DNA from: Macrocybe gigantea
Taxonomy: Eukaryota; Basidiomycota; Agaricomycetes; Agaricales; Callistosporiaceae
Direction: 5' to 3'
Length of the DNA stretch: 64,000 bases
Assembly (NCBI GenBank): GCA_011319805.1
Contig: SJRY01000234.1
Location: 930,001 to 994,000 of the forward strand
The translations under genes were made by a program, and so were the position numbers. Position 1 is the stretch's first letter. Every line of letters starts with the position of its first letter. This document shows, in pieces, positions 1 through 64,000 of this stretch. The notes beneath the pieces were generated by a model that searched no databases, was not told the origin of the DNA, and worked only from the letters and a program-made list of their open reading frames with translations.

Positions 1-1
1 T

Positions 2-710
2 TCATGGATGGGGCCTGCGGAAGCTGTCCTCGCATTGCCTGGGATACCCTCGGACCTGCGCAAAAAACTCGACTTGTCTGCTTTCAAGGAGGACTGGTCC
101 AGATACCTCAAGTGGCTGTCCACAGTGGACGACGTTCACGGCGGAAGTCAAAGAGTGTTCGCTCACAATGATGCGCAGTACGCAAACCTCTTGCGGCTGA
201 AACATGCCAAACACGGTGATCATCGTCAAGTAAGTCCACTGTTCGGCCCGCTCTTCGCCATCGCTTGTTCTGATGCCCTGTCACCCTTCATAGATTATTG
301 TTGTAGACTTTGAATACGCCGCTCTCAACCCTGCATCCTACGACATCGCAAATCACTTCCATGAGTGGACCTCAGATTACGATTCCGCAACTCCCCACCT
401 TCTCGATTTTTCCCGGTACCCGACGTTGGAAGAGCGACAAAACTTCTATCGGGCGTATCTCGATCACATCTCTATTTTCGACCGCCATTGGCCTGTCGAC
501 GAGGTCGAGCGTGGTGTTCTACTCGGCCGCTTGGATGAGCAAGTACGAGCGTGGAGCCCCGCTTCGCATGCCATGTGGGCTCTATGGGGTATGGTGCAAG
601 CGAGGGAGGATGTCGAGAGGAATATTGATCAGCCAGAATTTGATTATTTGGGTTATGCTCTATGTAGAATGTCTGCTTTCCGCAGGGATTTAGAAATCCT
701 TAACATATAG
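2..710 (+). CDS. Choline/ethanolamine kinase, C-terminal part (5' truncated by window edge)
   Basis: This is the 3' end of a choline or ethanolamine kinase, the ATP-dependent enzyme that phosphorylates choline or ethanolamine in the first step of the CDP-choline (Kennedy) route to phospholipids. The Brenner-type catalytic motif reads VFAHNDAQYANLL. After an intron at about 230-293 (GTAAGT...ATAG) come IIVVDFEYAALNPASYDIAN, the metal-binding DFEYA segment, and then HFHEW. The C-terminal helices follow (ERQNFYRAYLDH, WALWGMVQAREDVE, FDYLGYALCRM). The stop TAG is at 708-710. The N-terminal lobe lies outside the window. Choline versus ethanolamine preference cannot be told from this part. The frame is intact across the visible portion. 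Confidence 0.92.
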
Positions 711-1303
711 GTTTATTTTTCCAACATACCGGCGCCTGCGTCCATCTTGCTGTACTCTACCTATAGCTGATGTTATCTTGTTGAGACATACGATCTCCAG
801 TTGTCTTCTTTCGTACTCAACCTGGTTTTGTTCAATACTCCGAAGAGGCACGTAATAATGAACAATAATAAAATTGGCAAGAATGATATCGCTACTAGAT
901 TGAGAGGAATAAAAACATGTAGTTCTCGACAAGTATGCAATGCAGATCGGGAGAGATAAACTAAAGAGGAAAACCTAGTATTGACAATCAAAACGAGACG
1001 AGGAGCCGTGAATTGTTTGAGGGTAATAAGGGTGTCTGGGACAGGGTCGTCTTGGTGTTTTTTTTTCTTTTTTTTTTTGAAATGAAATGAGAACCGAGAA
1101 AGGAAGAAAGTCAGGGAGAACCGTGAGCATAAAAGATCCATCCACACGAGCAGACGGTTTGCGTAGTACAATGGATGACGATGTCCGACCAGGCGGCATA
1201 TTTCAAAGACAGAATGGAAAAAAAAATCAGTTGGGAATGGCAAGATCGACTGAGACGGCGGCCTCGCAAAGTCTTTAGGGTACCTCGACGGCTAGGCAGT
1301 GCT
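711..1303. other. Convergent intergenic region, 3' ends of the kinase and CCCH genes
   Basis: No gene is supported here. The stretch lies between two stop codons of convergent genes and holds T-rich runs near 1060-1078, as expected for 3' UTRs. The short reading frames across it have no recognisable motif. Confidence 0.6.
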
Positions 1304-4077
1304 TCAAGCCCACACCTTGTCGTTTAGCCTGGATGAACCTGTTCCGAGTTCAGTTGAGGACCAAGGCAAGTTGGCCATAATATCACCTGCCGCATTGGAG
1401 CCCTGGGCTTGGCCCAGATGGGCGTTGCGAGAAAAGCTGGCCCAGTTGCCGGCACTCCCAGAGCGAACATGGCCGTTGACTCTTCCCGTGCTTTCAGTGG
1501 ATGTCATCGTCATGGACGAATGGCCGGGGGCCGGCGGCGAGGAGCTGAAGCTCAATTCCACGTCCGAACCGTTAAAGGAGTGTCTGACGTTCGGGCTTGC
1601 AGAATTGATGTGCTGTTTATGTTTTTTTTTTTTTTTTTTTTTTTTTGACATTGTAAGCGCTACCTTCATATATTCATGAAGGACTCGAACTTACGGGATT
1701 CAATCCAACGATCTCTCGTCGTATACTGTTATTGTGCCTTCCAAGGTCAGGCCCGGCCGTCACTGGACCAGGAGACTTGGTGGAGATATGCTCCGGCGCA
1801 GGTAGCAAGATGCCGTTGCTGGTAAACGTTGGGTAAGCCGACTTGTTTTGTTTTATGACGGTGGCATCAAAAGCGGATTTGGTGTCAACCCTCAATGAGC
1901 CCGTCGGCGGGCGGCTGAGGGCAAACGTATTGCTTGAATTTACGTCTACGGGAGTCGAGATGCTGGGTTCCTGGACACGCTTTGCGGAGATCCTAGCCAA
2001 CAACGACACGCCAGTATCGTTGGGGTCGCTGTTGGTGCTCATCGAACGAGCCCGCCCATCAGGACGTTGCTGAGTGGAACTATTATCTGGGGTGCTGCCA
2101 GTTCCGGTCGCAGTCGACCCACCCGAGGGCGGCAGCTCGGTATGTATAAAGCAACACCTCTTGCCATACGGGCACGATCCGGATACCCAGAAAGTCTATA
2201 CGATGATAGTGAGCGAACTACGAACGCGTGACGGACAAGAGAACGTACGCGGCAAATCTCCGTTTTGTACTTGAGAAAAATTTTGAATGAGGATAGAGAC
2301 ATTTACTGCTTATGGTAGAAGCCTACCTTGGGATGACGGGCAACTTTGCGGAGTTCCTCTTCGCCGTGAGCAAACTGGCACTTGGCGCCGTATCTGCAGC
2401 TGCCTTTCTCTTCCCAGCTTCGGCAGAGTTCAGTCTTATAGAGTCCCAGCTTGCGGTTATTCGCACTTGGCCCTTGACCAGTGGAACTGGGAGGGCTGGA
2501 GATGCCAGTCGTTTCCATAAGACTTTGAGGAGGAAGCAGGCTAACGCCGTACGGACCCGTGTACTGCGCCTGCAAGCGAGCAGCAACGACGGCGGCATCC
2601 GGTACGGCGTACTGCTCCTGGGCGCCATAGTATTGACTCGGATACACAGGAAGCGCAGGGATGCTGGGCTGATACAAGTTTCCCGGGCCGAAGGGGGGCT
2701 GCATGTTGCCGTTCATCAAGGTAAGGGGCGCCGTGTCGCGAATTGTTGATGGGTCCGACGCCGAATGGTGGTGGTTAGCACGGTATGCACCTGGCTGCTG
2801 TTGAACACGTGGTACGGTCGAAAGACCTTCGGCGAGACCGCCAGGCAACATCATGTCATACAGCTGCTGGGAATTACCTAAGGACAGATGCGAGGCGTGG
2901 TGTCCTGACGGATAACCCATGGTGGTGGGGCTTGGGATGATGCCCTGCTGAGGGAAGTTACGAGGGGGCTGGCGGTAGGTCGGACGTGGTGCAACATATG
3001 TAGGCCCCGCTGCAGATTGAAGAGGAAGTCCGTGGGCGACGGAGTTGAAATTGCGTTGATGACTCGCGTACTCGATCGGAGGGTCCTCGCGATTGATTGG
3101 GATCTGAGAAGTGCCGTTTCGATAATCGTATAGCTGTGGATGAAGCTGCGGCTGTGGGCGATGGATGTGATTGGCGAGCGAAGGATACGATAACTGGTCA
3201 CCGTTAGCTCCTGGGTTATTGTAGTGGTTTTGAGGCCAAGACGGCTGTTGTGATGACCTATCCGCAGCATCGAGCGGTTCGCCTGCGTGCTGTAGGCGGC
3301 GAAGATCCGAGGTGGATAGGCCGCCACTAAATGAATGGGGGCGTTCTTTCACCACGTCCGTCATGGTGGTAATTTTCAGAGGGGGCGGTTGGGCCAGCAG
3401 GGTATTTCCAGTGGCCGAGGCTGCAGAATCGCGGGAGCTTGACAATGTGTATCGGTGGATGAACCGCGTGAATGGGAAATGCCAATCTGGTGTTCGGAAG
3501 CGTGAGGAGAGGATCCTGCACTGGTGTTTGAACCGGTTTCCAAAGGACTGGCTTCACTGAGCTGCGCCACAGCAGCAGTGGGCATCTTGGATTTGGGAGG
3601 GGTACGGATTTCGGCACGATCGTCGTCACCTTCGCCGGGGACGTCTCCGATTTTGAGCCTTACAATCTCATCTGCGAGTCCCCAGCCTGTCGAGTCGGAG
3701 TCAACGAGCTGGCCACCATGTTAAATCGCCAACGGTATCTTGGATCAGATGGGGTATTGTCAGAGAGGGTGGACATGGGAAAAGACGGGTTTTCGAGGGT
3801 ATTTGGCGCCGATGTTCGTATGCTATTTGTTCGAGCGGTGAATGGCTCTGTTGGAGTGGATAGATGCCAGTTCTGGATAAATCAATGGGTGAGCGCCATA
3901 CAACACGTGGCAAAGCGGTGCTACCTCTGCTGGAGAAGAGACGTCAAAGGGAGACACTTGGGTCCGGGTGAACGATAGGGAGAGACGATGGCTGTGGTAA
4001 GAGATGGGAGTCAGAGAGTCGTCCAGGTCTTGGTATTCTGTCGTAGCTGCGGATGAGTTCGTGACTGCGTCGTGCAT
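1304..4077 (-). CDS. Tandem CCCH zinc-finger protein (tristetraprolin/Zfs1 type)
   Basis: This is a probable mRNA-binding protein of the tristetraprolin family, which binds AU-rich 3' UTR elements and promotes transcript decay. Finger 1 reads [20 protein letters not shown] then CQFAH (C-x8-C-x5-C-x3-H). Finger 2 is YKTEICR joined by splicing to [18 protein letters not shown], again C-x8-C-x5-C-x3-H. The two fingers are separated by introns at 2270-2326 and 2196-2248 around a 21-nt exon (2249-2269). Long Pro/Gln/Ser-rich arms flank the fingers, typical of the family in fungi. A further intron at about 1613-1694 (donor GTAAGT) contains a 25-T tract. I chose the start at 4077 ([20 protein letters not shown]) with an intron ending near 3702. 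The reading frame must shift by one base near 3441-3460, which may be an assembly error. Fingers are certain; the 5' model is provisional. Confidence 0.8.
1622..1646. repeat. 25-nt poly(T) tract inside an intron of the CCCH gene
   Basis: An uninterrupted run of 25 T (A on the coding strand) lies in the intron at about 1613-1694. Read as coding it would give poly-lysine, but the GTAAGT donor at 1694 and the in-phase CAG acceptor at 1613 place it in an intron. Its length is probably unstable. Confidence 0.85.
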
Positions 4078-5953
4078 TTAACTGGAGAAGCGTTGGGACG
4101 GATTGGCGAAAGGCAGGGAAGCGAAATTAGAAGACTAACCAGTTAATTAAAAAAAGGACGTTGTTGTCTTTCCCCGCGATGAGGACGATAAAAGCGTATA
4201 GGATGGAAGAATAAGAAAAGGGATATAGATACGGGGCCGTCGCGAGGAAGGACGGGGCAGAAAGCAAGGACAAGCGGTAAGATAGGTATAAAAACGGAGC
4301 AGAGGCGTGAGGATCGTGAGGAGATGAGCGTCGTGGGCCGAGATAGGGCAGAACAGGGACTGCACGGCACCTGGAGGAAGGTGAAGTTAAGAAGAGAGAA
4401 AGGTGAGGCAGAGGGCAGGCATTCACGGAATCTGCTCAAGCTTTTTGATCGCACGCAAATGCAACGTGCCCTGCCCCAACTCTCAACCGGCTTGGGCGTT
4501 TGTACGTATTCAGGCGCACGCGCTCGTCCGTTCGTTGGCCGCTCTGACTGCTGCTATCGACCTCTATGCACGACTGATACTCGCTCGGACGATGGGCGAG
4601 GAGATGCGCACTGCAAATTGTCCAGCAAGGTCTACTCCCGCCTGCCTTATTCGGCTTGGTTCCATCAGGGTCCCTTCAAACTCCGAACCGCCCATTCCCC
4701 TACCGCCTTCCTCCTCGACTCATCCCTCTGCCGTATGATTTCGCGCCGTTGTGTCAGACGATTCTCCTCCTATGTTCAACAATCGTCTTCTCTCGCCCCC
4801 GTCACCACCAGCCAGCAGTTGACCAGCATTCAGAGCCCAGCACGTGGAAGGCACGTGCTCTGATCAAATCGTGTTGGCCGTTGTCAACTGCACAGCTGTG
4901 GGGGTCTCAGCATGCGCCGATTTAATATCGATTCATCGATGCACCCTTTCAACAACGCATCTCTTCTTCAGTCACACTCAGATCCAACGTTAGCTTCTTT
5001 CGAGGACGCTTCTTACGATAAGTCCAGCTGGGCAATCAGTACCTATCATGTACCAGCCTCCGTCTCTCTCATCGCATCTGACATAACCAAGTTGAGAAAC
5101 ACGTTGCTGGCCTGCCCAAACATTACGTCTGCAGCCTGCCGCTACGGTCAGCACTGACAAGGTGTTTGGCGTCAGGCCTGAGTAATTCAACCCTTTTTAT
5201 ATAATCCACTCGGTCATCTGTGTCACCCGTTTGATTGCGTCCGTGATTGGCGATATCGATGCAACTTAACCATTAACGGTACTTCCCTTCATCTTTTTCT
5301 TGACAGAAAGGTGGTGCTCTCCTTCGCAGTATACAGCCAACGCAGAACACAAAAAGCCCTACCGTCCACTACATTGGCCTACAATGCCGAGAGTGATAAT
5401 AGGTTCCGCTATGTTATTGTCCTTTTTGGACGTTCTCGATCACTTCGGCTTCGGTGGCTTCGCGAAGGGTGTATGTACTCCACATATGCCGTATTGGGAA
5501 AATGAGGCTCCAAATATATTCAAGTCCGCGACAGAAGTTTTTTGCTCCCGTAGTCCTAGTCATCCAGACCCTGCTAGTGCGGACTATTCGAGAGCCGCGC
5601 TGTCCATTATGCGGGAGAACACATTGCTTGACGCTCAGCCCACTATCTCCGGTCGGGCGCTCAACAATCGCATCACATCGCCGTTTAAAACCTACATACA
5701 GGTCGTCAACATGCAGGCGTCCCGCTCACAGGGCTGAATCTGTAGACACATGTCCACCGCGACCTTCTGATCTGTGCGCTTGACAGTCATCGATAACAGC
5801 TCTCTCTTATTTCGGGATAAGTGGTGATGTACAAAAGTTATCAACGCAACATTCACTGTGAAATTCATCGAAGAGCGGCAGCACAATGCCCTCCCTGTCC
5901 AAAATTCAAGATTATCGTATCACACAACACTTCATCTATCTCACCCCAACCTG
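4078..5953. other. Long gene-poor stretch upstream of the CCCH gene
   Basis: No gene can be supported with confidence. About 4140-4450 is strongly C/T-rich on the minus strand, which fits the promoter and 5' leader of the CCCH gene starting at 4077, since fungal promoters are often pyrimidine-rich. On the plus strand a 42-codon frame at 4735-4863 begins MISRRCVRRFSSYVQQSSS, which resembles a mitochondrial presequence, but no conserved domain follows it. A 145-codon frame at 5300-5737 shows no motif I recognise. Both may be chance, or remnants of a gene. Confidence 0.45.
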
Positions 5954-8900
5954 TTACGCATCTACACGAGACAAGAACGAGTTAACCGGCTGGCTCTCAA
6001 CCGCCCAATTCAAGGTCACTCACAATATGATGTTCCCACCAACATAGTAGATAGACTTTGAAGCTGGTCTTCGTTGAACATCAACTGATCTTTGTGCCAT
6101 GTATCCTACGCGAAGATTAGCTCGTAGAACGGGAAGCATGAACTGACTGATGTTACCTGATGGGTCTGCAATTTCGTAGTCAGTCGGGACTTACTTATGC
6201 GAAGAAGACAGACTTGCCTTTTTAAATTCAGAGGCACACTCCTGAATGGTGGTCGAGATCGGGGGTGGATCAGTGGCATGAAGGGCGAGAACTGCAACAC
6301 GAGGAGGACGTGGAATGGTATCTGATGAGACTCGAAGACGAAATGCACATCCGGTTTTTCATTACCTTCCGTAAGAGGTGGCATCCATGGTTCGACTGAA
6401 TACGGCGAGCTCTCAATGAGCGCGCAGAGTCCGAGGATTCCTGAATGCAGTGCACGGAGAGACTCCCCATAGCCTGGATCTTTCCTTGGCGGCAGCGCGG
6501 TCCTGCGCACTATCTTGACAAACCGTTCCTGTTAGACGAGTAAGTAGTGACCACATGAACTTCTATGTGCGTGGCTAGACTCACTTTCAACGGTACAACG
6601 TTCTGGCGTTGAGAACACCTGATCACGCCAGAAAGAACTTTGGAAGCCATCCCTCTGACTTCCACGTTCTCATCCCCGAGGCATTCCAATAAAACATCCA
6701 TCACTCTAGAGACGCTAGCCTCCGACATGACCATCAGGTTTCTGTAAAAGAATATGACCAAAGCGGGTAAGGCATGTAGACGTATCCGCCATGACTGTCC
6801 AGAGCACCCTGGTGAATTGCCGTCGCAACAAACATGCAGGAATAGTCCCTCACCGTAGATGACTGTACGGCAGCAACAAAGTTGTCCAATATAGTCCTAA
6901 TAAATTCTGCAGGACAAGGCACCGCTGACAGCATGTACAGAACGCCAGCGCTGTAGATTCGTAAATCCATATCGTCGTTGAGTTCCGACATCTGGAGCAT
7001 CTCGGGCCTGTGAAAAAGTCGAGGTCATGTTGGCTCGCCGGAAAATTACGGTACGTACATCATGGGAATGACATAGGGTACTATCATCGGCGCTTCGTGA
7101 GCGTGAATAAAGGCCCAGACCAACTGAAGCACTGTCAATAGTTCGTCAGCATCGCAGAAGAGCATCAATCATGCTAGCGTGGAAGTCATACGAGTTAGGC
7201 CAATTCTGTCGTACTAAATCGAGATTCACGAATTAGCATGTAAGAAGACCAGAAGAATTCATGCCTACCTCTGATTGGCTGACGCGGGGAGGGGGCAGCC
7301 TGCTTTCTCTCAGTCTCGGCAGCTGGTCAAAATCCCATCAATACGATCGAGGTAGTTTGCCTCTCTTAAGTGATTATCAGAAAATGCTGTTCCTCTCTAC
7401 GATCTGCGGCGCACCGTATATGAAGAGGGTCTTGAGTTGTTTTGCTAGCAGACAAGAATGAGGCTACGCTGGGATAAATGGGCCGCCATTGAATTTGCAT
7501 AAGGGAAGCCAAAACTTGGGTTATGTATGCCCCGATCTGTCCAGGTCTTGATTAACGATGGCATCGTAAACAGGAAATCAAAACATCATACTTCGTTGTA
7601 TGCAGTGTTGAAATTTTCAAACATGAAGTTGACATACTTCTCGACTTGAGAAAGGAAGCGTAATCCGACACAACGGATAGCTGTTTGCAGTATTGTGATT
7701 GGCTTCATTACTGTTGACCGGTGAGGGGGAGATGTCACAAGAGAAGGGAATATCCATACTCGCAAACATCGAGTCATCTTTAAAGTCAATAGAGAGACTA
7801 GTGATCCAGTAGAGAAGTTCTTTATTACGGAGTGGATCACGATTCCGTAACTGCACCTGTGGACCAGGTTAGATCTGTCTCAAACACATTCGTGAAAGAA
7901 TACATACCGAGCAGAATCCTTCCCAGAAAGACAGTGTGTCCGGTTTGATTTGCGCATATATCGAGTCTAATTTGTTCACCGCCCACTCCCTAAGCCGGGA
8001 GCTGTCCGATTCAGGCCAGTGTTTGGAGCCTAGTTCTGTCAGCTCATCTCTCCTAGGCATCAGGACGTATCAGCACTGACCGCGAAACAACCCTGCCAAC
8101 AGTTCTCCTCCCGCACGCTGCTTGAATTTGTCATTATCGCCAATAAGAGCTTCAATACTGCCGCGGACTTCATCGACGATTGCAGGCCCAATCATTTTGG
8201 CTTGCACATAGACGATGTTAACGCAATGATCGTACTGTTGGAATTGATTCTCCCTCACCTATGCTCTTGATATATATGACATTTTCCTTCCTCATATCAA
8301 TATCTGAACTCTCTTTGCCAGATTCTTGGGCCCAGAACATCGAGAGGCATTGAAATAATCATTCATTGCTATCTGCTCCTTAAAGGCTTGCAGGCAAGCA
8401 TGTGAGTTGTAATCCCACGGGTTGTCTCGCCTTCCTTGACTCTGCGATACACTTTGATGCTCTTCGTCCAAGAAAGGAATCCAGTGCGGATCTTATCGAC
8501 ATAGAACCTGTTGCACAGAGGCAATGTCAGACTACGAAAAAGAGAGCTGGCAATAACATACTCATGTTCCGAAGGCCATTGTATTGCCTGAAGGAAAGAG
8601 GATGGATCTGTGAGCTGTAACTCTTCCGAGAAAGCGCTCTGCCATTCTTCTCGCCACAGTTCTTCTTGTGATTTAGAATATGTTCGGCCTTTGATGAAAG
8701 CCAACAACCTTGTCATTGCTCTGGAGAAATAAAAGTATATCAGAGACAGACTGACAAGGGGACAGGTAAAAACTACCGTTGTGCTAAGCCTCGAATTGCG
8801 GGTTGGGGACTTAGGGATTGCTCCAAGAGGAACTCGACCACTCCTATGGAAGGTATTTCGTTCCGGCAAAGAAGGCCTGACAAAAATTGGCAGGATATTT

Positions 8901-11900
8901 GCACGTATCTCCACTGGATCGGGATATTATATGAAACCATTTTCAGCTGATGTTTCATGCAACTCACATGTATTGCCGACCTTTTTGCAATTGCGAGAAT
9001 GGATGTGACCTGGATTATGTTGAATATACCATATCTTGTGATGCACATAGTGTAGCTTACCGTTTCCCTATACACTTTACCTCGCTGGGCAACTCGTGTT
9101 TCCCTTTTGCGCAAGGCTTCCGCCAGAAGATTAGGAGAAACAAAGCCTTTCGGGAATTCCGACTCCAGTGCCAACAATGCTTTATCTACTGAAGGCGTTT
9201 CCAAGCAATACGCATCGGTATGGAATGCTTCCTCATAGAGATGAGAAGCACATTCTTCCGCAATGGAACTGACCAAAGTTTGAATGGATTGCTGTGTACA
9301 CGTTTGTCAATTCGCTGGCGTCACGATGAGATTAAATTCACCTTCTCCTCATGTTGACATTCCAATAGAGAAGTCAGATAGCGAGTATGGCTATTGATAT
9401 CTGGGAGCCTCCTGTTAGGCCTATGTCAAACCGATTAACTAGCATCGCTACCTCCGAGAGCATAACTCGCTATGGTCTCGTCAGCAAGGCTATATGTGAT
9501 GGATGACACACATACCAATAGACTTGTCCCCAAGCACAAACAAAGCACCTTTCATTCTGTCCGGATCGTTCCCCTTCTTCAAAGCTCCAAACAACATAGG
9601 AAGCGCGTAGCGAGTCGAACGGACGTAGTACTAAGTGGAGCGATTAAGGCGAATTTGTCATTGAATGATTTGGGGCATACCTTGCACACAGTGTGGAACA
9701 CACTTTGAGCTTGGCTGCAGAAATGTTAGTATTGTGCAGAGCAATAAGTAGTCATTCATCTTACCGCCTTATTCGAGTATAAGGAGATAAAGAAAGTTCG
9801 ACAATTTCATTGAGGAGATCGTCATCAAGGGCTGACCGCCTGCGGTACAAAGCATGCATGTAAAGACGGCCGCTGTGATAAGTATGGGCTCGTTTTATTT
9901 GCACTATTCTAGAGTTCGCTTTTTGACCTGGCCATGTCCGGATCAAGCTAAAAGATAGTTAGGAATATGACAAGTCATGTCTGCCAAAAGACTTACTTGC
10001 GGCCTGGGCGTAATTTTTCTGCATAGCATCAAAATCCTTTCGAGTTAGACCATAGCAGGTCAAATATGTGTCAACTGCCTTGACGGCGGCTATGACAGCA
10101 TCAATATGATCCTCAGCCCCGGCCTCCTGCCGCAAGAGCGATGCAGCTCGCTTAGCAATGGCACCGAAACGTCGCCGGTGTTCCGCAACTTGCTTGTAAC
10201 GGGGGTCGTCCGGATCAGTCAGCGCAAAACCAGCCTTGACGTCGAGAGACGACACTAGCAGATCGGCGACTTCTGCATCTCGGTCAATACAGGGATTCAC
10301 AACGTCCTTGAAATGCTCCTGGCATATAGTCGCGAGACCTCCCCATATTGATCGACATGCGAGCAAGAACCTGGCGCATTGTTCAACGCGACTACGAACC
10401 ATGCAGGATCAATGCCCCTTACCTGCAGAAATCATTTCGCGCAGCACTGTCCCATGCCGAGGTAGAGTCTAACAATGATTCTATTCTGTTCAACAGAGGC
10501 CGAGTAATCTTGTCGAGTATTTCTAAGACGAAATCGATCTCTTCCGAGAAGGGACTAGCAAAAACGTTGACTAAAAGTCAGTTACAAGGAATGACTCACA
10601 TACCATGCCACTCCACAACCACGTCCTCTGGATTATAAAGACGGCCCCACCATAGGTTGTGGTCTCTATCGAAGTCTGCATGGAATGAGAGATCATCATA
10701 GCTCATCGCAGGAGCTAGCCTCACCATGATCATGCCATAAGTCTGAGTTTACAAAACGGCTGTTCGAAGGATAAACGCCGGATACAGTATACACTATTCG
10801 GGTGAGCAAGCGACCGGTGGCAGTGTATCCTCGCTCGGTCTTAGTTTTCTCGACAAGGAGGGTTAAAATTTCAATGATACGTTGTCTGTAAGGCAACAAC
10901 TAGGGGAAGTAAGCTATCAGCAGCCAATCGTTCAGAGATAGAAGGAAGATTCACGGCTGCTCCACAATGGCCTAGGCAGCCACGTAAAACCGACAGGTCT
11001 TATCAACGGCTTAGCAAGGAAACGAAGTAATAGACACATGAAAATACTTACTCCAATGCAAGGTCGTGTCCGACGGCAGCGCAGCATGGGACGACGTGGT
11101 GCGTATGTCGGATGCCCCATGTTTGAGCTCCTCCTCGATTTGAGATATGCAATGAGGAACAAATTTTCGCAAGGTTCGTTCGGGTTGGACATGTGCTAAA
11201 CATGCCACCAGTTCCCCAATTGCTTGTACTGAGTTGGATTTGGCGTTGGTCGTCGTGTAATCATACACGAGATTCAACACGAGGGAGAAAAGGTCGTCAG
11301 ATAGATGTAGACAGACGATGTCCATCATGCCCTTGACAGCTTTCAGCATACCCTCTTCCGCTTTGCCACCAATCGTGTTCTTTTTGCCACCCTCCTCCGG
11401 CAAGTTTTCGTAGAGGGCAAAAACACGGCGCACCAGGGCAGCGACCCAATCTTTATCCAGATATTCAGGAAGAAGAACAGATGAGTTGAGGAAGGAAATC
11501 ACCTGCAAAACCACTGGTGCTGTCTCTTACTAGTGATCTTTCTTCTGCGACGCTCATCCCTGAAAAGTCGCCATCATCTGTGCTCATACGGTCACGTCCT
11601 GGAAGGACGCTGGAGTCGTCCATTTTGGAAGGCATCTTGGTCAAGTCGCCGAGTTTGATATGTTGAACGGCCGATGCAATGAACATTGTCGCACACATTG
11701 TCTTTGCAGGGTCGTTCTGATTCAGAGTTGATTAGTGGGAGAATAAAGAAGTGAAAAGAATAATATAAGGCGACACGAACGAGATCGATTCCGGGGTGCT
11801 TAGCTCTAACAGGGGAAGAAGATGCTTCTGACCGCCGAGCCAGATTTTCTCGGTAACCAGGGGTCGAGCTATGCCACTCAGCATGCCTAATACTGCTGTA

Positions 11901-13847
11901 GTGCGATGTGTCTCATTAACAACCTCAAGACCAGAATAAGCACGTTCAAGGAGCTCAGGCATGATTATATCAGGCTCCAAAATAGCCAAGGCCTTGAGCG
12001 ACTCTTGCGCGTATGACATGGATGTGCTGTCCTTTGAGAACATTGCAAGAAGAGCCGGTGTTTGGAGGATGGATACGAAAGCATGGCGCAAACCAGGAGT
12101 AATTCGAAAAGCCTGACGGAACTTTGCTAAGAGATCACAACTCGGGATGACAAGTTCCTTACAACTGGCGTTTTACATGTTTCTAGCTCTTCTTGGTTGA
12201 CCCGGGTCATGAATTCAGATGTAAGCCGATATAGGAAGGCCGTCAACTGGAAAACAAGAACTCAGTATGTCTGAAAACTAATCGCAATACACTCACAGTA
12301 TGGGTCCAGGCCCCTGAATTCGAAGGGTGAAAGAAGGGCTCTGTGCTAGTTATCAAACGGTCGAGTGCATCTAGTGCTCTCGATCCCCCCACATAGCCTT
12401 TGGGATTAGCTTCATCACGGACATCGCCGTCGACCGCGATTGAATGAACGATAATTTTGGCAAGGGCGTCTTACATCGAAAGGACAGTTGGACGTTTACT
12501 TCGGTTATAAGCAAACGACTTACGTTGTCTGTTCACCGGTTTTTTGACACGAGATGAGCCCTTGTCTGCCAGTGAATCCGCTTGAGGGGCTGTTGTGGAG
12601 AATCCCTGTTCCCAAATAATTTGAGAAGCTGAACCCAGCGAAAAAATAGTAATAGATATTCACCTGCGCCGACCCGATGGGAACATCTACAGGGCAATAT
12701 GAAGCTGATATCCAATGAACTGATCAAGACCACCCACCCATCGAAACCAATCCTTTGCTCACAAGCATATCCCATTGCCACTCACTCCATATGCCGACGT
12801 AATGGTGCTGAGGTAATCCATCAACGCTTTGGCTACCGTCCGCTCCGCAAACTAGTTCTTGGGATAAGACGCCAGCAAAATCCATCAATCTATCATCTAG
12901 AACAGATGAATTGAACGCCTCCCAGATTCTGAAGAGGGCTGGCAAGTAGAGATCGGTGCTAGTCGGAGGCAGGAAAGAGGTTAATACAGGGATCATAGTC
13001 ATGATGGTCTAACAATGAAGCGTTAGTTGAATTTCGGTAAGGAATCTTGAGAACGTCGACCTTGCCGGTAAGAAGCGGTAAGAAGGTGTCAAGCATGTTA
13101 GGGACTTCCTCAGCGGGGAAGTACCATCGACAGTGCTCCGCAAGGAACAACAAAATATTGGCAACGTTACGTCTAATCGATTTTTTTTTAGCATTGCATA
13201 ATTCTTCGTCAGCGAACAGAGCTCACGAAGAGTCCTGCATTCTCTTGGTCGGCCAAAGCTCCCGCTTAAGGGCGCGCCATAAAGGTTGCCACGGCAATTG
13301 AAGGTCCGAAATCTCCAGTTTGCGCTTCAAACCTGGCTTGTTTGAAAGAACCCGAGTGACCATGTCGGTCCAGCTGCGTATGACTCGCGGCTCGATGCCC
13401 GGGAGAAGGCTCAATTCATAGTATAGGCGTACAAGCTTTGCACGCGTCGTGATTGGCATCGGATAACGCATGAGAATCCAGCTATGGATACAAGGAAAGA
13501 AACAACGATTATCACGACAGCAAGGTGGAAGGGTCATGGAAATACCATTGAAGCATGCCGTCCCAGGTGCTCAGGACAAGCCAGTTCTTGGCTCTGGCAC
13601 ATACATATATCTTTTCAACTACATCTTCTAGTTTCTTCTGCATCTCCTCGTAGGATTCACACTCGTAAGGAACCGAGTCTAGATAAGATTGCAGGGATAC
13701 ACGCTGCTTTTCGGTAAGCAGGGATTCAGCAGTCTCCGCCACGGAAACTTCGTCTTCATCCATGTCCATACCAAGATCAGTGGATGTGGAAGAGGTGCAG
13801 GAGGAGGAGTCTGCACCAGAATAATGGAATAATTCAGTAAGATCCAT
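5954..13847 (-). CDS. BLM10: Proteasome activator BLM10/PA200
   Basis: This is the giant HEAT-repeat activator that caps the 20S proteasome core and opens its gate; the family acts in nuclear and cytosolic proteolysis, histone turnover and DNA repair. Recognisable blocks from the N-terminus are an acidic leader after MDLTELFHYSG, a helix with WDGMLQWYF, then WILMRYPMPITTRAKLVRLY, LFLAEHCRWYFPAEEVPNML, LPALFRIWEAFNSSVLDDRL, and repeated HEAT-like helices to the end. The 3' end was reconstructed by splicing: EFKK, then THQ from a 9-nt exon (6157-6165), then DTWHKDQLMFNEDQLQSLST (exon 6024-6105), then an 8-nt exon (5954-5961) that completes SYYA-stop. That Tyr-Tyr-Ala tail is the family's HbYX-like gate-opening motif. 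The intron at 6166-6217 starts with GC. Around thirty short introns are implied, giving roughly 1,900 residues, as usual for the family. The start at 13847 is the best Met in the first coding exon; a 5' UTR intron upstream is possible. Confidence 0.93.
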
Positions 13848-14102
13848 TGTAGGGAGGCTGCCTGGCGACAGAGTCGATATCAGATGGCGAAGGGGAACGT
13901 ACTGATCCAAGTGAGTATTTAAGCAGATTAGAAGGCAGAGCTTACGAGGCCTTCCGCTGACGCGTCGATTGGAATTTAGATTTCTTTTCAATGGGGCAAC
14001 GGAGACGCGCAAGCTCCAACCAAAAATGCACGCCTGTCCTGAAATCACGTGGCGACTCTCTTTTCTACCTGCGACGTAGATCGCGAACCCACTACAACAG
14101 CC

Positions 14103-14779
14103 ATGTCTGAATTTAGGTTCTTTCAGCCCTTCGTACAGCTAGCTGCAGCAGCTACCTCCGCACAATCACTAAACACCTCACGATAAATCTCATCGCGCGT
14201 CGCACAGTTCCTTTGCCAAAACTTACTTGGGTACGATGGGGTTTGTCCTGTCATCCGCTCTGTACTGTCAGAATGTGCCTTCCGCATATCTCGACGCGGA
14301 GCCGTCACCAACACGTCAATAATCCGAAGAACAGATTGGTTCATCTCCTGCACTGTGCTGCGCAAGATAGGCATGGCTCGGCTGGACCAGTTGATCCCTC
14401 CACTTCCATATCGTTTCCAATGGCCTTGCAGATGCAGTCGAACCTTAAGCTTCACCCCTTGACCTTAGTTAGTATTGGAGTGCGCACCGTGTCACTCCTT
14501 GGAATTAAAGCATATTCCATCGGCTTCTATGCAGACCCCGATAATCCTTCTCCTTGTGACATGCATTTGGAGCCGAAGATGCCGAAGTTCATCCTTCTCG
14601 GCGTCGGCAGGATGCTTACTGAGGATAAAGTGGTGGCATCGAGCTTGCTTCTCGCAGAAAATCACTATTGCTCGGTTCTTCAGCTTCTTTATCAACAGGA
14701 ATGGCCCACCAATACAAAGAGTTCGCTGTTGGTGATCTCTCTGCACATAGATACTGCCCATGATAGCTCAGCAAGTTAA
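14103..14779 (+). pseudogene. Decayed AIM18-like chalcone-isomerase-fold gene
   Basis: Part of this stretch matches the fungal mitochondrial AIM18/AIM46 family (chalcone-isomerase fold, non-enzymatic or fatty-acid binding). After a 56-bp intron with a weak GTCAAT donor, MGFVLSSALYCQNVPSAYLD joins to DPSTSISFPMALQ and then TLVSIGVRTVSLLGIKAYSI plus GFYADPDNP, the signature core of the domain. Downstream, the expected block with conserved Arg/Thr residues (usually LRIVPTR...YTHLRD) is missing. Only unrelated-looking sequence continues to a stop near 14779. Upstream of MGFVLSS the frame is interrupted by a stop near 14191. I interpret it as a truncated or degenerating copy. A rescue by undetected introns or single-base errors is possible but would not restore the missing second half. 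Confidence 0.5.
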
Positions 14780-14922
14780 TTACTTCGTGGCTATGTAGTG
14801 ATTAAAAATGTCTCTTCCCAAGGAAAGGCGGGTCTTGGACGAATACAATGTGGACTCGTCTGAGCGTCGATCCTATCGACAAGTCGACTTGGGAGAGAGG
14901 AAACAATGAACAACGAGTGTAG

Positions 14923-14971
14923 ACGCGTCGATCACGTGGTGATCAATCAACGAATTACGCGTTAGACGCGT
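14923..14971 (+). promoter_or_regulatory. Three ACGCGT (MCB) boxes plus CACGTG upstream of histone H3
   Basis: ACGCGT occurs at 14923-14928, 14957-14962 and 14966-14971, about 100-150 bp before the H3 start codon. CACGTG lies at 14933-14938 inside an inverted repeat with GATCAC/GTGATC arms. ACGCGT is the Mlu cell-cycle box bound by the fungal MBF (Mbp1-type) factor that drives G1/S transcription. Binding here is inferred from motif and position only. Confidence 0.55.
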
Positions 14972-15073
14972 TCGTTGAACGCTACAAAAGCGTGATGAGT
15001 TGAGACTCCGCTCTACACGACTTGTCCTCAGACTACCACCACTCAACTACTTCGCCAGACAACTCGCAAGAAC

Positions 15074-15644
<571 letters not shown>

Positions 15645-15784
15645 CAGCACTGAATATGATATTTATTTTTTGATGTAATTTGTTTGTATACATATACACG
15701 CTTCTTATTTTGGTGTGTTTGATCCTGAATCGCGAACAGTTGTTGGTATTGCCTAAACAGGACGACGCAACGTCGGTGCTGCTC

Positions 15785-17084
15785 ATGAATCTATCTTGGT
15801 TCTCCCGTACTCCTTGTACCATCCTTTACAGTCGCTCAGTGGGCCCGCTTCTACTGCCAAGATGCTCACCCGCTCGCTTTTATGCTACGCACCGCGATAT
15901 TCCGTCCTCGTCCATTTCTCAGTCGCTTGACACAGAACGCACTGCCCGACCCCGCGATACTGTTGGCCCATTTCAGCTAGGTCTAGCACAGACTCCTCTA
16001 CGCAAAGGCGAAAAGATAAAGAAGTGGTCGGAATTGAGCACAGGCGAAAAGGGTATGTCGCGTTTTCCACCAAGACGCCCCTCTTGACATCTGTTTCCTC
16101 CGTCCAGTCGTTCGATCAACAGCTCGAACATCCAATCTCGTCGTAATTCTCTTTGGGGCGGGCCTTTCGCTCTTCTTGTTTACTCTTTGACTTCCGAACT
16201 CTTTTCCAAAAACTCACCGACCGTCCTGTATGGAGAAGCATGTGAGCGAATAAAGGCATCTCCACTCGTACGCTTTGTTGTAATGCAATACACATACATA
16301 CCGTCTGACATTTTTGGCTAGGTGGCGAAATTCCTGCATGGCCCTTTGATCTTCCACAACAACCCACCCTCTGTCATTCGACCTCGGCATCGAAACCGGC
16401 ATGTCATCTCTCAAGTGATGGTGGACTCATACGGTCAGGAGCATATGGTTATGACGTTCTATGTCCAAGGTCGGCCTCCGGGCTTTGATGAGCCAGCTTC
16501 AGACGCATCGTACCTCGAGTCTGCGAAGGAATGGGTTCAGGATAAAATGCTTGTCCTTACCGAGCTGACGCTCGATGAGTCCGTGGCTTGGGCACAGGAA
16601 CGCGCCAACGCAGCCTGGGAACAAACAAAGAGTCTGTTCCGGTACCTCAGTGGCTCACCTGTGCCGTCTCACGCCCCTTGCTGCCTCGACTCCTGACGGA
16701 ACAACAGAAACAAGAGAAAGGTAGTGATTGGAGCTTTGCGGGCCTCTTTGGTTCGTTGAGGAGTCCCAGAGGGCGTCGAGCCGAACCAGAACCCCAACCG
16801 GACGGACGCACCTTCGATGAAGGCGAAGTACATGCTGATTTCATTCGGGTATGTCTTTGGCCTTGACAATCTTTCTTCTGACGCATTTGCTGTAGAACCA
16901 GGACGGTTACTTTGTGTTCCGTTACCTGCTGATCGATATGCCAAGTATGTTTGTCTTTCGTTTTGTGACTTCACATTGCTAACGATAATGCTTAGCCACG
17001 CGAGACCCAAAGAGGGCGCGGATATTCGTCGAGAGGGCTCCTGGTGTCCGGGACAACGAATCAGTCATGCGCTGGCAATCGTAG
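15785..17084 (+). CDS. TIM21: TIM21, mitochondrial TIM23-complex subunit (two apparent frameshifts)
   Basis: This encodes TIM21, an inner-membrane protein of the TIM23 presequence translocase that contacts TOM22 and respiratory complexes. The start at 15785 (MNLSWFSRTPCTILYSRS) gives a basic, hydroxylated presequence, ending near ARFYATH. The family blocks follow: LGLAQTPLRKGEKIKKWSEL, a membrane segment (LVVILFGAGLSLF), SELFSKNSPTVLYGEACERI, LHGPLIFHNNPP, RPRHRNRHVISQVMVDSYGQ, the inter-membrane-space domain, and the C-terminus NQDGYFVFRYLLIDMPTTRD to VMRWQS-stop. Splice junctions keep phase at every intron I checked. Two positions inside exons need one extra base: about 16174-16182, in the membrane segment, and 16660-16700. 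Conservation on both sides of each break argues for sequence error rather than a dead gene, though the raw sequence does not encode a full protein. Confidence 0.85.
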
Positions 17085-17218
17085 CACTTGTGGCATTCTA
17101 TCCGTAACGAGCAAGATCTGTTTCGCATCCTTGAAATTGATGTAATCTGGCTACCGCTTGCATGATGCAAGCATAGCAGTGTAATATACTGATACAATAG
17201 TTGCATAAAACCAAGGCC

Positions 17219-17797
17219 CTACTGATCTCCAAACAATTTTTGGACACGTTTCAATATCGAATCTTTGGATGGGTCTTGTATACGTGTGGCGTCAATAACA
17301 GATTAGATGGAAGGTCTGAACGGCATACATACCATATGGATGATCTTTTGAAGGGATCTCCAGTAACGCAGGGAAGGCCTGTTGATATTTATCCACCGTC
17401 GGACGAATTTTCTCCGCAATCTGGACAACGATGTCTATGGGATGTTACCTTGGTAGAGAATCGACGCGACGCACATGCTGATTGATGAGGAGGATAGCAA
17501 TGTCCTTCCGTTCAGTGAACTCTTGGAAGGCTGCCTCAATGGTCGGTACCTGTGTCTCTGTCAATATTGAGTTCAAATTTCCCTGAAGTTCATGATTGTA
17601 CAGCACTCACTCGAGTCGACAACAAGGAAATTCTTCTTCTGTTGCTCGTTTACATGGCCAATTCCGGCTAGGAGCAAACCTGTTATAGAGTCCTGGTCGA
17701 AATGGGGTGAGGCAAACTTTGTATGGTTCGCGTAAGAAATATATACTTCGTCTCCTATGACCGCCAACAAGTTGCGGTCTTGGAACGATGTTGCCAT
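17219..17797 (-). CDS. VMA7: V-type proton ATPase subunit F
   Basis: This is the small F subunit of the peripheral V1 sector of the vacuolar H+-ATPase, part of the central stalk that acidifies vacuoles and endosomes. Exon 1 gives [17 protein letters not shown]; splicing (GTATAT...CAG) adds [20 protein letters not shown] and [18 protein letters not shown]. For the next intron I chose the acceptor that restores DSKTQ, because the downstream AG gives a stop. Later exons give [47 protein letters not shown] and the C-terminus [21 protein letters not shown]. The length is close to the family's usual ~120 residues. It is divergent from the SGT1 gene, with 141 bp between start codons. Confidence 0.93.
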
Positions 17798-17938
17798 TGA
17801 GTAGTGTTGGCGTCGGACTGCAAATGCTCAGTAGATTGACGTCTTTGGAAACTGTTTGATCTAGAAGGTTTTGTAAAACAATCGACATCATACCTAAAAT
17901 CGTCAACACAAGTTTCGTCAGCTAACTTGAGTATCGCT

Positions 17939-20946
<3,008 letters not shown>

Positions 20947-21056
20947 ATAATGATCATGTGACTTGACGTAATTGTAAAGTACCACCTATCGGTCTACAAA
21001 GCTACAGTCCTTGCCCTGCGGGTCTCTTCAAAAACCATTATCAAAATTTCTGTGAT

Positions 21057-21789
21057 ATGATTCATGCCGTATTAATCTGTTGAGTTCGAATATCATCATA
21101 ATTTACTTCAGACTCTCATTCTTCAGATCACAGTCAACACCTCTGGTGTCGCTAGGTTGACCAAGTTTTACACTCCCTTGCATCAGTCTGCGCAGACATT
21201 GGTCCAGAAGATCTATTCTCTTGTGTATTCTCGCCCTGCAAACCTTTGCAATTTTCTCGATGCACCAGAACTAGAAGACTTCTTGGGAACCCAAGAGGAT
21301 GGGGGCGAGCGATGGCGCGTTGTCTACCGATGCTATGCTACTCTGTACTTCGTGTTTGTCGTCGACGGGGCTGAGAGCGAGCTCGGTATCCTTGATCTTG
21401 TTCAAGTCTGTTGTGCCTCTGTTTCTGCCACTGTCGTGAGACTGAGGTCGCATGCTACTCTATAGGTGTTCGTGGAATCGCTGGACCGTGCGTTCGAAAA
21501 CGTCTGTGAATTGGACATTGTCTTCCATTTTGACGAGGTCCGTGCCACCCTTTGTCTGCGGTCCGTCTGCCTGTGAATGCTGTCGCTGAGAATAAACTGG
21601 ATTGGCAGGTGCATCACATTCTTGCCGAGGTAATTCAAGGCGGCTTGGTTCTTGAAACGAACATCGAAGAGATCGATGCCGCCGGTGAGTCTGCGCGTTC
21701 TCATCGCACTCCACGCACAGCCATTTCCGTGACAGGTGAAGTCATACTCATACTTGGGATGTAATACAGTTCAGCAGGCGTCAAAATAA
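21057..21789 (+). CDS. APS3: AP-3 adaptor complex subunit sigma
   Basis: This is the small sigma subunit of the AP-3 clathrin-adaptor complex, which sorts cargo from Golgi/endosome to vacuole. The 22-nt first exon (21057-21078) gives MIHAVLI. The acceptor at 21133 was chosen because it restores MIHAVLIFNTSGVARLTKFY. The longin-fold body continues with SRPANLCNFLDAPELEDFLG, VYRCYATLYFVFVVDGAESE, LGILDLVQVFVESLDRAFEN and VCELDIVFHFDE. A further intron (GTCCGT...GCAG) leads to VHHILAEVIQGGLVLETNIE. The C-terminus is AAVQQASK-stop. Length and motif order match the family. Confidence 0.93.
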
Positions 21790-22103
21790 GAAAGGAGTCA
21801 TTTGCATCGGCCAATCCCCTGTCGCTTGGTGTTGGCGGAGGCTTGGGGCCCCGTGGTGGAAATTTGAAGACTCCTTTGGGCTGGTTGACTGGTAAACTGG
21901 CGGGGGTCGGAACGCGATGACCGGGACGATCGTCTTGGCGAGATCAGTCAGCAGAGAACATGTTGGCTTTGTTCAAGACTAAAAATACTCTTTTCCTTGA
22001 CGTTGCCTAGTCGGCTTGCTGGAGCAAACGGTTTTGCTCATCGGAGCGCCAAAGCAGACGCGTCCTGAACTCTTGGCTCGCAGCGTCAAAGCAATTAGGT
22101 ATA

Positions 22104-23353
22104 TTAGATGACAAATACAAAGATGGCTACACGGTACAGGTACTTGGCAGTGAATTCTGTTAGACGCACACTTCTCTTCATGCGAAAGGCGTGGCGAGGG
22201 AAGTTCCTGGGCGCGAAGTCGTTATCAGATAAACAAATAAATTGCGGCAGTTTTGCTAATTGATACCGACGTTTTCTTTTCTTTTTGCCTGCGCCAGGAG
22301 GGCCCTTAAGTGGCTCTTGTGGGGTCGGAGCATTGGTCGTCGCCTTCGGCGTCCCGTCGTGAGATGAGCTTGGCGCCGGTGTGGAGGACGGCTGCCTAGG
22401 TTGTGCCGAAACCTCAGACGAGACCTCAGATGGGAGGAGAAGAGAGCCGGCAGTTGATGAGAGCTTGGAATGGGCAGCCGTTGTGCGCATGGCATTCAGA
22501 AGGAGCAGATTGTTCTGTTGCTTCTTCGTTGCCGATGGCAGGTTGAGAACCTTGCGTCTGAGCTTGCCGTCATCTACAGCTGCCATGTCCTCTTCTGGGG
22601 GTCGCTTTTTGGCGGTTTCGTCAGGGTTTGATGTGGGGTCGATGATTGGCCAGACGAAGCCCGTTCGAGGATTGTAATCGGGCCGGTGGCGTCGTAGGAC
22701 GTCCAATGAGGATTGCAGAGAGTACAGGGATGTTAGCTGAGTGCCAAAATATCAGTTTGGTTTTAGGGCCGAGCAAACAAGCCGAGGAAGCGAGACTCAA
22801 CCAGGCGATTGGAAAGGACTGTATAGACATCAGGAGATTGATATATCCGGTTGTTCATGATGAAGTATGCTGCCAACGGTCTTACTTGGTGGACAGGTGA
22901 GCATAGACGACTGGCATGCCAAGCAGAAATGGCAGACCTTCATCCGGTGAGAGACGCTCGCGCTTCTGGATGATAAACATAGTCGGCGGCTGGGCATGCA
23001 CGACCGCGAACTCTATGCCCGTAAAGCGTCTAGAAAGCCAAGGGACGGATATTAATAACTCGAGCAGGTCACACTGTGTTTTGTGGCACCTCAGCTCTTC
23101 AGCCTCGTTCTGAACCGGCACACCGGTATGCATGGTCTGCATACGGAGGACCTGATTATTGCTTTGTTTGTCATAAAACATGGAAGTGGCGAAATAGTCA
23201 AAGACGTTTTCTGCGGATAGGGGGCCGTTGGCCTGACGGCGAGGGTGAGCGACGCCGAGCACTGGTAATTGAAGCACTAACCTGAATCCATTCATGCCAG
23301 ATGAAGAATCTGTGAGTGAAATCGTCGGGTGGATGGAGGTCGTTGAGGTCCAT
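22104..23353 (-). CDS. MED6: Mediator complex subunit MED6
   Basis: This is subunit 6 of Mediator (head module), the bridge between transcription factors and RNA polymerase II. The start MDLNDLHPPDDFTHRFFIWH leads to EWIQANGPLSAENVFDYFAT and SMFYDKQSNNQVLRMQTMHT, the hallmark YF..S.FYD..SNNQ block. Then come RFTGIEFAVVHAQPPTMFII, YFIMNNRIYQSPDVYTVLSN and LDVLRRHRPDYNPRTGFVWP. The C-terminal third is Ser/Pro-rich and ends in a basic run (KKKRKRR). The last exon is uncertain: an intron may start at GTATCA near 22268, or the frame may run on to the stop at 22104. An alternative in-frame Met lies at 23398. It is head-to-head with the NRAMP gene, 87 bp between starts. Confidence 0.88.
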
Positions 23354-23440
23354 GAGAACGTTTGCGTTGTTCGCACGGGAAGTCTTCGCTTTTGCCACTC
23401 CGTCGTCTCTACCACTCTCCTGGGTTCACCGCCTTCAGCT

Positions 23441-25792
23441 ATGACTACCCGTTTTCTGCCAGCCCTGCTCTGCCCTCTTCTATGCCCTCATGTCCTCCCC
23501 TCATCCTCCGAGTCGTTATCGCGTCTTGCCCCCATCGCTCCAGCGGCCGCTACAGCGTTCGCCCACTCTGTTCACAACGCCGTTTGTCTCACCGTCTTCC
23601 ATGTGAGAAAACATGCCGGCGTTGGAATCGTCTGTGCCGTGGCATACTTCGATCCGTATGTGTCTTTTCCCCCGCAAAATAAGCATCAGACAAAGTTACC
23701 AACCATCATTCCGTCTGTGCAGAGGAAACTGGTCCGTCGATCTCCAAGCCGGCGCAAGCTTCGGCTACAGGCCCATGCTTTTCGTCGTCCTCATGGCCGG
23801 CCTCGGCGCCATCGTGTTGCAAGTAAGTCGAGCTTGCATGGTCGGCTGACAGACTAAGTCACGTCGCTCCTCACCTTCTAGACGTTGGCCTGTAAACTCG
23901 GCACTGTCACCGGTCTCGGTAGGTTGTTGCGCGTATGTAAGGATGCCTACTTCCTAAGCATCAGTGCATAACTAGACCTGGCCTCGCATTGCCGCCTGTT
24001 CCTCCACGATCACCCAAAACACCCCGACTGCTGAGATATCTTGTACTTTATCCTCTTTATGTTCTCTGCGAAATTGCCATCATATCAACGGATTGGCAGA
24101 ACTCTTAGGTTCAGCTATCGGACTCTGTCTTCTCTTCCCTAAGCTGGAGCTCTGGGCGGCCGTCATATTGACAGCTTTCGACGTCCTTGTTTTCCTGGCC
24201 TTCAGCGATCCTTCCTGGGGCGACGGCCGGCCCGTCAGATTATTCGAATATGTAGTCACATGCCTTGTTAGTCCCCATTTTCCGTCTGCCTTCTCTTCGT
24301 TCTCATATTTCCATGCCAGGTGTTCGCCGTGTTTGCCTGCTTTCTTGTTCTCATTGTCAAAGTCAACCCATATTGGCCCAATGTCTTCCTAGGATACCTG
24401 CCATCGAAAGATCTGTTTAAATCCGAGCCAGACGCCGTTTATTCCGGTACGTGCGTCTAACTTGTTTTTCTAGAGTCACTTGCGAACGTTCATACCAGCT
24501 GTCGGCATCTTGGGTGCGACTGTCATGCCCCATGCCTTGTTTTTGGGTTCCTCTCTCTCTACTCAAGATCGCGTCTCTACACCTTCACCACGCGCTCAAC
24601 CGGAGATGCCTGGTGTATCGCCGGCGCGCCGTGGCGTGGCAGCTAGAGCTAAACGGTACACTGCACAGCTATTTCGCATTTCCAAAGCCGAGCGGGCAGC
24701 TTCGCCAAAGGATTACCGCACCAAGTACGGCGACCGGGAGAATAATTCTCTGGCGTTCATCCGACAACATCTTGGTCACGGAACCGTCGACGTTGTGGTG
24801 AGCTTGCTCACCCTGGCCGTTCCAATAAACTCCGCGTAGGCGTTCGCTAAGATATGATTGCTGGTCATGACTGAGTAATGTCAAATTTCCACAGTATACT
24901 TATTCTTGCTGCGACAGTGTTTTATATTGGAGAAGAAACTGCAGAACAGAGTTCTGTTGGTTTATTTGAGGCTCATGATCTTATCAGGAACAAGGTCGGG
25001 AATGGTCAGTTTCCGAACGTGGTTGTGAGGGATTCAACTGAATACTCTATTCGCAGCCGCTGGCTTAGTTTTCGCATTGGCACTCGTATGCGCAGGTCAG
25101 ACTGCCAGCATTACGGCAACGCTTGCGGGACAGATCGTCTCTGAAGGGTTCATCGAGTGGCGAATATCTGTACGTCTCTTATCGCCGCCAGAGGCTGGCG
25201 CATCGCTGATTCGAAATGCGTGGAACTCTATTAGCCCTTCCTTCGACGCCTGATCACACGGTTAATCAGCCTCGTCCCCTCTGTCTCCGTCGCTGCCGCG
25301 GTCGGTCGTAACGGTATCAGCACGCTGCTCGTGGCGTCCCAGGTAGCCCTTTCGGTCGTGCTGCCATTCATCGCCTTCCCGCTCATCTATCTTACGTCGT
25401 CTGAAGTCGTCATGCGTGTGCGGAAGCCGCCGGCGGTCCATCCAACTAATCATGATGACGAAAAGTCCGTGGACGAGAAGCAGGAGGAGCAGATGACACG
25501 GATGTCGTCTAAAGAGGTGTCGGCGGAGGAAGTGATGGTGGCGGATCCGGAGGTAATGGCAGGTGAAATATATGCGACAGCCAGAACACCTCGTCGTAGC
25601 ATTGATCAGTCGATGGCGCGCAAGGCCGAAATATCGTCCGACGTAGTGCCTGAGTTCGTCGACTTTAGCAACGGGCGCATCCTATGTTGCTTGTCATACG
25701 CAATCTGGTGTGTCGTCCTGGTGGCAAATGTTTATGCCATCGTTATGCTTGTGGTGCAGAAAGAGCCCGCAAACGAAGCTCGCCACCCTTAA
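23441..25792 (+). CDS. NRAMP-family divalent metal transporter (Smf type; two apparent frameshifts)
   Basis: This is a proton-coupled Mn2+/Fe2+ transporter of the NRAMP family. Exons join as VGIVCAVAYFDPGNWSVDLQ, which contains the metal-binding DPGN motif of TM1. Then come GYRPMLFVVLMAGLGAIVLQ, TLACKLGTVTGL, LAELLGSAIGLCLLFPKLEL and GILGATVMPHALFLGSSL, with the second metal-site MPH of TM6. VSLLTLAVPINSAILILAAT, SITATLAGQIVSEGFIEWRI and a last membrane span before the stop complete it. The start at 23441 is the first Met in frame. Two positions need one added base for the family sequence to read through: the C run at 24022-24025 (giving HPKHPRLLRYLVLYPLYVL) and TT at 24093-24094 (giving STDLAELLG). 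An acidic hydrophilic loop precedes the last span. Confidence 0.87.
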
Positions 25793-26406
25793 TTAAAACA
25801 TCAGCTTATTGTGTATGTATTTCAAAGCGATAAGAGGGAAATTCGATTATTTATTCAAGCGAAGAATTTCTGGCTGTCACAGGTATGGGGAAGGCAAAGA
25901 TGAGATGATATCCTGAGCAGAAAAGACAAAAACGGCTCTGGAGCACAGAAAAAGAAGAAAGTAATGAAAAGAGTAACGCGACCGAGCAAGTCCAAAAGAA
26001 TCAGCAAGAAAGTCGGATCTAGATAATCCCAGCAAGAGTGTCAGTCCGCTCGACAGCGCACGAGCCAACGAACCAAGGATAGATAGATGCAGTGTAGATA
26101 GGGAAAATTAGACGACAAAAAGAAAAAAGAAAAATTCGCGATCACGTCCGTCGCTGGGCCAAGCAATAGATAACAAGGCGGTACGGTACGTGACACGACG
26201 ACATGGGGTACTCGGCGGGCCAGACGCCAGTCGTTCGCGTTGGCGGTGAAGCACAAGCACGAAAGACTTCTGACGAAGCCGACAGGGGTAGCAGAGGTTG
26301 CTAGGGAGTACCGCAGTCAGTTTAGATGGCTATCCTTTCCAGAATCGGATGACTAACGGTAGGGAAGCGGACTTGTTTATGTGGAGTGTGAAGTGTATCA
26401 TGTGAT
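25793..26406. other. Convergent intergenic region between the NRAMP and C2H2 genes
   Basis: No gene is supported. The stretch lies between two convergent stop codons. It is purine-rich on the plus strand around 25915-26130, as expected for 3' UTRs, and no motif-bearing reading frame was found. Confidence 0.55.
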
Positions 26407-27471
26407 TTACTTGACATCGCTGCACTCGCAACCGGAGTTCTTGCCAAAGAAGCCCTTTCCGCAGCTGTCGCACCAGCTGCGAAGGCCCTTGCCAACGCCG
26501 ATGGCTGGTTTCAGGGCAATAGGATTGGTCATCGCGTCGTCGTCATGGTGAATCGAGGCACGGTGGCGGCCGAGGTCGTGCTTGCGACTGAAGCAGCGCC
26601 CGCATGAGCGGTGCGGGCAGACGAACGGCTTGGGCCTGTTCGGGTCATGTGTGCTCCTATGTGTCTTCAGATTGAACGCCCTAGCAAAGGCTGAGGTGGA
26701 CTTGTAAGTAGGTAGAATGCCCGTCAATGTAACAAGGACATACCTTTCGGACAGAGATCACATTTATATTTCTTGCGAGCATCGGGTTTACCAGATTCTC
26801 CGACCAAGGTGTTTGAAGAAAGTGCCGAGATATGAGACGGCGAGATCGTGGACTGCCCAATGGGAGCAGAATTCAGCCCTAGGGTGCTGAACAGTTCCTG
26901 GGAAATAGAATTGCGCTTCGGAGGCCCGTAATCAGAATAACTGGACCGCGCAAGATAATTCTTTGGAGAGTTCCCCTGCATGGGGGGACTGCGGCGGGGT
27001 AGGCGGCAGAGCGCCGAAGGAGGTGGGATCGACGGAGCCGTCCAAGACAGCGAGGTTTGGACTAGTGGCAGCTGGAAAGTCGTCAACGCGGACGCGCTGG
27101 AACTCCATTTCCATGTCGTTCTGAAAAGAGTAGGTGGAGGCGGGCGGGGAGAAGTTGCACAGTGACTCAGAATATGTAGAGTACGTCTCGTAGAAGGACG
27201 ACTCTGTGGTCGTCGCCGTGATCGCGGAGCCAGGCCCACGGGCAGCGATAGTATTGCTGGCGAAGGCATTGTCCACCTGAGTGAGTTGGTAATTAAATTC
27301 TACCTCCCTCGCTAACAGATCGAGCTCAGACTCGAATGAGTCGACGGAGGGTGCTGCGATCTCGGCAGCGGTATGAAAGGAAGAAAAGTCGAAGCTAAAA
27401 GAGTGTTTCTGGTCTGTAAAGTACGGGTCGCCGAGGTTTGGATAAAACGTGGAGGAGGACTGTTCGAACAT
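26407..27471 (-). CDS. C2H2 zinc-finger transcription factor (one apparent frameshift)
   Basis: This is a putative sequence-specific transcription factor with two classical C-terminal zinc fingers. The N-terminus is Ser/Thr/Phe-rich (MFEQSSSTFYPNLGDPYFTD) with an LPPTPPQSP motif. After an intron (GTATGT...; acceptor CTCAG chosen for phase) finger 1 reads CDLCPKAFARAFNLKTHRST then H (C-x2-C-x12-H-x3-H). Finger 2 is CPHRSCGRCFSRKHDLGRHR then ASIH (C-x4-C-x12-H-x4-H). The C-terminus has an atypical Cys cluster, WCDSCGKGFFGKNSGCEC, lacking the second histidine pair. The frame changes by one base at a run of six G at 26982-26987; with five, the protein reads on as MQGNSPKNYLARSSYSDYGP. The target genes cannot be inferred. 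Confidence 0.82.
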
Positions 27472-27637
27472 GGTGGCTGCGGACAGGATAATGAATAGGA
27501 GAGAGAAGGAATGAGGAGAACGAGTCAGCCTGAGTTTAAGAGCACCAAATGCTGTGTTGCCTTGCTGCGGATTTCGTCAAACGGAATGACTCAGCAGCCG
27601 CGAATGCCGTGAAAAAAAATAAAAATAAATAACAATA

Positions 27638-27720
27638 GCCCACCGCGAGGATCGAACTCGCAGCCTTCAGATCACCTAGCTTTAAAAGTCTGACGCTCTA
27701 TCCGATTGAGCTAGGCGGGC
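27638..27720 (-). tRNA. tRNA-Lys (anticodon UUU) with a 10-nt intron
   Basis: The minus strand folds as a full cloverleaf: acceptor GCCCGCC pairs with GGTGGGC, the D arm is AGCTCAATCGGATAGAGC, and the T arm contains GTTCGATCC. The anticodon stem CAGA/TCTG closes a loop CTTTTA...A with UUU at positions 34-36. A 10-nt intron follows position 37, the canonical site. A run of eight T just downstream on the minus strand is a good Pol III terminator. Confidence 0.93.
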
Positions 27721-27802
27721 ATATTCCAATCTATTTAATATTAACTACAGCACGTTTCTATTAATCACACTATACTGTAAATGCAAAATTATTACACTAC
27801 TG

Positions 27803-30622
<2,820 letters not shown>

Positions 30623-31068
30623 GACGGTAGAGGATGGAGTGGTCGCGAGCAAACGAGCGTGCCAATTGTTAATGAACTTTAGGGTAGGCTGCTTCGCGTC
30701 ATGCTGACAAATCACGGCCTCTTTTCGGCTTGGACCCTCTGAGCATCACCCACATGAACAACTCAACGGCATGGCAAGTCATAACGGCTTCAATTAATCT
30801 CCTCAGCTCTTCACCGTTCAACTTCCTATGGAATCTTTTAAACCTTATCGAAGACCTCATATATTCTCTACATGGCACTGGACGTTCCAACACAAAGTGT
30901 CTGCGCGACTTCCTCGTTTACGTGTTCCCTGACAAGTGGGGTCCAGAATCGAGCTGCATTCCGTCTGAACTAATGCTGTCTGCTCTGGCTATGCCAGAAC
31001 TATTTTCCGCATGCGAAATTCCATATATATGATTACCCCAAACCTTATGCTAAGACTAGGGCGCCACA
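30623..31068. other. Gap upstream of MCM5 with no supported gene
   Basis: The stretch should hold the MCM5 promoter. A plus-strand frame of 100 codons at 30730-31032 and a minus-strand frame at 30699-30893 show no recognisable motif and overlap each other. I see no ACGCGT box near the MCM5 start. Confidence 0.4.
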
Positions 31069-31720
31069 TTAATTATAAGGCACTCGTCGGATATTGGGCA
31101 TGTTGGAATCACTTAGTGGTACCAGTAGCTCCTGGGTCGTTCCTTCCTTTGCTGGTATTTTGAACCCCAAGTCCTTCCGCACGCTGTTGAAGGATACCTA
31201 ACAACAAGTTTTAGTTTCTTCACCACTCCGTACAGTTTCCTCACCTCATTGTCGCTAATGCAAGCTGATCCCGATCCCGATTCAGGCTTGCTTGCACCTC
31301 ACCTGCGTTTCAGACTGTCAACATACGCCGCACGACGAGGTCAACAGTGCAATTGCCGCAAGCGTCGTTGAGGTGCACGCTGGTATCCTGAAATGTACCT
31401 CCTGGCTTTCGACCACATGCAGGCAAGTGCTCATAATGGGCTTTTCATGCGTTCCTTCCTGTAGTCATTTTCTTCATTTCACCCTGTTCCAGACGACAGT
31501 CCTGTTCGTGCAAAACGCGTCGCCACTCATCAGACAGCGAAGGCGAAGCAGGGATGCACATCTCGAAACAATGCTCTCGCTCAATGCGAGCCACCCATTG
31601 CTCTTCTTCCACGCTGCGGAGTTAGGTCTAGCTGCACCCAACATAGCCCTCGTTTATCTTGCGTTCCGCACAATCTGGCACCAGATCTGCGTAAGACTTA
31701 GATCTGATTGACCGTGCTAG
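31069..31720 (-). CDS. Possible short unassigned gene
   Basis: I do not recognise this gene. On the minus strand a 3' exon reads EVSFNSVRKDLGFKIPAKEG and ends SNMPNIRRVPYN-stop at 31069. It is preceded by a plausible intron (GAG|GTGAGG...GTTAG) and by charged, Gln/Arg-rich upstream pieces such as SDEWRRVLHEQDCRLEQGEM that could form a helix or coiled coil. No start codon or continuous frame could be fixed, and internal stops interrupt the upstream part. Given the single-base errors elsewhere in the window, the pieces may belong to one small protein. They may equally be noncoding. Confidence 0.2.
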
Positions 31721-32170
31721 GGATGGTGTCTTTGTGATCCCTTCGCCCTTGTGGGTGCTGGCGCCTTTGGCGCGGACAATTGATCATGGCCGTTGCATGA
31801 TCGTGTAAACGTTACTTTTTCAATTCAGGTGGATGAAACGCGGTCGTATATAGTCCAGGATGATGATAGCGGGCCAGAACGGTGCTCATGTTGAACGTAG
31901 ACACGACTGTCATAGCAGTTGAAATGTAACGAGGATCTTATGAGGGCTCTCGATCTGGATATCGCTCATACTATGATATGCAAATTGGCGCTTTTGAACT
32001 TGTTCTGAGCGATAAATTCTTGTGCTAAAATACACTGCACAAAAAAGACATGGACGAAATAAATGATCAATGGCGGTCCCAGTCGAGAGCACTCTGGCGT
32101 GGAATAGGTCGCCTTCGGCCAACTCCAGGACTCCTTTCGTCCCGTGCGGTAATAAGCAAGCTGTGCTTGT
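31721..32170. other. Short gap downstream of CSN6
   Basis: Nothing is supported here beyond a probable CSN6 3' UTR. Small overlapping frames on both strands carry no motif. Confidence 0.4.
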
Positions 32171-33531
32171 CTACGATCTGATGCATATGAGCATGTCAGA
32201 ATCCGAACGGAAAAAAAAAAGGTCACCGACATCATTTAGGATGTTCGTCGATCTTGTCAAGGATGACAAGAAAGCCGTCAGTTGGACGTCTTCGTATTCC
32301 TATGGGAGAATTTGAGTGTGCTAAGAAATAGGGACTAAGAAGGGTGCAAGCGATACCGTCTCGAATTCTTCCCTGAATGCTTTGTTTTCCGAAGCAGGCA
32401 GAGAAGCGATCAAAGCAGACAGAGCGCGGAGTGTGTCATGATCCTTTACAGTATGTCCTAGGACCAAACGCATTTATGTTTAGCAATAGGGCACAGCGAT
32501 CCACCACTTACCTGCGACCACCTCAGTAACGTATTTTACAAGCACCAATATACGTTCATGCAACATCTTTATAGCCGACCTCTGCGTCTGGAGATGCGAT
32601 TCAACTGTAGATTACGAGCGAGTCAGACGCGTTCATGGTCAGACTACAAAGGCGACTCACGACTCGTGCCAGATCCGCCTCCGCGCGCAGTCCAATCGAC
32701 AGCGATGCGCTCTGCCTCGCCCGTTTCGACGTTGTATGGCACCTCGATAAACACTGACCTCGACGTTCTGTCGCGTATCTCGATAGTCGGCTCGTACGCC
32801 TTGAACGGGAGTGTCTGTGCGTTGTGAACAGAGGACGAGATGGTGCTCATATTCGGCTGCAGAATGAGTAGAAGGGGCGTCGAACAGTAGCCCGTAAACT
32901 GAAAGAATCAAACCACAGCGACGGTACGGTCAAAAACTCATTCGAGAGCCATAACACAAGCTTGCCTGTTGATGCAGAGCTATATGTTTTGACGTGGGCT
33001 GCTGCACGACTGTGTACCAGCCGATAAACTCCAGAGAGGGAAAGACCTGCTTGTCTGTTCCAAGAGACAGGGCGAGCTGAGAGTTGACCAATCGTGAAGG
33101 AACGGTGACGCAAAGACTGACATTGATCTCGCCTCGAGACGAGGAACTCATGATCGACATTCTCCGTGTCGCCTTCCGTTGCCAGCTCAAACGTATTGAC
33201 GATCTCGACTTCGCGGCCGTTCTGGTTCCCCAAGAGCGCGCCGAGCACTAGTCGAATGAGGCGCGTGAGCCATGATTCGCATGCAGAAACAGGCAAATCG
33301 TTAAGGAAGGAGCGTCAAACCAAAGGGATTCGGGGTGTTCTTTTGCAGTTTTAGCCTTGTTAGATGTTCGGATATGTTGAGGATGGGCAGAGGGTGCCTT
33401 CGATGCATGTAGTGTGAGCCTGATCATTCTCAGTGCAACAGAAGGTGTGGCACTCACAATGATAAGGACAATCCGGACGTCACGGTCGTTGGTAGGACGA
33501 CTGAGAGTTCATCCGTGTCCATAGCGCTCAT
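32171..33531 (-). CDS. CSN6: COP9 signalosome subunit 6 (MPN domain, no JAMM motif)
   Basis: This is the catalytically inactive MPN subunit of the COP9 signalosome, the partner of CSN5 in removing NEDD8 from cullins. Exon 1 gives MSAMDTDELSVVLPTTVTSG. Splicing to HPLPILNISEHLTRLKLQ follows, with the acceptor chosen to restore SLHPLP. Then come LGALLGNQNGREVEIVNTFE, ENVDHEFLVSRRDQYKQVFP, SLEFIGWYTVVQQPTSKHIA and TGYCSTPLLLILQPN. The C-terminal helices include SAIKMLHERILVLVKYVTEV and NILNDVGD. The intron at 32899-32965 has a GC donor (CAG|GCAAGC). No JAMM metal motif (E...HxHx10D) is seen, as expected for CSN6. The extreme C-terminus after a run of ten T (coding strand) is atypical and may be affected by a length error. 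Confidence 0.9.
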
Positions 33532-33864
33532 GCCGAGCCTTGCGCTTGATGACTATAAGCAGGACGGAAGATGGAGAGGACGCACAAGTTTCCAAGACTG
33601 CATGCCAACGATTGACCTTACAAGTTACATAATGAAGTAACACAACAGGTTAGTCCGTGGATTCCGTTCCGATATGTACACTACACTACATAGCTATAGT
33701 ACATCGAATGCAAGAAGCACTGCACTATGCAAGAACAAAGCAAATTACAAGAAAGACGCGACATGTGATAGGAATACAGGATATATTGCGGGAGATAGGA
33801 TGAATATGCATTGCCAATAAATAGAGGCAGATGAGCGTCGGTTAGGTCTTGCCCTGAAGGAAGG
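33532..33864. other. Short intergenic region between the FRAY-like kinase and CSN6
   Basis: No gene is supported. It should contain the CSN6 promoter and the 3' UTR of the kinase. Base composition is unremarkable. Confidence 0.5.
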
Positions 33865-36117
33865 CTAGAGATTGTCACGATCTTCAGAGGGTGATGCACG
33901 AGCAAAGCATAACATGTACGCACCGACAGCCTGCGAGGTATGAGAACTTGTCATGGAGACAACCTGTTTGCGAGCTCCGTTCAGGAAGCTTCCAACACCA
34001 TTCTTCTCCTTTTTGTCGCCGGTCTTACCGGATTGCTCATCGAGAAGATTGTTTCGGGACGAAGACCGCCGGACGTTGGACTTTAACCTGCGCCACAGCC
34101 CAGATTGATTGGGGGATGATGACATGGGGCTGGAGGCCGAGGGCGAGGAAGTGGAGAGCGGCACACGAGAAGACATGGAGAGAGACGCGCGCATTCGACC
34201 ATCCTGTCTGATAGGGATGGGATCGGGTATTGACTTGCCAGCAACTTCCTTGCCAACTGGGGCTGATACCGATTCGGGCAATGAAGATGGTGGGGTACTG
34301 ACGCGGGATGACGTGGAACTCTCACTAGGCTGACATGGAGGGGCAGAAGCTTCGGAATCGGAAGCTGCGGAGGGCGACGAGGGGGAGAACTCTAGAGGCT
34401 CCTCTTGCATGTCCTCTTTAAGGTTCGCTTCCACATGGGCTTGGTCATCCTCCATCTCGAATACACCATCCATCTCTGGAGAACTCGCAAGGCAGACATC
34501 ATCTGACGCCCTGCGCCTTTGCATGGCCGCGCCTGCTGAATGAAGGGTGACGGCGAAATCCCAAGAGTCGACGGACTGCATTGTGCGTGGCTGAGGCAGA
34601 ATACGCCTCTCCTGACGCACGGCCAAAGGCGGAATGTCCTCTGAACGTCTTTCAGACTAGCCCGGTATGGACACCTGGTTCGAACTCACTGAGAATGGCA
34701 TTGACTAAATAAGACTTCTTTTTAGCTGCCTTGAAAAAACGCGTTTCCAGCAGTGTTTGCGCCGTTGGACTAGGATTGTCGTCAGACAGTCATTCATTTA
34801 TCGCATGGCATGAAGAGGTTACCTACCGTTTCGTAGGATCTTTGACAAGACAACTGTCGACTATTTCCTTGAACTCTTTGGAGTACTTGTGAGTCCCTCC
34901 ATCGCGATCAAGGGTAGGGGGGTCATCCTGAATCCTGAAGGGAGAATGAATTAGACTGAAGGAAAAGAAATCCAAGAGAGATCGCTACGCACGTTCTCAA
35001 TAGGACGCGTTGTGGCGTATCCCTCGACCTAGGAGGGCGGCCTTGGGTCAATTCCAGCGCAGTGATGCCGAAACTCCAAATATCGGCAGAAGAGTCGTAC
35101 TGCTTTCCGAGAATCAGTTCGGGTGCCATCCAACATGGCTGCAAAGAAAGAACATGGCGTTAAAAATAGGAAAGATAAATTTAGACAAGCGAGCGACGAA
35201 CGGTGCCCACGAACGACTTGCGTTTTCCTATTTTTGGCCTCTCGACCACCGGCACAGTATTATCGAATAACACCAAGCGTTTTGGGGTGCTCCTACCGTC
35301 GTTGCCACTGGAGGAAGAATGACTGTGATGGGATTGGGTGGCGGAGAACGAGGACGCGACCGTAACAGAAGCCAGCTTCGAAGTGCGGAGTTGGGATGTG
35401 TCTTCGGCCAAGTCTGCCGCGACGCCGAGGTCACCTAGGAGAACTGTACCGTCATCATCGATAAGAAGATTGGCTGCCTTGATATCTCTGTGAATGAAGC
35501 CATTGATATGCAAGTAGCTTGTTGCCACAAATCAAAGACAGCAACAACCACGAGGAGAACCACGACGCACTTTAGCCCTTGCAAAGCCTGACTCAGTATG
35601 CACCGCACGACGTCTTCTTCCATGCCTCCAGACCAGCCCCAGCGCATGACATCTGCTGCGCTTCCTTTATTCATGAGACGAAGGGCAATGTAAAGTTTGT
35701 GGCCGTCCATCCACGAGCCACGGACACGTAGGACATTGGGGTGTTTTGAGAGAGACATTAGCGTAGTCTCGCGTTGAAGTAGGCCTAGAGAACGAGGAGG
35801 AAGTGCATCTAGATCCAATACTTTGAGGGCGCATGGCACCGGAGGGGGACACGGGGCATGCGGGTCTGAGGGACGGGGTTGATATGTGGCGGCGTAGACG
35901 ATGGAGGAAGCGCCATAGCCTATAGGAGCGCCGACGGTGTAATCCTCAGCTCGGTCACTGAGAGGAGCAAGTGAGTTAGGCCACTTCTTCATGGACTGGG
36001 TCAGACTGACCTGAATAGCTGCCACTCGTCTTGTACCGCACCAATGAACTTCTTCGAGCTAGTGTACATGGCGTGGTGTAGGCCAGAGCTTGGGGTAGGA
36101 GCAGGTGCAGCAGCCAT
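33865..36117 (-). CDS. STE20-family protein kinase, FRAY/OSR1-like
   Basis: This is a Ser/Thr kinase of the STE20 superfamily, closest by eye to FRAY/OSR1/SPAK kinases of stress and ion signalling. The N-terminus is [20 protein letters not shown]. The kinase domain starts [20 protein letters not shown] (Gly loop), with the ATP lysine in CALKVLDLD, catalytic loop [21 protein letters not shown] in place of DFG, the GCK signature [20 protein letters not shown] and [19 protein letters not shown]. About 70 residues separate DLG from the GTPCW segment, a long Ser/His-rich activation-segment insertion. The C-terminal half is low-complexity Ser/Pro-rich. Introns at QLFS|DRAED and VGT|PCWMAPE keep phase. 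No clear PF2/CCT docking domain was identified, so the subfamily is tentative. Confidence 0.86.
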
Positions 36118-37160
36118 TCTGTGCAGAGGGATAAATATAAAGTTACGCCGAAATGAAGTGGCCCCTCTTCGCGCACTGGTTGCTGGCGAAGTGATGGATG
36201 ATGGAAGTGGGGATTGGTAGGCAGATCCGAGAAAGATGGACGCTCGGGGAATTAGTAAGGAGAAAAAGAATAGATAATGAGGATACGGGTTGAGGGGGAG
36301 TAACGGTAAGGAGGTGAATCTCAGATCTGGCCAATAAGCTCACGTGCTAATCCTCTTATACTCAATTCTCCATCAATGAATTGTCAGTTCTGAAATCTCA
36401 CGAGGACGAAGTCACACTTACATCATAGGCCTTAAGTGTCCCATAGCAATGGGCTACAATATGCTATCATAGCGGCTCCAATTTTCCATTCTATGGGACA
36501 ATGGGCGTCCGCCAAGCCTGGCTTATCAATCTATTAAGTACGGGTGACGCTGTTTGCTGTTTGTGAGAGGCGGCGTGGGGGCACGAAGGCGACGACGCTT
36601 TGAGCGGATATGACGTCCTCGTAAGGGATGTTGGCAAACCTGAGCGCCACTGCTCGCCTCTGCCGACGGCGCACGTTGGTGGGCGTGACATATGCAGCCT
36701 ATATCTCTGATGAGCCGCGCTGCTCTATTTGCTTGTGAGTGTCTGCGCGGTATATCCACACCGCTTGATACCCAGGAAACATTCTGCGCTATTCCAAAGT
36801 CGGGAACATCAACATAGCGCATGCTCCTATGAATTGGTGAAGCGTCTCTACGATGTCGAAGCGCGTCTTTTCTACTGTATTCCTGGAAAATATCGTGAGT
36901 TCCCGGAAGACCATTGGTAGTGTGACGGGTCACCGCCCCGCCGCCATCGGTATAGAGGACGCGTATGATCAAAGGTCATGTGGCCTGAGGCTTATCAGCG
37001 CGATAAGGCGCCGCCGGCAAGTTTAGGCGGAACACGGGTGAGTCACAATCGGCGTGACGGTGACAGCCAATGAGAATGTCCCGTTTTGAGCGAGACATTG
37101 TTCGGGCTGTCAGGCTTACCTCTCCTTCTCCTCCTCTCCCCGCACAAGTTGCCACCGTTT
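36118..37160. other. Divergent promoter region between the two kinase genes
   Basis: About 1 kb lies between the start codons of the minus-strand FRAY-like kinase and the plus-strand SRPK. Frames in it carry no motifs. CCAAT occurs near 37068, about 90 bp from the SRPK start. The stretch most likely holds both promoters and 5' UTRs. Confidence 0.5.
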
Positions 37161-40119
37161 ATGGCGCCAAAGCAACTTTGTGCCAAATATCAGTACGTCG
37201 TCACACCCGCAGGCCCAAAGATTCTTCCCGTCGAAGAGCCCTCCTATAAGGATGAGGAATGTCCCGCCGACTACAATGTCGGGGGATATCTGCCGGTCAA
37301 AGTTGGTGATTCCTTCAAGAATGGTCGCTATCGCGTCGTTCGAAAACTGGGGTGCGATTTCTCATTCATATTGCCTTTTCTTCCTCTTTTTTTTTTTCTT
37401 TGGTCTTCTTTGGTGAGTCTGACCGTCGTCCTTCTCTCGCAGGTGGGGCCACTTCTCCACTGTATGGCTTGTCAAGGACACCCAGTATGTCCGGCTGGCC
37501 TGTCCTGTTCCTCCCGTCTTTTCTAAACTCTGCTTCTCTCTTCTCAGCTCTCATCATCACTCTGCACTCAAAGTCGTCAAGTCTGCTGGACGTTATGCCG
37601 AGACGGCGCGTGACGAAATCAAACTGCTAACTCAGGTTGCCGCTGCCAATCCATCTCATGCAGGACGGGATTACATTGTCTCGTTCATGGATTCGTTTTA
37701 CTATCAAGGCCCAGAGGCGTCCCATGTCTGCATAGTGTTCGAACCACTCGGAGAAAACCTGCTCGCACTGATAGAACGAAACAAGAAAAAAGGAGTTCCG
37801 CGCGGCCTCGTCAGAGTCATTGCCAAGCAAGTTTTACTTGGCCTCCAATACCTTCATGACGAATGTGATCTCGTCCACACCGATATCAAACCGGAAAACA
37901 TCTGTAAGTTCATATGTCATTTCTTTCCCATGTTTCTTTGGGCTGTCGGTCACAGCTTGGCCACAGCGTGGTTCTCTATGTATTTCTGGACTGCTCTTAT
38001 CGTTATCGTTCATGGTTTACTCATGCTCTTTCTCTTCTCCATATAGTAATTTCCATTCTGGATATCGAGACCCACATTCAGAATGAATTATCCCAATCAC
38101 CTTCGCCTTTGGCCCGCAATGTGGGAGTCCCTCAACCTACAAGATCTCGTGCGGGTGTCTCGATTCCTCAGAATCAGCAGCGAGCGCGGCGCCAAGTTCA
38201 AATATTCAATTCTCAGCCTTTGGTCAGTCCCGGTCGGAGCTTGGGTCGTCGAAGCGGACATAATAGCCTGAGCATGAGCACTCGCGACGGTCGGACAAGC
38301 GGCACAAACAGCGCGAGTGGCAGCTACGTCCCCCAAATGCAGCTATCAAAAATCTCCGCATCGAGCACAGCGGAGGTCGTCCAGCAGAAGCCCTCAAAGT
38401 TGTCGACGGGATATTCAAACCCTGATCTAGGACCTGATCACGCTCTTTCGACCAAGAAAGGTGCGACGGGCACTATCCCAAATGGCATTTCGCCTTCGAC
38501 GTCATCGACGTCATCGTCTATGTCATCTACCGTAGCATCGACGGCCGCAAATTCCAGTATGATCAGCACTCCCGCTACATCTTTATCGAATTCTTTAGGA
38601 AATGTCTTGTCCGGATTCACGAAAAAGGAGTCCTCTTTTCACAAATACCAAGACAGAGTCCAAGGCAAAGGAAAGATAGACGCCGAGCAGGACTTGATCG
38701 ATATTCCTTCGTCCTGGAAGGACATACCAGGTCTACCTGGCTCTTGGAAAAATAACACTGTCGGTGCAGTATCCTCGTCATACAAGTCTGGTTGCAGCCC
38801 CCCAAAATCGAAATTGTCTCAATCCTACACCAGCCACAACTCGTGTACGCGCACTGCAGTGATTTCTTCCGACAACTGGAAAGATCCGGGCACTGCTGCA
38901 CCTGCCCCTGCGGTGCTGGTCTCCGCTGTTGCTCGTGCCGATGGTGCGAACGACACCGGCGACTTTTTCGACATCACCAAAGCGACCACTGCCACAACCA
39001 ATGGTCATCCTTCGATGTCCGAGACATCTTCGGCCACCACGACTATTGCGCAGCCCACGCGCAGCGGTACGCCGAATTCGACCGTGGCCTCCAGCGCGCC
39101 AAATGCGCCCAACACTGCAGCGGAGGTACCCGCATCCACGGCAGACGTCGACGAGAGTGTTGCCTCGGAGCCATGTCCGAAGCCATCGAACCAGAACCCT
39201 TCGCTTCTTACACAGACAGCACCGTCGCGTGGTCCGCAATGTCTATCGTCGCCTCTAAAGGCCGGACGAAAGACATCGCCCAGGCAACTACCTCCGGTAA
39301 AGACATCTGTATCAGAAGACTCTGCGGTTGTGACTCCTGCTGCTCCGCCTCCAACGCCAGCCGAGTCACCGTCAGAGCCGTCAAGTGCACCCGTTGACGA
39401 CACCTCCCTTCCGACTGCGATCCAGATCAATGCCGACCGATCGCTTCTCCCCGAAGTGCCTCTCATTTCTGTCAAAATCGCCGACTTGGGTAATGCAACA
39501 CCCTCAAGGAAGCATTATACCGAGGACATCCAGACACGGCAGTACCGCGCTCCCGAAGCCATTCTCGGGAGGCGTGATTGGGATGCCGCGTTGATATCTG
39601 GAGCGTTGCCTGCCTCGTAAGCGCTTCTTTTCCCTCTTTCGCTTTGACTAGCGAGCGAATCATTGTTCATCTCTGATGTGCGCGTAGGTATTTGAACTTC
39701 TCACTGCCGAGTTTCTATTCGACCCCCATGGTCAAGGAGAGCTGTTTACTAAGGACGATGATCACATGGCGCAAATCATAGAATTGGTCGGTGATTTTGA
39801 CATGGAAGTCAAGATGGGTGGCCGATACAGTAGAGAATTGTTTGACCACAATGGTATGTTCATCGTCGGCAGGTTTCATCGCATACCTGACGAGTGTGAC
39901 CCAGGCGCTCTGCGATACATCAAGACATTGAAGCCGTGGCCTTTGAAACGCGTCATGATTGAGAAGTATCTCTTCACAGAACGAGATTCGGCTGCTTTGT
40001 GCGATTTTCTGCACCCTATGTTGGTGCTAGACTTTCGACAGCGGGCACATGCGCGAGACCTGATCAATCACTCGTGGCTGGAACCCAACGCCGAAGACCA
40101 GCCCGTGGATGAATGGTAG
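37161..40119 (+). CDS. SR-protein-specific kinase, SRPK family (one apparent frameshift)
   Basis: This is a Ser/Thr kinase of the SRPK family, which phosphorylates Arg-Ser domains of splicing factors. N-terminal lobe: [60 protein letters not shown]. The catalytic region includes VHTDIKPENILISILDIE (HTD instead of HRD, typical of SRPKs). A spacer of roughly 460 residues, Ser/Thr/Pro-rich and of low complexity, splits the kinase domain, a family hallmark. The second lobe is VKIADLGNATPSRKHYTEDI, QTRQYRAPEAILG, FELLTAEFLFDPHGQGELFT, LRYIKTLKPWPLKRVMIEKY, ending DQPVDEW-stop. One base is apparently missing near 39580-39592; adding it restores VDIWSVACLV before the intron at GTAAGC. The start at 37161 follows CCACCGTTT; an upstream in-frame start would add a hydrophobic stretch and is less likely. 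Confidence 0.92.
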
Positions 40120-41349
40120 AATCCTTGCATCCACTGCCTTATTTTCCCCCTCGCTATAGAGCTCTAGAGCCTTTGCATCACGCCTTCATTCCTCTCTCAA
40201 CGATTTGGAACACACTGACCATCACACTGATTCTCTTCACGATATTATTTATTAGTTTGGGATTTCTCGCGGGTTTCTTGGTCTGTCGATTCGATATCTT
40301 GCATCATGGCTTTTCCTCCCTTTCTTTTCCTCCCATGTTCCTCATTTCTAAGACAGCCGTAGACGCATCGGTCTTCCGGACACTTGGCTTACTTTATTCT
40401 TCCTAATTCTTTGCTGTATCCTTTGTTTCCGATTACTGTCTTACTGTATCGGTATCGATTCCGCCAGCGACCCTGCTTTGTCTTTTTCTTATTTATTCTA
40501 CCGTTTTGGTTCCCTTTTTTTCTTCAGGACAGATGCCTAGTGTATTTGTACCCTGATTGCTAATAGACACGTCCTTTTTGAAGCCTAAGTACGCATGGGT
40601 GTTCAATGCACGCGCACACATACGGCGATTATACGCCGCCTCGCCCAAAGCGACGTAGCGACGGAAAAACACAGCGACGAGCGTCTGACAGATTCGTGAT
40701 CTGTTAGACTCTGACGGTCTGACCGTGCATCATGGGCGGAAGCGCTCAACGCCGAGCAACGCGTAAAAGACCTGCTTTACGTCCGCATTCTTTTGATGGG
40801 ACCAATCATATACCAGATTGGATGGGAAATAGTGGCCCAAGTTGAACGTTGTTGAACAACGTTCCACGTGTCGCGTCTGACTCAATCCGCCGCTGTCCCT
40901 GGAGAAAAGAATACAACAGCTACAAAATGTATTACTAAACATCGATGTGAGTGGCAAAGTACGTTCTAATCCTTCTGTGTTGAGGGGACGAAGCATCTGG
41001 GTACGCGGTATCAGAACAGTCAAAGCAGCAAAAGTAAAAAAATGACAGCTACAGATCATAATAGATCACCATAGCACAGGGTAAAAGGAGTAAGAAGAAA
41101 ACAAAGTCCGTGCATTTTTGAACAACGATCAACGAGGCATAGAACAGGTACAGCATAGGGCAAGGTCCTCCAGGCCAGGTAGAGTACTAGGAAATAAAAG
41201 GTTTAAAGGACAGCTAGATGTACGTGATGTAGGTCCCGTTCCCGTTGTTGGGTATAGTCGACAAGAACATAGCGGAGAGTCTCTTAATTATCCTCGTTTA
41301 CGAGTTTTGCTAGATTTTCGCTGCGTTAATGGCATGGACATTCGTAAAA
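40120..41349. other. Convergent intergenic region between SRPK and chitin deacetylase
   Basis: The first 400 bp are T-rich and fit the SRPK 3' UTR. From about 40620 to 40870 the stretch is unusually rich in short inverted repeats and contains CCAAT and CACGTG. Frames at 40730-41059 (-) and 41118-41405 (+) show no motif. No gene is supported. Confidence 0.5.
40844..40864. repeat. 21-bp perfect palindrome (10-bp arms, 1-nt centre) next to CACGTG
   Basis: GAACGTTGTT and its exact reverse complement AACAACGTTC flank a single G. CACGTG follows at 40865-40870. A second short inverted repeat, CCAATC/GATTGG, lies at 40802-40821. The arrangement looks like a regulatory site or hairpin, but it sits between two convergent genes. 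Confidence 0.8.
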
Positions 41350-43211
41350 TCAAGCTTGGACAGCAACAAGTCCGATCAGGAACCCGACGACAGTCGTGCC
41401 GATAGCAGCCATAAAACCAGCATCAGGGCGCACTAAAACAGCGCCACTGGATCCACTGGATCTGGCCGAGGTGCTGCTGGGTTCCAAGGCTGTCGTAGCG
41501 CCAGTCACGAAAGTAGCAGCTAGAGCGAAGCTCAGCAGGAATTAATGCAACATCAGCGAATGGACGTACCAGACTGGGCAGGAGGGTTGGTCTTGTTATT
41601 GTTGGTCTCAATGTAGGCATCGGACAAAGGCTTGTTCAGGCATGTAACAACTGGCTGAATGGTGAACGGAGGCTTGTGCGCGAGAGCATCAGGAAGGATG
41701 TAGCCAGTCGCAACTTCAACGGTTTGTTGGAAAAGATCGTGCTCCAAGACAATAAAGCCACTAGAGCGAGTGGTCACGTTGCCAAGAATGTTTTCCCAGT
41801 TCTGCAACACTTGCTGTACGGTGGTGGTGCCTGCATGAATGTTGAAGTCTAGACACGAGATATTTCAGTGAGAAAGGAGATTGTCCGGATAAACAGACTT
41901 GCCATCAGTATCAAAGGTCGCCATGGGACTGATCCTGGTCCACATGATTGGCGTGAGTCCCATAGCAAGAGAAATGGCACGGACACGGTCACTGTGGGCA
42001 AAAACGGTCAACTCAGACCGAGTCAGAAAAAATAAGTTGTTCGCTGCTCACTCGATGTCGCCGTAAGGCGGCCTCATGGTGTTGGGAGTAACGCCAAGGA
42101 CGTCCTTGATGACTTTCTTTGACCAGCCGAGTTCAGCAATGATCTCTTCGTTGGTGAGGGTTGTCAGAGACGGATGGCTCCATGTGTGGACGGAGATCTG
42201 GTGTTGGTCCATGTACTGTGTCTGAAGGGTCTGAGGGAAGGAAATGACACGGGAGCCAACGACAAAGAACGTGGACTTGAGTTTCTGCTCATCAAGATAG
42301 TGGAGCAAATCGGAGGTATAGAAGGATGGACCATCGTCGTAGGTAAGACCCCAAGTCATGGCGGTGGGACACTCGGTCACGTCTGACGGACGAGTACAAC
42401 CGCCGCAGGTCCACCAACATCGATTAGTGTCAGCGGCAGCGGCAAGGTTGGCGGGACAACCACCTAGAACAGGATGAGAAAGTGCGTGACCAAGACGTGA
42501 AATTGAGCAGACCAGCAACAGTGGGTGGAATGTCGGGAATGGGCACACCCGAATCGGCGACGTCCTTGATCCATTGCTGGACCTCGGGTGAGTCTGTTGG
42601 GGGAGGACGGTCCAGGGGTGGATAATTGGACGGAACCAAGAGGGCAGCTGTGAGGCGAGCAAATATAAGATACGCGCGTTAGGTGAAGGGAAGTAAAAGT
42701 CTGGTTTACCGTTGGGCAACGGTGGGGCACCGGGCAAGAAGGTAGGCTGCGTTCCAGGCGCGAAAGTGGTGTCCAGAGGACGCGTCACGGAGCTCGCTGC
42801 GGTGGCCACGATGTTCGACAGCGGGACGGCGGTCGGGTTGGTGGAGGCGAGGGTGAACGTGATAGACGTGATTGGGGTGGACCCTGCTGGAGGGGCGACG
42901 ACCGATGTGGTGACACCCGGTGCGTTCGTGCCAGATGATGCTGGGGGAGGCTGCGGAGCTTGGCTTCCTGCAGGAGCGGAGGTGGTTGCGGCCGGCGGGA
43001 CCGTGGCTGGGGCCTGGTTGGACGACGAAGGCGAAGGCGGTGGGGTAGCGGAAGAGGACACGGCATCCACGATCGGTGACGGAATGGCGTTAGAGATGGA
43101 CGAGGATGATGCGGAAGGGGGTGCCTGTCGGCGTTCATGACGATGAAAAACTGGGGAATGAGCGGCGGCTAGGAAGGGAAGACTAGCGACGGACAGAAGG
43201 AGGGGACGCAT
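41350..43211 (-). CDS. Chitin deacetylase (CE4), secreted and probably GPI-anchored
   Basis: This is a carbohydrate-esterase family 4 chitin deacetylase that converts cell-wall chitin to chitosan. The start at 43211 gives a signal peptide, MRPLLLSVASLPFLAAAHSP. A Ser/Thr/Pro/Ala-rich linker of about 150 residues follows. A Cys-rich segment (GGCPANLAAAADTNRCWWTC) precedes the NodB domain. Catalytic motifs are visible: LTYDDGPSFY (motif 1, catalytic base and metal Asp), HTWSHP (motif 2, metal histidines) and MRPPYGDI (motif 3). After the domain come a Ser/Thr-rich stretch (SSTSARSSGSSG) and a hydrophobic tail ending FLIGLVAVQA-stop, typical of GPI attachment. The Met at 43271 would bury the signal peptide, so I prefer 43211. 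Confidence 0.93.
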
Positions 43212-43322
43212 GGCGGTGGTGGTGGTGGGTGGTGATTGAAGAAGAAAAAGCGTAAGAATTTGTATTGGCATTTATGTACGACTATTTTTCATATTTTTAG
43301 CTCGGCAAATTAGTCCATCCAA

Positions 43323-44375
43323 TCAAACACGCTGCTTCTTTTTTCGTGGTTTCTCTAAATCAATCTCTTCAGCGTCTTCGTCGTCAGAACTCTCTTCTTC
43401 GCTAGAGCTATCCAGGTCACCACCTCCCACATTTCCGAGGAAGTAGTCTATCGCTTCCACAAACACTTCGTCGGCGATCGTCGATCCGACCTGTTCGCTC
43501 GGTCAGTTTAACCTCTAAAAAAACAAAGACAAAACAACCGACCTCGGTGGGATACTTGTCACTCTCGAAAAAGTTGAAGAAGCTCCCGAGCTCGCCTTCA
43601 GTGTCATCCTCTTCCTCGCCTCCCGTCTGACGAGGATACAGTTTCGTCAGAGCCTTCTCGGAGTCTTTCCAGTCGATTTTGATAGTCTAAAATAAGAACA
43701 TCACCATTTTTAGCCCCAAACTCGACCGCTGTGAGACAACCCTTACCGATGGCACAACATCACGCTCCCACGAAAAATCCAACATCGCCGGCGTGATCCC
43801 GTCCTCGTCAGCCTTGTCGTCCGCCGTCGCTGGAGGAGGCACGTACTTGAACTCCTTCTTCAGCACCTTGTCATTGAAGAAGGGGTTCTCTTTAAAACGC
43901 TGAAAAGTCGCAAGGCGAGCCGTCAACCTAAGGTCCATCAGAGTGGCTTCGGAGCACGTACAAATTCGATCGTATAGCATCTCGGTTCAACGGCATCTCT
44001 CACAACCCACACATCCTCCAAATAGCTCAGCGCAAGCAGGTCCGATCGGTGCTGAGCGTGGTAAGCAAACAATGCGTTGTTCATCAACGCGATAGGCCAG
44101 AACTTGGCGATCTCTTTCACCACCTCTCGGCGCTTTTCATAAACAGGCAGCAGCTTCTTCTGCGCATGTCGTTCTGTTTCATACGTTTCACATCAGAATC
44201 AAAACCAGACGAAACCAAGACAGCAGCGGCCACCCACCCAAGACAAGTTCGGTCCTTTGAACCTCCCTTCGAATGTCTTCCAGCTTTTTGGCTTCCTCTT
44301 CCCCGAGTTCAACCTCTTCCAAGGGTTCTTTTCTTCCTCTGCTCCTGGAGATGCTCGTTTTGTGCCTTTGCCCAT
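43323..44375 (-). CDS. NAP/SET-family histone chaperone (one apparent frameshift)
   Basis: This is a nucleosome-assembly-protein fold histone chaperone, closest to the SET/Vps75 branch. The N-terminus is MGKGTKRASPGAEEEK. It continues as EPLEEVELGEEEAKKLEDIR and REVQRTELVL, a dimerisation helix, after one base is added to the A4 run (T4 at 44329-44332 on the plus strand). The earmuff domain reads VKEIAKFWPIALMNNALFAY, HRSDLLALSYLEDVWVVRDA, FKENPFFNDKVLKKEFKYVP and MLDFSWERDVVPS. Then TIKIDWKDSEKALTKLYP and FFNFFESDKYPTEVGSTIAD follow. The C-terminus is acidic then basic (SSSEEESSDDEDAEEID, KPRKKKQRV-stop), as expected for a nuclear chaperone. Confidence 0.88.
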
Positions 44376-44664
44376 CGTCAAGCTTTTTTTCCCTTCTTTT
44401 TCTACAGCTCGAGAATTGGGTGGGAGAGAAGGAATTGAAACTAGGGCAGAAAAAAATTATTCAATAGATATATAAGAAATTATCAAATACTCCCATTGTA
44501 TCATTGTTTACCAACTCCGCGGCTACAGTCACACACAAACAACGTTACACTTAAAAGGGTAACCATGCGCTCGAACTCGTTGTAATTGAGACAACACCTC
44601 CGAGTCGCCAAAAGTATAATTTACGCAGTACGCAGAGAGAGAGAGAAAAAAAAAAGATAAACGA

Positions 44665-47405
44665 CTAATCGACCCTCTTGTGCCCCATCTCCAACTCATC
44701 GACTCCCACTCTGGCTTTGCTGCTGCTCAGCCACTGCGGCCGACGTCGCTTCTCGAACAGCGCCTTCGTTCCTTTCAGTCCTTTCCCATTTTCACCAGAC
44801 CTGTAACCCGGCCCCGAATAGTAGATGATATCCGTCGGAGGTATAAGGCGCGGCCACGACACGTATTCGATGCCATGTATCAGAATGAATGCCATCGAAA
44901 GAGCCAGTAAAGTGAACCACAGCATAAAATAGTAGAACAATGAGTAATCTGATTTCCCCCCTTCAGCAAGAGTTACTCGACAGCATGGAAAATAAAGAAA
45001 ACGGACCAGACGACCGCGGCAAGGTCAAGCCGGCACAGATCATGAAAAGCGAAAACCAAGCGACCGGGGGTATCTAGAAAAAGAATGTCATAGCAAAGAA
45101 ACACCAGATGCATGAGCAACAGCATACCGAACGAATGATCAAAGGCCGGTTATCGCCAACAAGAGAAAGCACAGCCAACGGGTTCTTTCTCAGTGTCCAT
45201 GCACCAGTCATCAAGTCAAAGGCGTCCTGTGTCTTCCCTTAGTGTGCTTTAGCGCGCTCGTCCAGCACACCCACCTGTCTAGCTCCGTCAAAATAATTGT
45301 TCTTTACGTATCTCAATGCTGACTTCAGCCCATCGTCTACTAGTCCTTTTCTCGTTCGCTTGTTCGTCCTCGTAAAATCAGATTTTAGTGCTGGTGAACC
45401 GCCATAGGCCGTAGAAATCGCATCGGCATGATCTGCCCACACTGCCAACAAAAGGGAGAAAAACTGCATCAGAGAAAGCCAGACCTAATAAACATGTTGC
45501 CAGCTGACTTTCCCTAAAGTCCTTGCTGAACGCTTCATAATCGTCGATGCCCGCCTCCGGAGGTAAAACTCCCAGCTGCGTCAACTGTTCGCTAAGCGTC
45601 CACTTGGCCAACGCGGCTTGTACGACATTCGTGCGATCGAGATTGTCCATGCAGTTGGTCCGCACCGTCCCGACCTGCAGTTTGACAGGCTCTGGCTGCG
45701 ATGACTCGAGATGGAAATACCTACATGAAAACCAGTCTAGCGGGTAGAGAAAAGTCGCCATTTCCACATACCCTTGCCGCTGTAGCTCGTCCTTTATCTG
45801 ATCGATCAAAACGCTAATGCGGTCCCAGCGCATATTTCTACATTCATGATGGAAATCGAAATACTGATATTTCACATTGGGGATATTCATCTGCGGTACA
45901 TAATTAGCATCCTAAGGCGTAAATGATGAAGAAAGTACGTACTTCCGCCATGTATCGCTCAAAGGCATCCTTGATTGGCTTTTCATAACCTTTTTGGTTG
46001 ACTAGATTGACGAGTGATTGCTCTCCGTATATTGATACCTGCTCTTCGAGATGCTTCCTCATCGAGTCCGCCTGAAATATCCGTCAAAACGTTTCGGTGT
46101 GAAAATGATATCCAAGTTCACCGTATCTTGTAAGTCCATAATTTGCAAGTCCGGTTTGTATCTAAGGGTATTCACTTCTGCCCAAAAGATTGGCACACTC
46201 CCCCGAATCTGGACGAAACTCATTTGGGTGCCATATTGGTCGTCGACAAGTCGACGTCCGCCGGGAGTGGAATGGGATTCGATGAGCAGAATTTGTTCCG
46301 TCTCGTTAAAATTAGCAACATGCCCGTCGGGATCGACGCCGCGACGGAAATAGCGTGTTCCAGCGCGGAAACGAGAGCGACGACTAATGAGACAAAGTTG
46401 CACGTGTCGCCCATGCAAGAATGCAGGTCGCAAATCGAATGCTGTTTAAAGTACCACGGCTTAAATCGGCAGAGCGGAACGGATATAACGGGCTGGCACG
46501 TACTGCCGTACATGAGGGAAGGATATATTTGCCCAGCTATAACGGATTAGACATCGCAGCACAGTCTCGAAATAGTGTCCGTACGTCTTGTTTGGTGTTA
46601 ATGGCAGCATCAATCAGCTTAGACTGCAGATACCTAGACTCCTTGAGCGGACGCAAGCTTCCCTCAGATTATCTGCGACCACTGACCTGTTCCAGAAAAA
46701 GCGATCATCGGCCTATACAGCAAATCTAATAAATTGTTCCAACAGCAACGATTAGGGACGCACCATCTCCCACAAGGCCTTGCCGGCTGCTTTGTCTCGA
46801 CTCTCCCATTGCGCTTGCAGTCTCCGAGTAATGTCCCACTCGTAGCCAAAAAGAAAGCTCCCACTGTTCAAATGGGACCGGACGAGGGCCAAGAGGTGGG
46901 CTTCTACAGGGTGCGTGACGTGTTCGACGGAGATATTAGGATTCAATGGAAGTATGTCAAAGTCCGTTGCGCGGTATATTTCGTGACCCATTAAACGACC
47001 CCGAATCTCGCGGCCGGTAATTACAATTATATATTCCGCTGCAAGGGGTATGCATGAAGAGAGTATTTGCTACGAAGCAAATGGGACCTACATAGCGACA
47101 GGGATACCAAACCAATGATGCCATATATGGTTCTCGGAGAACGTCGTGCATGACTGGGTAAAGGAGCGTGTGGGCCTACAACATGTTCAGCTGGGCAACA
47201 GCGAGAGTGGCAAGGAGAACCGACGATTAAGGGTGACCTCTCCCGAGGAGCGATTTATGGACAGTGACTGCGAGTCGATCCCCTCGGCAGGGGCAAAAAT
47301 ATACGTGTCAAGACCATCAAGGTACCTGGAAGCACTGGTAAGCACAGGATGGTCAGAAACGACGGGAAAGGCTCACAGGTGTAGGCGTTGGTGTAGTGGC
47401 TTCAT
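44665..47405 (-). CDS. SAC1: SAC1-family phosphoinositide phosphatase
   Basis: This is an ER/Golgi membrane phosphatase that removes phosphate from PtdIns4P and related lipids. Exon 1 gives MKPLHQRLHL, spliced to ASRYLDGLDTYIFAPAEG and INRSSGEVTLN. Body motifs include ILPLNPNISVEHVTHPVEAH, GYEWDITRRLQAQW, RGSVPIFWAEVNTLRYKPDL and YFDFHHECRNMRWDRISVLI. The catalytic P loop is RTNCMDNLDRTNVVQAALAK, which fits C-x5-R. LKSALRYVKNNYFDGARQDA follows. The C-terminus has hydrophobic spans (MFYYFMLWFTLLALSMAFIL) and a short tail ending HKRVD-stop. It is divergent from the U2 A' gene, 113 bp between starts. Confidence 0.92.
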
Positions 47406-47518
47406 GGTGAGAGCAGCAACGTGCAAAGCAACAAACGCGTTGTGAGCGAGCTGAGTCTGAACTTTGGCTTAGAGCATCTTCACCCGTCGAGCCATTACGG
47501 CCATTTTATCCTTCGACG

Positions 47519-48471
47519 ATGAAGCTCACTCCTGAGCTTTTGGCCCAAGCAACGGCCGGACTCAATCCTGTGAAGGAACGCCAGCTCGATCTTCGAGGTG
47601 GGGGCCTCCTTTTTTTTTTCCACATCTGATGCGACAACTAAGCGTGCGGCAGGCTACAGGATACCGACAATCGAGAATCTCGGCGTCACAAGAGCAAGTG
47701 ATTTCTCTTCCCAATCTGCGAATGCTAGTCTTAACGTTGGCTGCCGTGTTTAGGATCAGCACGATGCGATGGACTTCACAGACAACGCGATTATCACGCT
47801 TGGCAATCTTCCTCTGTTAAAACGGCTCACCACACTCCTCCTTGCAAACAATCGGATATCCACCATTTCGCCATCCCTTCACCTGTCGGTTCCGAATTTG
47901 ACGACACTCGTTTTGACGAATAATAACATCGAAGAGCTCGGAGACCTTGAACCACTCAAGGAACTGAAGCATCTAAAATATCTTTCGTTATTGGGGAATC
48001 CCGTCCGGGACAAAAAATGGTATCGCGAGTGGCTTGCGTGGCGAATCCCTGCGCTGAGAGTTCTAGACTTCCAGAGAATCCGTGACAAGGTGCGTTCACG
48101 AGCACCCGGATCCTTCGTTCCTTCCGCGCTGAATGCGTCATCGGGTGTTGTGTCGTCCGGTACACATTTATCTTCCTTTCCAGGAACGGAAAGCAGGAAA
48201 ACCTCTATTTTTGACGGCGGATAATCTCCCCACGGCTCTTGCGTCAACGATAGCCTCCACTGTATCCACAAAATCCACCAAAGTATCTATCACAACCGAC
48301 GAACCAAAGCCTGCTATGTTAGCAGGCCAAGCTGGTCGATTAATGTCGAAGGAAGATCAGGAGAAAATTAAGGCGGCTCTTGCAAAAGCCACTTCCATAG
48401 AAGAGGTTAGAAGACTGGAAAGAAGCCTGAGAGAAGGCTATCTGCCTCAAATGGAATCGGTGGGGGCTTGA
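47519..48471 (+). CDS. LEA1: U2 snRNP protein A' (leucine-rich repeat)
   Basis: This is the U2A' protein of the U2 snRNP, which with U2B'' binds stem-loop IV of U2 snRNA during branch-site recognition. Exon 1 is MKLTPELLAQATAGLNPVKE then RQLDLR. Splicing gives GYRIPTIENLGVTR and, across a GC-donor intron (47694-47753, AGA|GCAAGT...TTTAG), DQHDAMDFTDNAIITLGNLP. Leucine-rich repeats follow: LKRLTTLLLANNRISTI, VPNLTTLVLTNNNIEELGDL, LKHLKYLSLLGNPVRDKKWY. The LRR cap WLAWRIPALRVLDFQRIRDK is spliced to ERKAGKPLFL. The C-terminus is a charged helix ending MESVGA-stop. Length fits the family. Confidence 0.92.
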
Positions 48472-48600
48472 AGATTTATTGTAATAAAAAAAACTGGTGC
48501 TGTGCGAACCTCTGCTTTTTGTCAACATTTACATTCATTTTTCTACATACAGCACGTATATATTCGAGATGTTACGCTCTGTGAAAGTGTATTCCTGTGA

Positions 48601-49452
48601 TCAATAGCCTTTGACTCCAGCTTGCCCAATCCAAAGCCCATGGAAACCTAGCGCAATGACTGCGGATAAGTTGGCCAGCGAGCTGACACCATGAAGCATT
48701 CCGAAACGACGATTCAAATCCTTCATCTTGTCGGACACCTGTGTTTAGCTTGAGGTCAAAGACATAGCGTCACGACTGATCCCATGAAACCTACCCCAGG
48801 TTCATTATATGCTTTACCTTCGTCCTTTTCCAGTTTGTGGCGTTCGAACATCGTCCTATAAGGGTAATACGTAATTAAAACCTGCGTTGCGCTTCATGAT
48901 GAAGCACATGCCTGCTCGTCAGAGGTCCGATGACGAAATAGTTGAAGGACTGGCTGAGGAGGGCCACACCCAGAGCGTAGGCTTGGGCAACATCGGCCAC
49001 GTTCGGACGCGCGATATGAGTAATTACATCAGGATGTTTGAAAACCCAGAGGGACAAAAGTGACGAGGAGAGGACGATGGAGATCACGAAATAGATAGGG
49101 AAGGTCTTGTGCTGGAGGTTTCCGAACTGCTGACGAGCTGCGATCTAGTGTGAAGAGGGTGTAGATCAGCCTGCCGTTTACAAGACTTACGCAATGCCTT
49201 GAACGCGATGACTCCTAGGGGAAGTTTGTAAACCTCAGAAATGCAAGAAAATCACAAGTTTACATGCCTCCGAAGAATGTTACCCACAGCGCTACGATGG
49301 CGAGGTAGGATGTCACTGCATGTCTGAAGTACAGGACCTACTGAACACTCACACATGCCGAACAACCAGGCATAAGCCACGAGATACAAAGAAGCGGGCG
49401 ACGTTATAAGTTTCGACAGAGAACTCAAAGTCAGAATTTCCACCTTCGCCAT
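48601..49452 (-). CDS. TMEM205-like (DUF4149) membrane protein
   Basis: This is a small multi-pass membrane protein of the TMEM205-like family; its function in fungi is not established. The N-terminus MAKVEILTLSSLSKLITSPA is followed by a first span (LYLVAYAWLFGM), WVTFFGG, and AFKALPRQQFGNLQHKTFPI with further span YFVISIVLSSSLLSLWVF. YALGVALLSQSFNYFVIGPL, a charged loop (TMFERHKLEKDEGKAY) and a last span (VSSLANLSAVIALGFHGLWI) ending GVKGY-stop complete it. The WVTF...F..LPR..FG signature supports the family call. Several very short exons interrupt the first third. Confidence 0.8.
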
Positions 49453-49591
49453 GGCGTTGAGTGAAAGTCGAGAGACAGATCTCGACCTTGTCGGCCAGTT
49501 CAGATTTACGTAATCGCTTGTCTATTGGGCGGGAGCAATTACAATATTACTGTAAAGACTCTCTACAAGAGTATTGCATTCGACAATTTAT

Positions 49592-50652
49592 TTATCCGAC
49601 GACGAGCTTGTTGTCCACCTCATTGAAGTCGTACTGAGGAATTTCGAGGTTGAGCTGGAGGAAATATTAAGAAATGCATCCTTCAATCCGCATGTAACAG
49701 CAACTCACCGGTGCAGGTCCCTTACGAGCACGTCCAGCTAGAAACGAAATCAGTGTGGACGTTCATCGCATTGAATATGCCACTCACAAATGTCGTAGTG
49801 AGAACCATGGCAAGGGCAGAACCTAGAGACGTTTGGTGTCAGCGTCAAAATAATCAACTTGTACATGTCGACATACCAGCCACCGAAATCTCCTGATTCA
49901 CCAATTGGCACGCATCCCAAGTGCGTGCACACACCCAACATAACGAGCCACTCGGGCTTCTTGACTCGGTCTTCGTCCGACTGCGGGTCCCTCAGGCTCT
50001 TCCAATCGACGGCACGGGCTTCCTCGATCTCGGATTGTGTTCGGTGGCGAATGAAGACGGGCTTGCCTCGCCACTTGATAATAACGTTCTTTCCCTCGGG
50101 AATGTTAGACAGGTCGACTTCGACTTTTGCGAGGGCAAGGACATCAGCGGAAGCAGACATAGTTCGAAGGAATTCCGCAATGCTTGATTTCGCCACGGAA
50201 GCAGAAAGAAGACCGAGGGAGCCAACCATGAAGTACGAAAGGGCACGGTTGCTGTCGGTGTTGTTGGCTCGGTAATGGGAGAAATCCGGGACCTCGGGCT
50301 CGTCCTTTACAACGGCAGATGTATGGAGGAGACGGTGCTGATGCGGATTTGTTGATGTCACTGTAGCAAAGGCATTCAACTACCGCGCAGAGTAGCATTT
50401 TTTACGTGCATGCTCACCGGTAATGAATGTTTTCGAGGTCAGACCGAGCCCGGTCGAAGAGACTCCTCCGGCCCAGCGCGGTTGGACGTCTGACCTAGGT
50501 CCAGCGGAGTCGTGCCCATGGCCATGGCCGTGACCCTCAGAAGGCGCACGCGCCGCCAGGTTGAGAAGAGGCGCTGCTGGCACGCCCGAAGAAAGCGTCC
50601 TCACGGTGGGTGCCAGGTTCACGGCTTTTTTCACGGCCTGGAGGGACGCCAT
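49592..50652 (-). CDS. RIP1: Rieske iron-sulfur subunit of cytochrome bc1 (complex III)
   Basis: This is the Rieske 2Fe-2S protein of mitochondrial ubiquinol-cytochrome c reductase. A basic presequence ([20 protein letters not shown]) and a His/Gly stretch ([10 protein letters not shown]) precede [20 protein letters not shown]. The single membrane helix is [20 protein letters not shown], and the hinge follows ([20 protein letters not shown]). Cluster-binding motifs are [10 protein letters not shown] and [10 protein letters not shown], with both Cys-His pairs and the disulfide cysteines in place. After an intron (GTGAGT...CTAG) come [20 protein letters not shown] and [13 protein letters not shown]. 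All splice junctions checked keep phase. Confidence 0.95.
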
Positions 50653-50844
50653 GATTTAGAGGGTGTTGAAATAAAGTATACAGCCAACGGCGGCGGTGGG
50701 TTTCGTGTTGATGGTCAGGTTTGGCCGACTTTTCCACGGGTCAAGCACCCGATCTTTCCCGCACAGCTCTCGAGTCTCGACAAACATCTCTTCATTCACA
50801 GATAATGATAATAACGTGTTCCTTCTAATCCTGAATATGTTTTG

Positions 50845-52354
50845 CTAGACATTCAAGACCTTTTTCTCCGAGAACGGCTCTGGAACCGGCAACCCCTTCT
50901 GCTGGACCCTCCGACGCAGCTGCGTTGGGTAATCTGAAATGATCCCATCGACACCCCAGTCAAGTAGTTGGTCCACGATGTTCATGCGGTCCACCTGTGA
51001 CAAAAATTAGAGGTAGTCAAGATCATTCAGGCCTCAAAACCTACAGTCCAAGGCACCACGAGCATCCCGATTTGGTGCGCACGGTCAATCATAGCCTTGG
51101 TGGTGAAAGGTATGTATCCTGGTTGCGTTGGGTCTGGGACAGGACTTGAATCGCTGACGGCCGCGGGCGAAAGAACGTCGGCTTTAATGGATTTCGCTGC
51201 GTTGGCAATTTTTTCACCCAATGTGTTGCCAGGGAAATCACCCAGACGAAGCCCAGCAAGCCACGGGGAAATGCCATCTGCAGTGGTGGGGACCGTCGAA
51301 CTATCAATCAATGCTGCCGTCGGAATCTTGGGATCCAATGCCTGCGAGTCTATCTCAGCTAGGCACGAAAAAAAAAACGCGTTCAAAGGAGTCTGACCTT
51401 CATTCCAATCAAAGTTCGCCAGTCGAAGCTTTGATACTGGAACCTTCTCAATTTGAGCGGCTTGGATGAAGGCAGCAGGAAAATTCACCATGATAGCGCT
51501 ACGGTCGTAACCGCTGGCGGCGAAAATAGCATGTTGCTTCGTAACAAATTCACAACTCCAGTCGTATGGTTGGCATTCTCGGCGTCTATCTTGGATTCAA
51601 TATTGAACTTGACACGCCTCCGCGGATCTGCACAGCGGACGAAATCAAAGAATTCCTTCAGTGTCGAAATCTTCAGGCCAGGATGGGCCAATTGCAGAGC
51701 TATACGGCGACGTAAATTACCAGGGATGCGCGAACAAAGACTGATGTCCTGCACATACGGAAATCGGTCAGCCGAGTGGAGCCACAGTCTAACGTTTTGA
51801 TCTGGGCCAGAGTCAAGTTCGCGATGAACTTTCCAACATAGGGGAAACTCGGATCGCCTTTGAACTAGATGCGTAGTCGGGATGCTGGCAGAATCGGAAA
51901 GGCAGTTAAAGCAGACGTACGGCGGGCGCCGTGTCCCTACACTTCTCGGCCGGGATAAACATATCGTGCCAAACGACGACCACGCCATCCTTATTTTCAG
52001 GTCGGTCTTAAAAGTCATCGACTAGATGAGTCTGAACTCACTTTAGTGATACCGTTGTCGAGTTCTAGCGTGTTGACGCCATCTATCAAGCCCCTATGTC
52101 ATTATCAGTACGTGCATTATTGCCCTGTTTTCAGATTAACTTCACCATGCGAAGCTGAGGAGCGAATTCTCATGTGCTTCTCCTCGACCTCCACGATGGC
52201 CCTAGGGCAATGGTAAGCATGTGCACAGGTATCTGTCCGCGTCTCACTGCACCTGGACGTCGAAAACATTCTGAATCGCTGCTCTTTTGGAAGGCAAAGA
52301 CCAACCGCCCAGAGTGGCTATAGATAGTAGCGGAAGAACGCGTGTGAGAAGCAT
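50845..52354 (-). CDS. Secreted glycerophosphodiester phosphodiesterase (GDPD; one apparent frameshift)
   Basis: This is a GDPD-domain enzyme that hydrolyses glycerophosphodiesters to glycerol-3-phosphate and an alcohol. The start at 52354 gives a signal peptide, MLLTRVLPLLSIATLGGWSL. The catalytic start motif GHRGGRGEAHENSLLSFAW is followed by GLIDGVNTLELDNGITKDGV and VVVWHDMFIPAEKC, with the conserved E-x-D and His of the TIM barrel. Then come FIANLTLAQIKTLDCGSTRL, LKISTLKEFFDFVR and VKFNIESKIDAENANHTTGV. The C-terminal barrel reads MLVVPWTVDRMNIVDQLLDW and GVDGIISDYPTQLRRRVQQK. One base is apparently missing near 51550-51553; restoring it gives VEFVTKQHAIFAASGYDRSA, continuous with IMVNFPAAFIQ. 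The stop is at 50845. Confidence 0.88.
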
Positions 52355-52911
52355 CTTAGGCGGGGAGGAGACCGGCGTTAGGTTAGATCATCTGAATGGC
52401 CCCTGCCATCTTATACGACGTCGGATTAGGCTTGGGCATCAACGTTCGTTCTTCACCCACATGCAACAATCCCGCATCAAAAGCGAACGTTTTCTACCCT
52501 GGGAGTCGGACTGATGCACTATAGTACTTTATGACAGTTGTATACCATAGAAAGCAAACGCCGTACCACTAAATCGCGAGCGATGAGTAAAAAGAAGTCT
52601 CAAATATTGCTTGGGTCCATATTATTCCCGTCGAAAAGCCGTCCCGACGGTTTATATATTGACGCACCAAAGTAATATGACAGAACTCAAAAAGTTCTGT
52701 CCTCAACGACTCAGATCCGTTGGGAACGGACTTTTGGATCCCCTTAGACGTTTCCATGACCGATGAAAGTGGGACATAATGATAGTATGAGAGTAGAGCT
52801 TCTGTTTGAGCTACCAGTGCGAGACTACAGTAGATGCTTTAGCACAGCGTCGACGGCTCAGAAACAATGAAATCCTAACGAGGTTTCGTTGAATTCAAAC
52901 ATCTCTGACGA
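52355..52911. other. Intergenic region between GDPD and COX19
   Basis: No gene is supported. The stretch should contain the GDPD promoter and COX19 3' UTR. A 62-codon minus-strand frame at 52569-52757 has no motif. Confidence 0.5.
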
Positions 52912-53339
52912 TTAGTTCGTCGAAGATTTGTTCTCCTGAGCTTCTGTAACAGCTGCCTTGTTGGAATGCAGCGCAGGACCCCCAACGCCCCCAAAGCCTA
53001 GATTGTGCCAGTCGTCACGTTCCATGAGTCCTCTGCAGAAAGTATGAGAACCCTGAAGCCTGGTCATCGCCAGAGGCAAAGACTACAGCACCTTTGCATC
53101 CGACAATCAAGATAGTCTTTGCTGAGTACTCGACAATTGGTGGAGTTGCTCGAATTCTTTTTGAGGCAGGCCATGTACAGCATCATCTTGTGTTTACACT
53201 CGCCTAGGCATATGAATCGTATCGAAGCTGCAAGCGCAAGGCCCCAGAGCGTACCATAATGATCGAGAGGGAAAGAGCCTCTGTCTGGAGGGGCGACTTG
53301 AAATCCTACGTTAATGGACGGCGGTCGACCAAAAGACAT
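52912..53339 (-). CDS. COX19: Cytochrome c oxidase assembly protein COX19
   Basis: This is a twin CX9C protein of the mitochondrial intermembrane space, needed for copper delivery to cytochrome c oxidase and imported by the MIA40 pathway. The start MSFGRPPSINVGFQVAPPDR then GSFPLDHYG fits the family N-terminus. After an intron (GTACGC...CCTAG) the helical hairpin carries CKHKMMLYMAC and CRVLSKDYLDC, both exact C-x9-C. The last exon gives RGLMERDDWHNLGFGG and a hydrophilic tail ending KSSTN-stop. Length is as usual for COX19. Confidence 0.94.
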
Positions 53340-53520
53340 TGAGTGTTACAGAAGAGTATTTCCCCCTAACGAACGTGGGAAAATTGTGAAGCCAACCATA
53401 CGACTCTTTTTCGGTCTTAAAAGGCAAGAAAATACATGATCATAAGAAATATCCTCATGGGTGGCCGTGGTACAAAGAAAATGAAAATGTCCTTGGGTTG
53501 GGTATCCGGAATCACTGTGA

Positions 53521-54718
53521 CTACTTTCTTCCCGTGCCTAGCTGTTTGCCTTTCTGGTCCTTGTCGTCCTCTTCCTCCTCTTTGTGTTCATCCGAATCGT
53601 CACCTTCTCGTCGCTCTTCTGGCCTTTGGCCAGAGCTTCCAGTTTGGCTATTTGATCCAAAGGCCCTTTCCGGAGCCATATGATCGATAAGGTTCATTCC
53701 GGCCAGCCGGGAGCCTTTTAGCATGACGATTTCCTTCAGCCATCCATTCTCGCGTCGCAAGTCCGCCACTTCGCGTTCCAAGTCTTCCGCTCGTCCTGTC
53801 AGGTCGGATACCGATCGCTCTAAGTTAACTGTCCTTTGCTTTTTCTTGATCCGAAATCGCGCTATGGTATTTTAAGCTTGCCGATCTGGACTTCACGATC
53901 AAGCCCAACTTACCGGAAGCCTCAGTATTCCTGCGGCGTTTTTCTTCCGCATTACGGTGCGCTCGCCTCGCTTTGTCCATCAGGGTCCGCAGAGGAAGCA
54001 ACAGGCGAGCTGCCTTGTTGAATAGAATTCCGCCTGGTTGCTCGCGAATACTGGCGCCAGGAGTTTGGACATTGGACGGCTGCGCCGGCAGGCCTGTATA
54101 CGGAACGGGCGATGCTATAGCGTTGGGCTGATGCATAGCCTGGAAAGCCGTGTAAGGGTGTTGCGATGCCTGGTGCCACGCGAAATTCAGAGAGGAAAAG
54201 GGCGGCAGCTGGACGTTGTCCATCCGCCCTTGATCTGGGTAGCCACCATTATGGATCAAAGGCGCCGGATTAGAGTCTCCTACCGGAGACACAAGGTTTC
54301 CATACGAGTGTGATGAAGGCCCGCCGACCCCTGAGGCTGGAAGGCGCCTATAGCCGCGAGTTGTGCAAGGAAGGCAGCATTTTGATAATCTGACTGCGCT
54401 ACCACGAAGTCAGATTAAGAGACTCGAGCGAAAAATTGGGATCCACTTACACAACCCTGAGCTCGTTGTATTGGAACCTGACGTATTTACTGAAGGAAAG
54501 GAATTGGAATGACCTCTTGGCCTATCTTGAGAACGCTCGTGACCATTAGAGTCGCGTCTTTCTCTGCTCATGTCAAATGGGAAATCCCCTAGCTCCCAAA
54601 GCTCTAGACCTAGTTGGAGACTGGAAGAAGGGGGGTTATCGTCTGATCTGGGGATTGTCTGCTTTTGAGAGGAAGCATATATAGAAGGAGATGTCCAAAT
54701 TGATGTTTCTGGAGCCAT
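53521..54718 (-). CDS. bZIP transcription factor, Met4/Zip1-like (one apparent frameshift)
   Basis: This is a basic-leucine-zipper regulator resembling fungal Met4/MetR/Zip1 sulfur-metabolism factors. The basic region RRAHRNAEEKRRRNTEAS is spliced (GTAAGT...CATAG) to ARFRIKKKQRTVNLERSVSD. The zipper LTGRAEDLEREVADLRRENG and WLKEIVMLKG follows. The tail is acidic and Ser/Glu-rich, ending QLGTGRK-stop. The N-terminus is Ser/Pro-rich (MAPETSIWTSPSIYASSQKQ). One base is apparently missing at the C4 run 54328-54331; restoring it gives GAFQPQGVGGPSSHSYGNLV. The Met4 comparison rests on the RNTAAS-ARFRxKKK basic region, which several fungal bZIPs share. Confidence 0.85.
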
Positions 54719-55328
54719 ACCAGGGAAAGCGAGGGGAAGAAGGCCTGCTCATGGGCAGGAGCACGCATTCGCCATTCTGAAACAGGATTGCGACAGTTAG
54801 AGTGAAAAATGCGCCACTATCTCGGGCGAAAGTCCTCAGTGACATGTTCTGCAGCTATTCGATGGAGGGCTGATTCAAGGATAAGCATGGTGGTTTTAAA
54901 AAGGTTTCGTTTACCCCAAGCCAAGGACTTCGGGGCATGGGAGCAAAGCCTATTCAGAAATTCCATCAAATAATGAATTCGGAATTCCCTCTGAGCAGGA
55001 CCTTCCTTTTACGGTACCACTACGCCGATCGAAAGACGGGTTCATCTCCTGGCCGACTGTCGTTTGGCGAATACACGGACTCATCACTCAGCCTTGTGAG
55101 AGTCCCCAAGTTATTGAGCGCTTATCTTTGATGCCTACATGTCAAACACTGGCTTCCTGGACTTCGGGAAATTAAAACAGGTCCAGAGCATGATACAGGA
55201 CTTTGTCACGTGATTAAATGACTAAGCATTACGCGTCTCTGTCAATTGAACCTGATCTGAGAGTGACGCGTATCGAGAAGCCCAGAAGTTCCTCGCGTTG
55301 GTGATACCTTCAATCGAGAACGAACAAC
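54719..55328. promoter_or_regulatory. Divergent bZIP/NPL4 promoter with TCACGTGA, TGACTAA and two ACGCGT
   Basis: The stretch lies between the start codons of the bZIP gene (-) and NPL4 (+). TCACGTGA, the consensus of Cbf1-type bHLH factors, is at 55206-55213. TGACTAA, an AP-1/Gcn4-like half-site arrangement, is at 55219-55225. ACGCGT occurs at 55231-55236 and 55266-55271. These four elements sit in 66 bp, 60-125 bp before NPL4. Function is inferred from motifs only. Confidence 0.45.
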
Positions 55329-57658
55329 ATGGTAAACCTGAATATTCGCAAACTAAAACTGCAGACTGATAAAATTTCAGCTCATTCGAGTACGATCAAG
55401 AGACGGCAACTTTCGATTTGAGTTCGATCCAAGAACCAGTATATCCGAACTCTTCGATAAAGTACAAGCCTGATTCGCATAGCACGGACAAGATGATTTA
55501 TCTTTTCGAATTTCAGGTTCTTGAAACCACAACGGATGCGGACGTATCTACGTTCACAATATCCAATCAACCCAGAGGGAATGAAACGAAATTTGCCGAT
55601 CTCAAAGGAAGGACTCTGCAGGACCTTGGCCTGAAGTGAGTTTCGTAAATCCATCGTCCTCCCTCTTGTGAATGACATTACCCAGGCATGGAGATCTCGT
55701 TTTTGTCAACTACCGGAATAAAACTTCATCTAGCATTGTCAAAGAAACCGAAGTGGCGGATGGACAGCCTGTAAATCTTGTGCCTCCTGCTGATCCCGCG
55801 AAGCGACCATGGGAGAACGTGCAAGAGGATCCAGTGGATGTATACTGGCGTTCTCAACCTGGGAAGATAGCGCGTGGTCGTGACTCCCGATTTTGCAAGC
55901 ACGGACCAAATGGAATGTGCGATTATTGCATGCCATTGGAGCCGTACGACCCGGCATATCACAAAGAACACAATATAAACATCTTTCATATCATGCGTAC
56001 TTGCACAAACTGACCCCCAAGTCTTCTGCCTCTGCTTCTTCCAATTTGCCGCCACTCAACCCCTTATCGTACAAGGTGAAGGATCCTTGCCCTAGTGGTG
56101 GGCACCCTCCTTGGCCCGCCGGAATTTGCACGTCATGCCAACCCTCTGCAATCACACTTCAACCACAACAGTTTCGTATGGTCGATCACTTGGAAATTGC
56201 CTCAACTGATATTATCGAACGGTTTCTGCAAGCTTGGCGCAAGACAGGTCTTCAGCGTTTCGGCTGGTTGATCGGGCATTATGAACCTTACGACGAGGTG
56301 CCGATGGGCGTGAAGGCGGTTGTGGAAGCGATCCATGAACCGCCTCAGCAGGGCGAATTAGACGGTCTGACATTGGGTCTTCCCTGGGAGGATGAGAGCC
56401 GTATCAAAGAGTTGGCAGCTTCTGCAGCCCAACCTTTGAGGATAGTGGGATACATTTTTACCGATCTGGATCCAACTCCAGAAGACCGGACGAAGAACGT
56501 CTACAAACGACATCCAGGCTCTTTTTACCTGTCCAGCCTCGAGGCGATTTTTGCTGCACAAATACAAAAGCAATACCCGACGCCTTCACGGTCATCTCCT
56601 ACGGGAGAGTTCGCTTCCCGTCTCGTAACCGCCATGCTCACGGGAACTGAAGACGGCCAGGTGGATATATCCGCGTACCAGGTTTCCGAGCAGGGTGTCG
56701 CAATGGCTGATGCCGACATGATAGAGGCAAGTGTCGAGCCTGGAATAGTGAGGGTGAAGGAAGAAGACAGAAGCAAGGAGTCTGCACGATATGTCCCGAC
56801 GTGTTCTTCTCGTATAAGAATGAATACGGTCTGGAGGTGAAGAAGAGTGCAAAGCCATGTTTCCCGGTCGAATACCTTCTCGTGAATGTGATTGAGTGTC
56901 TTTCTCGGTCTTCCTTGCTGTGACTGACTACCAATTTCTTCAGGTCACGCACGGTTTCCCGCAAAACCCATCTCCTATCTTCCAATCGACCAAATTCAGC
57001 ATAGAAAACCGACCCGGATTGGAAGATCCGTCGGTGGAGCAGGTCCTCGCGGCTTTGGCCAGGTTAGATGCTCCGAATATCCGGGATAGCCGATCGTCGA
57101 AACCGGGAGAGGGGCAGAAGAAACTCGAACTTGCCAGGTTTCTCAGTGATTGGCATTTCATTGCGTTCCTCGGCACAACGCAGTTACTTTCCCCCGTGAG
57201 CTCGCACTCGCTTCTGTCCGCTTCATCCGTTAACCTGGTACTGTTAGGACGACATGAAGGTCTTCATCCATACCCTAACTCTCCCGAAGCTGTTCGAGGA
57301 CCTTTCGCAGCTCGACGCAGTGCTCGCTACGGATGGCTGGCAGACGCTCATGACGTTTACTCAGGAAAGCGCTCGTAAGTCGTGCCGTTTGTCATTAGGA
57401 AGAGTCTCAAGTCTCGTATTCATTGTGACACGCACAGCAGCACGGCCAACGACGTCTGCGCCAAGCACATCGACGGCGCAGCGCATGGACGAGGATATTC
57501 CGCAGGAAGTGTTTGATCAGATCGCTGCAGAAGAAGCGGCCGCACGAGCCGCATCTTCCGAAGCGGGTCCGAGCTCGGGTGGGCGAACATGCCCCCACTG
57601 CACGTTCGAGAACCATCACGGAGGGACGGATTGTGAGGTCTGTGGTTTGCCTTTGTGA
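55329..57658 (+). CDS. NPL4: NPL4, CDC48/p97 cofactor (two apparent frameshifts)
   Basis: NPL4 forms with UFD1 the ubiquitin-recognition cofactor of the CDC48 segregase, acting in ER-associated degradation and chromatin protein extraction. The first coding exon is only the ATG (55329-55331), followed by a 49-bp intron. Exon 2 gives LIRVRSRDGNFRFEFDPRTS, the UBX-like fold. Further blocks are DLKGRTLQDLGLKHGDLVFV, FCKHGPNGMCDYCMPLEPYD (Zn-binding), WPAGICTSCQPSAITLQPQQ and RMVDHLEIASTDIIERFLQA. The MPN-like domain contains QRFGWLIGHYEPYDEVPMGV. ELARFLSDWHFIAFLGTTQL and the C-terminal NZF finger CPHCTFENHHGGTDCEVCGL complete it. One base is missing at 55977-55979 (restores HNIKHLSYHAYLHKL) and one at 56795-56797 (restores YVPDVFFSYKNEYGLEV). 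Confidence 0.93.
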
Positions 57659-58103
57659 AGACATGGGTTGTTCGGAGCCATGGACTCATTGGTCTGGATG
57701 TAATGAAAGGTCCTTTCGATGTTTCGAGCTTATCGTACAGTTCAGTTCACAAGCTTTTGTATTGTTACCGACATTGATCAGTACTGCTTTCAAACAAATA
57801 GGCTACATACAAGCTGAAACCAGGAGCTACGAAGTATCGAACGTGTTGGGCTCGTCATTTATCATACTGTGTTCGTGTCTGGCGTAGAAAATAGAGACCC
57901 GTGTTTCTGCGAGAATTGAAAAGAGAGAGCGTTGGTAGAACTTTATTTATACCGTTAAAAACCAGTAACTGCAGAAAAGTCCAAGGTCTATAATGAAAAA
58001 GAAAAGAAACAAGCCTAAAATAAGACCGGATTTGAACAAGCCGCCAGAATTTGAGGACGAAAAAGTAGCTTTTCTTCTCCTCGCGCAGGGTCAAGGTGTT
58101 CGC

Positions 58104-59632
58104 TCATCGGAAAAAGACCCACCAAACGGCAAAGGCGAGGCCAAAGATGATACCCAATGCGCGAGCAATGATAACAAGGATCAAAGCTTTTCTAATGGCA
58201 GCATAAAATGTGCTCAACGCAGAGCCAGACCAGTTGATGCTGAACGAAAGATAGTCAGTTACATCCGCCAAATCATTCGTGAGTCGATTACCGTCTATCA
58301 TTTGTTCCCCCTGATCGAACGCTTTGCTCCCATCCACGGACGACTTCTCGGTACCGCTTGCCGAAAACCCTGGTTTCAGAATATGTAATTCCGTCGCCAT
58401 GAAAAAAAAAAAGGCAAAGCATACCAGATCCAGAAATTGACGTCCGGATACGAGAACCTCGGGAAGACGCTTGCCAAGCTAGGTGCGACGATCTCCATGC
58501 GCAGACTCTCTACGTCAGTCTGATAGGGCAGCTGCATGACCGGCGTCAGCGGGGACTCGGAGAGCGATTCGCTGGCGTCCTTGGCAGGGCCAGTAGGGGA
58601 GGAATAGATCATGTATGACATCAGGTCGAGCATCATGCCCAAGGAAAGACCCCATAGTTTAAGGTTCTTTGGAGGCGGCGGGCGGGCTGCTCCACAGGGG
58701 GTGCCATCACGTTTTTCTGAGGGCTGGAGGGTTGGCTCCTGAATAGAAGGCGATGGGTCCAGGAGAAGGGCCGGGTATTCCATGGTGCCGACCAGGATGC
58801 GGACGATAAGACGCAGAGCAGTAGAGTGTTTGGGCGCCATACGTGAAGCGGCGTCAACAGTGACGGTGGACCACCTGGTGGAGGTGTGCGGGGAGATGAG
58901 GGAGGCGAGAGAGGTCCAGTGGAGGGTGGTAGAGGGTATGGGATCTGGCGGGGGTGCGTGGGGCGTGAGCTGCAGAAATACGAAGGGAGAGAGAATCATC
59001 AAGAGACGCTTTCCGAGAGACGTTGTGATTTCCCGGTCGTCAAGTTGGCCAATGCACGTGTAATGGTGCTCGGCGAGGTCGATTCCGATCTCTTCCCAAG
59101 TCTGTCGCATAGCTGTGAGGGGCGCGGGGAAAACGTGGCGCGTATGTCAGGCGTCGGAAATGGGGTGGCAGGGGATGCGCACCTGTGTACAAGCCGCCCT
59201 CGTCGTCGGGCTCCATTCGGCCACCGGGAAAAGCGACATGGGCTTCCTGTGTGTTTTGCTGCTTGGACTGGGCGACGGACACCTCGTCGGCGGCGGGCGG
59301 GTAGTCACGTCGGAGGAAAAGAATTTCGGGGCATGCGCCCGGGTCGTTCACCCAGCTCTGTTCGAAGAACTCGGCGAGCGAAGGCGGGGCGGCGTGGTGG
59401 GAGGAAGGGAGGCATCGGGTGAGGGCACGACACGGATGATGAGCGCTACGGCGGCTCTGCGGGGCTCTGGAGAGGAACGTCATCGAGTTAGCTCGTCACG
59501 GGCGGCTGCGGATAAGGAAAGGCGGGGGAACTGACGGGTAGGCGGGGAAGCTATGATACGCGGAGGAGTGGAGCGGATATGTTGAAGAGCGCGAGCGAGG
59601 AGAGGCGTTACCGGTACCGACTTTTCAGACAT
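58104..59632 (-). CDS. Nudix hydrolase with a C-terminal membrane anchor (one apparent frameshift)
   Basis: This is a Nudix-superfamily hydrolase of the coenzyme A diphosphatase-like group (substrate not certain). The start MSEKSVPVTPLLARALQHIR leads, across an intron with a GTCAGT donor and CTAAC branch site, to QPRRAAVALIIRVVPSPDAS. A one-base deletion near 59397-59416 separates this from HHAAPPSLAEFFEQSW and CPEILFLRRDYPP. The Nudix box is HVAFPGGRMEPDDEGG, spliced to AMRQTWEEIGIDL; it has Gln in place of the usual Glu in RE and one extra residue before it. Low-complexity Pro/Ser stretches follow, then NFWIW spliced to VFGKRYREVVRGWEQSVRSG. A final exon encodes a hydrophobic helix (ALILVIIARALGIIFGLAFA) and ends VWWVFFR-stop, indicating tail anchoring. 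Confidence 0.8.
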
Positions 59633-59691
59633 CGTCGACTGCAAGAAGCAGAAAACAAAAAAAAGAATAACAATTCATTCCACATATTAAA

Positions 59692-59774
59692 GGCGTTACC
59701 AGGGTTCGAACCTGGGTTTCAGGAAATCTCCTTTACATCAAAATCCTGAGTGATAACCACTACACTATAACGCC
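59692..59774 (-). tRNA. tRNA-Gln (anticodon UUG) with a 12-nt intron
   Basis: On the minus strand the acceptor GGCGTTA pairs with TAACGCC. The D arm is TAGTGTAGTGGTTATCAC and the T arm includes GGTTCGAACC. The anticodon stem CAGGA/TCCTG closes a loop TTTTGA...T with UUG at 34-36, and a 12-nt intron follows position 37. A run of eight T downstream (plus-strand A8 near 59658-59665) is a Pol III terminator. Confidence 0.9.
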
Positions 59775-59866
59775 GTGCGTCTGCACAGTTGATGTTCTAT
59801 AGCACTCTCTTACTTTTCTAATTCAAAATAACGTGATATAGAAAAATCAATGGCCTTGGCGTCTGA

Positions 59867-59953
59867 GGCGCTATAGTGTAGTGGTTATCACTCGAGATTC
59901 TGATTTCAAGTTACCAGATTTCTCGAAACCCAGGTTCGAGTCCTGGTAGTGCC
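59867..59953 (+). tRNA. tRNA-Gln (anticodon CUG) with a 16-nt intron
   Basis: The acceptor GGCGCTA pairs with TAGTGCC (one G-U). The D arm is identical to that of the neighbouring tRNA-Gln. The anticodon stem CGAGA/TCTCG closes a loop TTCTGA...T with CUG at 34-36, and a 16-nt intron follows position 37. The gene points away from the UUG gene, with 92 bp between their 5' ends. Confidence 0.9.
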
Positions 59954-60034
59954 TTGATGGTCTCGTTTTCATTGAGATCCTTTTTTCGTGTCTATGTCAT
60001 TATGCTTTTGGACCAAGTTTAACATGAATAGTGC

Positions 60035-61607
60035 TTAAATCTCTGCCCAACCCTCGTCGCCTTCCTCCCCACTAAAGAGCATGAGCGTAAAGACGATCAC
60101 GCTAGCTGTGAGCCTCATTGCCAGGCCGCGGTATAGCTGACCCAACCCCGTGTTCCTCGCCCATCCGCCTTTGTCCTCCTCTCTTACTTCAGGCGCGTCC
60201 GCCCGCTCTTTACCCTTGGCACTCACCGAGCTCGCGCGTCTTCGTCTCCTTCTCTTGATGGGCAAATCTGATCTTTCCTCAGTCAGGATGTGCCAGAACG
60301 TGTCCACGATGCCGTTGTACGGCGCCGGACGTAGCTCGACGCATGTCTTGAGCGGTTTCGCCGTGCCGCGGACCTGAACTTGCAGCCGTCGGCGCACCGT
60401 CTCGAACGGAAGAGTCACGAGCAGCCCAAGGCAGCCACCGCAGAGCTCTGCGAGTCCCCACGCGATGGGGTTCACGTCTTCGGAGATCCGTACTCCGATG
60501 AGGGAGGCGAGGATGCCGGGGAGGGCCAGCGAAACCGCTGGTCGCAGTGTGTTGTCGATCACGGTCGGAAGGAAAAGGTGGGGGTGGAAGTAAATGCCCT
60601 TGAGACCTCCCTCGTCTCGGAGAATCGTGGAAAGGGCGTCGAGAGGCCCAGAGTAAGTGCGGTAGCGCGGCATGTAGGATTGGACGATCAATCTTGTCCG
60701 GATCAGGTCCAAAGGGGACAAGATGAACCCGGTTATGAGGTGCGAAGCGACGGGCAAGAGAATAGGTGGCTGATGAAATGGAGGCATCGATGGATACAAA
60801 GCAGATTGAAGAAGGTTGTGAATGAGTGGCTGAGTTGTAGAAGATAGAATTTCCGTCACGCAGGAAGTGAGCAGTCCTATGCAAGGGCTGAGTTATGGCA
60901 TGGTGCGACCGTGTTGACGAACCTAACCTTTCCATAGAGCGAGCCAACCTTCTCCGCGAAAGTGGCCTATTCTTTTCATCATGTCCCAGACACCACCGGC
61001 ACTTCCGACGGGTATGATATATTCGGGTCTCGTGCCCTCTTCGAGAACAGAGCGCCTGATGACGTACCCCTGCTCGTCGGTCTGCTTAGGGACAGTTCGA
61101 CGGATCGTCTGGGCACTCTGGGGATCTGCAAAGTACGAGTCGTCGTTGGAGGAGTCGCTCAGCTGTCGAACGTGTTTTCAATGAACGGTTTGGAAAAAGA
61201 AGGATTACGTGTGCACTGACTGCGTCTTCGTTGTCGTTTTCCGGGACGTATTCGATGGCTTCGTCGGGTTCACCCGCGTCTCGAGGGACCCACTGGACTT
61301 GTAGCAAGAGCTTGCCGACCTCCCATGGCATGGCGATGGCCGTGCTGGTGTACTGCAGCACGGCGGAGGCGACGAGCGCCTTGAACAGAGTGGCGACGTC
61401 GACGCTTGACGGCTCGCTGAGGTCAAGTGAGGGCGAGAGGTCGAAGATGGAGTTGTGTGCTGGGCGAGTGGACCATTGGTATGACGGTGTTGGGGAGGGC
61501 TCGGAGTGGTTTTTGGGTGGCTGAAGGGCCTGGGCTGATGGAAAGGCCCAAGCGGAAGCGGGGTCGATGTAGAGGTCACGGAGCGATGATGGTTGGGTCG
61601 TGCTCAT
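60035..61607 (-). CDS. UGO1: Mitochondrial fusion protein UGO1 (degenerate carrier fold)
   Basis: UGO1 (SLC25A46-like) is a modified mitochondrial carrier in the outer membrane that links Fzo1 and Mgm1 during fusion. The N-terminus is MSTTQPSSLRDLYIDPASAW. A first span region with TAIAMPWEVGKLLLQVQWVP, an acidic loop, then IPVGSAGGVWDMMKRIGHFR and GEGWLALWK follow. Splicing adds GLLTSCVTEILSSTTQPLIH. Carrier-like segments continue: HLITGFILSPLDLIRTRLIV (degenerate Px[D/E]xx[R/K]), RDEGGLKGIYF, GLAELCGGCLGLLVTLPFET and VRRRLQVQV. A basic/acidic insert and LYRGLAMRLTASVIVFTLML close it, stop at 60035. Carrier signatures are degenerate, as expected for UGO1. The frame is intact at the junctions checked. 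Confidence 0.88.
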
Positions 61608-61967
61608 TTGCAGAGGACTGGAAAGTACATACTAGGCTTGCATGATGCACACACCCAGAAGGCAGGGCAAATACGTCAATACTATCGTGACACCGCCACT
61701 GAGGGGGACTTTGCAAATAAAAAAACAGAATAAAAATCATGTCTGACATGCTCCTGGAATTCATTCACTCGGTGGGTCTGTTCACCGTGCTGCACAGCGA
61801 CGGGCAGTGCGGCGAATTCAAGCGTGCGTGACAGCCCGGGTGTGACAGCTAGAATTGTGGCTGGAGGCGGTGACATCAGGTCTCTACTTTAAATTACCGT
61901 AAACTTAGTCCCGCTCTTGTTCGCCTGCCCAACACGCTCCCTTCCTTCCAACCCATCCCCTTCCATC
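61608..61967. other. Divergent promoter region between UGO1 and tricalbin
   Basis: About 360 bp separate the two start codons. A pyrimidine-rich tract lies just before the tricalbin ATG (61915-61965), typical of fungal transcription start regions. No gene is supported. Confidence 0.5.
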
Positions 61968-64000
61968 ATGGTCAGCCCAGAGCAACAAGACCAGCACTCT
62001 GTTCCCGACTCCCACAAACCCACCACCGCCAACGTCCCTGTTCACACTTTCGACCCTGCCGCAAGCCCAGCCGAGAAGGCTGCTGCTGCGGGCAAGGCCC
62101 GCGACAAGCTCCAGCCAATCCACATTCCCGACGACGCATCCCGCGCTAAAGGTGACAAGCATGCTGACATTTATTTTTCTTTCCACTCTCAACTCCTTTG
62201 CAGAGATCCCGGTCGACACGGGTGCCACAAAGGTCGTGCCGACTATCAGAGTAGACGACGCGGATGCAGATAAGAAAGAACCGTCCGAAGCAGCCGCAGC
62301 TACCCCTCAGACCCCTGTCTCGCCTGTCTCGCCCGTATCACCCGTCGACGCGGAGCCTCCTGGCGCCTTTGATCAGCCCACGGCTTCTGCCATTCCTGAC
62401 TGGTACCGTGTCGGTTGGCGTCAAATGGCTGGCATCGACGAGGCACCTGCCAATGAGAGCGAAGCAAAGGACAAGGATGTCCTGGCCATGTTTCTTTCCG
62501 AACAATACTATGGCGATTGGTACCACAATGCTGGCATTATCATATTTGTGAGCGCCACTGCATCTTTAACCTGACCTGTTTTTCGTTCAACGCCTTTTAT
62601 TCCTAGGCCATTTTAGCCACTCATTTCCTTACTCGCTTCAAGTTCGGATGGGGATGGTTGCTCATCGTCCTCGCCATATGTGCCACTTACTACAAAACGT
62701 CTATAGAGCGCGTCCGACGTCGTGCTCGTGATGACATTCAGCGGGAACTCGTCAAGACCCGTCTGGCATCCGAGCACGAGTCCGCAGACTGGATGAACAA
62801 TTTCCTTGACCGTTTCTGGCGCATCTACGAACCTGTTCTCTCCTCTACCGTCATCTCGTCCGTCGATCAAATTCTCAGCGCCAATACTCCTCCCTTCCTG
62901 GACTCTCTTCGGTTGACCGAGTTCACTCTTGGCACAAAAGCACCTCACATCGACCAAGTCAGGACGTTTCCCAAGACGGAGGAGGACGTCGTCATGATGG
63001 ACTGGGGCATCTCTTTCACGCCCAACGACGTTTCCGATCTGACACCCCGCCAGCTGCGGTTCAAAGTCAACCCAAAAATAGTCCTTTCTATCCGTATCGG
63101 GAAAGGGCTTGCAACGGCTTCCATGCCCGTCCTCGTTGAAGACATCAATTTCAGCGGACTCATGCGCATTCGACTGAAGCTCATCACCAACTTTCCGCAC
63201 ATTCAAATCGTCGACTTTTGCTTCCTAGAGAAGCCTGTCATCGACTACGTTCTCAAGCCCATTGGGGGCGAGACCTTCGGCTTTGATGTCGCGAACGTGA
63301 GTAATAACAGATGCCTTGACTGTCTCAGTTCATCTCTGAACACGCCCTGGGCGTCTAGATTCCGGGTTTATCGTCGTTTATCCGCGATATGACGCACGGG
63401 ACCCTGGGTCCGATGATGTATGATCCGAACGTCTTTACCCTTAATCTCGAGCAAATGCTGTCAGGCAAGCCGCTAGACGCTGCCATCGGCGTCTTGCAAG
63501 TCACGATCCATGGCGCCCGGGGCATCAAAGGATCCAAGATCGGCGGTGGCACCCCTGATCCCTATGTCACTCTCACGATCAATGACCGTGTGGAATTAGC
63601 GCGCACGATGTGGAAGCAAAACACGTATGCGTTTAGCCTCTTGTTTTAATGAAAAGCTGATCCGGAATGCAGCTACAACCCGACCTGGGTGGAGACTAAA
63701 TTCTTGCTGGTGCATTCGCTGCATGACCAGCTCATGCTCAACCTGTGGGATTACAACAAACATCAGAAGGACATTATGATGAGTCAAGCCACATTTGAGC
63801 TGAGCAGGCTGCTGGAAGACCCGTCGCAGGAGGACGTTTACGAGCCTCTCTTGAAAGACGGCAAAGACCGCGGCGAGTTGCGATTTGACGTCACTTTCTA
63901 CCCCGTCCTCGAAGAAAAGGAAGCGCCCGTCCAAAGCTGTGAGTGAAATGACGTCATCTACCCCGCGATCGCATCGCTCAATCTTCGATCTGTATCAGCC
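61968..64000 (+). CDS. Tricalbin (extended synaptotagmin) N-terminal part, cut by window end
   Basis: Tricalbins tether the ER to the plasma membrane and move lipids through an SMP domain. The start MVSPEQQDQHSVPDSHKPTT opens a hydrophilic N-terminus with a PVSPVSPVSPV repeat. The membrane hairpin is IFAILATHFLTRFKFGWGWL and LIVLAICATYY. The SMP domain reads ADWMNNFLDRFWRIYEPVLS, STVISSVDQILSANTPPFLD, LRLTEFTLGTKAPHID, MPVLVEDINFSGLMRIRLKL and VDFCFLEKPVIDYVLKPIGG. The first C2 domain begins GVLQVTIHGARGIKGSKIGG with GTPDPYVTLTIN and continues to LRFDVTFYPVLEEKE. The remaining C2 domains lie beyond the window. Introns near 62149, 62549 and 63298 fit GT-AG. Confidence 0.92.

What the first reader, a model, noticed from the sequence alone, without database searches (positions are those of the whole stretch)
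5954..6024. BLM10 gate-opening Tyr-Tyr-Ala tail is split by an intron; terminal coding exon is 8 nt
Unspliced, the gene would end ...SYCE-stop. Splicing a clean GTGAGT...GTGTAG intron (5962-6023) joins TCATATT to ATGCGTAA and gives Ser-Tyr-Tyr-Ala-stop, the HbYX-like tail that Blm10/PA200 inserts into the proteasome alpha ring. Retention of this intron would make a form lacking the motif, so splicing could switch activator function.
Basis: partly seen in the sequence, partly recalled or inferred. Interest (0 to 1): 0.75.

Follow-up and report, generated by a model that had tools for sequence, protein, structure and literature searches.

The report
Intron-split tail of mushroom proteasome activator
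In this mushroom genome, the motif by which a proteasome cap opens the proteasome gate is completed only when the gene's last intron is removed; this arrangement is old, is shared by two sister genes and is often missed by gene annotation, but nothing yet shows that cells use it as a switch.

Summary
On the minus strand, removing a 62-nt intron (6023-5962) joins TCATATT to ATGCGTAA and gives Ser-Tyr-Tyr-Ala-stop; unspliced, the frame ends SYCE-stop. A second PA200/BLM10 gene, 29 kb away on the same contig, has the same intron position and phase. The window gene belongs to paralog B and the neighbour to paralog A of a duplication older than the sampled Agaricomycetes. In 75 of 75 listed protein models that lose YYA but keep Ser-Tyr and continue, the next residue fits a codon starting with T, as a T|GT split predicts. 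All 16 proteins known only from short 'lgn' contigs, five of which look like transcripts, end YYA. I conclude that the intron is ancestral and normally removed, and that YYA-less database proteins are mostly annotation errors. The proposed switch is unsupported: strong splice signals, and read-through tails share neither length nor sequence. Two by-products may matter more: paired PA200 genes, against a survey reporting one per genome, and a conserved 9-nt microexon, Thr-His-Gln, in paralog B. The window copy shows five likely -1 frameshifts, perhaps assembly errors.

The parts
5954..13847 (-). PA200/BLM10 paralog B gene; CDS from a probable in-frame ATG at 13847 to the TAA at 5954; 40 introns in the model
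   Evidence: Spliced alignment to a profile of 83 B proteins, aligned from 13811 on, 65.6% identity to consensus over 1893 residues; start ATG is only the in-frame ATG found upstream; Pfam PF16507, PF23096, PF11919 over cut-off
6024..6105 (-). penultimate coding exon, DTWHKDQLMFNEDQLQSLSTMLVGTSY plus the first base of the next Tyr codon
   Evidence: Sequence and profile alignments
5962..6023 (-). tail intron, 62 nt, GTGAGT...GTGTAG, phase 1
   Evidence: same position and phase in the second copy
6016..6018 (-). TGA that would end the unspliced frame after Ser-Tyr-Cys-Glu
   Evidence: Sequence
5981..5985 (-). TTAAC, branch-point-like site 20 nt before the 3' splice site
   Evidence: match to a recalled fungal branch consensus only
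5954..5961 (-). terminal coding piece ATGCGTAA: two bases of Tyr, Ala, stop
   Evidence: Sequence; ATGCATAA in the second copy
6157..6165 (-). 9-nt microexon ACCCATCAG (Thr-His-Gln)
   Evidence: pattern of skips and read-through in B models
6166..6217 (-). GC-AG intron before the microexon (GCAAGT...TTGCAG)
6106..6156 (-). GT-AG intron after the microexon (GTAACA...GCGTAG)

Best explanation
This is a PA200/Blm10 proteasome activator gene, paralog B of an ancient pair in Agaricomycetes. Its C-terminal Tyr-Tyr-Ala is completed by removal of an ancestral last intron that splits the second Tyr codon after its first base. Shown: the tail and the intron signals, their sharing with paralog A in the same genome, and a matching footprint in public protein models across the class. 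Inferred: the intron is normally removed, giving a cap whose last three residues enter the pocket between alpha5 and alpha6 of the 20S core and help open the gate, as in human PA200. YYA-less proteins in databases are mostly failures of gene prediction at an 8-nt terminal coding piece.
For: Same intron position and phase in both copies, which share 23 of 40 window introns. Tails: A 69 of 128 YYA and 39 Cys; B 88 of 121 YYA and 17 Cys. 75 of 75 other continuations fit a T-starting codon; C, Y, S, F, L and W make up 30.3% of all residues of these proteins. Ten models end Asp-Ala, as expected if the intron is read straight into ATGCNTAA. 16 of 16 'lgn' proteins end YYA against 141 of 233 others. 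Strong splice signals. Pfam PSME4_C matched to its last position, 88 of 88. One mismatch at 197 columns invariant in 83 other B proteins.
Against: No RNA from this species. In other species the intron is inferred from failures of gene models, not read in DNA. That 'lgn' contigs are transcripts is my inference from their length and is firm for five only. Each listed protein stands for a 90% cluster, so retained forms could be hidden. Five frameshift calls in the window copy leave its integrity open.
Confidence: 0.85

Rival explanations
1. Regulated switch: retention of the last intron is used at some stage or under stress to make a PA200 ending SYCE, which caps or competes for the 20S core without opening the gate.
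For: Retention would remove the motif. Intron retention is the commonest alternative splicing event in Schizophyllum commune (PMC5034255, abstract and passages) and one of the two major types in Coprinopsis cinerea (PMC10532568, passages). In Fusarium graminearum, loss of as few as 11 C-terminal residues of Blm10 suppressed a pkr mutant while loss of the gene did not (PMC9499325, passages), so a tail-less form need not be inert.
Against: Top-scoring donor of the gene. Read-through tails of 1 to 55 residues without shared length or sequence. The two copies in this genome would end differently, SYCE and SYCQWPD. 16 of 16 'lgn' proteins are spliced. The two mushroom splicing papers do not mention the proteasome in their main text.
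Confidence: 0.08
2. The window copy is a young pseudogene; its tail is a relic and only paralog A works in this strain.
For: Five credible -1 frameshift calls at 11797, 10003, 8422, 8348 and 7327; copy A shows none over a similar length. The window branch in the tree is among the longer B branches, 0.66, with only Coprinopsis cinerea longer at 0.76.
Against: No in-frame stop and splice sites found for 40 introns. One mismatch at 197 otherwise invariant columns, like the median of the other B proteins. All five calls are single-base losses in or beside short runs of one base, which long-read assemblies also produce (recalled).
Confidence: 0.15
3. There is no tail intron: the protein ends SYCE and the YYA match is a coincidence.
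For: The unspliced frame does reach a stop, and several public models end SSYC or SSYCE.
Against: Both copies give YYA with a single intron placement; 157 of 249 models and human PA200 end YYA; 75 of 75 other continuations fit the split codon.
Confidence: 0.01

Closest known systems
Human PA200 / PSME4 (PDB 6rey, 7naq, 8cvs, 6kwx)
   Same: C-terminal family match from end to end of the queried part and an identical YYA end (with paralog A as query); YYA opens the gate (PMC7077846, passages).
   Different: One gene per genome according to Fort et al. 2015 (PMC4453063, passages). Whether the human gene has an intron at this site was not tested.
Yeast Blm10 (PDB 4v7o, 9d0t)
   Same: C-terminal part matched to the last residue of the chain.
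   Different: Lower similarity (52.9 to 55.3 bits against 176.1 for human). That the yeast gene is intronless is recalled.
Agaricomycete PA200 paralog A (the neighbouring gene; P0001 and others)
   Same: Same tail, same tail-intron position and phase, 23 shared introns.
   Different: The window protein is 40.3% identical to the A consensus over 1824 residues; A keeps THQDTW without signs of a microexon.
Xlr2 microexon of Trichoderma virens (PMC11121469)
   Same: A very short fungal exon; that paper says functional microexons had not been described in filamentous fungi before (abstract and passages).
   Different: There inclusion is shown to be regulated; here the 9-nt exon is inferred and regulation was not tested.

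Membership tests
Blm10/PA200 (PSME4) | PF11919 (PSME4_C) at the C-terminus | tested here: met
   E 1.3e-31, 108.7 bits over a 22.5 cut-off, profile 3-88 of 88, to the last residue of the spliced model
Blm10/PA200 (PSME4) | PSME4 mid-region and HEAT-like repeat domains | tested here: met
   PF16507 E 2.2e-177 and PF23096 E 1.7e-10, both over cut-off
Blm10/PA200 (PSME4) | C-terminal HbYX-like YYA end | tested here: met
   Met only in the spliced form; the unspliced form ends SYCE
Blm10/PA200 (PSME4) | Single gene per genome (Fort et al. 2015) | tested here: not met
   Two PF11919 loci in this genome and A and B types in many Agaricomycetes; this is an observation about genomes, not a defining feature of the protein
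[quoted passage not shown]
   Needs biochemistry
Splicing-controlled switch | Retained form conserved, or weak splice sites | tested here: not met
   Top-scoring donor; read-through tails without shared length or sequence
Splicing-controlled switch | Condition-dependent retention in RNA | not testable with these tools
   No RNA reads at hand
Conserved microexon | Same very short exon with introns on both sides in several species | tested here: inconclusive
   Clear in the window DNA; in other species inferred from 9 exact skips, 5 FKK|V and 2 THQ|V among 121 B models, against none among 128 A models

The most novel reading that the evidence does not exclude
Mushroom-forming fungi keep two anciently diverged PA200 caps, usually linked on one chromosome, and both place the gate-opening tail behind the last splice event. 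Developmentally tuned retention would yield gate-dead caps, so that one splice junction per gene sets the ratio of gate-opening to gate-blocking caps; in paralog B the 9-nt Thr-His-Gln microexon would be a second adjustable element close to the tail.
Probability: 0.08. Interest if true: 0.82.

Novelty: new variant of a known kind. Interest (0 to 1): 0.5.

Why it matters
The residues that make PA200 a gate opener are lost from a predicted protein unless an 8-nt coding piece is annotated correctly: 92 of the 249 Agaricomycete models examined do not end in YYA. Catalogues of HbYX proteins built on predicted proteomes, such as ProEnd (PMC11475706, passages), would miss such models; that is my inference, not checked in ProEnd. 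An ancient A/B pair means that work on mushroom PA200 has to treat two activators, and it offers a natural comparison of two long-diverged caps that both keep YYA. The tail intron and the 9-nt microexon make the splicing question directly testable in RNA-seq.

Tried and rejected
A first gene finder using codon bias gave a wrong end for the window gene. A paralog-guided run returned no tblastn matches, because of an option that I take to have been invalid, so its models equal those; one search corrected this, recovered the tail intron, but still mis-spliced the exons before it, and so did with homologs. Profile-to-DNA alignment solved it.

An apparent frameshift upstream of DTW in the window was rejected: a GC-AG intron, a 9-nt exon and a GT-AG intron explain it. 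The one frameshift called in copy A was rejected by eye in favour of a noncanonical donor, GTTCTG. The call at 13066 in the window sits at an intron edge and was set aside likewise; the call at 12991 with the A profile did not recur with the B profile.

An attempt to date the intron outside Agaricomycetes gave three Tilletia proteins as the only listed non-Agaricomycetes; they end DYFV and say nothing about the intron. No structure was predicted: the protein exceeds the tool's size limit and the family is clear by sequence. Codon-level selection (dN/dS) could not be computed, since only proteins of the relatives were at hand.

Literature: paper searches listed no paper on a tail-splitting PA200 intron, on PA200 paralogs in Agaricomycetes or on a PA200 microexon; the library holds only open-licence papers. 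Passages were read in PMC9499325, PMC11475706, PMC4453063, PMC7077846, PMC5034255, PMC10532568 and PMC11121469; in PMC11851449 only a line of the reference list matched. Everything else was seen as listings only.

Full report
WHAT IS THERE. The feature lies on the minus strand. The penultimate coding exon ends ...GGA ACA TCA TAT T at 6024; the intron runs from 6023 to 5962 (GTGAGT...GTGTAG, 62 nt); reading resumes with AT GCG TAA at 5961-5954. Spliced, the protein ends Thr-Ser-Tyr-Tyr-Ala; unspliced, the frame runs on to Ser-Tyr-Cys-Glu and stops at the TGA at 6018-6016. The 8 nt are only the coding part of the last exon and include the stop. With a hand-made scoring the donor has the top score (ties included) of the gene's 40 introns; the length, 62, lies within the gene's range of 45 to 74 (median 52); TTAAC lies 20 nt before the 3' splice site.

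THE SECOND GENE. The window is G000:C233:930001-994000 of a 41.2 Mb assembly. PF11919 gave four exon-sized matches at two loci: the window gene and a gene on the plus strand at about 897.9-906.5 kb. That gene ends TCG TAC T | GTCAGT...GATAG | AT GCA TAA, again Ser-Tyr-Tyr-Ala, with the tail intron at the same profile position and phase as in the window. Of 40 window introns, 23 match one of the other gene's 48 in exact position and phase, so the tail intron is one of many shared introns and not an exception. The two genes face each other, tail to tail, with about 29 kb between their stop codons. The combined tail pattern occurs exactly twice in the assembly, at these two tails, against one hit for the control, the pattern read backwards.

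TWO ANCIENT PARALOGS. A search with the neighbour's C-terminal part gave 260 proteins, of which 120 are listed. A search with the window protein gave 291, of which 120 are listed; no protein is in both lists. A third, length-steered search gave 14: 2 already known, 8 further A-type, 1 B-type and 3 from Tilletia. A tree of 48 proteins that I chose by hand (20 species with both types, three further A, the two genes here, three Tilletia) puts A (24 rows) and B (21 rows) each on one side of a branch with SH-aLRT support 100, Tilletia apart. Rooted on Tilletia, the duplication precedes the split of the Agaricomycetes sampled; Rickenella (Hymenochaetales, recalled) is in both clades. An older duplication with loss elsewhere cannot be excluded with one outgroup genus. 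By hand collation, 61 species names with contig lengths occur among both the A and the B rows. In 49 of 61 the longest contig has the same length for A and B, which I take to mean the same contig. The 12 that differ include assemblies of short contigs and different strains. Locus tags of six linked pairs differ by 7 to 15 (names). Fort et al. 2015 state that PA200 is coded by a unique gene in each genome and that PF11919 was found once per genome (PMC4453063, passages). That does not hold here; which basidiomycetes they sampled I did not see.

THE TAIL ACROSS THE CLASS. DNA of the relatives was not at hand, so intron position was read from the way gene models fail. Of 128 A models, 69 end YYA, 39 continue after Ser-Tyr with Cys, 6 with Tyr and then something else, 4 with Ser, Phe or Leu, 2 end at Ser-Tyr and 8 lack the block. 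Of 121 B models the numbers are 88, 17, 5, 4, 1 and 6. The three Tilletia proteins are left out of these counts. The models that keep Ser-Tyr, do not end YYA and do continue number 75, and in all of them the next residue can be encoded by a codon beginning with T (49 of 49 A, 26 of 26 B). C, Y, S, F, L and W together make up 30.3% of the residues of these proteins and Cys 1.5%. This is what a T|GT split predicts. Ten models end Asp-Ala, as expected if the intron is read straight into ATGCNTAA. After Cys, Glu and Lys are commonest (14 and 13 of 56), as GTGAG and GTAAG donors would give. Read-through ends are 1 to 55 residues long and share no evident sequence, apart from close relatives within Lentinula.

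EVIDENCE FOR SPLICING. Sixteen of the proteins have the source tag lgn alone. All 16 end YYA, against 141 of the other 233. Five come from contigs only 144 to 319 nt longer than the coding sequence (P0122, P0140, P0201, P0213, P0221), too short for a gene with dozens of introns, so I infer that these are transcript assemblies; for the other eleven this is less certain. Each stands for a 90% cluster, so minor retained forms could be hidden.

STATE OF THE WINDOW COPY. Against a profile of 83 B proteins the window gene aligns over 1893 residues at 65.6% identity, with 40 introns and no in-frame stop. Six frameshifts were called; one (13066) sits at an intron edge and probably reflects an unusual donor. 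The other five are single-base losses in or beside short runs of one base. At 197 columns invariant in all 83 others, the window protein differs once; the median of the others, each left out in turn, is 1, and 17 of 83 have more. Places where the frame shifts were not counted. So constraint held until recently, and I think assembly error likelier than decay, although copy A shows no such losses over a similar length and the window branch is among the longer B branches.

HOW IT LIKELY WORKS. In human PA200 the C-terminal YYA enters the pocket between alpha5 and alpha6 and helps displace the Pro17 turn (PMC7077846, abstract and passages). The paralog A tail aligns to human PA200 to the last residue, and the window protein fills PF11919 to its last position. 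I infer that the spliced protein opens the gate likewise and that splicing is routine. A retained form would lack the motif. In Fusarium graminearum, loss of as few as 11 C-terminal residues of Blm10 suppressed a pkr mutant although loss of the whole gene did not (PMC9499325, passages), so a tail-less form need not be inert. Against a switch stand the strong splice signals, the lack of a shared retained tail and the spliced transcripts.

MICROEXON. In the window, Thr-His-Gln of the THQDTW motif is a 9-nt exon (6165-6157) between a GC-AG and a GT-AG intron. Of 121 B models, 100 keep the motif, 9 lack exactly these three residues, 5 read on with Val after Phe-Lys-Lys, 2 read on with Val after Thr-His-Gln, 3 have other sequence before DTW and 2 lack the region. 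Of 128 A models, 122 keep it and 6 lack the region. The skips are thus confined to B and fit a conserved microexon that predictors drop. All 10 B proteins of lgn origin include it. The window's GC donor would read on with Ala, so the five Val read-throughs suggest GT donors elsewhere.

NOVELTY. I found no paper in ten searches of an open-licence library on the tail intron, the Agaricomycete pair or the microexon. The protein belongs to a known family; gene pair, tail intron and microexon are variants on it.

Noticed in passing
window 5954-13847 (-) and G000:C233 about 897.9-906.5 kb (+), L005: Two PA200 genes of an ancient duplication lie tail to tail about 29 kb apart; in 49 of 61 species with both types listed, both sit on contigs of equal length (hand recount).
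   Followed up: yes
window 6157-6165 (-): A 9-nt microexon encoding Thr-His-Gln, preceded by a GC-AG intron; B models of other species skip it exactly in 9 of 121.
   Followed up: partly
window 11797, 10003, 8422, 8348, 7327 (-): Five likely -1 frameshifts in paralog B, in or beside short runs of one base, while conserved columns are intact: assembly errors or very recent inactivation.
   Followed up: partly
window 2303-3445 (-), with the ORF at 1304-1669 (-): A CCCH zinc-finger gene lies just downstream of paralog B; in the models P0134 (Tetrapyrgos) and P0249 (Fibroporia) B is fused to a CCCH protein, which suggests conserved gene order and annotation fusions.
   Followed up: partly
L005 9512-9517: In copy A the tail intron has a competing CAG 4 nt before the used ATAG; using it would give ...SYYRCIN instead of YYA (read).
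   Followed up: no
PF11919 region of copy A and of the window protein: Asn1716 and Phe1717 of human PA200, reported to bind acetylated histones (PMC7077846, passages), align to Ser-Pro in A and, by eye, to Ser-Gln in B.
   Followed up: no
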